A stretch of DNA of 64,000 bases, from assembly GCF_000003605.2 (NCBI RefSeq), contig NW_003116447.1, positions 1,067,173-1,131,172 on the forward strand, in the 5' to 3' direction. Under the pieces are notes generated by a model. That model was not told where the DNA came from and ran no database searches. It saw nothing but the letters and a program-made list of their open reading frames with translations. This document shows positions 1-64,000 of this stretch, one piece after another. Source of the stretch: Saccoglossus kowalevskii. Taxonomy: Eukaryota > Hemichordata > Enteropneusta > Harrimaniidae. The translations under genes and the position numbers were made by a program. Every line of letters starts with the position of its first letter. Position 1 is the first letter of the stretch.

Positions 1-345
1 AATCAGTATCATCCTCATGACAAGTGACCACTAGTATCATCTGACCACCAACGTCATGTATAATGACCACAAAAGTATAATGATCACAAACTGACCACTG
101 TATCATAACAAACTGGCCACCAGTATCATGACAAACTGACCACCAGTATCATGACAAACTGACCACTGTATTATGACAAACTGACCACCAGTATTATGAC
201 AAACTGACCAACAGTATCATGACAAACTGACCAATAGTATGACAAACTGACCAACAGTATCATGACAAACTGACCAATAGTATCATGACAAACTGACCAA
301 CAGTATCATGACAAACTGACCAATAGTATCATGACAAACTGACCA
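1..345. repeat. Tandem array, about 23-bp unit
   Basis: The core GTATCATGACAAACTGACCA repeats roughly every 22-23 bases, with variants such as TTATGAC and CAATAGT. It becomes irregular toward position 1 and stops near 345. The array runs to the left edge, so its true length is unknown. It has no coding frame worth noting. Confidence 0.9.
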
Positions 346-1115
346 CACAAATCATAACCATTGCTTAAATTGTTCAGCTCAGCACACAAATATATTGAAG
401 TTAAAGTGTAAAAGCGCCACCAAGTGGCAACAATTAGTCTGCCATCCATCCAAATCAGTGAAGATGATTAACCATGTCAAGAATTAATAGTATACATGTA
501 TAAGACCAAAAAGAATGAAACTATCATGGTTGATCATATGATCCATAATAGAGTTTTGGTTCATCCATACCATGGTACTTCATGGTATGGTATAATAAAA
601 GTGCTTGTACAATGTATATAAATGAAATATACATAATTTAGCTTATATAGCAACAAAATTTAATTTTGCAATTCAGTTCAGGGTTATGACCATGATTACC
701 TACACATATGGTGATGAGCATGCGGTCAACCATTGTCTTTGACCATGGTATTTGATAGTGTATCATTGTCAGACATGTATATGCTTTGCTATAGCAAACA
801 TGTTGAACCTTGTCAGCCATTTATCTGGAATAAACATGAAATCACTGACGAACACATGGACAGATTTCTGATAACAAAATCAAACAAATTTCGTCAATCA
901 TAAAACCATTTATAGTTATTTAATAATACAACGGTGATTGATACATGTATGTATATGTTAGCGCAGCAGAGTGACGAGTTACACAAATGTATGTATGTTT
1001 GCTTTAAACTGTATTATATAAAACATGTTTCCTTTGAAATCCTATTACAACACTTCATTCGAAAGTGAGAGTCGAAGAGATTGATGACAACACAAGATAA
1101 ATCATGTTGCTATGA

Positions 1116-1361
1116 CTACCTTTTTTTGTCAAGATTTTCCCAGTGAGCTCCTGCTTTAGAGAAGACATCCTTCCAGTTTTCACAAAGATCACAACGATAG
1201 TCTACAATGAATTTTTGGTGAACTACATCATGGTAGAGCTCTCTTAGCGCAACAACAAGCAGTAATAATATAGCTCCCAGCAGGACATGGTTTAAACTAA
1301 CACTAGCTCGAATATACTCTGATGTAGTCACATTATGGCTATGCTGGGTAAACCAGTTCAT
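1116..1361 (-). CDS. Unknown small membrane-protein-like frame (81 codons)
   Basis: I do not recognise this protein. The frame starts at an ATG in fair context (AAAATGA), with an in-frame TAG 18 bases upstream. It reads through a short N-terminus with an N-V-T glycosylation sequon (residues 10-12), a hydrophobic stretch at about residues 27-41 (VLLGAILLLLVVAL), then a charged tail with a C-x-x-C (CDLC) and the ending ENLDKKR. The stop overlaps a possible but weak donor (AAAG|GTAGTC), so this is either a complete 81-residue protein or the first coding exon of a gene running off the left edge. The layout suggests one membrane span with the N-terminus outside. It lies on the same strand as the EF-hand gene and could sit within an intron of it or be a separate downstream gene. 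It looks more protein-like than most frames here, but chance is not excluded. Confidence 0.4.
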   Translation of the reverse strand: MNWFTQHSHNVTTSEYIRASVSLNHVLLGAILLLLVVALRELYHDVVHQKFIVDYRCDLCENWKDVFSKAGAHWENLDKKR

Positions 1362-2400
1362 TTTTGTTCTACCATAGCTCTATAGACACCATACTGACTG
1401 CTACAATAATGACCAGCTCAATTGCGCACAGTAATATTTGTGAGGCAGCACAGCTGTTACATATGGCACAAATCCCAAATACCAATTCAAATAGGAGCAA
1501 CAAAGGAATTAAAATCTATTGAAATCATAAGAATATTAAAAAATGGTAACGTATGGGTAACCTTATATGACATCAATATTTTATGTTAATAACTGTTGAC
1601 CAAATGTTAAAAAAATAAATTTCATTATAGTTGATAAAAATACACCAAAATAACTATTTTGAGCCAGATAATGAAAGAATGGTCTCCGACAGAAAAAAAT
1701 AATATTACAAACAATAAATATAAATTTGTTCCATTTAATATTTCCATTTTTATATCCAACAATGAATGGATTAATGACACATTGAAATAACATATGCTAA
1801 AGGTCAAATCTGTTTACATGACATTTTCAAATTTTCATAAATTATGACCTGCACTGCTACATCTGTCTACATTTTACAGACAGTTTACTGTATATTTATA
1901 TACTCAATTGAAAAAAAAAATAATATATTCTTGCATATGCTAATTAGAGTGTTATCTTTGAGTTCACCGAGTATTTCAATATACCAGATAAGGTATTTTA
2001 ATGAAATACGGTATTCTATGCCAGTCATTATGTGTAACATATGAATTGATATTTTTATCACATCAGTTTCATAAATAGGCAATATGGTGGCAATGTATTA
2101 TCAAAATAAATGGAAGTATTGGGTTTATATGTATTATCAAAGAAGGTTGAGAATGACCTGTAAGATAAGCATGCCTATCTTCTACAGGGATTTGTCTTTT
2201 AAAATAAACAAGTCATTGAAAATGACATAGTCCCTGTTTTATTTTTGAAAGTTCTCTTTGTGCTTGTCATATTAAAGTGGAGGGGTTGTCACGAGCGTGT
2301 CCTTGAAACTTGGGTTCCAAGTGGCATATACAACAGATTGTTTATTTACATCAAATTCGAACACGTGTTACATGACGACCCCTCTGGTTTAAGACATAGC
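1362..2400. other. AT-rich non-coding stretch
   Basis: No exon with convincing splice signals, no RNA gene and no tandem repeat seen. Open frames here are rich in Phe, Ile and Tyr, as expected from AT-rich DNA. Confidence 0.5.
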
Positions 2401-2403
2401 AAA

Positions 2404-3045
2404 AAAAAAACATAGAAACATAGATCACAAGTGAAAGCATGTCCAAGTTATCACATTTTAAACAAACAAGTTAGCCACCACTTGGCCATATTTGATGAAA
2501 TTGCAAATTGAATTGACATGTCCATTTATGACATGCTAAATATCAATGAAAATGAAACATGGGTGACAAAGATATAGTAATATGGCCAAATATAAAAACA
2601 GCCGTTATTTGGCTATCTTTGATCTGATTATGAAACAAAGTGACATGTATTATGTATGTGCCAAATGCGAATGAAAATGGTACATAAATCTTGGAAATAA
2701 AGTAGTAAGGCCAAAAAGTCAGATAGCTGTCAATCGCCATCCTTGATCCAATTTTGAAACAAATTGTTATGGATAAGTATCCTAACATGTATAACGTATA
2801 TGCCAAATTTGAATGAAAACTGACAAAGCATGTCCAAGATACTACATTTTCAAAAAACAAGATGGCTGCCAGTCGACCATTTTAAATCGAATCGCTACAC
2901 CACCACATGTGCATATGTCCCACATAAACTACTAGGCCCATGCAAAGAATGAACAGAATCAGTCCAAAGGATTTTGAAATATGACTCCGGATGGACGCAT
3001 GGATGAACGCACGGACTTCGTTCTAACAGGGACTAAAAATTAAAG
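2404..3045. repeat. Degenerate interspersed repeat with internal near-repeats
   Basis: Several diverged units of roughly 130-150 bp follow each other. Each carries a variant of AAACAAGATGGCTGCCAGTC...CCAT followed by a GAT(C/T)xxATTxxGAAACAAA-like segment and CATGTCC/ACATGT. The stretch ends with the run TTTTGAAATATGACTCCGGA and a GGACGCA/GAACGCACGGAC tail. The ATGGCTGCCAGTCxGCCAT motif recurs at 20708-20733. The minus-strand frame across 2543-2860 is inside this repeat and is not treated as a gene. Confidence 0.6.
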
Positions 3046-3048
3046 GTT

Positions 3049-3628
3049 CCTGTGCATCCTATAGATAGTACTTATTAACACCTATAGACAACTGTAATCT
3101 ACCAATATAAGCATCTTATAGTCAATACCATGTATAAATATAGTATGTTCTATGTGCATCCGATAGATAGCTCTCATTACTACCTATAGACAACTGTAAT
3201 CTACCAGTATAAGCATCCTATAGTCAATACTATGTATAAATATAGTATGTTCTATGTGCATCCTATAGATAGAACTCATTACCACCTATAGACAACTGTA
3301 ATCTACCAGTATAAGCATCCTATAGTCAATACTATGTATAAATATAGTATGTTCTATGTGCATCCTATAGATAGAACTCATTACCACCTATTGACATATG
3401 TAATCAACCAGTATAGGCATTATATGGGCAATACCATGTGTAATTATAGTATGTTCTATCACCGTCCCTCGTGTTGAGGGACGGTGGTTCTATGTACGTT
3501 CTACAGATAATACTCATTACCACATGTATAGACATAATATGTTCTATAGGAATCCTATAGATATTATGGTAGTAATCCTATAGATCCTTACTACCTATAG
3601 AATAGTATGTTCTATAGGAATCCTATAC
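3049..3628. repeat. Tandem array, 102-bp unit, decaying at its right end
   Basis: The motif TATGTGCATCC recurs at 3151, 3253 and 3355, giving an exact 102-bp period. The unit also contains ACCTATAGACAACTGTAATC and ATAAATATAGTATGTTC. About four recognisable units run to roughly 3455. A degenerate part rich in CCTATAGA and GTTCTATAGGAATCC continues to about 3628. A 27-bp hairpin is inserted in the array at 3461-3487 (separate entry). Confidence 0.9.
3461..3487. mobile_element. Micro-hairpin insertion in the 102-bp array
   Basis: CACCGTCCCTC and GAGGGACGGTG pair perfectly over 11 bp around a 5-base loop (GTGTT). The hairpin is flanked on both sides by GTTCTAT, the sequence that is contiguous in the neighbouring array units. 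It therefore looks like an insertion with a 7-bp target duplication. Similar hairpins lie at 28264-28290 and 32902-32919. The mechanism is unknown. Confidence 0.65.
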
Positions 3629-3629
3629 A

Positions 3630-4960
3630 TGAACAAGACGACAGCTGGTTGTACTGATGACCACCTGCAAACATAGAATATATAGAAATACTATAGAAGA
3701 ACACAAAGATACAGCTTCACTACACATGAAAACACAAACACAAAAAGTTACCGTATATTACAGTATGATAGATATGTTTAGCTGTTGACACAAACTGCTG
3801 TGTAAATCAGCATATAATTTACACTATTAATGGAAATGATTACCGTAGTACATGTATTATGTAAAAGTAGTGATACATTTGGTTACATATTTCTTCTATT
3901 ACAAAGTAAAGAAATTTGACATAATATCAACAAGATTTATAACGTTTGTGTGATGTTATCAGTGAGGCCAATATACTTGGCATTTGAATAATAATTCATT
4001 TTTTTTTATCAAGCTCCAATTGAAGTTACTGCAAACATGTTACAGAATGAGATGGAGCTTACATTACAGTCACACATAGTATTTGGAACATCAATGCAAC
4101 ATTTTGCTAGTCAGTAACAAATTTGCTAGTCAGTTTAATAGCAATGATGCTTTCAGTCAAGCATCCAGTGCTGCTTGGCAGTGGCATAGACGAACTTGAG
4201 TATGAACACCAGGGCATTGATAATGTGTAATTATATACCAGGCAGTCAACTTTGCGATATATCAACGGTATCCGATATCACTTTCATGGAACAACCATCT
4301 CATAATAGTGTTGAAATTCTAAAAAGCAGGCATCTGATGATTGTCTGAAGGCAAAATTACTATAACTGTCTAGCAAATTGCCTGCTAACATGCCGTATTG
4401 GTGTTCAAACACTAAATACTGCAACAGTATAAAGATGGATGAGGCTAACATACTTCATCTAAAAGAATTACTTGCAATTTTAAATTAATCCCTGGGCTGC
4501 CCATTTAAACAGAAAAAAAAAATATAGATACACCATATACATGTCGTATTTTGCTAATTTTTGCAATTAAAATGGTCAGTATATCACAGCTTAACGCTAT
4601 GAAGAATTCAAAAACTCATTGTTTCCATGGAAACTATTTCAGGTACCAAAATTTGCTATTTGTCGTTCATTTGATGACATCTTTGAATTTGTGCTTTTAA
4701 AAAAAAATTGAATTTTTACTACCGGTAGTTAGCTGCATTCATCTTTTAACTGATAATAATAATAATACCTTGCCAAAGTTCAAAGTGTTATCATGATGAT
4801 GGTTACCATTTTGTGAAGATTAAATTTACACAAGTGCATAGGTCGTGTACATGAGTTATCATCTGTATTTATTCAAAGATAACATGACAGTGTGTTAGTA
4901 GACAGGTATAGTAGATAAGAGACGGCTAACACAATGTTTGAGATGGGGACTTATATACTT
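3630..4960. other. Non-coding stretch without recognised features
   Basis: AT-rich. Apart from an A-run near 4510 and a short (AAT)n near 4760 I see nothing that supports a gene or a structured repeat. Confidence 0.5.
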
Positions 4961-4962
4961 AC

Positions 4963-5001
4963 TCATAAGGCTGAAGACGGCCAAGTTTACCTCTCCCAGA
5001 A
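4963..5001 (-). CDS. Possible 39-nt internal exon of the EF-hand gene
   Basis: An acceptor (ATTCTTCATCAG|TTCTGG) and a perfect GTAAGT donor bracket 39 bases. Entering in the phase left by the 8314-8467 exon (phase 2), they read D-S-G-R-G-K-L-G-R-L-Q-P-Y and leave again in phase 2, so the exon is symmetric and has no stop. The residues do not match the known CRACR2A sequence that should follow, so the exon may be lineage-specific, alternative or fortuitous. The acceptor tract passes through a (TA)n run, which weakens it. Confidence 0.25.
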
Positions 5002-5021
5002 CTGATGAAGAATATGATATA

Positions 5022-5038
5022 TATATATATATATATAA
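5022..5038. repeat. (TA)n microsatellite
   Basis: Uninterrupted alternating TA tract; a similar short one lies at about 12243-12256. Confidence 0.8.
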
Positions 5039-5127
5039 ACAGGCAGAAATAAAATAATAAAAAAACATGAAAATGTGTAGCACTGTTTGGAATCAGTGAT
5101 CGTACACCTGAAAGTATAGTTGTAAAT

Positions 5128-5882
5128 AGGTGATTTTCCGAACAATTGCGAGATCTCGCGAGATGCATGAAAGACGCGTGTCGAACGTCTGCTGCAAACA
5201 TTTGATTTTGAACTAGAATTTCTTTATTTTGCAGCTTACATTGACCAGCCGATCTTCGACAGAGGAATATTGCTTCCGAATACCCTCACTTAATCGAAAT
5301 TGCCCATCATCAAATGTGTACAGCACATTATTAAGCATGGAAATGTCCCCGAAATACTTTCGCGTTTGTCGAATCCCATGCGATGTTTGACGCGACTACG
5401 ACGCTATGACCTTTGTTTGTCCTGTTTTTACGTTCGATTTCACGCATAACGCGTGATTCTCGCAGTGAACGGAAAATGGTAAATTGAACAGATCTGTCAT
5501 ACAGCTGCTAATTTTGATGTGTAGACACAAATTTGATAGTTCACCTTTCCACAATAGACAATTTTCCGTTACTGTAAGATCCTGCGTTATGTGTGAAATC
5601 AAACGTAAAAACAGTACAATCAAAGGTCATAGTGACGACAAACAAACGCGAAAGTATTTTGGGAGATATTTCAATGCTTAATAATGTACTGTATACATGA
5701 TGATGGTCAAAGTAAGGGTATCTAAATGCAATATTCCCTTTTCAAAGATCGGCCTTTCGACTTTGAGCTATGAAAAAAAGAAATTTGAGCTCAAAATCAA
5801 ATCGCTAGATTTTGCAGCAGACGTTCAGCCCACGTGTTGCACACAATATGCGAGATCTTGCAGTAGAATGGAAAATCACCTT
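5128..5882. mobile_element. Fold-back element: about 350-bp inverted arms
   Basis: The left arm (about 5128-5480) and right arm (about 5559-5882) are diverged inverted copies around a loop of about 80 bases. Landmarks match in mirror order. AGGTGATTTTCC at 5128 pairs with GGAAAATCACCT at the far end. GAACGTCTGCTGCAAA pairs with TTTGCAGCAGACGTTC. GTACAGCACATTATTAAGCAT pairs with ATGCTTAATAATGTACTGTA, and ATACTTTCGCGTTTG pairs with CAAACGCGAAAGTAT. The arms are richer in CpG than their surroundings. Weaker mirror similarity continues outward to about 5080 and 5935. No transposase is visible, so this is a non-autonomous fold-back element or a local inverted duplication. Open frames on both strands here are by-products. 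Confidence 0.75.
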
Positions 5883-5939
5883 TCGAACATTTTCTCATTT
5901 ACCAATGATGGGTGTTGAGCTTCACACTGTTTTCTGTTC

Positions 5940-6900
5940 TAAATATGTTTATAGAGAGTTTTTAATTTGCCAAATGATGTGAAAATTTGATTGGGTCTTT
6001 CCTAAGACGTACATATTAAAATATTGAAAGCATGGTTACTTTCTGTAATTTTACTAGTGGCCAACAACAGCAAAATGTAGCAGTTGCATATTGGAGTTTT
6101 GGATGAGTTGATGACTTGCTATTTGTTCAGATGATGCAAAAGAAATTGTGCATTGTTATTGCAAGAATGTTTACAATTTTAGAATTTGAATGTACTTATG
6201 AGAATGAAATTCATGATAGCTAAATGTACTTTGTTTATTATACCTTTGAATGTCATTTCTTTTCCGCCCAATTTTTGTGCAACATTTTGTTAATTTTTAG
6301 ACATTTTTTGATAATTTTTTTGTTAATTTTAGACCAGACAGACATAATTTCCTGTTGTCTTTAGCCATTGATCAAAAGATAAGAAAAAAATGTGGTATAT
6401 TTTGTGAAAGGTGACAAAAGTTGTCTTTGGTGCTCAAAGAGTTCAGAATCTCAGTGAAATGTGTTCATGATATACCCTGATACACAAAAATGATTTACAC
6501 TCTGTGCTTGTTATTCACATCACAAAAATGTGTGAAAAACAAACACAGAATACCTACAACAAAGCGTGATCAGTTTGAAAAACTACTAAACATGTAGATA
6601 TGGGGAAAGCACAACCGAGTTCAGACTACCTGAAAAAAAACATATCTCTGAACTGAAACAATTGTACCAGATACATGCTTCCAGTACATGTATCAGTACA
6701 TGTGTCATGTTCCACTGTATGTGAACACCAAATCTTCATATGATTCAACTATATTCTGCACTAACTGCATAATTATTTATAATATATTCTAAATTATGTT
6801 ATAGTACAGTTATAAATACATTTCTAAACACATTGATACACAATAACATTCTTTATACGTATGACATGCTATTTAATTAAGGGAGTGATGTACAAATCTT
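5940..6900. other. AT-rich intronic-type sequence
   Basis: No exon, RNA gene or repeat recognised. This lies within the presumed span of the minus-strand EF-hand gene. Confidence 0.4.
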
Positions 6901-6902
6901 GA

Positions 6903-7114
6903 TACTGTGGAATACTTTATTTTCGCTGGAATTAATCTTCGCTGAAAAGGCTTTTTGGGCATTTTGTATGGAATTTATTTTCACTGATTTTTGATAAGTT
7001 TAATGTGAAATATAGGAAAAAAAGTATATTCGCTGGATTTTATTTTCACAGAATCATCCCTTCAGCGAAAATAGCGAAAATAAATTCCAAGCGAAAATAA
7101 AGTATTCTACAGTA
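6903..7114. mobile_element. TACTGT inverted-repeat element, copy 1
   Basis: About 212 bp beginning TACTGTGGAATACTTTATTT and ending AATAAAGTATTCTACAGTA, so its ends are inverted repeats of roughly 25 bp. Internal hairpins use CGCTGGAATTAAT and TTCAGCGAAAATAGCGAAAA blocks. The terminal TA on both sides fits a TA target duplication. The same element recurs at 10022, 36231, 37952, 46582 and 60818. No coding capacity. Confidence 0.85.
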
Positions 7115-7119
7115 TTAAC

Positions 7120-8313
7120 CAGGTGTTAGCCATCCAAGATGATATGATATATTTTCTGAAAGCTAGTTACTGATATACACAGAATCATGCACTCACAGAT
7201 TGTGTGTAAATTTATGTAATCAGCTAAAAGTAAACACTGTGAATAGAAGTGTGACAGCAGAAACGAATGAAATCGTATTTCTGAATGATGAAAACAAACA
7301 AATTTGAATCTGTTGAAAAGAGTGAAATTTGTTTAAGTAACATACATTTTTGGAGTTCAAAAAGAAAATTTTGCAAAACAAGTCATGCAAAAACATGATT
7401 TATAAAACAGAGCTCAGAAATATTCATGGTAAGCTATCAAAGTGATGAGTGCAAAAACACTAACTGCTTTATGCAAGAGGTAGGTACATCAAACCCTTAA
7501 AAATAATTGGATTAAACAAATCTAATATAACTGGAGACATTTCCTAAGCAAGTCTGAAACACACCATGGAGTGCCACTAACAATGCATAAAGGGGCAGGC
7601 AAGTGGAATACTTTGCAATCATGCAGGCCAGGCATACACAATAAACAGTATCAAATACTATACATGTACTAGTATACAGTCTAATATTATATACAACACA
7701 CAGGCCACACATACAATGAGATTTGTACCAGGCAAATTTGAACTGAATATACCTATAAATATTGTGGTTGACATATAGATGTATGTACGGGTTGCTTTAT
7801 CAGAAATGAGTTTAGATTGTAAGTTTTATCGGGTAACACATGCACGTGTATTGTTTAACGTGTTTTATTTATAGGAAGAAAAACATTCCTGGGTCACTTT
7901 TTAGAACAAAAACAAACAAATCACATTATAGTTCCCAACTAATATGACATTTCAAAAATACAAGTCTATACAGTGCTTTTTAATCTATTTAACATTTGCA
8001 TTGTGATCTATAGGGTTATGGATGTGGTTGAAGCAAAATACACAGCGCCCTCTATGTTTGACATTATTGACAAAAATCAAACATGCTTGGCAGAAGTCTG
8101 AAAGTGATTGAAAACTGTCACTAATTGAGTGATTTGAGGTCCTAAATGATTCTATACTGTTTTTGTTTTATGTTTGTTGAGTTATTTCCAGGAATCCTAA
8201 CCATATCAAGGGCTATAAAAGAGCACATAAAGTACAAATCTCATTGCAGGACTGTTGTCTACACAAATCAATATTAAATTAAGCACAATTAATAAAGGAT
8301 TGATCACACTTAC
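7120..8313 (-). other. Presumed intron, EF-hand gene
   Basis: The perfect donor at 8313-8312 opens this intron on the minus strand. I find no convincing continuation exon before 5001. The sequence is AT-rich and without repeats I can name. Confidence 0.45.
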
Positions 8314-8467
8314 TCATCAAACAGTGACGTAGCACCCAGACCTTCAAGTGCTTGTTGGAATGCTATATCTTCTTGTGTGTCATCTTCTTCACCTTGTTCG
8401 TCCTCATAAACATCACGATGTCCTTCCTCCTCTGCTGGATCCTCTGAACCAAAACCAAGAAACCCAC
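8314..8467 (-). CDS. CRACR2A/EFCAB4-like protein, second coding exon
   Basis: A 154-nt exon with acceptor TTGTCTAG|GTGGG and perfect donor GATGA|GTAAGT. It enters in phase 1, exactly as the upstream exon leaves, and exits in phase 2. It reads a glycine/phenylalanine start (GGFLGFGSED), a very acidic stretch (EEEGHRDVYEDEQGEEDD) and then DIAFQQALEGLGATSLFD. In vertebrate CRACR2A the EF-hands are likewise followed by an acidic linker and then a segment of the type FRMLMDRLGAQKVLEDE, which FQQALEGLGATSLFD matches in spacing and character. This is family knowledge recalled, not a search. The coiled coil and, in long isoforms, the Rab-type GTPase domain should follow but were not found at lower coordinates in the window. 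Confidence 0.85.
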
Positions 8468-9132
8468 CTAGACAAGTAGAATTATTTTAAAATGTGATTT
8501 ATGTCATGGTTTTTAACAGGCTGTGCGAAGTGAACAGCAGGAATGAAGTGTGTATATTTAACAGTCAATGAATTATAGAAATGAATTATTTATTAAACTA
8601 TAATTCAGTTTCAAGGGTTTAAAAGTACTTGTACTAATAAGTCTTGATAACAGCTTTCAATGGTAGTCACAACTTGATATCACTAATTTGAGTTGCATTC
8701 GCTGTGAATTAATCAATCTGTTAAATAAAGTTACATTCCCACTTTGTATGATCTCCAGAAAATCTCTCTCTGACCCCTGACCCCCTGTAAGCATTTCCAC
8801 TTTCTATGACCTCTTAATCTCCCTACATTATCCTATAAGCAATATAAGGGTTTTGAATTATGTGCAGTTCATGAGAAATCTTGAGAAAACAATCTAGGCT
8901 CTTCTAAAATAAAGTGGACTTGAATGATTACGACAATGAAAATTGTGTTTGATTTGCCGATTAGAAGCTACAACTTTCAGTGTTTCAATATTTCATGATT
9001 TGCTATCAAACCAAGTGATTTTAGAATTGTTCATATAAAGATCACAATAATCAGTCAAAGTTGTTCTGAATATTTATATACAGGTATATAATACAAGTAG
9101 AAATTCAACTTTAATTAATTTAAGCAATTTAC

Positions 9133-9382
9133 CGAATCCTTCTGTAAACTCCTCCAGAGTAAGGTATCCATTTCCATCATCATCTAGTGAGTCAAACACT
9201 GCTTCCAATTGATCTGGAGTTAAAGGAAGTTCTCCTCCCAATCTTTGCATGTCTCTCTTTGTAATAAAACCTTTTTCTTCTTTATCACATAACATAAATA
9301 GTTCTGTAGCTTTCTGCGTCAGCATGTCCTGCATTTCAGTGACCGATGGGGTCTGCCCGACCCCTTCAAATTCTGTAGTCAT
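9133..9382 (-). CDS. CRACR2A/EFCAB4-like calcium sensor, start exon with EF-hand pair
   Basis: The exon carries the start codon and 83 codons plus one base, ending at donor GGATTCG|GTAAAT. Residues about 17-45 ([20 protein letters not shown]...) form a degenerate first EF-hand (loop D33-K-E-E-K-G...D44). Residues 59-84 form a canonical second one (loop D67[11 protein letters not shown]78, with ligands at positions 1, 3, 5 and 12). The block [12 protein letters not shown]...ELPLT...[17 protein letters not shown] is very close to human CRACR2A (KGFIARKDMQRL...ELPLS). CRACR2A proteins are cytosolic Ca2+ sensors that modulate STIM1-Orai1 calcium entry; long forms are atypical large Rab GTPases. 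An in-frame TAA lies 15 bases upstream of the ATG, so this start is favoured. RASEF/Rab44-type EF-hand Rabs are the alternative, but the motif wording favours CRACR2A. Confidence 0.9.
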
Positions 9383-9486
9383 TTTGTTGGTAAATTAAAA
9401 TCTTCTGATAGTTGTGTTATCTAAATTTTGAGTTATCCATCATTCAAGTCTTGTGATTAGTTACATGTATGTCATTATCGTGGCAC
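9383..9486 (-). other. 5'UTR part of the EF-hand start exon
   Basis: A long pyrimidine-rich acceptor (TTTACTATTTTCTTACTACAG|GTGCC) sets the exon start at 9486, so 104 untranslated bases precede the ATG in the same exon. At least one upstream non-coding exon is implied; the best candidate is near 24.0 kb. Confidence 0.65.
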
Positions 9487-10021
9487 CTGTAGTAAGAAAA
9501 TAGTAAAAAAATAGTGATTTAATGTACATTGTGTGTGTGATTAACTGTACCTGGTTGACACCAAGATTACACATTGAATTATCATAATGCCATTATGAAT
9601 GTAAGATGGTCATACAGCCAAGTCATCTCGTCACAAACATGGTTTCTGCAGAAAAAAACACTGTATACAACACTTGCACTTCACACATTTAAAAAAAGGT
9701 CAGGAGAGACAACAGACATTCAATGGTCGCAACTGTCGCCAGCGCAAATATATCTAAAAAAATGAACATATGTATGTGAGGAATATTAAATATTTGAACG
9801 CCCAAAATACAGTCACACCTGAAAAGTGTGTGAATAAACAGATTACAAATGAGACCATGAAAAGTAATTAGCATCAGAAAGTGATCAGAAACTTTGATAA
9901 AGATTTGATTATGGTTGAATATTACAGAAATATCTCACTCAGGTAATGATCAGATATTTGTACACAAATTAAAGGGAGAACAGTGAGAATATCTCATAAC
10001 CCTTTTTCGTTAACTTATATG

Positions 10022-10233
10022 TACTGTAAAATACTTTGTTTTAGCTGGAATTAATTTTCGCTGAAAAGACATTTTTGGTGCTTTGTATGGAATTTATTTT
10101 CACTGATTTTTGACAAGTTGAATCTAAAATATAGGAAAAAAGGTATATTCGCTGGATTTTATTTTCACTGAATCATTCCTTCAGCGAAAATAGCAAAAAT
10201 CAATTCCAAGTGAAAATAAAGTATTCAACAGTA
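10022..10233. mobile_element. TACTGT inverted-repeat element, copy 2
   Basis: Begins TACTGTAAAATACTTTGTTT and ends AATAAAGTATTCAACAGTA. It is the same length (212 bp) and orientation as copy 1 and colinear with it throughout, including the unique middle TTTGTATGGAATTTATTTTC. It sits in the presumed first intron of the EF-hand gene, near its 3' end. Confidence 0.85.
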
Positions 10234-10239
10234 TACAAA

Positions 10240-11880
10240 ATTTAGTGTAAGTTTTTTGATAGAATACACCGGTTTCTGAAATCCTTGAGACACTTTGGTT
10301 GACATTTTTCAACAAGTTTTGAAACAAACATGCAGCATAATATTATTAGAAAATTTTTACTTAATTTTTGATGATTAATTCCATTCAACAGTATACACAA
10401 TGTATCAGACTGACAACAGATATTACAAAAAGAGATAGCAGAAAAGTTCCCCTACCCAAGTGTATTTGTATAGAAAACTGTACATGTACTGAAGAAGGGT
10501 ATATAAAATTAAAATGGCGGTGGGGCATTGGATCTGCAAGGTTAGGATTAGAGTTATGGATGAGGGGGTCCGAAGTAACTCTTTACTGGAGATGGCAAGT
10601 GAACTGAGTACTCCCCAATATGGGATGTAATGGCAAACATAAGGTACTCATTTTAACTGATAGTTATAAACAATTTTGGAATCAAAATGTGATTATTTCT
10701 ATGTGAGACGTACATTTCTTGTACGAAAATAAGTATACAAATAAATTTTAGTTCGTCTAACCTTCATGGCATGCATTTTACCTGTATCCTCATTGTAAAC
10801 TGTCAGCCAAGTTTAGTTAATCCAAGAGTTTAGAACATGCATGGATTTACCAATTCTTAATGAAGCAGAACCAAGAGTTAATATTACTGTAACCTCATCC
10901 AACATTGTGTTGTAATGGGTCAGGTACACATGTTGAGTTAGTATAGGTTCAATAAGAACCTTTCAAGAGAGAATTAAGGGTGGAAAACATTCTTTCTACT
11001 TGCAAGATCAGGCAAGTTACATTTTCTGCTACATAATGTTCCCACAGGTAAATCTATATTAGAATGATATTTCACATTATGATAGCTTTTCACCCACCAC
11101 CGCAATTGAAAATACCACTACAATTACTACCAAGGCCACTCCCCTCCCCCTAAAGCCAAAGAACTTTTACACATTACAGTGAGCTGTATTTTACATTATT
11201 ATGTAAATGATGTTAGTTCAAGTCAATAGCTTATGGAGCACTCAGTGACCATGCATCCTAGCACCTTACCAAAAGCTGGCCTTGATTGGACTATCATGTT
11301 CTATGCGAATGTCAAAACATTTGCAAGTCAAAAACCATTCATTTTCTCTTAATTGACTAAAATTCTCATCAAAGATATCTAAACTGAAATTATTCTTATG
11401 AAAAAAAATCCTGAAAACAATAATCAAACCAAAAAGGAATATATAATCTGTACCTTCTGAAAATATGTTGCGTCTACACACAGCAATACAACAACCAATA
11501 ATAACTGAACAGGGTACAAAACCTATAGAAACCTTCTGAGAAAAATTTTCGTCTGTACACGGCAATACAAACAAAACATGGTAGCGAACCATGAAATTAT
11601 AAATAAATCTTTCATCAAAGCTGTCAGCTCGCCAGACAACATACATTGCACTCTAACATCGCAAGGAATTTCACAATTATTTCAGTCGTAGTTAGTGAAT
11701 GCACGCTGCACACAAATGTATAGTAAACCCTATCAATGCTTTCGGCTTTTAATTTGCATATGACACTAGCTTATTTGAAACCATACAAAGTATAAAACAA
11801 CACTATAACCTCACCCAAATTAACCATGACTTCAAAAGTATCCATGAATGGTGCAGTGGTAACATTTTTACTTGAAATAA
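10240..11880. other. Intronic-type sequence with one diverged direct repeat
   Basis: The only structure seen is a diverged direct repeat of about 45 bp at 11452-11497 and 11532-11577 (CCTTCTGA...CGTCTACACACAGCAATAC versus CCTTCTGA...CGTCTGTACACGGCAATAC). It explains part of the 126-codon minus-strand frame at 11266-11646, which I do not regard as a gene. Confidence 0.45.
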
Positions 11881-11895
11881 TGGTAAAAAAAAACA

Positions 11896-11980
11896 GTATG
11901 AGAATGCCCCGAAGATGCGATTACCGAGGACAGTCTGGTGGTATGAGAATGCCCAGGAGATGCGATTACCGAGGACAGCT
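11896..11980. repeat. Tandem duplication, 45-bp unit, two copies
   Basis: GTATGAGAATGCCC...GATGCGATTACCGAGGACAG occurs at 11896 and again at 11941 with few differences. Its base composition is richer in GC than the flanks. Confidence 0.9.
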
Positions 11981-12897
11981 TGCTTAATTGTTAATGGGTC
12001 ACCAAATAAAATGGTGTATTCTCAGTTAAACTATGAGGCCATTTCAATTGTTCAAAATATTTTCCACAAATTTATGTATATTTTGTGAGTAAGAAAAAAC
12101 TTAAATTTTTTAACTGTGATGATTTTTATTGGGGTTGGTGACAGTGCCTTTTGTGAAATTTTGTAGTTGTAAATGCCATCAAGTTATCAAAATAAGTGAC
12201 TTCTCAGGCGAAAAAGCACTGCTGTTGCATGTGTTTATTTATACATATATATATATACAATAATAAAGCAATTGCGGTTTTCAACAAAAAGTCAAAAATA
12301 TCATTTTTTACCCCAAAATGACAAAAAAATTCAACAAAACTTGAGAATTGAAAATAACATGAAATGAATAAATATAAGAGAGGTTTACCCAATCAAGTAT
12401 CAGAATTTCAGAAAGAAGTAGAGAGTGTAAAAATTCAAAGCGATGCGAAGAAAATCATTAATATGATTAGGTGCACTTTACAGTGCATGTAAACATCAAC
12501 AATTTCATAAGTTCACCATATTTTGTGCAGAAAATCTTCTTTAATTACTGTTACAACATTTATAAATCTAAAATATCATTCCTATATCTTCATTGACAGA
12601 ATACTACAGATCAAAATGATATCGCTGTGGTGAGCTATCTTCATGTGGAAATGTGTTTGTCTACTTTAACATTTCTCTCATCTTTCACAAAAATTTTTTT
12701 TTTTACATATATTTTGGGAGGATTACACGAATTTGATTCAAAATTAATAAAGAAAGTACAAACAAATGAGAACAAACTGTTGTTGAACCCATACATTTAC
12801 AGGAACAAGATAATGGTACTGGATTCCCACATTCTTCATATTAAAAATGTAATTTTAGTTGACCCTGATGCTAATATCATTCTTTTATCAATTTTCA

Positions 12898-13065
12898 CAA
12901 AATAAAGCCAAAAAAAATTTTTCTATATTTTTTCAAAAATTTTGATCAAGAAATGTATCTGATGATCATTTGGTCCAAAATTTACGAAAAAAATTAAAGA
13001 AAAATACATAAAAATTATAAAATGATGCACCAAATTGTTGGAGACTAAAATTAAGGTGATCAGAG
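12898..13065. repeat. AT-rich dispersed repeat (CACAAAATAAA family), one copy
   Basis: Starts TTTTCACAAAATAAAGCC. It resembles in order and wording segments at 17100-17250, 52003-52180 and 53972-54125 (CACAAAATAAAxCTGCATAAT, then TAGCCAATATGATG or similar, then AAAAATxxATAAAA). Divergence is high and the boundaries are approximate. Confidence 0.4.
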
Positions 13066-13452
13066 GTTAATAATTCAAAATTAATGTGTGACAATCAATA
13101 ACAAATTTATAAAAAGTCTAACCCTTTAGTGGGTACTATGTGACGTACAAGGTACAAGGAACGCTATTCTGTGTTAAAATTGATTTGACTGTCAATATTT
13201 TAAATGACGAACAATGACATAATCAAACAGATGTCTATTTGAATGATATTATTTACATTATTTCGACATCACAGAAGTACTTCGCCACTAGAGGGATTTA
13301 TTGACACATAAATTTGGCCAAAAAACATGCATAAGTTTCAATACCTGCATAACCTACATACGACCTACAATAAATCAACTTGAAACTAAACCCAAGCCAG
13401 GTGACCTGTAATCCTTTCCCTACATGCTAATTGGGTAACATATGTCATGATA

Positions 13453-13887
13453 TCATTTTATAAAGTAGCTACTGTATTTTATACAAAAAATAAAAAATTG
13501 AATATGAAGAGGAACAACACACAAGATAATAGTTGTGTAATGTAGACAACAATACAATGTGTTCAGATTATTATCAGTGATCTCATTTTTTACAAACGAA
13601 ATCATGCATATGATTATTTCTCTGTAAATCGTGTAGCATATGTTATATTGTTGCCATGGTAAATTAAATGAGTAGGTAAGAATTTCTATATAGTTTGTGC
13701 TTTGTTGTTGAATAAAAGGAAGGTTAATTTTGTAAAATATAAAGACGACAAATTCCTGAATATTTTGTGACAGGATGACAACATGTCGCAGAAATTCTAT
13801 ATGATGCCATGTACTGATGATACCTTGAACTGTGAAGAAGTAACAGGGACATATGTTTCTATCCAATTGCTTTTTATCTTTCTGCAT
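13453..13887 (-). other. Longest open frame in the window (144 codons), unassigned
   Basis: ATG-initiated, 144 codons, rich in Ile, Phe, Tyr, Cys and Asn, with no motif I recognise. For DNA of about 30% GC a frame this long is somewhat unexpected by chance but not compelling. It lies in the presumed intron between 9486 and 23999 on the same strand as the EF-hand gene. Not called as a gene. Confidence 0.2.
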
Positions 13888-14858
13888 TGTTCAGTAAATA
13901 CAGACTCTCACATCACAAATTGTTATTACAATGGCATTGAAAATACCATTTAATTGTGACATAAAAAAGTAGATAAGAGTAATTCCCCCTTTTTTTTTTT
14001 CAATAGACACTAAATTATATGCACAGCTGTGTACAATTTCAATGACATTGTTAAAATACATAATAAAAAAAAATAATATTTTATTTTCGGGTTTCATACC
14101 ATTATGCAATCAAATTTCACAAAATTATTATAATCACACAAAGAAACAACTGATCTGCATAAATATACAAAAAATTTTAAATTTTTTTTAAAACAAACAA
14201 ATTCTCAATTCTTTTTATAATTTCAACACTTGTCATAACGTGAATAATTTTGTTTACTTTATTTATTTATTAACAATGAAACAGCTTCAAGTAAAAATGT
14301 AATTTTTTTGTGTGTTTTCTGTAAAATTTTCTGGTTTAATTAAACTGACTTTTGCTCTGAAATTCTGTTAACAATACATCAAAATTATAAATTACTATGA
14401 ATAAAAAAAAAAAACATTTTAATGGTTAATAATTTATTTTAATTCATTTTCATATAATTTTTTACCTGAATGCGACTTCATCAACTTTAATAGAAAACAA
14501 ATTTATTAAATTCTGGGCTATTACAAATTCTGATAATTGGTGTATTATGTTAAATTTGCTAAAATGTTATGTAGCTTTTTTAAAGTGTTCATGTTCTTAA
14601 TTTATCATTAACACTATGTACCAGTAATTAATTTGTTTAAGGAATGTGATACTACCCACAGAATCATTGAAAACAGTTATAAGCATTGTCCTTCAAGTAT
14701 ACCCACTATAGTGTTCTCAGTATGTAAACAACTGCATTCACAAGGATAACTAACACATATTGGATCAAGAACGTTTATTGATCTTTCTACGAGGAATCTA
14801 TAAATTCTTGGACATGCATCTTTTACAGATTACTGTAAACAGTTTATATACTGTAGGT

Positions 14859-15440
14859 AGTCGCAGTGAAGATTTCACTGGGATTCCATAAGACAGGGAG
14901 TCATCCAGAATACTTCACTGGATTCCCTTAAGACATGGAGTCACAGTAAAGATTTCACTAGAACCCTTAAGACAGGTAGTCATCCAGAATATTTCACTGG
15001 ATTCTTTAAGACGAGGAAGTCGCACTAAAGATTTCACTGGGATTCCATAAGACAGGGAGTCATCCAGAATATTTCACTAGATTCCCTCAAGACATGGGCG
15101 TCACAGCAAAGATTTCACTGGGATTCCATAAGACAGGGAGTCATCCAGAATATTTCACTGGATTCCCTCAAGACGTGGGAGTCACAACAAAGATTTCATT
15201 GGGAGCCTTAAGACAGGTAGTCATTGATAATATTTCACTGGATTCCTTTAAAACGTGGAGTCACAGTAAAGATTTCACTGGGATTCCTTAAGACAGGAAC
15301 TCATCCAAAATATTTCACTGGATTCCTTAAGACATGGAGTCACAGTAACGATTTCACTAAATTCCCTTAAGACAGGAAGTAAAGATTTCACTGGGGTAAT
15401 TGAAACAGGAATATAGTCACAGCAAAGATTTTACTGGGGT
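14859..15440. repeat. Minisatellite, about 39-bp units in alternating pairs
   Basis: Two related units of about 39 bp alternate: GTCACAGTAAAGATTTCACT... and GTCATCCAGAATATTTCACT..., each ending GGATTCCTTAAGACAGG or a close variant. The pair period is about 78 bp. The edges are degenerate. A plus-strand frame of 65 codons across part of it is a product of the repeat. Confidence 0.9.
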
Positions 15441-16098
15441 CACAATGACAATGTGACAATGAGTCACAGTGATGTAAATAAAAGTTACAGTTGCTTTTAG
15501 AATACATACTATTAATCTTTCCTGCCTGGTTGACATTTATTGAGGATATAGCGTGGCAATGTTGAAAAAGTCATGTGTGGGCGTTAATGTCTGACTACAT
15601 GGTAGGTAAGGAAATAAGTTTCTAATACATTGTTTTGTTAACGGAACATAATGTTATTTTAATTAATTGAAAATAAAATAACAAATTTACACAACTATCG
15701 TACATTAAATAAACAACATTATTTGGTCTATACTTCTACTTCCTTTTCACACTTCCGAATGCACTATTGTTAGTCACAATCCTGTTCATGAAAACTATTA
15801 GTTTGGTTACAGGGGACATTGAAATAGACTAGAAAACACTATTTCCCTACAATCTCCTTTAAAATATTCCTTGAAACTTTGCCAGCAGTGTTTATATTTT
15901 TACTTGGCACTTTCAATCCTAACAAGACTATGCTCCTGGGATTTAAGGATTTGATAAAGTCATATTTTGAGTGAAAGAATGGAGTGAAATATTAAAATAA
16001 TTGAAACATACAGGTATTTTACATTTGAACACTGAATTATTATCTGATCATTGCTGGCATATTCTTTCATTTCAAATTTGACTTCCATCAAATAATGT

Positions 16099-16473
16099 AC
16101 ATCTGTCATCGTAATGCCATAAGTTACAGCGTGCCGTAATGCACTAGGTGTTTTCATCCCACCATATTAGGAAACACAAATTCAAAATATGGAATGATGC
16201 GCCTATGCACCCTCTAATAATAAAAAACAAACATGGCTGCCTACAGGGTTTGACCGGACCCCACACAAAGAAGTTCACTAAATATGTTATAAACGTTTTG
16301 GATTTCGACATTCCCATGATTGTATTCCTGGAAGGAAAATATGTATATTACGAGGATACCTTAAAGTATGCACTCAGACAGTACGTCGTTGCGTCGACCT
16401 CCACTGTGCATTGGAAGATACTCCCGCTGTAGCTGTACTGTCTTCGGGCATACTTTGCAGTATCCTCGTAATA
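16099..16473. mobile_element. Dispersed element ending in a long hairpin (copy A)
   Basis: Shares with 58783-59050 a colinear series: ACATCTGTCATCGTAATGCC, ATAAGTTACAG, CACCATATTAGGAAA, ATATGGAATGAT, CCTCTAATAATAA, TTTTGGATTTCGACATTCCC and TTACGAGGATACC. This copy also has a stem-loop at its right end. 16346-16384 pairs with 16434-16473 (TATTACGAGGATACCTTAAA against its mirror, and AGACAGTAC/GTACTGTCT), with a loop of about 49 bases. No coding capacity. It is probably a non-autonomous DNA element. Confidence 0.65.
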
Positions 16474-16479
16474 ACCTCA

Positions 16480-18980
16480 TAGTATACTGAGAATGTTTGA
16501 GATGCATTCGACAAGGATGAGGGCAATTTTCTACAATTATGTTTTATCATGTTAAAATAATTCGGCTTTACAGCATGTGTAGTGCAACACAAGTTTAACA
16601 AAATTGTGTGTTGTTAATTTCACGTTAAGGCAAAGTCATAACAAACACCGTTGCCAATGTTCCTAGAAATATTACAATTTTGCAAGGGAGGTTGATAGAC
16701 AGCAATTTGATCAATATATTTCAGCACCCACTGTAAGTGAATTTCTTGCACATTTGCTTATGATTTTGTATACATTTTTAGTCTGTGAGACTAACGCATA
16801 TGTTTCATACCTTTTTATTCAATTATGAATTGTTTTCATAATAAGATTCTGCACTAGCCAATTTGGTTGCTTAGGTACGGGTCATATAGTTGTTAATTTG
16901 CATAACAATGATGCTCATTGTGATAGCTATAAACGTCTACACTGTTCAGCCAGACTAGTTTTTGTGCTCTTGAATGAGTACAAGATAATAAAATCAATAG
17001 TTTTCACTGAAATAGGAGTTGATCAAAATATTGGGAATCCCTCTGTGATGATTACAAAATGAGACATTTTTAAAACCAGTGACCTTTAACCCCGTCAACT
17101 TTTGTCACATATCACAAAATAAATCTGCATAATATTTTTTATATTTATTTCAACATTTTTTAGCCAATATGATGTTATTTCAATGTCTAAGAAAGTTATC
17201 ATACAAAAATAGATAAAAATGTGCAAAATTTTGGTGCGAAAAATCATATCATTCAAAATCTCTAGAGTGACACTGCATGAATGTACATCACATTCAAAAC
17301 AATAAATGAAGTTTCCAGAATAAGAACTTTAAGCTGATGCATTTTTCCCAATTTTAAGAGCTGACAATTGCAATTTGTTGAGAGAGTCAACTTTACTGTT
17401 TAATTTGCACTGCTATAAATATTTGTGACACGATAATTTGATAGCATTTGCAGGGTTAATATTTCACAATAGTTACTGTGTTTCACTTATTGACTTAAAA
17501 ATCCCAATGCAATGTTCACTGCTACATAGTTATAGCTTTTCCCAACTAGTAAAAGTCTTGAAAACATGAAAGATAGCAGGTCACAGTATTTTAGGAAACA
17601 AAATATGCTAATACTCTAGTTGTCAGGACTAAAGCATCGTAGTTTTTGTGGCTCGTCAATTTGTTTAATATTGGTCCTAAGTGATGAAAATGGGTCTCAT
17701 GTGATGTGTTATTTATTTACATAAAATTTGAATGTGTTGCTACCAGAAAACTGTGGATGTTCGAAGCACCATAGTTTCCACCTCATGTTGTGTTTCAAAT
17801 GAGTACAACATGTGAAAAATACATTGTTTACATCGTATTTGGGACAATTGTGATGATTAAACATTTAACTTAAACTTGGAATGTAGCATAGTTTTTAACT
17901 CAATCACAATTCTAACTTTGAGCCTGAATTCTGCAATGTGCATGGAATGTATAACACGTGTTAAAAATACTACAAGTGACATCACATGATAATTTAAATA
18001 CACTTTTAACAAAATTTAAAAAAAAGTATAGTTGACGTAATTAGTTAGATTTAAAGAAAAACAAATTATGACAATTTTGATAAAAATAACTTGATGACAT
18101 CCGAATCACAGTGTCTATACATCATAACAGGAATTCTACGTAAAATGGCCTAAATATAGACTGTAAATAAATCATATAACATGCGATGAATACCTGAATG
18201 ACGTCAGCAAAGAACCCCACCAAACATCTACTATAAATGCTGGTACATGTACATAGGTAAAACAACCATCGCTATACCAACATTTGCGGCATACGTTACA
18301 ACTGAGGTCAACCATATTAATTTCATTTATAACTGAATTGTTTCAATAAAAACGTTATTAAGTTGAAATGTACAATTAAAGCTACTGTTAATCTGGCAAT
18401 GCAAAAGTATAAATATTGATAGATATTAAATACTACCTAGGTATATATTATACAGAATTCCACAGGTGATTTGTATATCAGGATTTCACTGATATTAAAA
18501 TATGCACATTAATAATGAATAAAATTTAAGCACATGCAATACTAATGACAATTATTAAAATGAGTGCTGCAACTTTCAAACCACAAAATATAATTTTTAA
18601 AAGTATCTAGGATACCATGAGAAAGAGATATGCAAAACCAGGTCCCTAATATAATCACAATCAAAGTACATCACAACTAAGTTGACATATAACAATTTTC
18701 CACGGAAACAAAACATTTATAGTAAAAATTAGTGTAGATATTTGAAGAACAATAATTAGTAAATGGAAAACTGGAAAAGACAACAAAAATCATATTTAAA
18801 TCATATTTATATGAAAATACAATAAAAATAACAAAGATTGTATTATATTTAAATAACAGATACTATATTTTATCATATTAATAGTCTGGTGTCATAGAAC
18901 TAATTTCAAATTAAATTAATGTACACTTTGATTCAACCCGATTTATTTTTGGAATATTTGACCCTGAATGCATATCTGGG
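16480..18980. other. Non-coding, very AT-rich
   Basis: Apart from the CACAAAATAAATCTGCATAAT-type dispersed repeat at about 17100-17250, I see no exon, RNA gene or array. Confidence 0.45.
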
Positions 18981-19456
18981 CTTGATCAAAATATGATCAG
19001 TATCTGGCCAAAAATACTTTCAGAAATATGATTTACATTATAATTACATATAAACAAATGTTTTTTTATGAAATATACCCCAGTAGTCATAGAATTTTCA
19101 TGAAAGTTATTGAAACCACTAACTGGCTGGTCGGTTATCGGTGGTGCCATAAACTCAACTGTCACACATCCTCTTAGCATCCCCGGCTACATACTAACTA
19201 ACACTCATATATCCCAATTTCAGAGTGCAAATACATTGGATTTACCAGTTTGGGACTGTATTTCACAGTACGAAATAACAAATAAAGGACAACAAATTTG
19301 CATTTTAAAAAAGTGACGTTTTTTTTTTTTACAATGTATGTGTCCATATTGTCCATCAAAGGCATTGAATTAAACTCAAATTTTAAAATTTGTTGAAAGT
19401 GTTCCTGAACTAATCTCTGATATACTGAAATAATGACAGTTTAATTGAGACTTACC

Positions 19457-19540
19457 TGTCAAATCCAACAAATGATTGTTACGTTGTTGTTGTCACAGTA
19501 AGTTAAAAAAATGGTACGATGTATCGAGGTGCCAGATTAT
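19457..19540 (-). other. Possible non-coding leader exon (donor GACAG|GTAAGT)
   Basis: A near-perfect donor (GATTTGACAG|GTAAGTC) lies at 19456 on the minus strand, with a possible acceptor (TTTTACATTCAG) about 100 bases upstream. All three frames between them contain stops. If real, it could be an alternative 5'UTR exon of the EF-hand gene; a lone good donor can also arise by chance. Confidence 0.2.
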
Positions 19541-20960
19541 ACCACTGTCTAACAATCTGAATGTAAAAATATATTCTGAAAAGATAAATTCACATTTTAG
19601 TTGTAGGGGTGTAGCTAGAAATTGGAGGGGCACTTTGACAAATACCAAAACATCAGTGCTTTTACTGTTATAATTGTAGGATAACTACCACATTACTGTT
19701 TTAACACAATACAGAGTATTTTAAAGTTTATTTTCAATGCTAATCAACATTTCAGTTTTCCCAGCTACAGTACTCATTTTTAAGTACAAGTATCCTGCAT
19801 ATCATAATAGTATAGTCCAACAACAGGTGGTTTGAAATATAGAATTATTCATCAATATTGGTCCTTATCACACAGAAAGTTCAATTATTTTCACTGTTAG
19901 ATCATCAAATACTATTAGGAAGATGTGTTGTAACAGTAAATAGCCATAAACATATGCGTAATTAACAAGAACAGAAATGAAATGCAACCAATAAAAGACA
20001 CATTTTATTTTAATATTAACTACTTCATATTAAGAGGTGTGACTTTCATTATGTAAAAGTAATAATTTGTAATCAACTGATGTGACATGTTTTTCTTAAG
20101 AACACTAGAAATATAAAATGTGAAGATTTCGAAGCAATATTACATCAACAGAATATGCAAATTTTGTTGACCTCATTCATAAATCTGCAAGCAAAAACAG
20201 ACATATTAGCAAGTCTGATTAAATGTTACCCACTCATGTTTTTTTTTGAAAAAAAATAAACTTATATCATGCTGGTATTCTGATATGTACCAGCATGGGA
20301 CTAAATTAATTGATGTACAGTACATTATACTGACCACAATAATGATTCATATTGGAATGCTCATTATTTTGTAATATTCAGTAGTTCAGTGGTGTACAAC
20401 AATCAGTATACTATACTATGGAAATACATGTCTAATAATACATGTTTTCTGGTTTACATATTACTTCAATGTACTGAGAAACATACTTCTTAGTAACGGG
20501 AATACAGCACGTCTGTTCTATTCAGCAGTGATCACATGACTTGAATCATACCGGGTCAACACATGTCATGTTCTACCCATTGTTTTGCTCATTTGTTTTG
20601 GTGGAAATAGCTTGCAATGACGAAGGAAAGATAACAATTGCGCGAACAAGCTGTGAGTTGAGTTATGGCACAAATTTTATTTCACAGTATGGCACATGTA
20701 AATTAACAATGGCTGCCAGTCAGCCATCTTGAATACGATTGTAAAATAAATGCACATGTGTGTAATGCTTGAATTCAGTTATGTCAAAATTAGCTTAAAA
20801 CATTTTATTAAAAATGACAACTAGTGTCACAAGACATTTCTAATTATTTGCCATATTTTGTGTAAAACAGTAAATTTAACAGAAAACACTTAGGACCTTT
20901 GCCTGAAATAATTGAACAAATTTAAGACATTTTGAAGAAAAAAAAACAAACAAATTGCTG
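19541..20960. other. Non-coding stretch
   Basis: Only an isolated match to the ATGGCTGCCAGTCxGCCAT motif at 20708-20733, here palindrome-like with CATCTTGAAT, ties it to the 2404-3045 repeat. Nothing else recognised. Confidence 0.45.
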
Positions 20961-20969
20961 TTGTCCAAC

Positions 20970-22002
20970 ACCTAGACATCTGATTATGAACTTGTAAACA
21001 GCACCTAGACATCTGGTTATGAACATGTAAATATCACCTAGACATCTGGTTATAAACATGTAAACAGCACCTAGAGAGCTGGCTAAACATGTAAATATCA
21101 CCTAGACATCTGGTTATGAACATGTAAACAGCACCTAGACATCTGGTTATGAACATGTAAACAGCACCTAGAGAGCTGGCTAAACATGTAAATATCACCT
21201 AGACATCTGGTTATAAACATGTAAACAGCACCTAGAGAGCTGGCTAAACATGTAAATATCACCTAGACATCTGGTTATAAACATGTAAACAGCACCTAGA
21301 GAGCTGGCTAAACATGTAAATATCACCTAGACATCTGGTTATAAACATGTAAACAGCACCTAGAGAGCTGGCTAAACATGTAAATATCACCTAGACATCT
21401 GGTTATAAACATGTAAACAGCACCTAGAGAGCTGGCTAAACATGTAAATATCACCTAGACATCTGGTTATAAACATGTAAACAGCACCTAGAGAACTGGC
21501 TAAACATGTAAACAGCACCTAGAGAGCTGGCTAAATATGTAAATATCACCTAGACATCTGGTTATAAACATGTAAACAGCACCTAGAGAGCTGGCTAAAC
21601 ATGTAAATATCACCTAGACATCTGGTTATAAACATGTAAACAGCACCTAGAGAGCTGGCTAAACATGTAAATATCACCTAGAGAGCTGGCTAAACATGTA
21701 AATATCACCTAGACATCTGGTTATAAACATGTAAACAGCACCTAGAGAGCTGGCTAAACATGTAAATATCACCTAGACATCTGGTTATAAACATGTAAAC
21801 AGCACCTAGAGAGCTGGCTAAACATGTAAATATCACCTAGAGAGCTGGCTAAACATGTAAATATCACCTAGACATCTGGTTATAAACATGTAAACAGCAC
21901 CTAGAGAGCTGGCTAAACATGTAAATATCACCTAAACATCTGGCTATGAACCTGTAAACAGACCCTAGGCAGCTGCCTATGAACATGTAAACAGCACCTA
22001 GA
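20970..22002. repeat. Dimeric minisatellite, 64-bp period (33 + 31)
   Basis: Unit A (ACCTAGACATCTGGTTATAA + ACATGTAAACAGC, 33 bp) alternates with unit B (ACCTAGAGAGCTGGCTAAAC + ATGTAAATATC, 31 bp). About 16 dimers are present, with a few B-B neighbours (for example near 21490-21560 and 21660-21700). The first and last units are the most diverged (TGATTATGAACTTG; CTGCCTATGAAC), as expected for an array homogenised in its centre. Both units contain the palindrome ACATGT. Confidence 0.95.
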
Positions 22003-22244
22003 CATACCACCACATTTGGTACCACATATGTAATTTTGACTCAGTTTTAAATATATTAACAATATATAAACAATCTGACACAGATTGTGCCTTTGGTAAA
22101 TCTATATTTTAGTAGATTCAATAGGCATACCACCACATTTGGTACCACATGTGTAATTTTGGCTCAGTTTAAATATATTAACAATATATAAACAACCTGA
22201 CAGAGATTGTGCCTTTAAATCTATATTTTTGTAGATGCAATAGG
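22003..22244. repeat. Tandem duplication, 123-bp unit, two copies
   Basis: CATACCACCACATTTGGTAC begins at 22003 and at 22126. Both copies continue through AAATATATTAACAATATATA and GATTGTGCCTTT to CAATAGG. It abuts the 64-bp array directly and shares no obvious unit with it. Confidence 0.9.
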
Positions 22245-23990
22245 AATTGAATTTTCAGGATCTTATACATTCATATCAAGTCACTGAATCACTCAGTATT
22301 TTCTGATTGTAGATTTGAAATCAAATCTCGAAGGGAATCATTTCCCTTTAAAACAATTTGCAATGCACACCAGATCTGTTTCCTGTAAAGTGCTTCAGAA
22401 TTTATAAAATGACAATTTTATACTCAAGTTGCCAAAGCACTTGAGAAAATTTTGAACAATGAACAACATACTTGCTTTCTCCAAGTTAGTTACCCAAAGC
22501 GGGATTTAAAGCAGCAATGCATGACAGGATTTATTGTAGTGAAGACAACAACATCTTTATAGTCAATAAACCTTGAAATGTGTCATGTTTTGATTTGGGT
22601 TAAGCTCATAAAGCCATATACCTTTCAGATCTATTCCTTTTTCCTTGTGTTCCAATCTCAAAACAAAATGTTACAGACAATGTAACTTTTACAGACTTGT
22701 CAACCATTAACACATTGTTTCAGTATTTATGACCAAAGTTTTCCAATATACTAGAATTGTCAATAACCTTTCAAACACTAAAGTCAACCCTTGTTACCTT
22801 TCACAAAATTAAAGTACGTAAGGTTTTTCATAAATTGTTATCATTGTCAAGCCATGTAACAATTGGGAAATTATGTTTAATAGATTCAAAATTAATCAAG
22901 AATTAAAAGAAAAATACAAAAAAAAGGGTAAATGGTAATTATTTAATAATTTTAAAATGAATATAATACAATATTTTTGTATATTCAACAAATACAGCTA
23001 AAAAGTTTAGGGTATGGCACCATTGAATTCACATTATTAATAACAGTCATGTTGTATATAAGTTGTATATGCCGTATTTTAGTAGTAAAGGACTAGACAG
23101 TGCAGATTACTTTATTTCAATTATAACACCCTGGTATTCAGAGAAGTAGCTTGATAAGAATAAATTGACAGTGTAATAAGCATTTGAAATAATGCTCTGC
23201 TGTGGCTTTCAAAGGAAATTGTTTAAAAAATATCAATTTTTGTGTTATTTTAGGCAGTTTTTTTCAAAACAAATATTTCACATCAGGTAAAAAATCTGCA
23301 AAGTTGGTGACAAAATTAATAATCATGTGAAGCATAAATTTATGAAAAACTTTTCACCCTACTTATTAAGTTGATTGCCCGCATTTATCTACCTTAAATG
23401 TATGCACTACTAATAGAACAAATGCAGCATATGGAATGTATTTGCATTCACACATTGTTATTACTGCAAATATATGATCCTGTATTCAATTTTAAAATAT
23501 GGCAGGTATTTTTACTATATAACCAGAACTATTTAATTGAATGTATTAAAATGACAATGATCATAAACAACAATGTGTCAAAATCTTGTTTATATAACTG
23601 TTTCTGACCACTGTATATACTTGGCATGATCCATTTTTAGCCGGCATTCCTGCATTTCTTGATTAATTGAACTGATTAATTAAGTGAATCGATCGAAAGA
23701 CATGATAGTTTAGGGCGGAAACTGGATAGCGCAAACTACAGCATCATGTACATAACTTTTTATCCACATTCATCCAACCATAACTTCCTGAACAGACATT
23801 GTGACATGCTCTAATGTGCAGCTCAGTGTATCTTATTCCTGACGAGTAGGCTGACGAACGATCCACATGTATATAGACTTTGCCTATTTGTACTAATCAC
23901 TATAATTAAATAAATGATATAATAATTTGTTGTCATACATAATTAATTCAAACAATTGTTGCAATGTATCAATAAAGAAATTAAACCTGC
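22245..23990. other. AT-rich intronic-type sequence
   Basis: No structured repeat or exon recognised. A short patch near 23650-23720 (GATTAATTGAACTGATTAATT and a GATCGATCG-like run) is palindromic but unremarkable. Confidence 0.45.
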
Positions 23991-23998
23991 GTACTCAC

Positions 23999-24175
23999 CT
24001 CCTGGATCTTGGATAGATTTAATCTTGGGTCTGTTCATTCTATCTATGGTTTTCTCAATGTTAAAACCTCATTGTAAGAGGTTGTCAGTGACAATGTCAG
24101 CAGACTACGTGAATGGCTATGCATACCTGCACAAAGAATAGAACCAATCTGAATGATTATAGAACAGCATAAAAC
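23999..24175 (-). other. Candidate first exon (leader) of the EF-hand gene
   Basis: A TATA box lies just upstream. A strong donor (CCAGGAG|GTGAGT) sets the left end at 23999; the right end is an estimated start site. The exon contains ATG AAC AGA CCC... (MNRPKIKSIQDPG, 13 codons plus one base), with an in-frame TGA upstream. Joined to the 9486 acceptor, this frame reads only eight more codons before TAA. It would then be a 21-codon upstream ORF in the leader. Alternatively it is the start exon of another minus-strand gene. A second possible donor (GTGCAG|GTATGC) lies at about 24129. Confidence 0.4.
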
Positions 24176-24202
24176 ACTGATAACAATGCGAGTCCTGGCC
24201 TC

Positions 24203-24234
24203 TATTTATATACTCTTTGTAATTGCTCCACGTG
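24203..24234 (-). promoter_or_regulatory. TATA box with adjacent CACGTG E-box
   Basis: On the minus strand, TATAAATA (24203-24210, within AGTATATAAATAGAGG) fits the TATA consensus. It lies 165 bases upstream of the ATG of the candidate leader exon. CACGTG (24229-24234, context CACGTGGAG) sits about 20 bases further upstream. Both positions suit a focused promoter firing leftward near 24175. In AT-rich DNA TATA matches are frequent, so the combination with the downstream donor carries the weight. Confidence 0.45.
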
Positions 24235-24239
24235 ACAAA

Positions 24240-25680
24240 AACGCTCAAGTCTGCAGCAAATTTGGCATATATGCTCAATTGAGAACAACATCTTTATAAT
24301 TTGCATGATTATTTTGGTGATTACGGCAGTAGTTCTTGTTGAGTGCCTTTGAAAAGCATACTTTATGCAAAGTTTAATTCTACGTGGACATGTGCCAACT
24401 TGTTCTGAAATGGTTTCACTAACAATGCCACAAATGTATTGTACAGTGTGACAAATATGTCACAGGAAAAGCACATGATGTTTACAGCTGTAGCTACAAA
24501 CATTGTTATGTTCTATGTATTGTATAGTTTTGGCTAGCTATTCAAATAATTCTGTAGTTGAAAGTAAACATGTCATTAATTTTCATTCCTGGTAGAATTA
24601 TTTATTTTGATATATCTTCCTTTGGTATATTACTTTTCGGGTGTGCTGATGTAAAATTAGTCTTCAGTTACATGCAAGTAAACATAAATCAGTGAACGTT
24701 AGATGAATCAAGCCAAATTTTGTTTACAACAAAAATTCATTCAAGCAAGAATTTATCATCACAGTTTTCTACCATTTACTGACATTAACTACCACTGGTA
24801 TTAACTACTGTTAACTAACTTTCACTATTTCCAAACCAAAATTTTGTATACTAGTATTTTCCTTTTTGAAGTTATTCTAAAGTATACCAGTAGTCTGTTT
24901 AAATTTTTGCATATCCTCTCTTTGATATTTCCAACCCCAACTTCATTAAATTACACAATTCATGCGTCAATTTGAATTCTTCACCTCCTACATTTTTTGT
25001 AATTTTGCATTCTGGTGAAGTGCGCCACATACGGTAGAATGGGGAAACGTTTGTTGTCTTTTTTTCAGAATTGTGTTTGTAAATCAAAATCACTGACAGT
25101 TAATGGATATTTTTCAAAAGCATTAAATACTGTACAAGAAATAAATAAAATAGCATCACCATGATTTTTTTTACAATTTTCACTGCCATATCATATAGTT
25201 TCTAGAATGATTGCTCTGTTCTTTGTTCCTGGTCTTATATCTCCCTGTACTTGGTTTGTACCGGTAGGTCCATGCATGGTTCTATATTGCCCAGACGTGC
25301 ACCACTGTACCATGTATTTCTATGGGCTTTGTGCTAGCTACTGTAGAACACCGGTCTAAGAGCAGGTGAAATCAGCTAAAAACAAGAAAACCGCACAAAC
25401 TCTGAACAAACTATTTATATATTTCCATGTGTAGGGCAATAGTCATGTCACATTGTTTAAGAGTGTCTCAACAATTAGCCCAAATTACTGTTTTCAGAAA
25501 GTTTTAATTCAGCCTTTCGTTTTCACCTATGAAGTTTGCCAAGACAGTGAGTGGATAAAATAATTTTATTACAAAAAAGAAATGAATAAATAAAATAAAA
25601 CAAAATAAGCTAATACATTACAGAGAAAAATATTAAGACTAAATTATTATACTATAAAAAGATAGAAAACAAAATGCAAA
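24240..25680. other. Upstream intergenic sequence
   Basis: No exon, repeat or RNA gene recognised. Confidence 0.4.
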
Positions 25681-25689
25681 ACGTAAACT

Positions 25690-26200
25690 GTGAAAGACGA
25701 TTGTCACTGGGGTTGCTGTCTTATTTCAAAACACTTATTTATGAAATACCTGGATGTCCCCCTCCACAAAAGGAAGAAAAAAAAACTTGAAAGGCCATGG
25801 AAGAAATACTCTGACAGAAGGACAACATGGTCATTGAGGGGCCATGTATGGGTCAGTGGTGTGACTGAAAGAATATGTGTGCACACTAGCGTAACCAGAA
25901 CTAGTAAAAAGAATGGCTCAAAGAGGCACTTAAGTGTCGTGTGCAAACGCAGACAACAGTTCTACCGGCAAGGCACTGAATGGCCCTGGAATGGTCAAAA
26001 GTGCAGACTGTCAACACACATGCATAGACAACTTACTACATGACGTACTGCCAAACACAGTGAGTCCCGAACGCCGAGAGACCTTCTACCATTACGATTT
26101 GGGGCCATGGTGGTGCCTGTCCCAAACGACGCCGAACTTTTTAATTTTCTGGAAATATTTGTATTTAAAAAAGCATGTGTTCTTATTATGATTCCGGTAA
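25690..26200. other. GC-richer segment with overlapping open frames, unassigned
   Basis: Composition is less AT-rich than the surroundings. Frames of 117 and 85 codons overlap on the plus strand; neither shows a motif I know. A third frame reads ...FGAMVVPVPNDAELFNFL... This may be a decayed transposon or gene fragment. I make no functional claim. Confidence 0.2.
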
Positions 26201-26901
26201 ATCCGTCAAATAAGTTCTCTCAATAAAATATAAGCTCTAATTTTATAAAACCTTGGTTCTACCCTAATTATCGATAATTTGGAGATGAAACTTCAAGATT
26301 GGATAGTCTGCACCGTAATGTACTATACTATTCGCAAAAACCAAAGTTTCCAGACAGTAACAAAATACCTTTCTGAGATTAAAAAAAAGACATTATTCTT
26401 TCGTGGTTTCAAACACTGTCAAATAACAACCACTGTAGTTTGAAAAACAAACTTCCCTGCAAATTAACTTGCTTGTTCGAGTCGCCAATGATCACCGACT
26501 CGGGGATGCTTTGCTGTGGCCGCCATAATCGTAGTCTAGAAATCTCTGAGCATCTACTGAATCTGTCGCTGGTGGCGTGCTCTCGGAATTTTTTCGATAT
26601 GCACTATAAACAACCATATTTATATATACTTTATTTTTTCCCCTCATATACAGGCCTGAGTGTTAGTCGATTCAAGTGCATCACTGTATATCATTTTCTT
26701 TATAGTACACTGCGTCAAGTGTTAAACTGTCGCTCCTGTCCTGAAAAAAAATCCGCCTAAAATTACATTTTTATCGCTCCTTGGCTATGACACTTGTGGA
26801 GTGGAAAGTTTTGTGTGATCAATATACCATATTAAAAACACGCTGTGTTGATCAGGGCGAAGTAAATGAAAATGGGAATTACGTGTTCATATGATACTAA
26901 C

Positions 26902-27246
26902 CCCCCCCCCCCCGACTTGGGTGTCATTTCACGTTATTTTGTTTAGAAGTGGGTGGTCATTTATCAATGGTTTGGTTTAGAAATGTGTAACATTGATTTA
27001 CTTTTTCACAGATTCTTATATTCAAAGCCAAATACTGGAAAGGCTGAATAAAATGCATTGCCCGGATGCGCTCACTGGTTGCGAAAGTTGTGAGCTGGGT
27101 GTTTTTTTTGTTTTGTTTTTTGCTGAAAACACTTGTGTTTAGAAGTGGGTATTTAAATAGAAAATAATGGTTTAGAAGTGAGTATGGTTTACGAGAGGTG
27201 GGCTACACACCCTTACCCACTTAATGTGGAAGTAGCCCCCCCCCGG
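26902..27246. mobile_element. Possible insertion bounded by C-runs and TACTAAC direct repeats
   Basis: TACTAAC followed by a 13-base C-run (26901-26913) on the left is matched by a C-run (27236-27244) and GGTACTAAC on the right. Inside, GTTTAGAAGTGGGT-like phrases repeat (about 26941, 27138 and 27171). The layout suggests a 345-bp non-coding insertion with a 7-bp target duplication. The C-runs make the exact boundary uncertain. Confidence 0.4.
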
Positions 27247-27539
27247 TACTAACTCCGACACGCAGTCCATTACAGGATTCGTGAAAATACTTTTAATTAG
27301 TCGAACTAGTTCACACAGTCACAATTGAATCAAATTTCATACTCTTGAGAGTACTTGCTGATGCGGTGGAGATACAATAGCCAAATCACGAGGCAATGCG
27401 CCCCAGCGACGATTAATGGAAATGTGTAATGTCAAAAACACTGCCGACTGACAAGATTTCGGTGGTACCATTGTATTTTATTGAGTTTTTCACACATGGG
27501 AATGGTATAACTGTATTGAAATCATATTTTGATAACTTG

Positions 27540-28110
27540 CGCCCTCCAGCGACGAAGTCCTTGGTAGTAACATACGCTAAATTTAAAACAGAATACATCT
27601 TTGAGCCATATTTGAATGAACTTGACACTCATAAAAGGAAAATGTTGACAAAATTTTGAATTAGTAACCATAACTTGGCAATAGAGGAAGGCAGATATCC
27701 ATTTCCTAAGAAATCTATAAATAAAAGAATATGCAATAACTGTGACACAAATTCAATTGAAGATGAAGAACATTTTCTATTGAATTGCCTAAAATATAAC
27801 ACACACAGGGAAAATTTCATCCAAAAAATTATGACACTACTTTCATCCAACAATAAAAATATACAGTTCACATATATACTCTCAAGCAAAGATCCTGACA
27901 TAATTATAGAACTTGCCAATTATATTTACACAACAAAAAGATTTATTTAACATTTAAATACTAGTTAAGTCCTTTTGTATTGTTTTTTTTTTGTACAATT
28001 CTTATATATATCTTGTTATTATTTTAAAACTCTTTTTTGCTGTACTTATCCTATGTGAATCTTTTTACACGGAGGCAGTAAAGTTATTACATGTATTATA
28101 AATTACGCCG
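27540..28110 (+). pseudogene. Non-LTR retrotransposon (LINE) 3' fragment
   Basis: The C-terminal end of a LINE ORF2-type protein reads ...TYAKFKTEYIFEPYLNEL, then TKF, a TGA at 27657-27659, and then ISNHNLAIEEGRYPFPKK and a zinc-knuckle-like CNNC...H-F-L-L-N-C cluster. The frame continues to 27950. Related elements have arginine at the TGA position (FRISNHxLAIEEGRY, family knowledge), so CGA to TGA, a CpG transition, would explain it. The reverse transcriptase and endonuclease domains are absent, so it is a 5'-truncated copy. An AT-rich 3' tail follows to about 28110. The clade (CR1/L2-like versus other) is not resolved by eye. Confidence 0.75.
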
Positions 28111-28263
28111 TTCTTGTTATGATCTGTAGCTTGCCGACAATAAGAAATACAATTAATTACGTGCCTTCAGATCTCTGATTTAATTCGAGATTTTCTATAT
28201 TTTAAATAACAAACGACTATAAAACGAAAAAAGTTAATTTAAACGATATTGCTTTCACCACAG

Positions 28264-28290
28264 TCTCTCTACAGTGAGGGACTGTGCTTT
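28264..28290. mobile_element. Micro-hairpin insertion, second member
   Basis: CACAGTCTCTC...GAGGGACTGTG folds into a stem of about 11 bp with one mismatch around TACAGT. It is flanked by GCTTTCAC on both sides, an 8-bp direct repeat. Its half-sites match those at 3461-3487 except at the fourth base and one stem position. Confidence 0.6.
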
Positions 28291-28759
28291 CACTCATCTG
28301 GGAACCCATCGAAGTCATTTCGACATCACGGACGCGCTTAGTCGCTAGAGGGCGTTTACAGGCTGGAAACTCGGAGGGTTGGAGGAAATTGGTACTATAA
28401 AATGTTTTTTTTAACAAGTGCATTTATTAGTAGTATTACATACTCCAACAAATTCAAAACCGCGTTAAACTAATGAATAAACCTAATCGCATACAAACTT
28501 CACTCTTTTCCTTTTAATTCAGTGACTTAAAACACTTTAGAGATTATGTAATTGGATTGCCAAGAATAGATTCTAAAACTGGTTGTACTGAGATTTATAC
28601 AAAGTTCAACCAGACTAACTATTCCAGACAGCTTGAAATGTGAATTCAGATCCCCATCACAAATACACTTTTACATCTTTGCACACTACATTTAAGTCTT
28701 TGCAGAGAACTTTGGTGTTATTCCATAACTTACTTTTTTCATTTTCCGAGTTTTCTTAT

Positions 28760-28980
28760 GGCGGCGGCACAGGGGGGTCGCCCCTCGAAAAAAATGCTGG
28801 GGGCGTCGCTCCCTAAAATCAAGCTGAAACCCTCTGTGTCAAAATGCGGGGAATAGCGTTTCAAAGGGTCTAGATTTCAATTAAGGGGAGCATGGCCCGG
28901 ACCCCCTAGGAAGGTCGAGCCTTCGGCGCCAGGGATAGTGAGCAGATCTCGCCCTCCATGCAACATTTCGTGCCGCCGCC
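28760..28980. mobile_element. GC-rich 221-bp element with GGCGGCGGCAC ends
   Basis: GGCGGCGGCAC (28760-28770) and its perfect inverse GTGCCGCCGCC (28970-28980) bound a strikingly GC-rich island in AT-rich DNA. Both ends are preceded or followed by TATG, consistent with a 4-bp target duplication. Internal text includes GGGGGCGTCGCTCCC and GGACCCCCTAGGAAGG. No coding frame of note. Likely a non-autonomous DNA transposon of recent arrival, given the intact ends and unlike composition. Confidence 0.7.
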
Positions 28981-28989
28981 TATGTCTAT

Positions 28990-29900
28990 GGATGAACTTG
29001 AAAACTATAGAAATTTTAAAACTTGTTTTGAATCTGAAGGATATTTGATATTTTCTGTATTCCCATATATGTATATGTTATCGCATGTTCGTCCTTTTAT
29101 TCGCATTTTCTGTCCTTTATGTAATTATTCTATAATTGTAGATGAATTTGGCGTGTTTTTTTTTTTGGACCTTTGGAAAAAAATACATTCCAAGATGTTA
29201 TTTTACACTGCCTTCATGAAATAAAAAATGTTTTGAATTGGATAAGACGGTTGACAGTCACGTTCTGCAATTCATTGCAGATTACCATTCCTTCAAACTA
29301 AGATATGAGATTTGGAAAAAAAAACTGTTATTTTACTTTATGTGTTATTTATTTGTTCGAGCAATTTGTTTGTATTACAATTGAAAAAAGTTTTTTTTAT
29401 CTCGTACTTGAACCACAATCTGCGCATGGCGCATGTAGAGGAAAACATTATTTTGAATATACAAGACAATAACATATTGAAAAGAACATTGTAATTCACA
29501 ATTACAAAATTTGAATTCGACACGAGCTCAAGTGGCACTTTTCAACATGTGATGACGCCAACTTGAAACTGAGAGGGCGCAGTATAACTAATAGTTTTAC
29601 ACATCCTAGTAGTAGATTACATTCAAGTTTTTTGTTAGCTTAGTTGCAACATTTCAATAAAAAATATGAAAAAAAAATTATATAACATCGTATTTGTTGT
29701 TTATTGCTAATATATATGAGAATAAGTCACTGCGATGGCAATGTGTTACTTACATTTGCAGTCCATATTCTCGCGTTATGTGTAACTTACTCGTGTATCA
29801 TGGAGCTTCATGCTCGTATATCCCGGAGACCTTGGAAAGCGTTTTAATTCTAGGCTACCGCTTTGGTTTCAATTGCCGCTTCCAATAATAATAAGATTGA
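28990..29900. other. AT-rich intergenic sequence
   Basis: Contains several T-runs and A-runs; no gene recognised. Confidence 0.4.
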
Positions 29901-30000
29901 AAGCCGTCTTGGTGTCAATGGTCGCATTAACTATGTTGTACGTAAACTGTTTGGCGCATTTTGGGTTCACATTTCCAACTCTTTATGTTGTTAAGCTTGA

Positions 30001-30230
30001 GATGAAATTACATGACCGACTGTAGTAGACCAAAGACATTTTCCAATGTCTTTGAGTAGGCCGACAGTTTAACAAGTTGGCCGACTGAACGCGAAAATGA
30101 AACATGTTTCTTGCCCACCGTCAGCTGTCGGTCGACAGTTGCAACATGGAGCTACAAGAAAGGGATAGTTCCATGGCTGCAACTACGCGAGCGATTTTAA
30201 TTAGCCGACTGCAGACGGTCGTGTGATTTC
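30001..30230. other. Cluster of CCGACTG/CCGACAG words around a short hairpin
   Basis: GACCGACTG, GGCCGACAG, GGCCGACTG, GTCGGTCGACAG and GCCGACTGCAGACGG occur within about 220 bases. CAAAGACATT and AATGTCTTTG form a perfect 10-bp stem with loop TTCC at 30033-30056. It could be a cluster of protein-binding sites or the remains of an inverted-repeat element. Confidence 0.35.
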
Positions 30231-30301
30231 ATCTTTACAGTTCAGGGCCAAGTTGATGTGCACTTACGCGTTCTTACATCACGAAACGCAGAAAACTCGG
30301 A

Positions 30302-30345
30302 TTTAAACAACAACAACAAAACAAAAAAAAAAAAAAAAAAAAAAA
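30302..30345. repeat. (CAA)n followed by a long A-run
   Basis: A short CAACAACAACAA stretch leads into an A-run of more than 20 bases. No retroelement body is recognisable immediately upstream. Confidence 0.8.
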
Positions 30346-31489
30346 CCGACAAAATCGGGGAGTCGATGAAGTGCAGCCTGAGATTAATGACTGCCGTCCG
30401 CTATAATAGTTAGTGAAGAGATGTTCGTTTGTTCATGTTTTAAATATAGAACTGTATTTTAAAAAAAGGTTTCAATTCGTTTAACTAAATAAACAGCGTT
30501 TTGAAAACGTCCATTGCTGTTTCGTTTTCGGTAGGAAATTGTTGTAATAAAACACTTGGATGGCGTACTATGAACTCATTACATGTAAACAAATGTATTG
30601 ACACAATGAACTATACGTGCTTGTGTCACGTGTTCACTGCCTTACAGCCAGTATATTTCCAGGTAACGGGTGGAGAAAATCTCCCACGCAAAGTTTTATT
30701 TCTATGAATATACTTTTCTGGAAAGGAAAATTGAACGAGGACAATGCCCTTTACTAGAACTTTCAACAGACGTATCCCAAGATTCGTATTGCCTATATTG
30801 GTGACATTTTGTGTCAATGCATATTCCCAACGTTAATAACACACAGGCGTATATAGACGCCACTACCTCACTACTTTCGTTATGTACGGGTGTTGTAAAA
30901 CACTGCGAATGACTTACGTCACGTGATTACGGCTGTTCCAGTTATTGATAAATTAAATTACAATTTCTGTAAACCACGCGCACACACACCAAACATTGGG
31001 CAACTCGATGACATTTACCCCATCCACGCGCTACGCGACGAATAAAGTTACACGATGGCACACTGCACCGATATGATATACGCAATTATTTATCGCGGGT
31101 CACACATCGCATTCCTTCGCCACGCCATATAGTCGCTCAACACCAGACAGACAAGGGGACTGTGCTTTCGTCAAGCGCCTAGTCACCTGACTGACTTGGC
31201 TAATGTAAAGAAAACAGGGCTCGATTCAATATTAAAACAAACCTCTGACTTTCATCGTGGGAGATGTCTAGTTGAATTCTACGCGGAGTTCTAGAACTCT
31301 CCGGGTAGTTACCCATGGGTGGTTCTAGAACTGCCTCCATGTGTCCGGTCGGAAAAGGGATTTCGAGTTTTTGTTTTTATTTGTTTTTAGAATGTTTACT
31401 TGATGGTTCTAGAACTCCCTCTTGGTGTTCTGGCCTGAGTCAGTTGTTCTGGCCGCAGTTGTTACCCATAATACAACAGTGTAACTTAA

Positions 31490-31573
31490 ATGCAGCAGGT
31501 ATCGTTTTGTAGTTGTCTACCAGGCGTTGCAAATTTTCACATCAGTACTTCTGCTGTTACTCGTAGCTTTACG
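31490..31573 (+). CDS. Possible start exon with targeting-peptide-like sequence
   Basis: The ATG opens 28 codons, MQQVSFCSCLPGVANFHIST followed by SAVTRSFT, ending at a good donor (TTTACG|GTAAGA) in phase 0. The peptide has no acidic residue and is rich in Ser, Ala and Thr, as mitochondrial presequences are. The frame stays open past the donor to 31786 (98 codons) and includes RFYST, another presequence-like phrase, so an unspliced version is also possible. No downstream exon identified. Confidence 0.22.
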
Positions 31574-32901
31574 GTAAGAACATTTTGTGTTTCGTCGTCG
31601 GTTTCGCGAATATCCCACGACGGACGATTTTATTCTACCGTGAATGCATTGCACGAACAGAGAGTTGCTGCTAAGTTGTGTTCGACTGCATTCTGTACAC
31701 TTCAACTTGTCATAGTGGAAGTAACAGGTGGTATACTTCAAAATTGGGTGGTTATACGTCGGGGTTATACGTATCAATGGCCGTGAAGTTATTTCAAATG
31801 ATGTGTTGTTGTAGCGGGGGTTGGTGTCTCACAGTCCTGTTTAGTAGATGCATGGGCGGACTAAATGTTATTACGTTCATAGTGAATGTATTTTATTTTT
31901 TTGTTACATCCAGTCAGTATAAGGGAAAGTATAAATTACCAAAACAAACATCCCCGTTTTCCTTGACCAACACGCGTGATTTGGTGATCAGTATATCGCG
32001 CAAAGCCATGTCCTTTTTATGACACCAAAATAAAACGAATCAGGCGGGCGTCGTTTTCTCAAAAAAATGGGGAAACGCAAATCAATCGTTGTGTCCTAAA
32101 ATACGTAGTGGTATATTATTTGAATAATATGCTGCCACGTCTTGTTGGTACCCTTACTAGAATTCCTTGGGTGTCGTAGAAACAGCATATACAATGATAC
32201 AACTTGAAACAATTAGCTGAGACTAATATTATCAATGAAACACATCGTATCTTCTCCAGAGGTGAAAAGAGTGCTTTCTTTTTTCATTTTCGCTGCCCCG
32301 TATAATTTAGAACAGCGCTCCCAGCGACAAGTTGGTACCGGTTTGTGTTGACTGCTGTAACTATAATATGTGTAGACGTCGAGAACAAAATTTATCTGTG
32401 AATATAAGCCAAGGTACAACAACAGCCTTGGGATATACCCCCGGGTATAACGTAGATGTACACGTCATGTGGTGTTGCCACATAGTAAATTACCTCACAA
32501 GAAATCGAATTTTAATTCTCTTGCTGATTGATGACAATGTTTACTGTCACGACTATGTAAACAAGTTGCTGGATCGTTTACTCTGACTTGATGGCACGGG
32601 AAAAGTTTCAAGCGTGATTTACGGGCCATGTAATATGTTAATGTGTCTTCGACGCTCTCGTGATCTATTGTGTCTGAAGAAACGCAGATCAGGCAAAGCG
32701 TACAGATTTGTGGAACACATACCTTCAAAATTATAATCAAAACACCGTGACCATGACCACAGCGCAATTCGTTCAAACTAGTACAAGTAAACTTGAGCAT
32801 GTACTTGTATCAAACATATTTGAAGATTTATTAAGGCGGCTACTGTGGCGAAGTTATATTAGTGTTGTAATTAGAAACCGGTTGCTAATAGTGCTATGAA
32901 C

Positions 32902-32919
32902 CACAGTCGAGGGACTGTG
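32902..32919. mobile_element. Micro-hairpin, third and shortest member
   Basis: CACAGTC-GAGG-GACTGTG is a perfect 7-bp stem. The flanks TATGAAC and TAAGAAC differ by one base and would fit a decayed 7-bp duplication. It keeps the GAGGGAC wording of the two longer members. Confidence 0.45.
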
Positions 32920-33816
32920 TAAGAACGCAAATCTCACGATGCAATCACGAAATAAACACGTGCAATTGCGTAACCGTCAAAAAAAATAAAAGTCAAAATA
33001 ATTGTTCCCGTTCTTTATTTTATGAGTTCTTCGATGGTACACGCCCAACAACAATATAACATATAATGAATGTCTGGTCACGTAACGGTCAAATGACTTC
33101 AACTCAATTGTCCCTGGCAGTATTAAAGCACGACAGACTGTAATTGTTGTAAAAAACGCAGGCACGTCAAAACAGTCCTTCACTATTACGTATGAGCCAG
33201 GCAATTTAAGGATGGGCGCGGGCAACACACAGAGTCAATACGAAGTTACTTACAAGATTGTGCCTGATTGGCTACTTAACTATAACAGTAGACCAATCAG
33301 AGAGCATCTTATTTGTTGGCGGTTTTTTTAGGCACATCAGATTCTGCCGTGCAGATATGCTTCGATACAACTGAAATTTAGACACAGAGACTTTATTGGT
33401 AGTTTGCTAAACTATTCCCTAAGACTGGCCTTTAGTCTGAAGATAAATTTGGGATACTTGTATTAATTTTTTGAATTATAAACCTCAACTGTAAATATGT
33501 ACATTGTACTTTGACCAATATTCGATTCAAAATGGCCATCAGAGTAGGTTTGCAATGCAACACTCTGAGGAAAACAGAAAGTCGTTTCCATTTATTTAAT
33601 GATGAAACCTTCCACGCATCGAAATACCAATAATTTATACTGCTCTTATTTTGGGCGACATTTTAACTAGTTAGTTCAAGGGGTTAGCTCATTTCTGAAA
33701 AAGAAGCTGAAAATCACTGTTTATGTTGTTTACACGATTATTCTGTTATTTTGCCCCCCTTGTCTCCCGTAGAGTTTAGTCCAGTAAGTAAACATGCAGT
33801 TGAAATAGACCATGGA

Positions 33817-33850
33817 AGGTACTAACGTTAGTACCGTCCATGATTAGACC
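33817..33850. other. Near-perfect 32-bp palindrome
   Basis: CATGGAAGGTACTAAC is followed directly by GTTAGTACCGTCCATG, with one mismatched pair and no loop. The central 18 bp (GGTACTAACGTTAGTACC) are perfect. Function unknown. Confidence 0.85.
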
Positions 33851-34699
33851 TAACTGGAGGGTTTACACGCCACAATTAGATAGTAACCATGCGGATGTTA
33901 CATAAGTCTAATTATTTGTAATCAATAAGTTCCAAGAAGCCATTGAGACCTGAAAAGTTCGCCTTCAAGCATAAATCCTCGGGTTTATGATTCAGGATTG
34001 AGGTGCCAAGATACAGTGCGGTGCGCCCTCTAAGTTGGATGTAATATTGACCCAAAACCATAGAATAATAGGATACCATTGTTGTTGTTGTTCAAAAGAC
34101 TACTTTGTCTATTGTTTTCTATTGTGTTTTTAATTTAGTGAAAAAAAATGTATGAACTGAAAAATAATATTACTAACAACCCCATGGTCTCCGGTATGCG
34201 TCTTGACATGTGTGCATATTTTAGCGTATATCATTATGGCAGTGAAAATTATAATTAATATCCACAAAATAAAAATAAAAAAACAGCCATATTTTGTCAT
34301 TGCGATTGATTTGGATGTTGTGAGATTAGAACACAATGTTAAAATGCTGTATTGTACATCAACTTTCTACGGCGACCACGATAAGTTTTATTGAATTTCT
34401 TCAGCCAATAACATCAACTAGCACATTAAATTAACAGTACAGAAAGTGACGTATTTTTGAAATGTTCAATAGCACTCTGCCTTTATTTTAACTGAGCTTC
34501 CGGGACTGGGCTATGGTATGGCACCTTGAATGAACTACGACAGAATGATACATATTGTATGCAATGGGAAATATTTGTGGAATTGCCCAACCCTAGAAAT
34601 ATAAAGCGGTCTAAAAGTGGCAGTATAATATTCAACATATTTATATGACGGATATGTAATTCATTTCTACATCCTGACAATGGTTTGTAAACAACTTGG

Positions 34700-34898
34700 T
34701 GGTATATTGACCACGCTGTGATGCGGATCTGTATTCGAGCGCCTTTACGGGGGGAAGCTGCAATAGTGATGTAACAGCCAGGGGTGTGGTTGACATGATT
34801 GACAGGTGGGTATTCGTCTAATGGCGTGCCTCCATACTACACAAACGGTCCACATTTAGCCGCACATCGTACGCTTTTAGTTGCTTTTAACCCAGCCG
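34700..34898 (+). other. Candidate leader exon of a plus-strand gene
   Basis: A consensus donor (CCCAGCCG|GTAAGTGC) ends the exon at 34898. The left end is a guess. The sequence before the donor is richer in GC and CpG than average. An ATG at 34820 opens only 12 codons before TAG, so the exon is probably untranslated. Confidence 0.4.
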
Positions 34899-35706
34899 GT
34901 AAGTGCTATCTTGATTTGACATCCGACTGTCGCCATTCTTGGATACTTGTGGATTCTATTTAGTATATACTGTCTTGCTTTTTGAACACAATATGTCGCT
35001 CGTTGGGCGCAAATGATCGTACTTTAGGTGCGATTTTTTGAATTGGTGTTCTATTTGCATAATTGTATGCTTGTATTGTGGTGGCCGAGAAGCGATGTTA
35101 TCTTTCACAATTGCCCCCAGAGCGACCAACTATGTTAAACAATTTGTTTTAAATATTTCATCGCAGAATTGCGATATTTTAGCCATTTTGTAACTGGTTT
35201 AACTTGTCATTCGAACGATGACAGTGTTTGGGGGTAGGTCTAGGTAAAGCATTCGTGCTGCAGTTGGGCGCTGTCATGACCCTGGGACCCGCTAACTAGT
35301 TTAATTCCTTTATCAGTTGTCGACACATTTAAATATTGGCTAGCCGCAACCCGTCGTGCAGTAGGGTAACTCTTGTGGGCCAAGCAACAAAAAAACAAGT
35401 TGCCTGGAAGCGTGGAAACCTCTCACAGTTGTGATTGGGGCAAACTTGACGCCATGTTGGTTTATTTTTATACCGTCCGAGGCCACTCCTTTATTTTGGT
35501 GACTGGTTTCTTCTCCTACCAGTTTAAGAGTTGTAAAAAAATATCAGGTTAATTCTAGACAATGAACCAGTTGATTACGACAATCTCCCGACTTTCGAGT
35601 GTGGTTGGAATGTATTTGTTTCCTCACAGGAAATTGCTATTGTAGGTAGAGTCTGTTGAAAACATAGTGGGAAATAGTTTGGATGTTTCAGCAATTCTGA
35701 AGGCTA

Positions 35707-35953
35707 TCACCACAACAAGTTTTCACGTAAAAACAACGTTTTATCTTCTACGTTTGTTGCATTAGAATTTCTAAAGCCAACTCTCCGTTCCCCTTCATTG
35801 CCATGTTCAAGCATTATAAAATAGTGTTCCAATGATGTCAGTGACCCCACAGGTGGCATTGCTATTGGACCAAATTGAAATCTAGTCAGTCTAAATTTAG
35901 ACAAACTACAACTGTCTGGTAATGAGATATCATACTTTACAAAGTCTGAGCAG
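35707..35953 (-). CDS. Unknown protein, possible terminal coding exon
   Basis: An acceptor (CCACATTTTTCAG|CTGCTC) is followed by 81 open codons and a TGA. The product reads CSDFVKYDISLPDSCSLSKF, then RLTRFQFGPIAMPPVGSLTS, then LEHYFIMLEHGNEGERRVGF and a tail ending LFLRENLLW. Composition is balanced (charged residues, Gly and Pro spread evenly), unlike the AT-driven chance frames nearby. I do not recognise the family. An AATAAA lies about 240 bases downstream at 35461-35466. Upstream exons would lie at higher coordinates; none was identified. A decayed gene fragment or chance remains possible. Confidence 0.35.
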
Positions 35954-36230
35954 CTGAAAAATGTGGAAAAACTATAATCAATAAAACCTGGGATTCATTA
36001 CATAGGGATTGTTTTTCTCTTTTTACAAAACATACCAAATTTTTAAGTTCAAGATGTATATAATATTTATTCAGTTTTCATTATTATGGAATGTCTTGTC
36101 TGATGTTACATGTGCCAAAATATGTCAATATCTAATCTTTAATGATATATTGGTGCTGACAATTAATTTTTTTTTTTAATAAATCTCAAATCACAATTTT
36201 GACACGCATAGATTCTGATGGATTCTTGTA

Positions 36231-36433
36231 TACTGTGAAATAATTTATTTTCACTGGAATTAATTTTCGGTGAAAATACTTTTTGGGTGTTTTGTATGGA
36301 ATTTATTTTCACTGATTTTTGGTGAGTTGAATGTAAAATATAAGAAAAAAGGTATATTCGCTGGATTTTATTTTTGATGAATCACTCCTTCAGCGAAAAT
36401 TAATTCTAAGCGAAAATAAAGTATTTTACAGTA
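36231..36433. mobile_element. TACTGT inverted-repeat element, copy 3
   Basis: TACTGTGAAATAATTTATTT to AATAAAGTATTTTACAGTA. Colinear with copies 1 and 2, in the same orientation, but missing part of the CAGCGAAAATAGC block. Confidence 0.85.
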
Positions 36434-36439
36434 TTTGAG

Positions 36440-37560
36440 AACCAGAGACAAAATTATTGTTAATCGATTGAATCATTTATGAAATTAATGGCAATTTTAA
36501 TTGTCTGTGACAGGTTACTGGACGTTCATCATTGTGTATGCATGGCAGGTTACTTCTCAGTCATGCTTTACTGCACATACCTAGGTCTTGTCGTACCTGT
36601 ACCTGTACATTGAATTATCCCTAGTCAAGTGTGACCATGCCCCTCCCTCTCCAGTCAGGTACATCACCTTGTCACTATTTCTAGAATATGTTCATGAATT
36701 CAATTCTGGGTTGGGAGATTATTACTGAATTATATATTTTCCTACATAACATTTAAAAACTTGTTGCTTTATTGTTTTACCCAAGTTCATATGAAGGATA
36801 CCGGATAATCATCTTTCCAAAATAATCACAGCACCATTCTGACCCAGGGTTTGACATTGGAATTTAATATGAATGCAATTGCAATCCTGTTGCAGTCTTA
36901 TAATTCATGCTAATGATTTTTTTTTATTAAATTCTTCTTCCGTAGTTCAAATTTCCAAGTATCTTTAACTAGATAGACATTTCCTACCATAGTTGCATTA
37001 TTGGAATCATGCACCTGCATTTATATGCAAACTGCATTTTATAATCAACAATATCTTGCACTGATTGATTGCGAGTATAATTTGTTGAAAGATGAAGTGC
37101 TAAACAAGCTAATTACAGCTCAGCTCAGTGAAGTCTATAGTAAATATAGACAAGACATCTAATTATCGTGTAACCTTAGTTTATGCCTTGGGCTGGAGAG
37201 GGCTAAAAAGTAAGCAACTCAAATCTGTTGACTTGTCACACACACATTCCAGGTCACTAATCCATTGTATGGAAATCCCATTCCCAGACTAGTCAATCAC
37301 GATTTTAATCACTTGAGTTGTAGAATATCATGTCCAAATCAGTTAAATACTTTGAAAAGGCCAAGTTATGCGGTCAGCAAATATGAAATGCCTTGCCATA
37401 TCCAAAGTACCCCCGGTAGTCTAGGGGAATAGGATGACCTTTGACTTGCACAGTTTTACACCTTGGTTTGTTTATGCATAGTTGTCAAATTCGCTATCCA
37501 TAGCTTGTGGGGTTAATTTGGAAACTACTAATACTTTGGAATCTAGGGAAATGTTTTAGA
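36440..37560 (+). other. Presumed intron of the plus-strand unit
   Basis: No exon or structured repeat recognised. Confidence 0.35.
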
Positions 37561-37572
37561 CATTGCGGTTAG

Positions 37573-37804
37573 GGGGTGGCCCATTAGTGGGTGGCAATGG
37601 CAGAACTTGCACAGAAAAAAAAATCCTACAGGAAAAAAATCTGCACGCCTATTTCTGAGAGAAAACATTTTACACGTAGAAGAAATAAAAAAAATTACAG
37701 CAAATTGAATAATCATTGAAAAAAAAATAGCACAAAAGTAAAGGGGAAAAAATATTTTGCTTATTTTTTCTGCCATTGCCTCCCATAGTTTCTAATGGGG
37801 TACC
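37573..37804. mobile_element. Inverted-repeat element with CCCATTAG...GGCAATGGCAGA ends
   Basis: The left end, with GGCCCATTAG and GGCAATGGCAGA, is mirrored on the right by TCTGCCATTGCC and CTAATGGGGTACC. Arms are about 32 bp and the interior is A-rich and non-coding, about 232 bp in all. Typical of a miniature inverted-repeat transposable element. Confidence 0.7.
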
Positions 37805-37951
37805 TTTTATTTATAAATTAAAAAAAAATGTATCTGTTGAATAATTATAAAAATTCTGTTAAATTTGATGGATGTTGGAAGGTGGACTTTACTCTTCTTA
37901 TAAGTTAAAAGTATACATAATTTTTGTGATGATTTGATTTTCAATTTATGT

Positions 37952-38130
37952 TGCTGTAGAATAATTTATTTTCATTATTTTTGCTGAAGGAATGATTTAG
38001 TGAAAATAAAATCCAGCGGAAATACCTTTTTCCCCTATATAAAAATCAGTGAAAATAAATTCCATACAAAATCCCCAAAAAGTCTTTTCACCGAAAATTA
38101 ATTCCAGCTAAAATAAAATATTTAACAGTA
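37952..38130. mobile_element. TACTGT inverted-repeat element, copy 4 (reversed)
   Basis: Runs in the opposite orientation to copies 1-3: GAATGATTTAGTGAAAATAA and AATTCCATACAAAATCCC come before CGAAAATTAATTCCAGC. It ends TTTAACAGTA. The first end is worn and about 30 bp are missing. Confidence 0.8.
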
Positions 38131-38968
38131 CTAAAACCTTGGATATTCTGACACCTGAATGGTGATTTTAAATTGTATTTTGTTTATTGCAATTTAGACG
38201 CCAAATACCACTATGCCTTTAAGCATAACCTCTAATTGTATGAAGCAAGTCTTTTCATTGTGTCAATGACATTCCATTCAAATTGCATTTTATCCTTGTA
38301 CCACAGGATAGCCGTACTGTGACACATGTCAGGCAGTAGAACCAATACCAGGACAGTAGAGATTAGCATCATAATTGGGGACAATCTCGAGTGTTTACCT
38401 TACATTTTGACTAAATGATCTGTGTGCAGATTATTGCTGTGCTAGAACACAAATATAATTATCAGTGAATTTCACTGTTTTGTATTTGTCTAAAGCATAT
38501 ATCTAGTCCACTTTAGTCGATGCAAGCTGAAAATGCGCAAGCTACCACTCCACATCACAGCATTGTGAGATAAAAAAAAATGTCCTTGTCATTCCTGTCT
38601 GGAAAATTTGTTGCACTCAAAATAACTCAGATATGTTATATTCAATTGTTCAAACTTAAATATTATATCAATAAAAAAAATTGAAAGTTTATTTGTAATT
38701 ATTAATGATATTAATAAAAAAGCTAATAATTATGTTGGGTACTGTACAAGTAAGCTACAGAAACATCTTATTTGTCCTTTGATCAGTGAAGAGCTTGAAA
38801 TATTTAGATATTCAAAATTTATGTTGAGAAGTTGTAGATTTTTGATGTCAGTGATAAAACATGCTGTTTAACATTGGTAATTGGGATTGTAATGATTAGT
38901 TTGTATTCCAATTCCATTTTCTATTAATAGCACATGCCATTATGTATATGTCAAAAGTGTCTGGTAGA

Positions 38969-39099
38969 TACCGTATTAGGTTCATTAGTAAAGCAGATCA
39001 TAATAAGTCGTATTTGAGTGATCCAGTTTTTAATAAATGTAATTTTTGGTGTATGTGTGCTTCTATTGGAGATGTACTTCTAATAAAGCAAATACAGTA
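38969..39099. mobile_element. GTATTTGCTxTATTAGAAG inverted-repeat element, copy 1
   Basis: Ends TACCGTATTAGGTTCATTAG and TTCTAATAAAGCAAATACAG are diverged inverted repeats around about 85 bp containing GAGTGATCCAG. Related copies: 49008-49109, 57830-57942 and part of 42182-42290. Isolated ends occur at about 40557, 43070, 56812 and 59690. Confidence 0.55.
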
Positions 39100-39610
39100 A
39101 AGTTATTTCCAAAGTGTTAAGTCAGCGCTCAGCATGCGTTTGATATGGGACCCATATCTACGTATACAACGCATATAATGTACATTATTTGTTTCTAAGT
39201 ATACCGTACAATGAATAAGTGCAATATTTGGTCTATGGCACTTCTATTTGAGTTAATATTGGAAGCACAGCTCTATTCTTATTCTAAATATAATTTTTCT
39301 TAAGACTTGTGATATGAATGATATAACTAAAGGCTATAACTCATTGAATATGTTTTTGTTTACTGAGCATTCTTGTATAACAAATGTAAAATATTTCCCA
39401 CAGGGATGAGTAATTTGATATTGCTTAAAAATATGACAATACCGGTAGTCTTAGTTTATTAGTATTGTATTGCTTGCTTGCTTGCTTGGTTGTTTTGTTC
39501 TTCACAGTATTATGCAGATGAAAAATATTTGTTCAGATTACTTAATAATTATTTTTTGTTCATTATTTCAATTATGTATCCACATGCTGACTTGTACCAT
39601 TCTGTTCCAG

Positions 39611-39738
39611 GTCACTGTTGTTGACAGACAGACTGACAGCCAGCCAGCCAGCCATCCAGAGGAATCTGGAGGATTTTACCCCAGTTTATTTTTAACAACA
39701 GGATTACCAGATTTGTGTTTTAACAGTGGTCCTTTAAG
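39611..39738 (+). other. Candidate exon, 128 nt, probably 5'UTR
   Basis: A strong acceptor (CCATTCTGTTCCAG|GTCACT) and donor (CCTTTAAG|GTGAGT) frame 128 bases that contain no ATG. One frame is open throughout (VTVVDRQTDSQPASHPEESG and beyond). Without an upstream start it is best read as untranslated leader continuing from the exon ending at 34898. The interior is low-complexity (GACAGACAGAC, then CAGCCAGCCAGCCAGCC), which lowers confidence. Confidence 0.4.
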
Positions 39739-40044
39739 GTGAGTGTCAATGAAGGAATAGTGTTAGACTTGACAGGATGCGTGTCTGTATTTTAGTGTAA
39801 GTTGATGAGTGGGTTCCATTATGTAATCTATAAGCATTGTCTAAAAACTATGGCTGTGTATATATATTGTGCATCTCTGTGGTTTGATATGTTATGGTTG
39901 ATATAAATATTCATCTGTAAGATTGTAATTATGTATATTAGTATCCTACCGGTAATTATGATCTCTGATATCCGAATACAGTACGGTGGTATATGTACCA
40001 GTGTTTTCCCAATAATTTTGTTGGCAATAAAAAAGAAATGCGTT

Positions 40045-40213
40045 TAAAGCGGTGGAGTTGTCACCTGCGCATGCGTCAGATGGCCATAGCGTGTCATTGT
40101 TTACAAACAAGCATCTACCCATGAGCCTTTGCGCTTTTAGTGTGTGTTATCGTCGCTTGGAACTTGATTCCTGCGCGTGCGCAGTTGATGACCCTCTCGC
40201 TTTAATGTTTATA
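40045..40213. mobile_element. TAAAGCG inverted-repeat element, copy A
   Basis: About 169 bp. Start TAAAGCGGTGGAGTTGTCAC and the mirror of its end (TAAAGCGAGAGGGTCATC) form terminal inverted repeats. The interior contains GCGCATGCGTC and TGCGCGTGCGCAG, which look like NRF-1-type motifs, and CATTGTTTACAAACAAGC. A full second copy lies at 61995-62168 and one end only at 45077-45112. Confidence 0.8.
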
Positions 40214-40219
40214 GAACTT

Positions 40220-42720
40220 GTAATTACCATTGCAGTTTTAAGCTTTCATTAGGAAGTGCAACAATCTCCGTACTTCCCTAATTTTGTTTCAGTTACTGCC
40301 GCTATTGCTATTACTTCTGTCTTGTTGTAATTGAATGACAAGAATTAAAAAAAAGCGATTTAAATTATTAAACTTTGGTTCGACAGCGAGAAAACTGTAC
40401 TGTGATTAAATCAACTAACCGTGGCAACAGGTGTTGTCTTGATGTAGTATTATTTACTAGCTAATTTTCCTAGATGTATGTTTATTGTCCAAAAGTAATT
40501 TGTATTATAATGATCCAACGTACAGTAATGTATCTTAGTATACTTTATTAATGATATGCTTCTAATGGAGCAAATATGGAATACATGTACTAATGCATTC
40601 CTGACCGAAGAATGCAAATAAATTCTAAGATGTATGCTTCTCACACAATTGGTTAAATTACACTGATCATGACCATAAAACAACAAATTGGTGATCTCTA
40701 TCAGTAGTAAAGTTGCATTGATTTTTGTTTTAGCTTTTAATGATCTCTTCTATTGCATGCTTGTAAGGAGAGGATATTCCACTTGTCATATGAAGGAAAA
40801 CAGGTTAAACTTGTGATGTTTGATTTGTATTGGAACTTGTGCTTCCTTGAAATGTGACTACTCAATACGTTCATCTTCTCGGAGCATTTCTATATTGATT
40901 ACATAGGATTTGACTTTTGGTAATGATGAAGTGTCATTTGAGTTGTTCGTCCAATGAATTTGTAATTATTCAATTAAGATTGTAATTTTTCAATTACTTG
41001 TTGAAGTAGGAAGAATTCTAACATAATTCAAATGACATTTTTTTTCTCCATAAATAAAAATAAAAATTGGAGTTAACCCAACTTTTTTCCAACTTGTTTC
41101 TGAAGCGACTATTTGGAAATGGAAATTAGCGAAAATGGTTGCATTTTAAGTTCATAATTCAGAAGTTGGTTCCAGTACTCAAGTTATTCATAATTTAAAA
41201 TAGTTTATCACAATGATTATTTTAGCAAAGTTTCAGGAGGTTTTCGTCCCAAATGTGTGTTGGCATAATCATTCTTTATTTGTTCAAAGGCCCCATTACT
41301 TGGTTAAAATTGTGATTGCTTCAGCCTGCTGTAAAAAACCAGTAAAAATAAAGCAAGTTCCGTTTTTTTCAACTTGTGTGGTAAAATTAGATGATAATGC
41401 TCCCAGTGTGGTTACAATTATGAAGTACATGTTGGTTCTGGGAATTGATCTAAACATAAGTCAGACACTTGGTGCCATTGTGATGTTTCCTTAAAAGGGG
41501 AAATAAGCTTCACCAGATGGATTTATTCGCTGGAAATTGTTGATGATTTTTGATTAAACTAATTTTTGATGCCTTCCAGTTGAGTATGCCACGGTGTTAT
41601 TGGTTGAAAAAGTATATGGTACGAGGCCGAAAGTGCGATAGGGGTATAAATGTATCATGCCATTGGTTGGAGTCAGAAAATATGTAGATAGGCGCTAAGG
41701 GTCGAATTGGTCCAGCTTCAACTGACTGGATGTGGTTTAATCAAAAAATTTTTTGAAGTGCGAGGTCAAGGAGGTTAAGTGTGTGTTTTTAGTACAGCAG
41801 GAAATTTAGGGTAACTTGACACTACTCTGGCTTATTGTTTTGAGTAGGAAGTGGGTTGCAGTTCAAGCATGAACATAGTTTACCCATGCTTGAAATAGGG
41901 CAGCCGTGTCAAGAAAGATTGGTAAGAGTGAGTAATACCAGGAAAGATAAAGAATTGTCTATTGCAGTAGATATATGGTTATTAGAAAGTGATTAGATAT
42001 CAACTGTGATGTTAAATAACTGGGTGGGGCATGATAGTGTGAGTCAGATTCTCATCCTGGGCAATGGAATTAGTGATGACAACATGATGCATGTGTATAC
42101 AATTTCATCCGCTTCATCACATGTCTACTATTCTGTGGCTAAAATTTGCCGTGATATTCATAGCAATTATTAATGCACTGGCACCGTATTTGCACTATTA
42201 GTAGCGCACACGCTTGCATAAAATAGTGAGGTGTTTATATGGTCAAAATAAGTAATATTTCAGTGATCCAGCGATTTTTAGTTTAAGAAATGATTAAAAT
42301 GTAAGCTGAACTTGCATTAAAAGTACACAACTTTGTCTCGATAAAATTTACAGGTAACTAATCAGACCATTTATGCGAATGCTTGCACTTTTCATCTACA
42401 TGTGTGGTCTAGACTTTCCACATCAACAAATATTACTGTTAATATGCTGTGCATCTTGTGTGTGTATAAGGAGAAGGGTTGAGATATGATCTCAAAACGT
42501 GTGTTGCCAGCTTATTTGAAGCATGCTAGGTATAATAAATGCATTCTCCTTCCATATGCTACTCTCTACAAACTGATATTAGAAACTGTGTTTCTGTGAG
42601 ATCCGTTTCCACAAATTGGATCTCATCATCATTTGAGAAGGAAATCATTGCTGGTTGTATTACTGCTCTAATTGGTATTTAAAAATACATTGTGTATCGT
42701 TTGGGAAACCTTTTTTGGAT
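40220..42720 (+). other. Presumed intron of the plus-strand unit
   Basis: No exon recognised. A partial copy of the GTATTTGCTxTATTAG family lies at 42182-42290, starting CACCGTATTTGCACTATTAG. Confidence 0.35.
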
Positions 42721-43513
42721 GATGCATGCTTATGTACCTACAGGCTGGGGAATTATTCCAGTTAGAGTGTGATTGTTTCTGTAGAGGTTCTGTGATAAAT
42801 ATGTTGTGTAAAATATTAGAAGTTGAGTGGTCGAGAATTCAGGCAATAAATGCTGTGTTCTATGGACATAATCAAGTATTATATGCAATATTTACAAATT
42901 TATTTTCAATAGATGATACTGTGCATGCGAGTATATTTGTAGCGTTGAACGTGCACCAATTTCACATAGGTAAATACCTAATGGGTATTCTCAATCTAAA
43001 CCCCATATTTGTGAACAATAAAGTCATTATTTAGTTGTCCAGTAAACACAGTTTTTGGTTGATGTGCATTTCTATCGGTGGTGCATTTCTATTACAGCAA
43101 ATACGAATCTGAATCATGGTATTAGTCATCCAACACTGACTTTTCTATAAATACAGCAATATTTACTGAAGCAAGTCAGACGCAGATAAGTTTGCAGGTG
43201 TTTGAGTTGATGTTGTATGTGACACAATAGAATACCATGGATTTAACCGTGTATGGAATAATAAATTTAGGTGGAATTCTTTAGTTATCCCAAATCCTAA
43301 AATTTTAATCAATTCACAGTACAAGAATAATCCACTTTGCTGTCTATAATATTGTTATAATACCATTATTATTATCGTATTTTATAAAAGGGATCTGTTA
43401 CCAGTAGAATTTACCCTTTTATCGATTTAGTTTTAAATGGAATAAACCATTATTTTGATGGATGGGTGGGTGGGTAGGTGATGGGTGACTGGATAGATGT
43501 GTCAACAGTTGTT

Positions 43514-43650
43514 TAACCCTTTCAGTGCCAGATATCTTTCTCGCCCAAAATTCAGTGCAAATATTTTCGCATTTTGTACAAATTTTCACTAAATTTCATC
43601 ATCACTTAGGAAGATAGTGTTTCAGATATTGCTTTTAGTTTTTGGTTAAA
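43514..43650. mobile_element. Possible third copy of the AACCTTTTCA element
   Basis: Begins TTTAACCCTTTCAGTGCCAG and ends near GTTAAAAGGTTTA. It resembles the ends of the elements at 46018 and 56949, but its middle differs, so membership is tentative. Confidence 0.35.
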
Positions 43651-45076
43651 AGGTTTATCAATTTTTAGCAACATTTTATGTTTAGAAGGTGCAGACTATA
43701 CAAAATAATTTTTCAGATAGTTGTTGACAATGGCGGTCAACAGATTAAAAGCATAATCCGTTTCTCCTAACCCTGCCCTTACCATTGTAAGTGAAGAATG
43801 CCCTGTAAATAAATATAGAATAGGGCAACCCCCAAAAAACAAAACAAAAAACCACTATGGTCTACTCCTCGATGCTTTTCTGACTGATAATCTGGTCATG
43901 TATCAGTAATAGCGTGAAGAATGAACTTATTTGAATAGAAAATGTGAACTAAACATCTCTTATAACTTTTATTAATGTCTGGAGAAAAATGTTAGAAGGT
44001 CACTTTGTGTAATGTTAGTTTTATTGATGGTTGTTAAAGTGGTAGTTGAAGTAGTTTTGTGTAACTGTCCTTGTTTTCTCATTGTAACAGCTTATTGCTG
44101 TATTCTAATTGTATTTCACCCCTCTTCTTCTACAAAACCTTTAGATAGGTTATTGTCATGTTAAATTTAATGTCTATGGAGTTTTTAGCATGGCTGATTG
44201 TATTGACGGTGCTTGCTAGACAGTGTGTATTTTGTTGTTCCTATCCGTAACACAGCATTTGTGAAAGTAGGGTGTGTTGTGGCATTTCCTGAAAGCTCTT
44301 TGTAATCATTATTGTATATTTCAGTGTATTGTGGGAAGGTTTTCTTTAAAATTGGAATAAAAAATAACATCTGTTGATATATGGTTGACCTGTGGTAGCT
44401 AAGATGTTTGAAAGTGGAATTTTTTTCAGGGGGGTTTATACAAGTATAGTTTTTTGCAGCTTCATGAAATAGAATTTCATGTGCATGTTTCTGGCATGGT
44501 TGTCTGTGATTGTTGGCATGCATACTGTACATTGATATGCTTGTTGCAGGCCTTTGTACCTAAACATCTACTGCATGTGTACATTGTGTACTTTGTTGTA
44601 AATTACATTTCAGCATGGTGGTATTACTATGCTTAGGTAGCCTTGAAAATTTTCATGAAAAAGCAAGGTTATTGATATGTTTGTTACTATTGTATCAAAA
44701 TACGCACATATTAGGCAGTATTATTAGCTGGAATGAACACTGCAAAGTTTCAGTCTAAAAATTGCTTTTTACTGCAAAGTCAACTGTTCAAACATACAAC
44801 TGTATCACATTCTGATTGGCTAAAATGAGGAACATGTGATGTATACTTTCGTGTTATATTGTTGCCTTATCGGAATTTGAAAGTGGTTTGTGAACGTGGT
44901 CCGCGAACACAATGAAATTTTGATTATTTTGTGTTGTATATTGGTAATGTGTTAGAAAAAAAATTCACATGCAAATCAGTAAATGTAATATCACATGATC
45001 TGCATAGAAATCTTGCATATATGAATTTCTTTTGATACTGTCATATTTCTGCAATATTTGGCTGGTATTTTATTGC

Positions 45077-45112
45077 TTAAAGCGGGAGGGTCCTTCACCT
45101 GCGCACGAGGTG
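45077..45112. mobile_element. Solo end of the TAAAGCG element
   Basis: TTAAAGCGGGAGGGTCCTTC followed by ACCTGCGCACG matches the first 35 bases of 40045-40213 and 61995-62168, then diverges. Confidence 0.55.
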
Positions 45113-46017
45113 GATTTGAGTCCCAAGTGATAACAAAACACGCTAGAATGGCAATACATGTCATGATACCAACAGCTGTTTTGGTTTGCGAGGTTAGAAC
45201 ACTGCCTGTATTGTACAACGTCTTTTACTGTAGAAGTCTTTATTTCCACTGATATTTAATTATTTTGACCATATCGTTGCGTTTTAAATAGTTTCAAAGT
45301 TGTATAGCAATTTTACATGATCGCATAGATTTAATTTAGCAGATTTCTCTTATAAGTGGAAAATAACTAAATTAAAAATTAATGGTTAATTAATGGGTTT
45401 ACAGTATGCATATATTCCCAGTGAATAGCACTTAAACGTTTTCCTCTATAAATGTACTCCTAAATGTGCCATATGTTAACTGCACTGTCTTGTATTACCA
45501 GTATTAAAATTACTTGCATGTACATGGTTACATGGAAATATTTGTCACTGAATTCCTGTCACTTTGTGTGAATAGTCAAACTGATCAAATTGCTGCTGTT
45601 GTTGTCGATATAGAAACGATCAAACAATTGGCTTATTATTCTTGTTAACGGTTTCCCTAGTTGCCTCAACTCCTGCTTATCGGGGCAGGTAGTTTGCCAT
45701 CATAATAATTTCAAAAAGCGTGTTTTCATGAAATGCACTCTAGTTGTCAAATTTAATAGATTACTAAAACCAAATTGTAATCGTATTGGCATGCAGTGTC
45801 GGCCATATTTATGACACTTGGCACTCTGGCATTTTCATAACACTCCCCAGGAAGAGTAGCGTCTCTGGATCAACTTTCTCATACACGTGCTGGAATGTAC
45901 ACACAGTCCAAATGCTAAGGTTTCTCAGGTGTGGTTTTAAATTTATTTTTAGTACAAAAACCTTTCACCTCAAATTTTTCTAGAGGTCTGGTGATATTTC
46001 CTTATGTTCAGTTACAT

Positions 46018-46260
46018 TTAACCTTTTCACCCCAAGTTTCTCCTTTACGTCATAAATTCGCAAAAAGTCTAATTTATAGTCTGCACTTTGCTTCAGAAGA
46101 TTGGGACAAAATTGCAAATTTTTTTTAGTAAAAACTGAAAATTGACTCAAATTTTGTAAGTTGGCTCCAAAATTAGGATTCATTTCCAGAAATATTGAAG
46201 AATGTGAGAAAAAAAGTGAAGACAAATTTTGGCGATAAAGTCTGGTAGTGAAAAGGTTAA
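46018..46260. mobile_element. TTAACCTTTTCACC inverted-repeat element, copy 1
   Basis: TTAACCTTTTCACCCCAAG at the left mirrors CTGGTAGTGAAAAGGTTAA at the right; about 243 bp, non-coding. The interior phrases TATAGTCTGCACTTTGCTTC, AGAAGATTGGGACAAAA and AGAAATATTGAAGAATG recur in reverse order and orientation at 56949-57135. Confidence 0.75.
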
Positions 46261-46581
46261 CATAGCTAGATTATGTGATATGGTAGTTAACAAAACTGAT
46301 TTATTGGCTTGTACATAATAGTGGTGACGAAATGCACCTACTTTTGCTGCTCCCACGTTGAGTAGGGCAACATTTCATATAGGACTTTAAATACCATGCG
46401 CTTATAATACATACATGATGCACTCACTGTGGAGGCATTTTTTTTCACGGTTTCACCAGTGTTTAATTTCGCTATATTTTGATATTTGATCACATTCACT
46501 GGATTTTTAATTGGAATAATAAATACCATAGTAATGTTGACATTGGTTTCATTTAGCTTGTTTTCAGTTACCATATTTGAA

Positions 46582-46751
46582 TACTGTAAAATACTTTATT
46601 TTTCGCTTGGAATTAATTTTCGCTATTTTCACTGAAGGATTGATTCAGTGAAAATAAAATACATCCAATATAGCTTTTTTGCTATTTTACATTCAACTCG
46701 TCAAAAATCAGTGAAAATAAATTCCAGCAAAAAATAAAGTATTTCACAGTA
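46582..46751. mobile_element. TACTGT inverted-repeat element, copy 5
   Basis: TACTGTAAAATACTTTATTT to AATAAAGTATTTCACAGTA, with a shortened middle (170 bp) but the same inverted ends and TTCACTGAAGGATTGATTCA block. Confidence 0.8.
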
Positions 46752-46759
46752 ATAGAAGC

Positions 46760-47950
46760 ATACTTAAAATTGAAAATTGCATTTATTTTGTATTTTATCA
46801 TTAAAATGTAGTTTATTTTGACAAAGCACACACACCTGTCATTTATGTAAGTGCATGCAGATGTACATGGAGCAAATATAGTATCTGTGAATATAACAAA
46901 ATTTCAAACCCATCCTATAATTAATGCATTTACAACAGGATAATGTTTGAAATAAAAGTTCTTCACCGCTCAATTTGCAGTTAGAGATATTCCATTTTTA
47001 CTTCGGTGAACTTCAAAAAAACTTTGAGTGTAAAAGATGGATTTTAAGGCTATTAAATGTTTGAAACAATTGTGTGATACTATTTGAATGAAATGTCCTG
47101 GCCTTGTCATGCATTGCTCATTGACTAGGATGAGAGACCCATTGACTAATCCATAGAGAAATGTTCCTTTCTATGCGTTATCACGCTAACCCCTAATCCA
47201 TGGTGGAATTTCGGGCTATACACTGAGAACCGCATTTCATTCTCGTTTATTGTCGGCCATGCACACAATTGCTAAATAGTTGTATTGAGAAATATTCCAT
47301 CAATGGTTTTGCAGCCGACCCTACTGGGTTTTTATTATCACTGTAAAGTTCAGTCAACATAATAGCTTCTTTGGCCATTTAATACAACCAACACTCCTTG
47401 AAATTGGGTGTGGCTGTTGCATCTGTCGCCACTTCTCCCTCCTGATGACTGCAGGTGTGGCTTATGAATCTGTAGTTCACTGGCTGAATAAATGATGGGA
47501 CTTTCAGTTATAATTAAACAGAAGTGCTTAAGGTGTTTTTGAAGTCAAAGGTGAGCTTTTATTGTTCGAAAAACCACTGCTGTGTTGTCTGGTTTTAGAA
47601 CTGTGTAACTGAGCAGGCCTTGGCGGTCACTGCTTACAGACTTTCTTCAATATAATACTAACAAAAACAAGACTGTTTTTGCAAGCAACACAGAAAGAAT
47701 TTTTTTGATACGAGATGGAATGCAAATCCGCACTGTGTGTGATGTTATGCTCTCCAGCATCTCGTGTGACAGATGGAGTTGATATTAAAGCCAGCATCCT
47801 GGTTATAGACTGTCTGACAACAGTTATGTTCATTAAAACTACTCTCTGGGGTAATGTGCTCAATATTAGATTGAGCAGCTATGTTGTATGATAAATTAAG
47901 TAAAAGTTTTGATTACTCTAATGTATCCAAAAATAATGACGCAAAATAAT
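46760..47950 (+). other. Presumed intron of the plus-strand unit
   Basis: A minus-strand 78-codon frame at 47627-47863 and a good plus-strand donor (GTCAAAG|GTGAGC) at about 47561 were noted; neither is supported by further signals. Confidence 0.3.
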
Positions 47951-47953
47951 CTA

Positions 47954-48656
47954 GGTTGTCTTCCCATGATGGTTTGCACACAGTATCACAGGTTGTCTTC
48001 CCATGATGCTTTGCATACAGTATCACAGGTTGTCTTTCCATGATGCTTTGCACACAATATCACAGGTTGTCTTCCCATGATGCTTTGCATACAGTATCAC
48101 AGGTTGTCTTTCCATGATGCTTTGCACACAGTATCACAGGTTGTCTTTCCATGATGCTTTGCATACAGTATCACAGGTTGTCTTTCCATGATGCTTTGCA
48201 TACAGTATCACAGGTTGTCTTTCCATGATGCTTTGCACACAGTATCACAGGTTGTCTTTCCATGCTGCTTTGCACACAGTATCACAGGTTGTCTTCCCAT
48301 GATGCTTTGCACACAGTATCACAGGTTGTCTTCCCATGATGCTTTGCACACAGTATCACAGGTTGTCTTTCCATGATGCTTTGCATACAGTATCACAGGT
48401 TGTCTTTCCATGATGCTTTGCATACAGTATCACAGGTTGTCTTCCCATGATGCTTTGCACACAGTATCACAGGTTGTCTTTCCATGCTGCTTTGCACACA
48501 GTATTACAGGTTGTCTTTCCATGATGCTTTGCATACAGTATCACAGGTTGTCTTCCCATGATGCTTTGCACACAGTATCACAGGTTGTCTTTCCATGATG
48601 CTTTGCACACAGTATCACAGGTTGTCTTCCCATGATGCTTTGCACACAGTATCACA
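47954..48656. repeat. Minisatellite, 37-bp unit, exactly 19 copies
   Basis: Unit GGTTGTCTTYCCATGATGCT + TTGCAYACAGTATCACA. 703 bases hold 19 units with no length change. Variation is confined almost to three sites: TTC/TTT after GGTTGTC, ATGAT/ATGCT, and GCACAC/GCATAC. Because 37 is not a multiple of 3, three units make a 37-codon super-repeat. One plus-strand frame stays open for 62 codons at a time (MMLCIQYHRLSSHDALHTVS...), which is a property of the unit rather than evidence of a gene. Confidence 0.97.
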
Positions 48657-49007
48657 GGTTGTCTTCTCATAATACTTATTTATGTCTGGCATAGAGCAAT
48701 AGATGAATGGGGTTCCTCTTACAATGTTGTAATTTTTCAGTATTTTCTGGTAAACCTTACTGTCCTTTGCTTGTATCCTGGCCCTGTCAAGTTGGCAAAA
48801 AATAAAGGGACAATCAGCTGCTCCTTTTTCATATGTGATTTTCAATTATGCAATAAAAAAACTTGTGTAGTCAGTCTGACAAGCATCATAGACTTCTGTT
48901 GTTGCCTACTTCTGCATTGATGTAGAAATCAGGTAACAAAGTTATCAATGTTGCCTTTCATTAATGTCCGTTAACACCAAACACCTAAATATAGTGGTTT
49001 CTAGTAC

Positions 49008-49109
49008 TACTGTATTTGCTCTATTGATGTGTATACACTTGCATAAGTAAATATTTCAATGATTCAGTTCACAAGCACTTCTATTGGAAATGGTCTTCTA
49101 AATACGATA
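49008..49109. mobile_element. GTATTTGCTxTATTAGAAG inverted-repeat element, copy 2
   Basis: TACTGTATTTGCTCTATTGA at one end and TCTTCTAAATACGATA at the other. The middle CACTTGCATAAGTAAATATT + TCAATGATTCAG matches the 42182-42290 copy. Confidence 0.55.
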
Positions 49110-49119
49110 TATATTGTTT

Positions 49120-52000
49120 CATTCAGTCTGGATCCCCTTATGTCCAAGCAGGAAGATTTTATATAATTTATATCAAAAAACCTGTTTCTAAACGTATTTT
49201 GTATGCACTGTCAAAATTGATTCATCCCCATCTTGCATTGTAAATTTCCACCCCTCAAGAATATTGGACTGACCCTGAAATATTTTTCAAATAATATTGG
49301 TGTATCAGCTTGAGTTTTACAAGGCAGTGTCAACAATAACACCACAGCAAGGGTAAAATAATACTGCCATGTGCCATACTGTTCAGTAATAATGCCACAA
49401 GTGCTGCTAATTTAACACAATCTGCAAGAATACCCATATATAATGGCTTGACTGGACTCCTGGACTGGCTGATAGTAGCTGGCACACCAAAAAATAATCT
49501 ATTCTTACAGACGAGCCGGAACAGAATTTTTTTGTTCGTGTGGGGGAAATTTGGTTAGCATGGGGGAAAACAGAGGTGTTAATTCGAAAATTCATTGTCT
49601 TTTCCTGTTTGTGATTGGTCCTGGCAACGTTTGGGGGATCATCATGTAGCTCCGACTGTGAGAATACTTTAGAGGCCAAAGATAATTAAAATGTTCATTA
49701 ATATTTATTTGGGAGTGTAGGGGTCAAAGATGACTAATTACTGTGAACAAAAATCACATTGTGGTGTTTTATATACTATAAGGCCATTACTATTATTATG
49801 AGAAACAAGGTTATACATGGAATAAACTTTTATTTCATTTCTTCTCTCCGATCAAAGATCTCACTTCAATTCTTTGAGAATCACACAAATCTAATGGAAA
49901 TTTTAATTAATAATTTTATTTTTTTCTTGCCCTCCTCAAAAAAATTGCCTTATAAAAACCCGAGAAACAAGGAATAAAAAAGTCTGGCCTAAACCTCTTG
50001 AAAATAAATTTTGTAAGTATTAAGGTGCATTTCTTCTATTGGCATCTGCCCCAAATCCTATGTAGATTAATAGACAATCCACAGTTTGGGTTAACAATCA
50101 GGCTGGCATACATTACATCTGTATATAGTAGAGGGGTCACCATATGGTCACTGTTGTATAGTGCACTCTAATAAATAAATGCTAATCTCCTTGTACGAAT
50201 GTCAGATATTTCAGAGAAAAGCTGGTTTTCCGATATTTGTCCCACCCCGAAACGGCCTTGAGCTTGATCCTTCAAAGGTCACACATCCTGGCACTCTGCG
50301 AGTATTGTTGTACTTCACCTTTGAATCTAACATTGTTTCTGCTCAAATTTTGTAGAATTTTTTGAAAATGACTTCAGGTCTAAATAAATACCAATTTTGA
50401 AAAAAAAAATTATGTACTGTTTTGTGGATGCATTTCGGGGAGGGGGGGTATTTAGGAAATGGTTAACCCCAGGAAGTACCAGGATGTATGACCTTTTTAG
50501 TGGCCATATTTGATTAAAACGTTAACAACTCATTTTCTTCACATGCCTAAAGCTTTTTTCTTTCCCAATTTCATGCTCAAATTACCTTTGGAAATATAAT
50601 ACCATTACTCCATATATAAAATAAGCTAGACTATACTGATTCCTACCATTAATAATTACATATTTACTATTGAATAGTGCTAACAATTAGTTGTATAGGC
50701 CAGCCAGGGTGTTCATTTTTAGATAACAGCAGGCCAAGTTGCCCATCTATTCAGTAATTTTTACCTAATCTAAACATATATCATGTAGGTCAACTAACGA
50801 GGTATCTTTTTTTTGATTCCATGGACAGAGCGAACCATTAGATGTAGTACATTTAGTAAAATCAATACAGTTTCTCTGGTTTAGAATCATCAGCGAGAAA
50901 AATAGTTAAAATCTTTACCTGTGTTTGTCTAATATGAGAAAGAATAATCGTCCTTTATTTCATGCAAATTATTTTAGTCATGTGATCACTTTTGGGCCAG
51001 TCAGATAATTGTATTACTACTTTACAAAGTTGGGTTGGGAAGGTCTAAATATATAAAATTTGAAAACTACTGGTATGTAAGGTGTAATTTTAATGACATG
51101 CAGTAGTGCATAAACTCACTAGCTTGATTTCTTGAACACATCCTCCTGCTGAACGCCTTCATGGATAGCCGGAATAAATGGCAAACACTGGCATTAGTAG
51201 GCGATGAGTTCTCATATTTATTGATTTCACGTCATTTTGATATTAACTTGTTGATATTGACAGTTAGGATCAAAAGTGTGCATTCAACTGCTCTATTATT
51301 CTGTTCTGTTCTTCGTTTGGTCTTTACAACAAAATAACATCATACAATTTTGAAACTTGCTAATAACATTACTGACGGTGTTTAGCAGATCTCTAAAAAA
51401 ACTGGTCACTATCAATTTGTAAACATTCTAAGGTTGAACATTCCTGCTTTTATTCCCTATGCAGTTCTTGCTATGGTAATTCTTTAAATAACTGCTTGCT
51501 TGTGCTAAAATATTTAATTTGACGAATTCAAATTGGAATAAACATGACTAGATTATTATTTTTATGTGGATTTTTGTCTGTATTTAAATGATATTTAAAT
51601 CATATTAATTCTTAATTTGTTATTGGGGAAAATTAGATTGAATTATTCTCTGGGTTTACTTCTAGCAGATTTTATGCTGCAAGACCAGGTTTCAAATTCA
51701 CTGGTTTGGGAAAAAAACAATGTTTATTCTATTGATAAAATTGAATGTTTTGAGGGTTTTGATTTAACGAATTCAGCTGTTTATGAAATATGTGAAATTG
51801 AAAATAAAACCCAGTGAATATTAATCCATATACAATGTAGTATACATGTTTACACCTGTTTTGTTTGAGAATAAGTTTAATAAATATTGAACGAGTTTCA
51901 TCGGTGATGAAAACAGAATACGACAGTCTTAAATATAACATTTGTACATGTAAATTAGCAAAGGTAGGTCAGGTCAGCTTTTACACTTTGAAAGTTTTTT
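49120..52000 (+). other. Presumed intron, no recognised features
   Basis: AT-rich, with a G-run near 50440. No exon-like segment with matched splice signals. Confidence 0.35.
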
Positions 52001-52002
52001 CA

Positions 52003-52180
52003 CCTTTCACAAAATAACCCTGCATAATGTTTTTTTTTTCCCCTGAAATAACTGTAGCCAATAGAAGATTATGTCAATTTGATCTGAAATCAACTGGGAC
52101 ATTTTTGAAAAATACATAAAACCTAAAAAAGTTGCCCCAGCATTTTGTTGAAAAAAATTTGTATTGAAAGTGTTAAACAA
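52003..52180. repeat. AT-rich dispersed repeat (CACAAAATAA family)
   Basis: CACCTTTCACAAAATAACCC + TGCATAATG, then GTAGCCAATAGAAGATTATG + TCAATTTG, parallel to 17100-17250 and 53972-54125. Diverged; limits approximate. Confidence 0.45.
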
Positions 52181-52666
52181 CTGATTGTCTTGTATAAAAA
52201 TACTATCTGCGATCACAGCAAAATGCATTAATTTTCAAAGCAATTGTATTCTTCAAATATACAAGTTTTTCTCTACAAACAATTAGAATAATACAGTGAA
52301 GTGAAAGTGAAGCACATTTTTGTATCTTCTCTTCCTGATTATGGAAATGTTATGAATACAAATGGAGGCCGTATTTGAATTTATTTCTAGTTGTCCATTT
52401 ATCTTGGTACTTGTATAAATAAACTCAGTTATGCAATTTGTATGATGTATTACAAGATTTAAGTAGTCAATTTCATAATTGAATTATTATGAACTGTGCG
52501 TGTATCTATTTAATACATCGCTAATGGTTTATTTAAATAGACTGACCTCGTACAGTAAAGGTCAAATGCAGTTCGCAGTGACAGGAGATTTGAAACACGG
52601 TCACAAATATCAGTTCGCTTCAGCTCAGAAATATTTTAGAATTCTAATAATGTAATATCTTTCAAG

Positions 52667-52683
52667 ATGGCTGACATGTATTG
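52667..52683 (+). CDS. Possible start-codon exon of the plus-strand gene
   Basis: TTTCAAG-ATGGCTGACATGTATTG is followed by GTAAGTATT, a consensus donor. The ATG has A at -3 and G at +4, and an in-frame TAG lies 24 bases upstream, so the reading M-A-D-M-Y-(W) would be a genuine start. Exit is in phase 2. If the exon begins at an acceptor it may start at CGCTTCAG|CTCAG (about 52623); otherwise this is an alternative first exon. AAGATGGC also resembles a YY1 site, which is often found at starts. Too short to identify a product. Confidence 0.3.
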
Positions 52684-53971
52684 GTAAGTATTTGACTGTC
52701 TGGAGGTGAAATGTCAGATTCTATCTCTTTATAAATGGGATGTTTCTGCTCCCTGGTTGTTCGAACTCATTAATGTCATCATTTATTATAAGTTGAGTAG
52801 AGAAACTTATCTAAGTTCAACAAACTGCTGTAATCACCATGGCGATAATGGCAATTACTAGATGGTAGATTTTATGTGATGTCTGGTGTAACCATACCAC
52901 ATCTTGTGAAAGATCACCAATATTATCCAGTATATATTGTGCGAGGTTGACAGATGTATTGTATGTTATTTTTTAAGGGCATGTTCAAGCTGATTAAATC
53001 AAAGAATTGTTTTATTATTTGGTCATACTAGAGCCTCTTACCGGTACTATCATCGCCATATTTTTCTGAACACCGAAACAGCAACATTGCCAGCTAAGTT
53101 ACTGACTGGTTTGCTCTGTGCACCTGGAGATCGCTGCGTGATTAGAACAAGTTATTTCAAACCAAACTCAACGAATGTCATTATAGTTGGAGATAATGAT
53201 GTAATTTCCTTTAAATTTATTTTATTCAATCGTGTAAATTGCTATATAACATCAAAAAGTTATCCAAACAAAATGCATGTACTACCAGTCTGAAATGTCA
53301 GAACATATTCGCTAGTGTGCCTGGTGCATGTCCAGACGCTCATAAAGGCATGCATTTAGCCAAATTGCTAACAGTGGTTTGAACTAACCAGTTCTAATCA
53401 TGTAACAATCTGGAGACACTAATAACAAACCAGCCGGCAACTTAGCTGGCAATGTTGGTGTTTTGAACAATATGACGGCGACAGTAAAATACACTCCAAT
53501 TTAAAAAATGCTTTATCTTGTCTGTTAGAAGCGCATCTCAAACTAAAATTTGCAATAATTGTAAGGCGGATCGTTTTTATGATTTATTATAACCATACAC
53601 ACTCAATTACATGAGTGAATATGCTACAAATAAAGAAAACGGGTTTTGCATAATTAATCACAACTTGCCAATGTGAATATTACAGAAATTGGGATTAATG
53701 AAAATCTGTTTGTAAAAATGATAAGTATTAGGGATTTGAGTATATGCAGGTAGGATTAACAAATTATTTTAGAATGGTTATAAATAAATTGGGTGAGTGC
53801 TTTTGTTGTATGCTGACGTTAAGGATGAATTAACTGGTGACTATCGTGGTTAACTTTTGAGTGATATCGTCATAGAGATCTTTTATTCTGCATAGTGGGA
53901 CCTCATTTCAAGTGGAAGAAGGGAGTGGGAATTTTGTTGATCTTGGTAACACTTTGACCACCAGCTTTTTG

Positions 53972-54125
53972 ACCCTTCACAAAATATTTTTTTTTTTTAT
54001 TCTTCGTAAATTGTGATCATGCCCTGTTGCCACTCGAAAATTATATCAATTTGGCACTATTAAAATGATAAAAAATTCATAAATTTATTAAAGTTGCTTT
54101 AAAACATTTATGGTGCTAAAAACAG
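53972..54125. repeat. AT-rich dispersed repeat (CACAAAATAA family)
   Basis: GACCCTTCACAAAATATTTT and GTTGCCACTCGAAAATTATA + TCAATTTGGCAC parallel the copy at 52003. Limits approximate. Confidence 0.4.
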
Positions 54126-55637
54126 TTAATGGTTATTTGGCTTCAGCATTGATCTTTACTAATTGACAGTGTTTTATGTTTCTGGGGTTATAGTTGTCAA
54201 CATCTAATAACATGGCTGGTCAATTGTCAAAGTAGTATTGATTGACTTTGGAATGCACAACTATTGAAAGTGAACTGTAAATAGGCAGGGCAATGAGGTA
54301 AAACTCACCCATCCATGTTATGATGACGCCATATTCTATACATGCACAAAACAGTTGATTTCAATGTGAAAGAGGGCTGTGCTATAACTGGAGGTTGTTT
54401 GATTATCATAGTTTGACAGGGTGATGTGATGTGCCTGACAGACAGACAGGTTAGTTCTTGTAACACTTCAAGACTTGACACTTGTGTGTGTTGATAATGA
54501 TGAGTGGGATAGGCCTGAAGTATGCAGTTGACCTCGCTTTTTTAAGTTTCGAAATTGGTGCTACAAATGCCGCGTCTTGCATGCTGTCTGGATTTATATA
54601 TAGAGTTGTAAAAACTATTTGAACTATAGCACGCAAACTGACCTCTGTTACTGTCTTGTTTACTGAACTCATTTTTTTACTTTTATTTGTGGCCTGTGTT
54701 TTGAGTAGATTGTTCCAGTGTGGCGCATTGCAAGTTTAAAAGTCTTTTTAGGGTGAAATCTTTCAAAGCAATCTCCAATGCTCGGTCCTTTGCTCTATCT
54801 TTTTGTGTACAAGTATAACTTGTAGGAATATATATATATACTATTGGATCTAGGCTTTGTCTGTTTTGAACATAGGAATGTGAATGTTTAGGGGGTCAAC
54901 CCTTTGAAATCAGGGGGGGTGAGTGTGATCTGGGCAATTTTTTTCTTTCATGGTCTCTTATCTGAGTATTTTAATTTTTCTTGACTGTGCCAACATTTTT
55001 CTCTTGCATTATCTACCATGTTATTTTGTTTACATTGCATATTAGTTTTAACAAGTCTTCCAGCCTCCCCCTCCCCCATGATTCAAATGATCAACCCCTT
55101 AGTCTTGAGCTATACTTTAATGTTCATGGCATTCTGAAAAGTCTTTTCAACATGCTAATAGGTTGACAAATAACAGAAAAGGTCATGCTTTTCATTCACA
55201 GGTGAAACGAAGGTATTTCAGTATTACATTCTTCTACAAATGTACAGCCTTACTCGAGCAATGTCATAGTTGACTTGGGTTTCATGTTTATTCAAACCTT
55301 AACACCAAAACAGATTTCAGCAGGAAGGCCCAACAGAAGTTTCTAAACAGGAAACAAAATATGCACTCTGTAAGTTGGTTAGATTTGGTGACTGCAATTG
55401 TCTGGCAAACAAAAGGTATGACTGGGTAGTTTGAAAGTTTAGTTGCCACTCAGTGTTCAGCACTGGTCCTCTATGGTGTTATAGAGTAAAAACAAAGTTT
55501 AGAAGAGATGGGTTCAACCAGTTGACTGTGTAATTTTTGTTCTAAGGTCTCATGCCACTAATCAACCAATGGCTGTTCGTTCAATTTAAATGCCTTTCAC
55601 GAACCAATGACATTTTTTTAAAATATTTTTTTCTCAG

Positions 55638-55661
55638 GTGCGCCCTGTTTGAGGGTCAAAG
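55638..55661 (+). CDS. Possible 24-nt microexon
   Basis: A long pyrimidine tract (ATTTTTTTCTCAG) precedes 24 bases that end at a good donor (TCAAAG|GTGAGC). Joined to the 52667-52683 exon in its phase, it reads M-A-D-M-Y-W-C-A-L-F-E-G-Q, with no stop, and exits again in phase 2. Frame agreement between two independently found candidates is mildly encouraging. No further exon was found to carry the frame on. Confidence 0.25.
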
Positions 55662-55887
55662 GTGAGCCTAACCTGTGGTCTTTTGTTTATTACTTAGCGG
55701 CTGTGTACCTGTGGGTTTATTGGATGGATGTAGTGTATTTGGATGTTCTAATTTTTTTTTTTTCCAGTGATTTCTCTCGGTGCAATCCAAATACAGTCGG
55801 TGTGTCTTGTTTACCTGAGATTTTCAAGAGTTTGAGCTGGCCAACATGTTAGTTTTTTTCATGTGGTTGATTACTGGCATGTTGATG

Positions 55888-55945
55888 ATTGCTGGCATGT
55901 TGATTTCCCATTTCTGAGCCATGTTGATTTCCCATTTCTGAGCCA
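55888..55945. repeat. Short tandem duplication
   Basis: CATGTTGATTTCCCATTTCT + GAGC occurs twice in a row (24-bp unit), and a CATGTTGAT stub precedes them. Confidence 0.85.
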
Positions 55946-56948
55946 TGTTTTCAACTTTGTTTATCATTTTTATAGCAATCTCGTCATATGTTAACATTGT
56001 CGTCTATGGAGTTTCAGTTAGTGTTATGAGACCTAATATTCTGATTTTTAACTTATTTATGTAAAATTCATATGTACTTGAATGGACTAGCTACTGAAGG
56101 TCTAATGCTGACAATTATTGGTGCATTTGTGGCTCCTCAGATCTTTCAACAATTCTATGGGTTTCACTTTATTAACTCTAGATTACTTTGTGATTATTCC
56201 TGCTTTCTGTTCATGTCAGAGGTTTCAGTTTAATTTAGTTTTCTCACCTATTCATACCTTATTCACCTACTATTGGGTCAATGTTAGAGGGCGTTGGTTT
56301 AACCCAAGGACCTGGGTTATGCCAAGGTATCGTCTCTCGGGTAATCATGGAACTTTGGGTTGAGATGAGAACTCTCTCTCCAAGATAAACTAGCCTGAGG
56401 AAAAACCAGTTATTCTGTTCACACCAAAATTGGGTTGAAATTAACTGGGTCAAACCGTATATTTTTAAATATGTGTAATATCTAGTAATATCTATTAAAT
56501 GCACATCACCTATAGAAGTATGTGTAGAACCATAATGCTAAAAAGAGTTCCATCCTGAGGATTATGCGACACATTTGAGAGATTTGCATACTTCATATCG
56601 TAATTGTTCTTTTAGAAGTGTATCTTTATTAATAGTGGTACATGAGAACCAAAAAAACAATTTCATTTTGGTGTTAAGATTATAAAACTTGCACTGAAAT
56701 TTGTTTTTAATATGTAATTTCTGAAAGGGCATGTGCTTCTCATATTGTGTGCATAAATCTATCGCTTGTTGACAAGCATCTGAGTATAAAAGCTAAATAT
56801 AGCGTACCATATTTACTCTATTAGAAGTTCACCTGCAATAGAGGCATGTGTCGATGATAGTCATTCATCAAACCTTCTTGATACTACCATCTGTTGACTT
56901 TCACACAAGCATGCTGTTATTAACTCGCACACAAATTCAATACATGGT

Positions 56949-57422
56949 TTAGCCTTTTTACCATCAGACTTGCCCAAATTTGTCTGCATTTCTTTTTGTA
57001 TTCTTCAATATTTCTTGAAATGAACCCTAATTTTAGAGCCAGAAGACAAAATTTTAGTAAATTTTCAGTTTTTACTCTAAAAAAAATTTGGCTATTTTTG
57101 TCCCAATCTTCTGCAGGAAAGTGCAGACTATAAACATGCCCATTTTGTGAACATGTTGTGAAAAGGGAACATTTTAGAGGTATTTTTTACGGTCCATTGA
57201 AGCACAGCATTGCCACTTGCACCGTTTTGGGGACTAAAATTCATGTATATCATCTGTGAGGCATGCAATAAAAATATTACAACCAAAGAGAACAATTGCC
57301 AACCATTGTTTTTTATATTCATGCACAAATGTATATATATTCCAGCCAGTAATATATCAAAATACCCTATAGTCAAATATGGCTCAGTTTTATGCCATGT
57401 GTACTGCGGTTGAAAAGGTTTA
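56949..57422. mobile_element. TTAACCTTTTCACC element, copy 2 (reversed, longer)
   Basis: TTAGCCTTTTTACCATCAGAC at the left and GGTTGAAAAGGTTTAA at the right are inverted. The first 190 bases are the reverse complement of the 46060-46260 interior, ending at GTGCAGACTATAAAC. The remaining 270 bases are not in copy 1 and may be the fuller element or an insertion. Confidence 0.6.
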
Positions 57423-57829
57423 AGATCTCTGGTTACTGATATATTAGTGACTGCTTAGAATCGAGATGCATAGAATTACAATCAAGACAATGGGAATCCG
57501 GATCTTGGTGACCTCGTATACAGACTTCCAAGTATTTTGTGATTTCAGTCAGTCTCCTTTTCTTTTATGTTTTATGTAAGACATTTAAGTAAAATTTGTT
57601 AGAAACCCATCTTTAATTGAAGCAATAATTTGTATCTTGTGCACTGAATCAGTAAATTTTACCCTTAGACACACCTTTGTTTTTAACACACACCTGTTTT
57701 TTAGTGTAACTGCTAGTAACGAAACAAATGCATACCATAGTTCTTCTATGAGAAGCGCATCTCCAGCAGAACACATATACCACACGTTGCATATACTGTA
57801 TGCAAAATCATAAAAATATGTAATATTTT

Positions 57830-57942
57830 TACCGTAAATACACCTGTTATTTATATCAGTGCATGCCCTTCCAATAAAACAACTATGGTAATTGATTTCA
57901 GCATGTTTTCTTTTATGTACTTCTAATAGAGCAAATACTGTA
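57830..57942. mobile_element. GTATTTGCTxTATTAGAAG inverted-repeat element, copy 3
   Basis: TACCGTAAATACACC at one end, CTTCTAATAGAGCAAATACT + GTA at the other, about 113 bp. The right end is the best preserved in the window. Confidence 0.5.
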
Positions 57943-58782
57943 TGATATTGTTAGTCTTCAAACAAGTTGATTTGGAATTGGGTTGTCATACCGATTAAGA
58001 ATATCATTAAAACATTCAGATTAATCTTGCTCTGCCCTACTGTACCCATTATTAGATTTAATCACTTCATGCACCCTTCACCTAAACAACGGTGTTTTTG
58101 ATGGTTACGCTTGGCGTTTAGAAAATGACCCCTCACCTGGAGAACATTGATTATGGTGTGGAAAGTAGTGCACATGGCAAATTCTATCTTTGTTTTTTTT
58201 TTTAGAATCAAGTTTATCAACATTTTCAAAAATTCAAACATCAAAAATTCAGAAAAAGTTATTCAGTTTATTTTGTGATTGGTGTCAAAAGTTTAATGTG
58301 GGATTCAAAGGTTAATATCCATCATTTCTGTATTATATCTATCATCCCATGTTACAGCTCCATTCTGACAGATTGGATGACTTCTGGATTATGTCTTGTT
58401 GGTAGATGCATTTTGAGAGAATGTAAGGTTGATGGCCTAGTCAAAGTCTTTCAGTTTCAGTTTTTACATGACATGCATGAATGAAGTACTGCAAATAGTG
58501 AGACTATTTTTTGCGCATTGGTATTTTAACCAATTGTCTAAATCAGATAGCATTGTGTGCTATGCTGTAATCCCGGCTTATAAGACAAAACAAATATTTA
58601 TCTAGTGTTAGATTGGCTCAAGTTATGACTTGATTCCTTCATTGCGAAAGTGTTCAGCCTTGTAGATTAGAGATCTGACTGTATAAGCTGTTAGGAGTGG
58701 TAGAACAAACACAGTATACATATATACAAGTGCATACAATTACTTGCCAGAATAGTATATTGAAAATAAAATGTAGAATTAT

Positions 58783-59050
58783 ACATCTGTCACTGTAATG
58801 CCATAAGTTACAGTGTGCCATAATTTTGCGATATTTTACGGGGTATTAGCATCCTACCATATAAGGAAATGCGAATTCCAAATATGGAATGATTACGCGT
58901 GTAAGCGTCCTCTAATAATAATAATAATAATAATAACAACAAGTTCACTGGTTCTGTACTAAACATTTTGATTTCGGCATTCCCATGTGTCCTTGGAAAG
59001 AAAAGATGTATAATAAGGTTATTACGAGGATACCTCAAAGTATTCACTCA
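58783..59050. mobile_element. Dispersed element, copy B (hairpin arm single)
   Basis: Colinear with 16099-16374 (see there). It contains an expanded (AAT)n tract at about 58911-58935 where copy A has CTAATAATAA. It carries the left arm TATTACGAGGATACC... of the hairpin, but the right arm is absent. Confidence 0.65.
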
Positions 59051-59621
59051 AATAATATCTCATATTATTACACCCTACTGTTGCTAGGAATGTCAGAAAA
59101 ATAATGCTTTGCTTGACAAATTTTACTCAAACATTTATTATACTAGTATATCTCCTTTCATATTCATAGGTTCTGCTTTTTGCAAAAAAAAAAATAAGAA
59201 AGGTTCTGCTAACCCGAATAAAAAAATAAAGATTATTGTAAGGGTACTTTTCCTAAAACCACTGATAAGATTGATTCAGTTGTCCTTTTGCACCTGCTGT
59301 TTGTAGATAGGAAATTGTTTATAATTTTCAGAAATGTTTATCGCTGTATGTGGGCTTTTTTTAAACTTCAGGAAATAATGACAGTGATAAATGAGTAACA
59401 TGACTTCTGCAATACTAGTACTTGGCTGGTTGTGTGCTGCATACTAAGCCAGTTACATCAGCGATACATCATAAATCTTGTACGTGGGCAGAGACTGTGT
59501 TCGGCCTTCAGAGACCATTCATCTTGTTAACATGACGAAAAGGAAGAATATTTCATCTTTTATGATTAGATAATTTGTAATCCAATACTATAAGACATAA
59601 AACTTTGATATGATTAGGGGA

Positions 59622-59639
59622 CCCCCCCCCCCCCCCCCC
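59622..59639. repeat. C-run of 18
   Basis: GGGGA followed by 18 C and a G. The length may be uncertain in the assembly. Confidence 0.8.
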
Positions 59640-60817
59640 GTTTGAGGAGTGTGGTTACATGTATGTGTACCAGATGCACTTCTAATAAAGCAAATACAGT
59701 ATGGAGCTATCAAACTTCCCTGGCTGCAGTAGTACCGTAACATTTGTATTAGAAGCCACATCCCTAATAGAAGTCACACCCATTCTTTTTGAATAACTGA
59801 GAATCTAAAATTCACCATTACTCATATTTGTGTGGATGCTCAAAGCTGCATCTCCTCTGTTGCATTGTACCATTTTAATAGAAGCCGTGGCTTCTCGTAC
59901 AGATTTTACATTAGCTACCTTCAGCTTATTGTACAAGTCGTAGATACTGATAGATAATTTTAGTGGGAGATGATTTCCTTCACTATAATTAGAACGCCCA
60001 GGTGTATCATTATGATGGTATCTCTCCTGTACAGCTTGGTGTCAGAGATCATACGAGTCACTGCTGGAATTACTGTTTGATTCATTGCTCATTCAACTCG
60101 CATAATTATTCTAATTAGAAAGAAGAATCTAATATTTCATTGTGTCCCACCTGTACTGGATGGTGTTGTTAATTTCCCACAGTTGGCTCTTGGGAGATAT
60201 AATTCACCCACACTCTTTATCTTTTAGTAGTTAGTGTACTTGTCTGCCTAGAATGTCAAATGGTTATATTCTTGGCTCATTATCTATTGATGACAATTCT
60301 TTTTTTATGTTTCATACGTATGATTCCATTTAAAGGGGCAACTATCAGTCCATGGGATTGCACTATGTATTACCTTTTTCTTTGTGATATTTGTAGTGAT
60401 TTTTGACTAGTTTAATGTGGCATAATTTGTTAATATTTTTACCAGTCAGTGTGTGCTAAAAATGTCATGCATAGGTTTGCACTGGTTGCTATGATTTGTC
60501 TTTCTTGGTTATGAACAGACACTGCTTAAATACATTAGACGCATAATTAATGAGCACATGTCGTACAAATACATTTATTACAGTATGATAATATTGGCGT
60601 ATCTAATTTGATTCAGAGATTTAAATTTAAAAAGAACTTCTTAAAGTTGAAAGCAAAAAATGTTGTCTATATGTAAAATGTAGATCCCCTACCCCATGAT
60701 TCTGACATCTTTTTAGTGGATCTAAGGTTTTTCGACATGCATAATGTATTGTTCTATTTGAATATTAGATTCTATTTATTTTTCTCTGCTTGGTAGATTA
60801 TTAAACTCCTGTGGAAT

Positions 60818-60993
60818 ATTTTATTTTTGCTATTTTCGCTGAAAGAATGATTCAGTGAAAATAAAATAGTGAATATACTTTTTTTCCTATATTTTACTTG
60901 TCAAAAATCAGTGAAAATAAATTCCATACAAAACATCCAAAAAGTCTTTTCAGTGAAAATTAATCCCAGCCAAAATTAAAGTATTTTACCCTA
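60818..60993. mobile_element. TACTGT inverted-repeat element, copy 6 (reversed)
   Basis: CCTGTGGAATATTTTATTTT, GAATGATTCAGTGAAAATAA, then TAATCCCAGCCAAAATTAAA + GTATTTTACCC. Same order as copy 4; both ends worn. Confidence 0.75.
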
Positions 60994-60999
60994 TTTTCA

Positions 61000-61990
61000 A
61001 AATCAAACCCATATACTTTTCTTCATAATTTTTTAAAAACTTGTGATGCAAATTATGTAGGAAGTGGGAACAAGTGAACAAAGAAATTACCGGTATAAAA
61101 AAAATGCATAAAATTGCTACACAAACTGTAAATGTATTTTGTTATTGTTTATAACGTTTTACAGCCTCTATCCCTGGATAGACTGCTCTGGGATCAGTAA
61201 AAGCTCATGATCAGTACTTGCAAGTTTGTCCATCCATATTATATGATCCGACTGTAATCCACCTGTGCTGGTTTGCAAATCACAAAAGTCCTTTAACAGT
61301 TGACGGCTACTCTCGCTCATCTATATTAACATTGCATTGGCTTGGGGATTGTATCTCTCTATGGGTCATATTATAAATATGTGATGAATCAAAGTTGAGG
61401 CGCAAAGGGAAAGATCAAATCATCCTGTATCATAATCAATGGGGCATGAAGCATGTACTGGCATTTCAGTATCTCGGTTGTATGGCAACAGAAAGTTTAT
61501 TATTTGATGGTGTCTGAGGAGGAATACTGACAAAACTTTTATTGATCAGGTTAAAACCATTTGGAATTTGGGGATGTGAAAAAAATCTGTACAGAAAAGA
61601 AAATTCTTATAGCAAAAAAAAATCCTCTTTTTCCCCTGCGTTTGAGATGCTATGTCATTTTCCCTCTTTGGTCTATACTCTGACTGAACATTGCCATATC
61701 AAATTACCTGCACTTTCATTTGCATGGACATTTTGTCTTGTGTCTATGCTAGATAAAATCTACGTAGCAGTGTACATGTATATTTAAGATGTAGATATAA
61801 ATTGGATATTAAATAACTTAACAGACACTGTCTGAATTTAAATAATTTAGATAATTTTTAATGACAGGTGATCAAAGACTGAATTAATATTGACTTGTAT
61901 ATGTAATGGCGCATAAAAATAATGTAGGGTGTGGTTTAATTGGTTTATTCGATTAAGTTGGTTCATCCGGTTACTATATTTGAAGGTACA
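61000..61990 (+). other. Presumed intron or intergenic, nothing recognised
   Basis: AT-rich; no matched splice signals or repeats. Confidence 0.35.
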
Positions 61991-61994
61991 CTAT

Positions 61995-62168
61995 TAAAGC
62001 GGGAGAGTTGTGAATTGCGCATGCGTCAGATGGTCAAAGCGTGTCATTGTTTACAAACAAGCGTCTTCCCATGAGCCTTTGCATTTTTAGCATGTGTTAT
62101 CGTCATCAAATGGGACTCAATTCCCACGTGTGCGCATGTGACGACCCTCTCGCTTTCATGTTCTATAT
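61995..62168. mobile_element. TAAAGCG inverted-repeat element, copy B
   Basis: TAAAGCGGGAGAGTTGTGAA to CGACCCTCTCGCTTTCATG. It aligns with 40045-40213 end to end, including GCGCATGCGTCAGATGG, GCGTGTCATTGTTTACAAAC and CCCATGAGCCTTTGC. The inverted ends are preserved. Confidence 0.8.
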
Positions 62169-62814
62169 ATGTGCAGATTTGTCAACTGTTCAAAAGTGAA
62201 AATAAAACAAATTTACCCATGTAGACATGGAGAGATGCATTTTTCAGCAGCACCACAGAGTATTATTATAGTTGACAGGCATGCCAAGGATATAAAATAT
62301 TTAACTGTGGTAACCCAGTGTGTATTTGTTTTTGTGAAGTGAACTGTCAATCTATCTGCTACATGTTTATATCAAATATAATGTTTAGTAAATAGAGACT
62401 GCCTTTTAGCACTTATAAAGAAGGTAACAAGTAAACAGAGACTTTTTTTACAAATGACTTTTCACAACAATTCATTTCAAAGTATAAATAGCATTAAGGG
62501 TCACTGGATTTTAAAAATAATCGAGTTTGGCAAGATTTGCAGGAGGCAGCTTGATTCATTTTCAGTGTTATCTCTAGGTGGTGGTCCGGATAATGACTGT
62601 TTTAATGTCTGTCCTGTGTCGTAGGAAAAATATGGCACTGTAGCAGTACCCCACACTGTTTATATCATGCAGAACCCAGCAGCAAACACTTGTATGATGT
62701 TGAATTTGGTACTTTCACTGTTTCTTGTTTACATGACTGCTTTTTACTGGAGTATAGACTGTCACTTATGGCGTAGACATTTTAACGAAATGCCAAATGC
62801 ATTTCAAGCGAGGG

Positions 62815-62960
62815 CCGTAAGGCCCAAGAGACTGTTGTAGCATGTAACGCCCTCATGCAGCATTACGTGGAAATTACCCGGTGACGTTTCTGCTGAGACT
62901 TGTCACTCAAACTACATCATACACCGATCAACCAATCATGAGCGAAACGAGTCACCAATA
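62815..62960. other. GC-richer patch with GAGGGCCGTAAGGCCC palindrome
   Basis: GGGCCGTAAGGCCC is an imperfect palindrome; AACGCCCTCATG and AACCAATCATG follow. The contrast with AT-rich flanks suggests a dispersed repeat fragment or a regulatory patch. No other copy in the window. Confidence 0.3.
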
Positions 62961-62969
62961 AACAGGAAG

Positions 62970-64000
62970 TAGTAGTAAAAATGATAATTCGAGTCGGCTC
63001 AAATAAATCCTTGTAGTTAAACTTGAACAGAATTGAGCCACAACATGGCTTGACCGTCTAAAATATGACTCCTAGTTAAGAGCACTATTCCATCTCAGCA
63101 ACAAATCAAAGCAATAGTTTGGTTTCAATAAAAATCGCATAATTTTTTCTATTCTATTAATCCCAACATTGCTTAGTGATTACACTTACCATATTTACAT
63201 TGTACATATATTGAGAACATGGATTTTGATTCTGTTAGCACATCTTTTATCGTCCCGACATGTTTCAGTGTTTCAGTATTTAATACATCCATTGACAATA
63301 TAATCTTTTAAGAGTGTTGATATTTTTCATATTCAAAGGGGCGTTTAAGAGTCACATTTGACAGATGTACATCACTGTACACTGTAAACGTATATTGCAC
63401 GTTGTCGTTGAATATTGGTAGCAAGTGTACAGGAAATGGAATTTGACTTGTGTGGGGGGAAATAATTTGACGCTCCATTGGATGGATGTGACATTGAGTT
63501 GAATGAGAATTGTCTTGTTTAAATTATGTACACCTGTCATTTACATGTGCGCATAAGAATAGTATAGATAACTGACAACTTCAGTCAAGGCTTTGGATGT
63601 TGAAGTAGTAAAATACTTTACGTATACATTGTATTCGGTAATTGCTTGCACTGTAAACTCTCTGCTTTGAATCATCATGCTTGTGGACATGCTGTATTAT
63701 TAGTTTTGATTAAAATTGATGTTCTCGTAACCTGAGTGTGCAGTTTTTGCTATTATTGATATGGTAAATTAAACTGGTTATTACATTCAGTGTTGGATGC
63801 ATGTGTAATCAATTCACTGGTATATACATGTTCATTTGAAAATTGGAACTGTGAAAGAAAACATGTCTTGCAGAAGTATTTATGCATAAATAAACTGTTT
63901 CTCATCTATACTATTTGGATTATTTTTTTGAAAATTTAAAAAAAAAATATTTTTACCTTACCCAACATTTCATGTCCCTGTTGTCTTTCCTGGCTTTATT
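62970..64000. other. Right end of window, nothing recognised
   Basis: AT-rich sequence with no supported exon or repeat. Confidence 0.4.

Follow-up and report, generated by a model that had tools for sequence, protein, structure and literature searches.

The window, meaning the whole 64,000-nt stretch of Saccoglossus kowalevskii DNA analysed here, corresponds to C993:1067173-1131172 of a 572-Mb assembly with 4830 contigs. Three short hairpins with a common half-site had been noticed in it by the original prediction, and all of them are present, with their positions corrected to those in Table 1. The first hairpin lies where the fourth unit of a 102-bp tandem array ends. The units start at 3051, 3153, 3255 and 3357, and the sequence downstream of the hairpin is a diverged continuation of the array. 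The three joins between these units show the uninterrupted sequence, confirming that hairpin 1 interrupts the array, and the heptamer GTTCTAT flanks the hairpin on both sides as described. Hairpin 2 has a perfect direct repeat as claimed; it is 7 bp and not 8 bp long, because the extra G belongs to the hairpin as its last base. The flanks of hairpin 3 were correctly said to differ at one base in seven. The flanks and the joins of the array support the proposed insertion origin with a target duplication, a filled site and an empty site. The arms of hairpin 1 are joined without filler, with the ends of a transposon on contig C1630 (see below) as the reference sequence. Hairpin 2 was divided into its arms by eye.

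The observation is more general than the original prediction had it. Scans that were independent of the named stem revealed three further palindromes in the window, starting at 30031, 30145 and 33811, and several families of such hairpins occur genome-wide. At the six window sites, the 7-bp repeat is perfect in two and has one mismatch in four. The palindrome at 33811 fits two arms of 17 nt that overlap by a 2-nt CG microhomology.

Table 1. Hairpins, flanking repeats and tandem array in the window, and two elements with the same ends elsewhere in the genome.
Feature	Position	Strand	Remarks
102-bp tandem array	3051..3459	+	empty site GTTCTATGTGCATCC at three unit joins
7-bp target duplication GTTCTAT, left copy	3453..3459	.	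read directly
Putative footprint 1 (hairpin 1), 27 bp	3460..3486	.	11 nt of left end CACCGTCCCTC + 16 nt of right end (CACCGTCCCTCAACAC read inward)
7-bp target duplication GTTCTAT, right copy	3487..3493	.	perfect match to left copy
7-bp target duplication CTTTCAC, left copy	28252..28258	.	
Putative footprint 2 (hairpin 2), 28 bp	28259..28286	.	~13 nt of left end (one mismatch) + 4 nt filler + 11 nt of right end
7-bp target duplication CTTTCAC, right copy	28287..28293	.	perfect
Probable footprint of another family, CAAAGACATT ends	30031..30054	.	flanks AGTAGAC / AGTAGGC
Probable footprint, CATGGARCTA ends	30145..30175	.	flanks GTTGCAA / GCTGCAA
Putative footprint 3 (hairpin 3), 18 bp	32902..32919	.	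7 nt of left end + 11 nt of right end; flanks TATGAAC / TAAGAAC (6/7)
Putative footprint of CATGGAMGGTAC family, 32 bp, loopless	33811..33842	.	flanks AATAGAC / ATTAGAC
C1630 element, 7942 bp	C1630:10113-18054		CACCGTCCCTCAACACCCGGTTAAGAAACG at 10113, its reverse complement ending at 18054
Short non-autonomous element, 318 bp	C532:541895-542212		ends CACAGTCCCTCTATCAC, perfect 7-bp duplications ATTTCAC

The window and 30 second-order Markov sequences were compared for palindromes of 12-44 bp that have CA...TG ends, a stem score of at least 5 and a 7-bp repeat matching at 6 or more positions. The window contains seven of them, compared with a mean of 0.83 and a maximum of two in the Markov sequences. 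The seventh, a 13-bp palindrome at 61822-61834, was set aside as a probable chance occurrence. No clear excess over the 30 Markov sequences was seen in the window for flanking repeats of 5 bp (5/5 matching, 2 versus 0.57, largest 3), 6 bp (5/6 matching, 3 versus 2.6) or 8 bp (7/8 matching, 0 versus 0.33). When the stem score was raised to at least 8 and any ends were allowed, a perfect 7-bp repeat was found at two window palindromes, hairpins 1 and 2, and at none in eight Markov sequences. With one mismatch allowed, the window gave four and the eight Markov sequences 0, 0, 0, 2, 0, 0, 0 and 1.

The unbiased scan was also applied to the window together with 20 sampled 10-kb stretches, 264 kb in all, of which 77 kb are N. 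Five palindromes with a stem score of at least 8 had a perfect 7-bp repeat, two of them the window's own, and all five had CA...TG ends. With at least 6 of the 7 positions matching, 11 palindromes were found, eight with CA...TG ends and three without, against one in a single Markov copy. Four CA...TG hits lie outside the window (L048:8040-8061, L049:1128-1152, L049:3143-3170 and L050:1877-1908), all on the window's own contig, C993, which contributed six of the stretches. The 14 stretches from other contigs, in a sample that is partly N, gave no CA...TG hit. A scan of a viral sequence collection for the hairpin gave no match.

Other repeats were seen in the window. A dispersed AT-rich family (TTTTCGCTGAA / AGTGAAAATAAA) occurs in both orientations at 6903-7115, 10022-10234, 36231-36443, 37963-38131, 46600-46754 and 60818-60996. 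An inverted pair, about 83% alike and about 10.8 kb apart, occupies 46073-46214 and 56989-57134. One tandem array has a 37-bp unit with 19 copies at 95% match (47953-48665), another a 64/159-bp unit (20969-22002). A candidate element of 4966 bp at 49206-54171, with CACTGTCAAA/CACTGTCAAT ends and the flanks TTGTATG/TTTTATG, was set aside as probably due to chance, many such pairs having appeared in the scan.

The genome-wide search for the stem, as proposed in the original prediction, was done with the pattern CACNGTCYCTC-N(0-15)-GAGRGACNGTG and returned 402 places in the 572 Mb, while the reversed control returned 0. The flanks were fetched for 40 of the 50 distinct places listed out of the 402. 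A 7-bp repeat is perfect at 29 of these 40 sites and matches at 6-7 positions at 34, whereas between different sites only 15 of 1560 flank pairs match at 6-7 positions. The proposed flanking repeats of 7-8 bp thus hold for 7 bp; for 8 bp the window has no clear excess. In the hairpins L015 and L039, palindromes with a doubled arm, it is the outer flanks that repeat perfectly (TATGTGG and CGCCAAT), and when these are counted the numbers rise to 31 and 36 of 40. The remaining four of the fetched hairpins (L006, L010, L041 and L043) have no good 7-bp duplication.

Two further stems were searched in the same genome. The CATAGACCCTC stems of the CATAGACC family occur at 138 places and the CATGGANGGTAC stems, the family of the window palindrome at 33811-33842, at 52, each with a control of 0. 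Together, the three stem families amount to 592 hairpin places, and the flank check behind this figure covers 40 of the 402 and a few others, the flanks of the CATAGACC and CATGGA families being known from a few copies in the window and in L048-L049. Judged from the lengths alone, the CATAGACC hairpin is exactly 27 bp at 24 of the 50 places listed, a mode that would suit a favoured microhomology, a scar within a larger repeat or a mobile scar alike. The CATGGA family has 32 bp at 30 of the 50 places listed, which fits 17 + 17 nt overlapping at the self-complementary end CG. Among the CATAGACCCTC hairpins, contigs with nearby numbers share lengths (C1340/C1345, 36 bp; C1415/C1419/C1427, 28 bp), and C1482 has three 30-bp copies about 3 kb apart.

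Functional sites, such as RNA hairpins or protein-binding palindromes that are conserved in place, would be expected to look like palindromes with common half-sites. Yet these hairpins are flanked by 7-bp duplications, one of them sits in a single unit of a tandem array while its sister units are empty, and hundreds of copies are scattered over the genome with centres that differ where they were read. We give such a function next to no credence.

For the target motif, 40 sites (34 from the genome and 6 from the window) were joined with one copy of the 7 bp each, which gave TnnRTYWRAYnnA. At the third base beyond the duplication, 61 of 79 letters are T, or A on the opposite side (p ~5e-16 against the base composition). 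Both strands of every site were counted, so the symmetry of the motif is imposed; the enrichment is not. An early idea of a GT at one end of the duplication (or an AC at the other) held for only 17 of 34 sites in the larger sample and was replaced by the palindromic motif. According to excerpts of PMC4168063, Galileo, 1360 and P also have palindromic target motifs reaching beyond their duplications of 7-8 bp, ANAGT..ACTNT being that of P/1360. Read side by side, the conserved outer letter appears to have the same spacing here as in the P/1360 motif. The letter itself is A/T in P, 1360 and Galileo according to these excerpts, in contrast to T/A in this genome.

The 50 listed hairpins of the 402 were then decomposed against the terminal repeats beginning with CACAGTCCCTCTATCAC and CACMGTCCCTCAACACC. 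Of the 100 arms, 98 measure 17 nt or less; 17 arms end at 16 nt and 16 at 17 nt, and the two longer arms reach 18 and 19 nt. The 19-nt arm has a 2-base overlap with the opposite arm, and the single extra matching base of the 18-nt arm may be filler. As the search pattern demands about 11 nt per arm, shorter remnants escape this count. A minority of the hairpins seemingly has a third end type, CACAGTCCCTCCACAAG, and matches the two reference ends only over 11 or 12 nt. A length of 33 bp is seen in 12 of the 50 hairpins and 34 bp in eight, after which 35 and 36 bp occur once each. The hairpins of the C1630 family end at CACCGTCCCTCAACACC, which is 17 nt long and lies within a terminal repeat of 30 bp.

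Longer hairpins with the CACAGTCCCTC stem were found at 66 places (35-62 bp), those of 35-37 bp overlapping the set of 402. The letters were obtained for 12 of the 50 listed, and most of these 12 consist of two arms of at most 17 nt around filler or a copied piece of an arm. In L084 (11-61) the filler is a copy of the inner arm. In L015 (88-146) and L039 (87-132) a second copy of the arm follows its terminal CAC(C), as though the 3' tail had served as a primer at the start of a terminal repeat. An arm copied twice, or filler taken from an arm, is expected of templated end joining. Blunt junctions, microhomologies and templated filler were all observed among the hairpins. At the 50 listed places, the centres vary between copies of the same stem with few repeats, so that the shared interior and the movement as a unit that mark a MITE were not found.

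Transposase genes were searched with PF21787, the RNase H domain of P/THAP9-type transposases, which matched 13 times in this genome and not once in 14 control genomes. The best match belongs to the C1630 element, which is bounded by perfect 30-bp terminal inverted repeats. The original prediction had raised the possibility of a larger element with the same ends and a transposase, and this element with its P-type domains is one. Its frames contain, in this order, PF21787 (E 1.1e-27), PF21788 (E 6.7e-5; 23.7 bits, just under the cut-off of 24.8) and PF21789 (E 1.2e-6; 28.9 bits, cut-off 24), and the long frame has a weak match to the P transposase structure 6p5a (E 0.0048). This set of domains agrees with the RNase H-like transposase with a GTP-binding insertion domain that marks the P superfamily. 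No THAP domain was matched in the six open frames scanned, which were read without modelled introns. The flanks of this 7.9-kb copy, AGTGGGT / GCAATAC, show no matching duplication. Inside the element, a 351-aa open frame on the opposite (minus) strand, L078:7535-8590, has no Pfam match; it could be a passenger gene or come from a nested insertion.

Of the other candidates for parent elements, the short C532 element has both ends and a perfect target duplication. On C2789, two ends 2405 bp apart agree over 21 bp, with the ends alone read, and have no matching flanks. At the second transposase locus, C2039, one end was seen: CATAGACCCTCAACAAA, the head of the CATAGACC scars, lies on the 5' side. 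The other 11 of the 13 transposase matches have no clear pair of ends within flanks of 1.5 kb. Exact copies of the 11-nt scar heads CATGGAAGGTA and CACAGTCACTC lie no more than 1.5 kb from P-type transposase matches, at L073:685 and L069:1268 (= L072:991); they may be there by chance or may be ends of further parent elements. For the CATGGA and CAAAGACATT families no element was seen. Elements sharing the ends of the hairpins were found for two end types (CACMGTCCCTC), and a single end for a third (CATAGACC).

Taken together, our results indicate with a probability of about 0.93 that the hairpins are excision footprints of DNA transposons of the P superfamily (P/Galileo/1360/THAP9-like), left by a 17-nt staggered cut followed by end joining. 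We favour this reading because of the 7-bp repeats, the 17-nt limit, the P-type transposon with the same ends, the spacing of the target motif and the architecture known from flies. The element would insert at a weakly palindromic target and duplicate 7 bp. On excision, the transposase would cleave one strand at each boundary of the element and the opposite strand 17 nt further in, within the terminal inverted repeat, and each chromosome end would then keep a 17-nt 3' tail of the same sequence. Polymerase-theta-type end joining would unite these tails directly as blunt joins, through short self-complementary words, or by way of filler for which the tails serve as template. The usual product would be a palindrome of at most about 34 bp with one copy of the 7-bp target on either side, and joins with filler could exceed this length. 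The palindrome would arise because the two tails are inverted copies of one sequence. Since the inverted ends already give a palindrome, the hairpin-handling recombinase considered in the original prediction is not needed.

The 17-nt limit of the scars suggests that the parent elements are cleaved with a 17-nt stagger and 3' tails. We also infer from the sequences which strand is cut where, how and by which enzyme the break is repaired, and which element copy left which scar. For the P transposase, the excerpts of PMC7776569 describe two offset cuts, one strand being cleaved at the 3' end of the element and the other 17 bp into the terminal repeat. After excision of P in flies, the 17-nt tails are rejoined through microhomologies, by blunt joins or with insertions that are in part templated, and the products in Table 1 of PMC2895639 consist of two stretches of up to 17 nt with filler between them and a duplication on either side.

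The original prediction had taken the hairpins for extreme miniature elements that move as such, a larger element supplying the transposase that binds the 18-34 bp palindromes themselves, cuts them out and reinserts them. Such elements would leave target duplications and an empty site, as does any insertion, and the lengths that recur in the CATAGACC and CATGGA families would suit them, but the 32-bp mode of the latter would also follow from its self-complementary end. Against them stand the varying centres, the filler in L015, L039 and L084 and the fly-like architecture. Moreover, the arms are prefixes of the terminal repeat that stop at about 17 nt although the repeat of the C1630 element runs to 30 bp, and the P transposase binds sites inside its element (PMC7776569, excerpts) that are absent from the hairpins. 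This proposal is thus very probably wrong. Equally improbable is a variant in which some scars, notably the 27-bp CATAGACC class, have by now become mobile, with truncated repeats of 11-17 nt sufficing for the transposase. To our knowledge, they would be smaller than any known cut-and-paste element.

Another cut-and-paste system with hairpin intermediates (hAT, or Transib/RAG-like) might also leave footprints or micro-insertions, and the CAC at the start of the arms resembles the RAG/Transib heptamer. The duplications made by hAT and Transib are 8 bp and 5 bp, respectively, whereas those found here are 7 bp, and the element with these ends encodes P-type transposase domains. A role of such a system seems to us hardly conceivable.

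Read as P-type excision scars, the hairpins would record, site by site, how the transposase cut 17 nt inside the element and how the host repaired the break. In any genome with P-type elements, the sequence alone could thus be used to test whether the unusual 17-nt stagger is shared by the whole superfamily and which outcomes of end joining occur in the germ line. The scars also caution against taking every small palindrome with a target duplication for an element or a regulatory site. Our literature search brought up no report of a natural genome-wide set of P-type scars, which holds for the partial texts within its reach, most subscription papers lying outside it.

The 318-bp C532 element is a MITE in form, very short and with terminal repeats and a target duplication, whereas the hairpins read here lack a shared interior and are not elements. 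The zebrafish Pdre2 and THAP9 elements (PMC10983969) resemble the elements described here in having a P-type transposase outside insects, non-autonomous deletion derivatives and short terminal repeats starting with CA, but differ in their 8-bp duplications and 13-bp terminal repeats; the excerpts of that paper contain no genome-wide set of scars. Galileo (excerpts of PMC4168063) shares with this genome the 7-bp duplication and the palindromic motif beyond it, whereas the terminal sequences of Galileo and 1360 are different, and footprints do not appear in these excerpts. A close likeness exists to the excision junctions of P{wa} in Drosophila melanogaster (excerpts of PMC2895639), with the same order of duplication, at most 17 nt per repeat, a blunt, microhomology or templated-filler junction, and duplication. 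Those junctions have an 8-bp duplication and were induced in the laboratory from one known element in flies lacking Rad51, whereas the scars described here have 7-bp duplications, are natural and belong to several families. The mechanism is already known, and in this genome it is met at a natural, genome-wide scale outside the laboratory fly.
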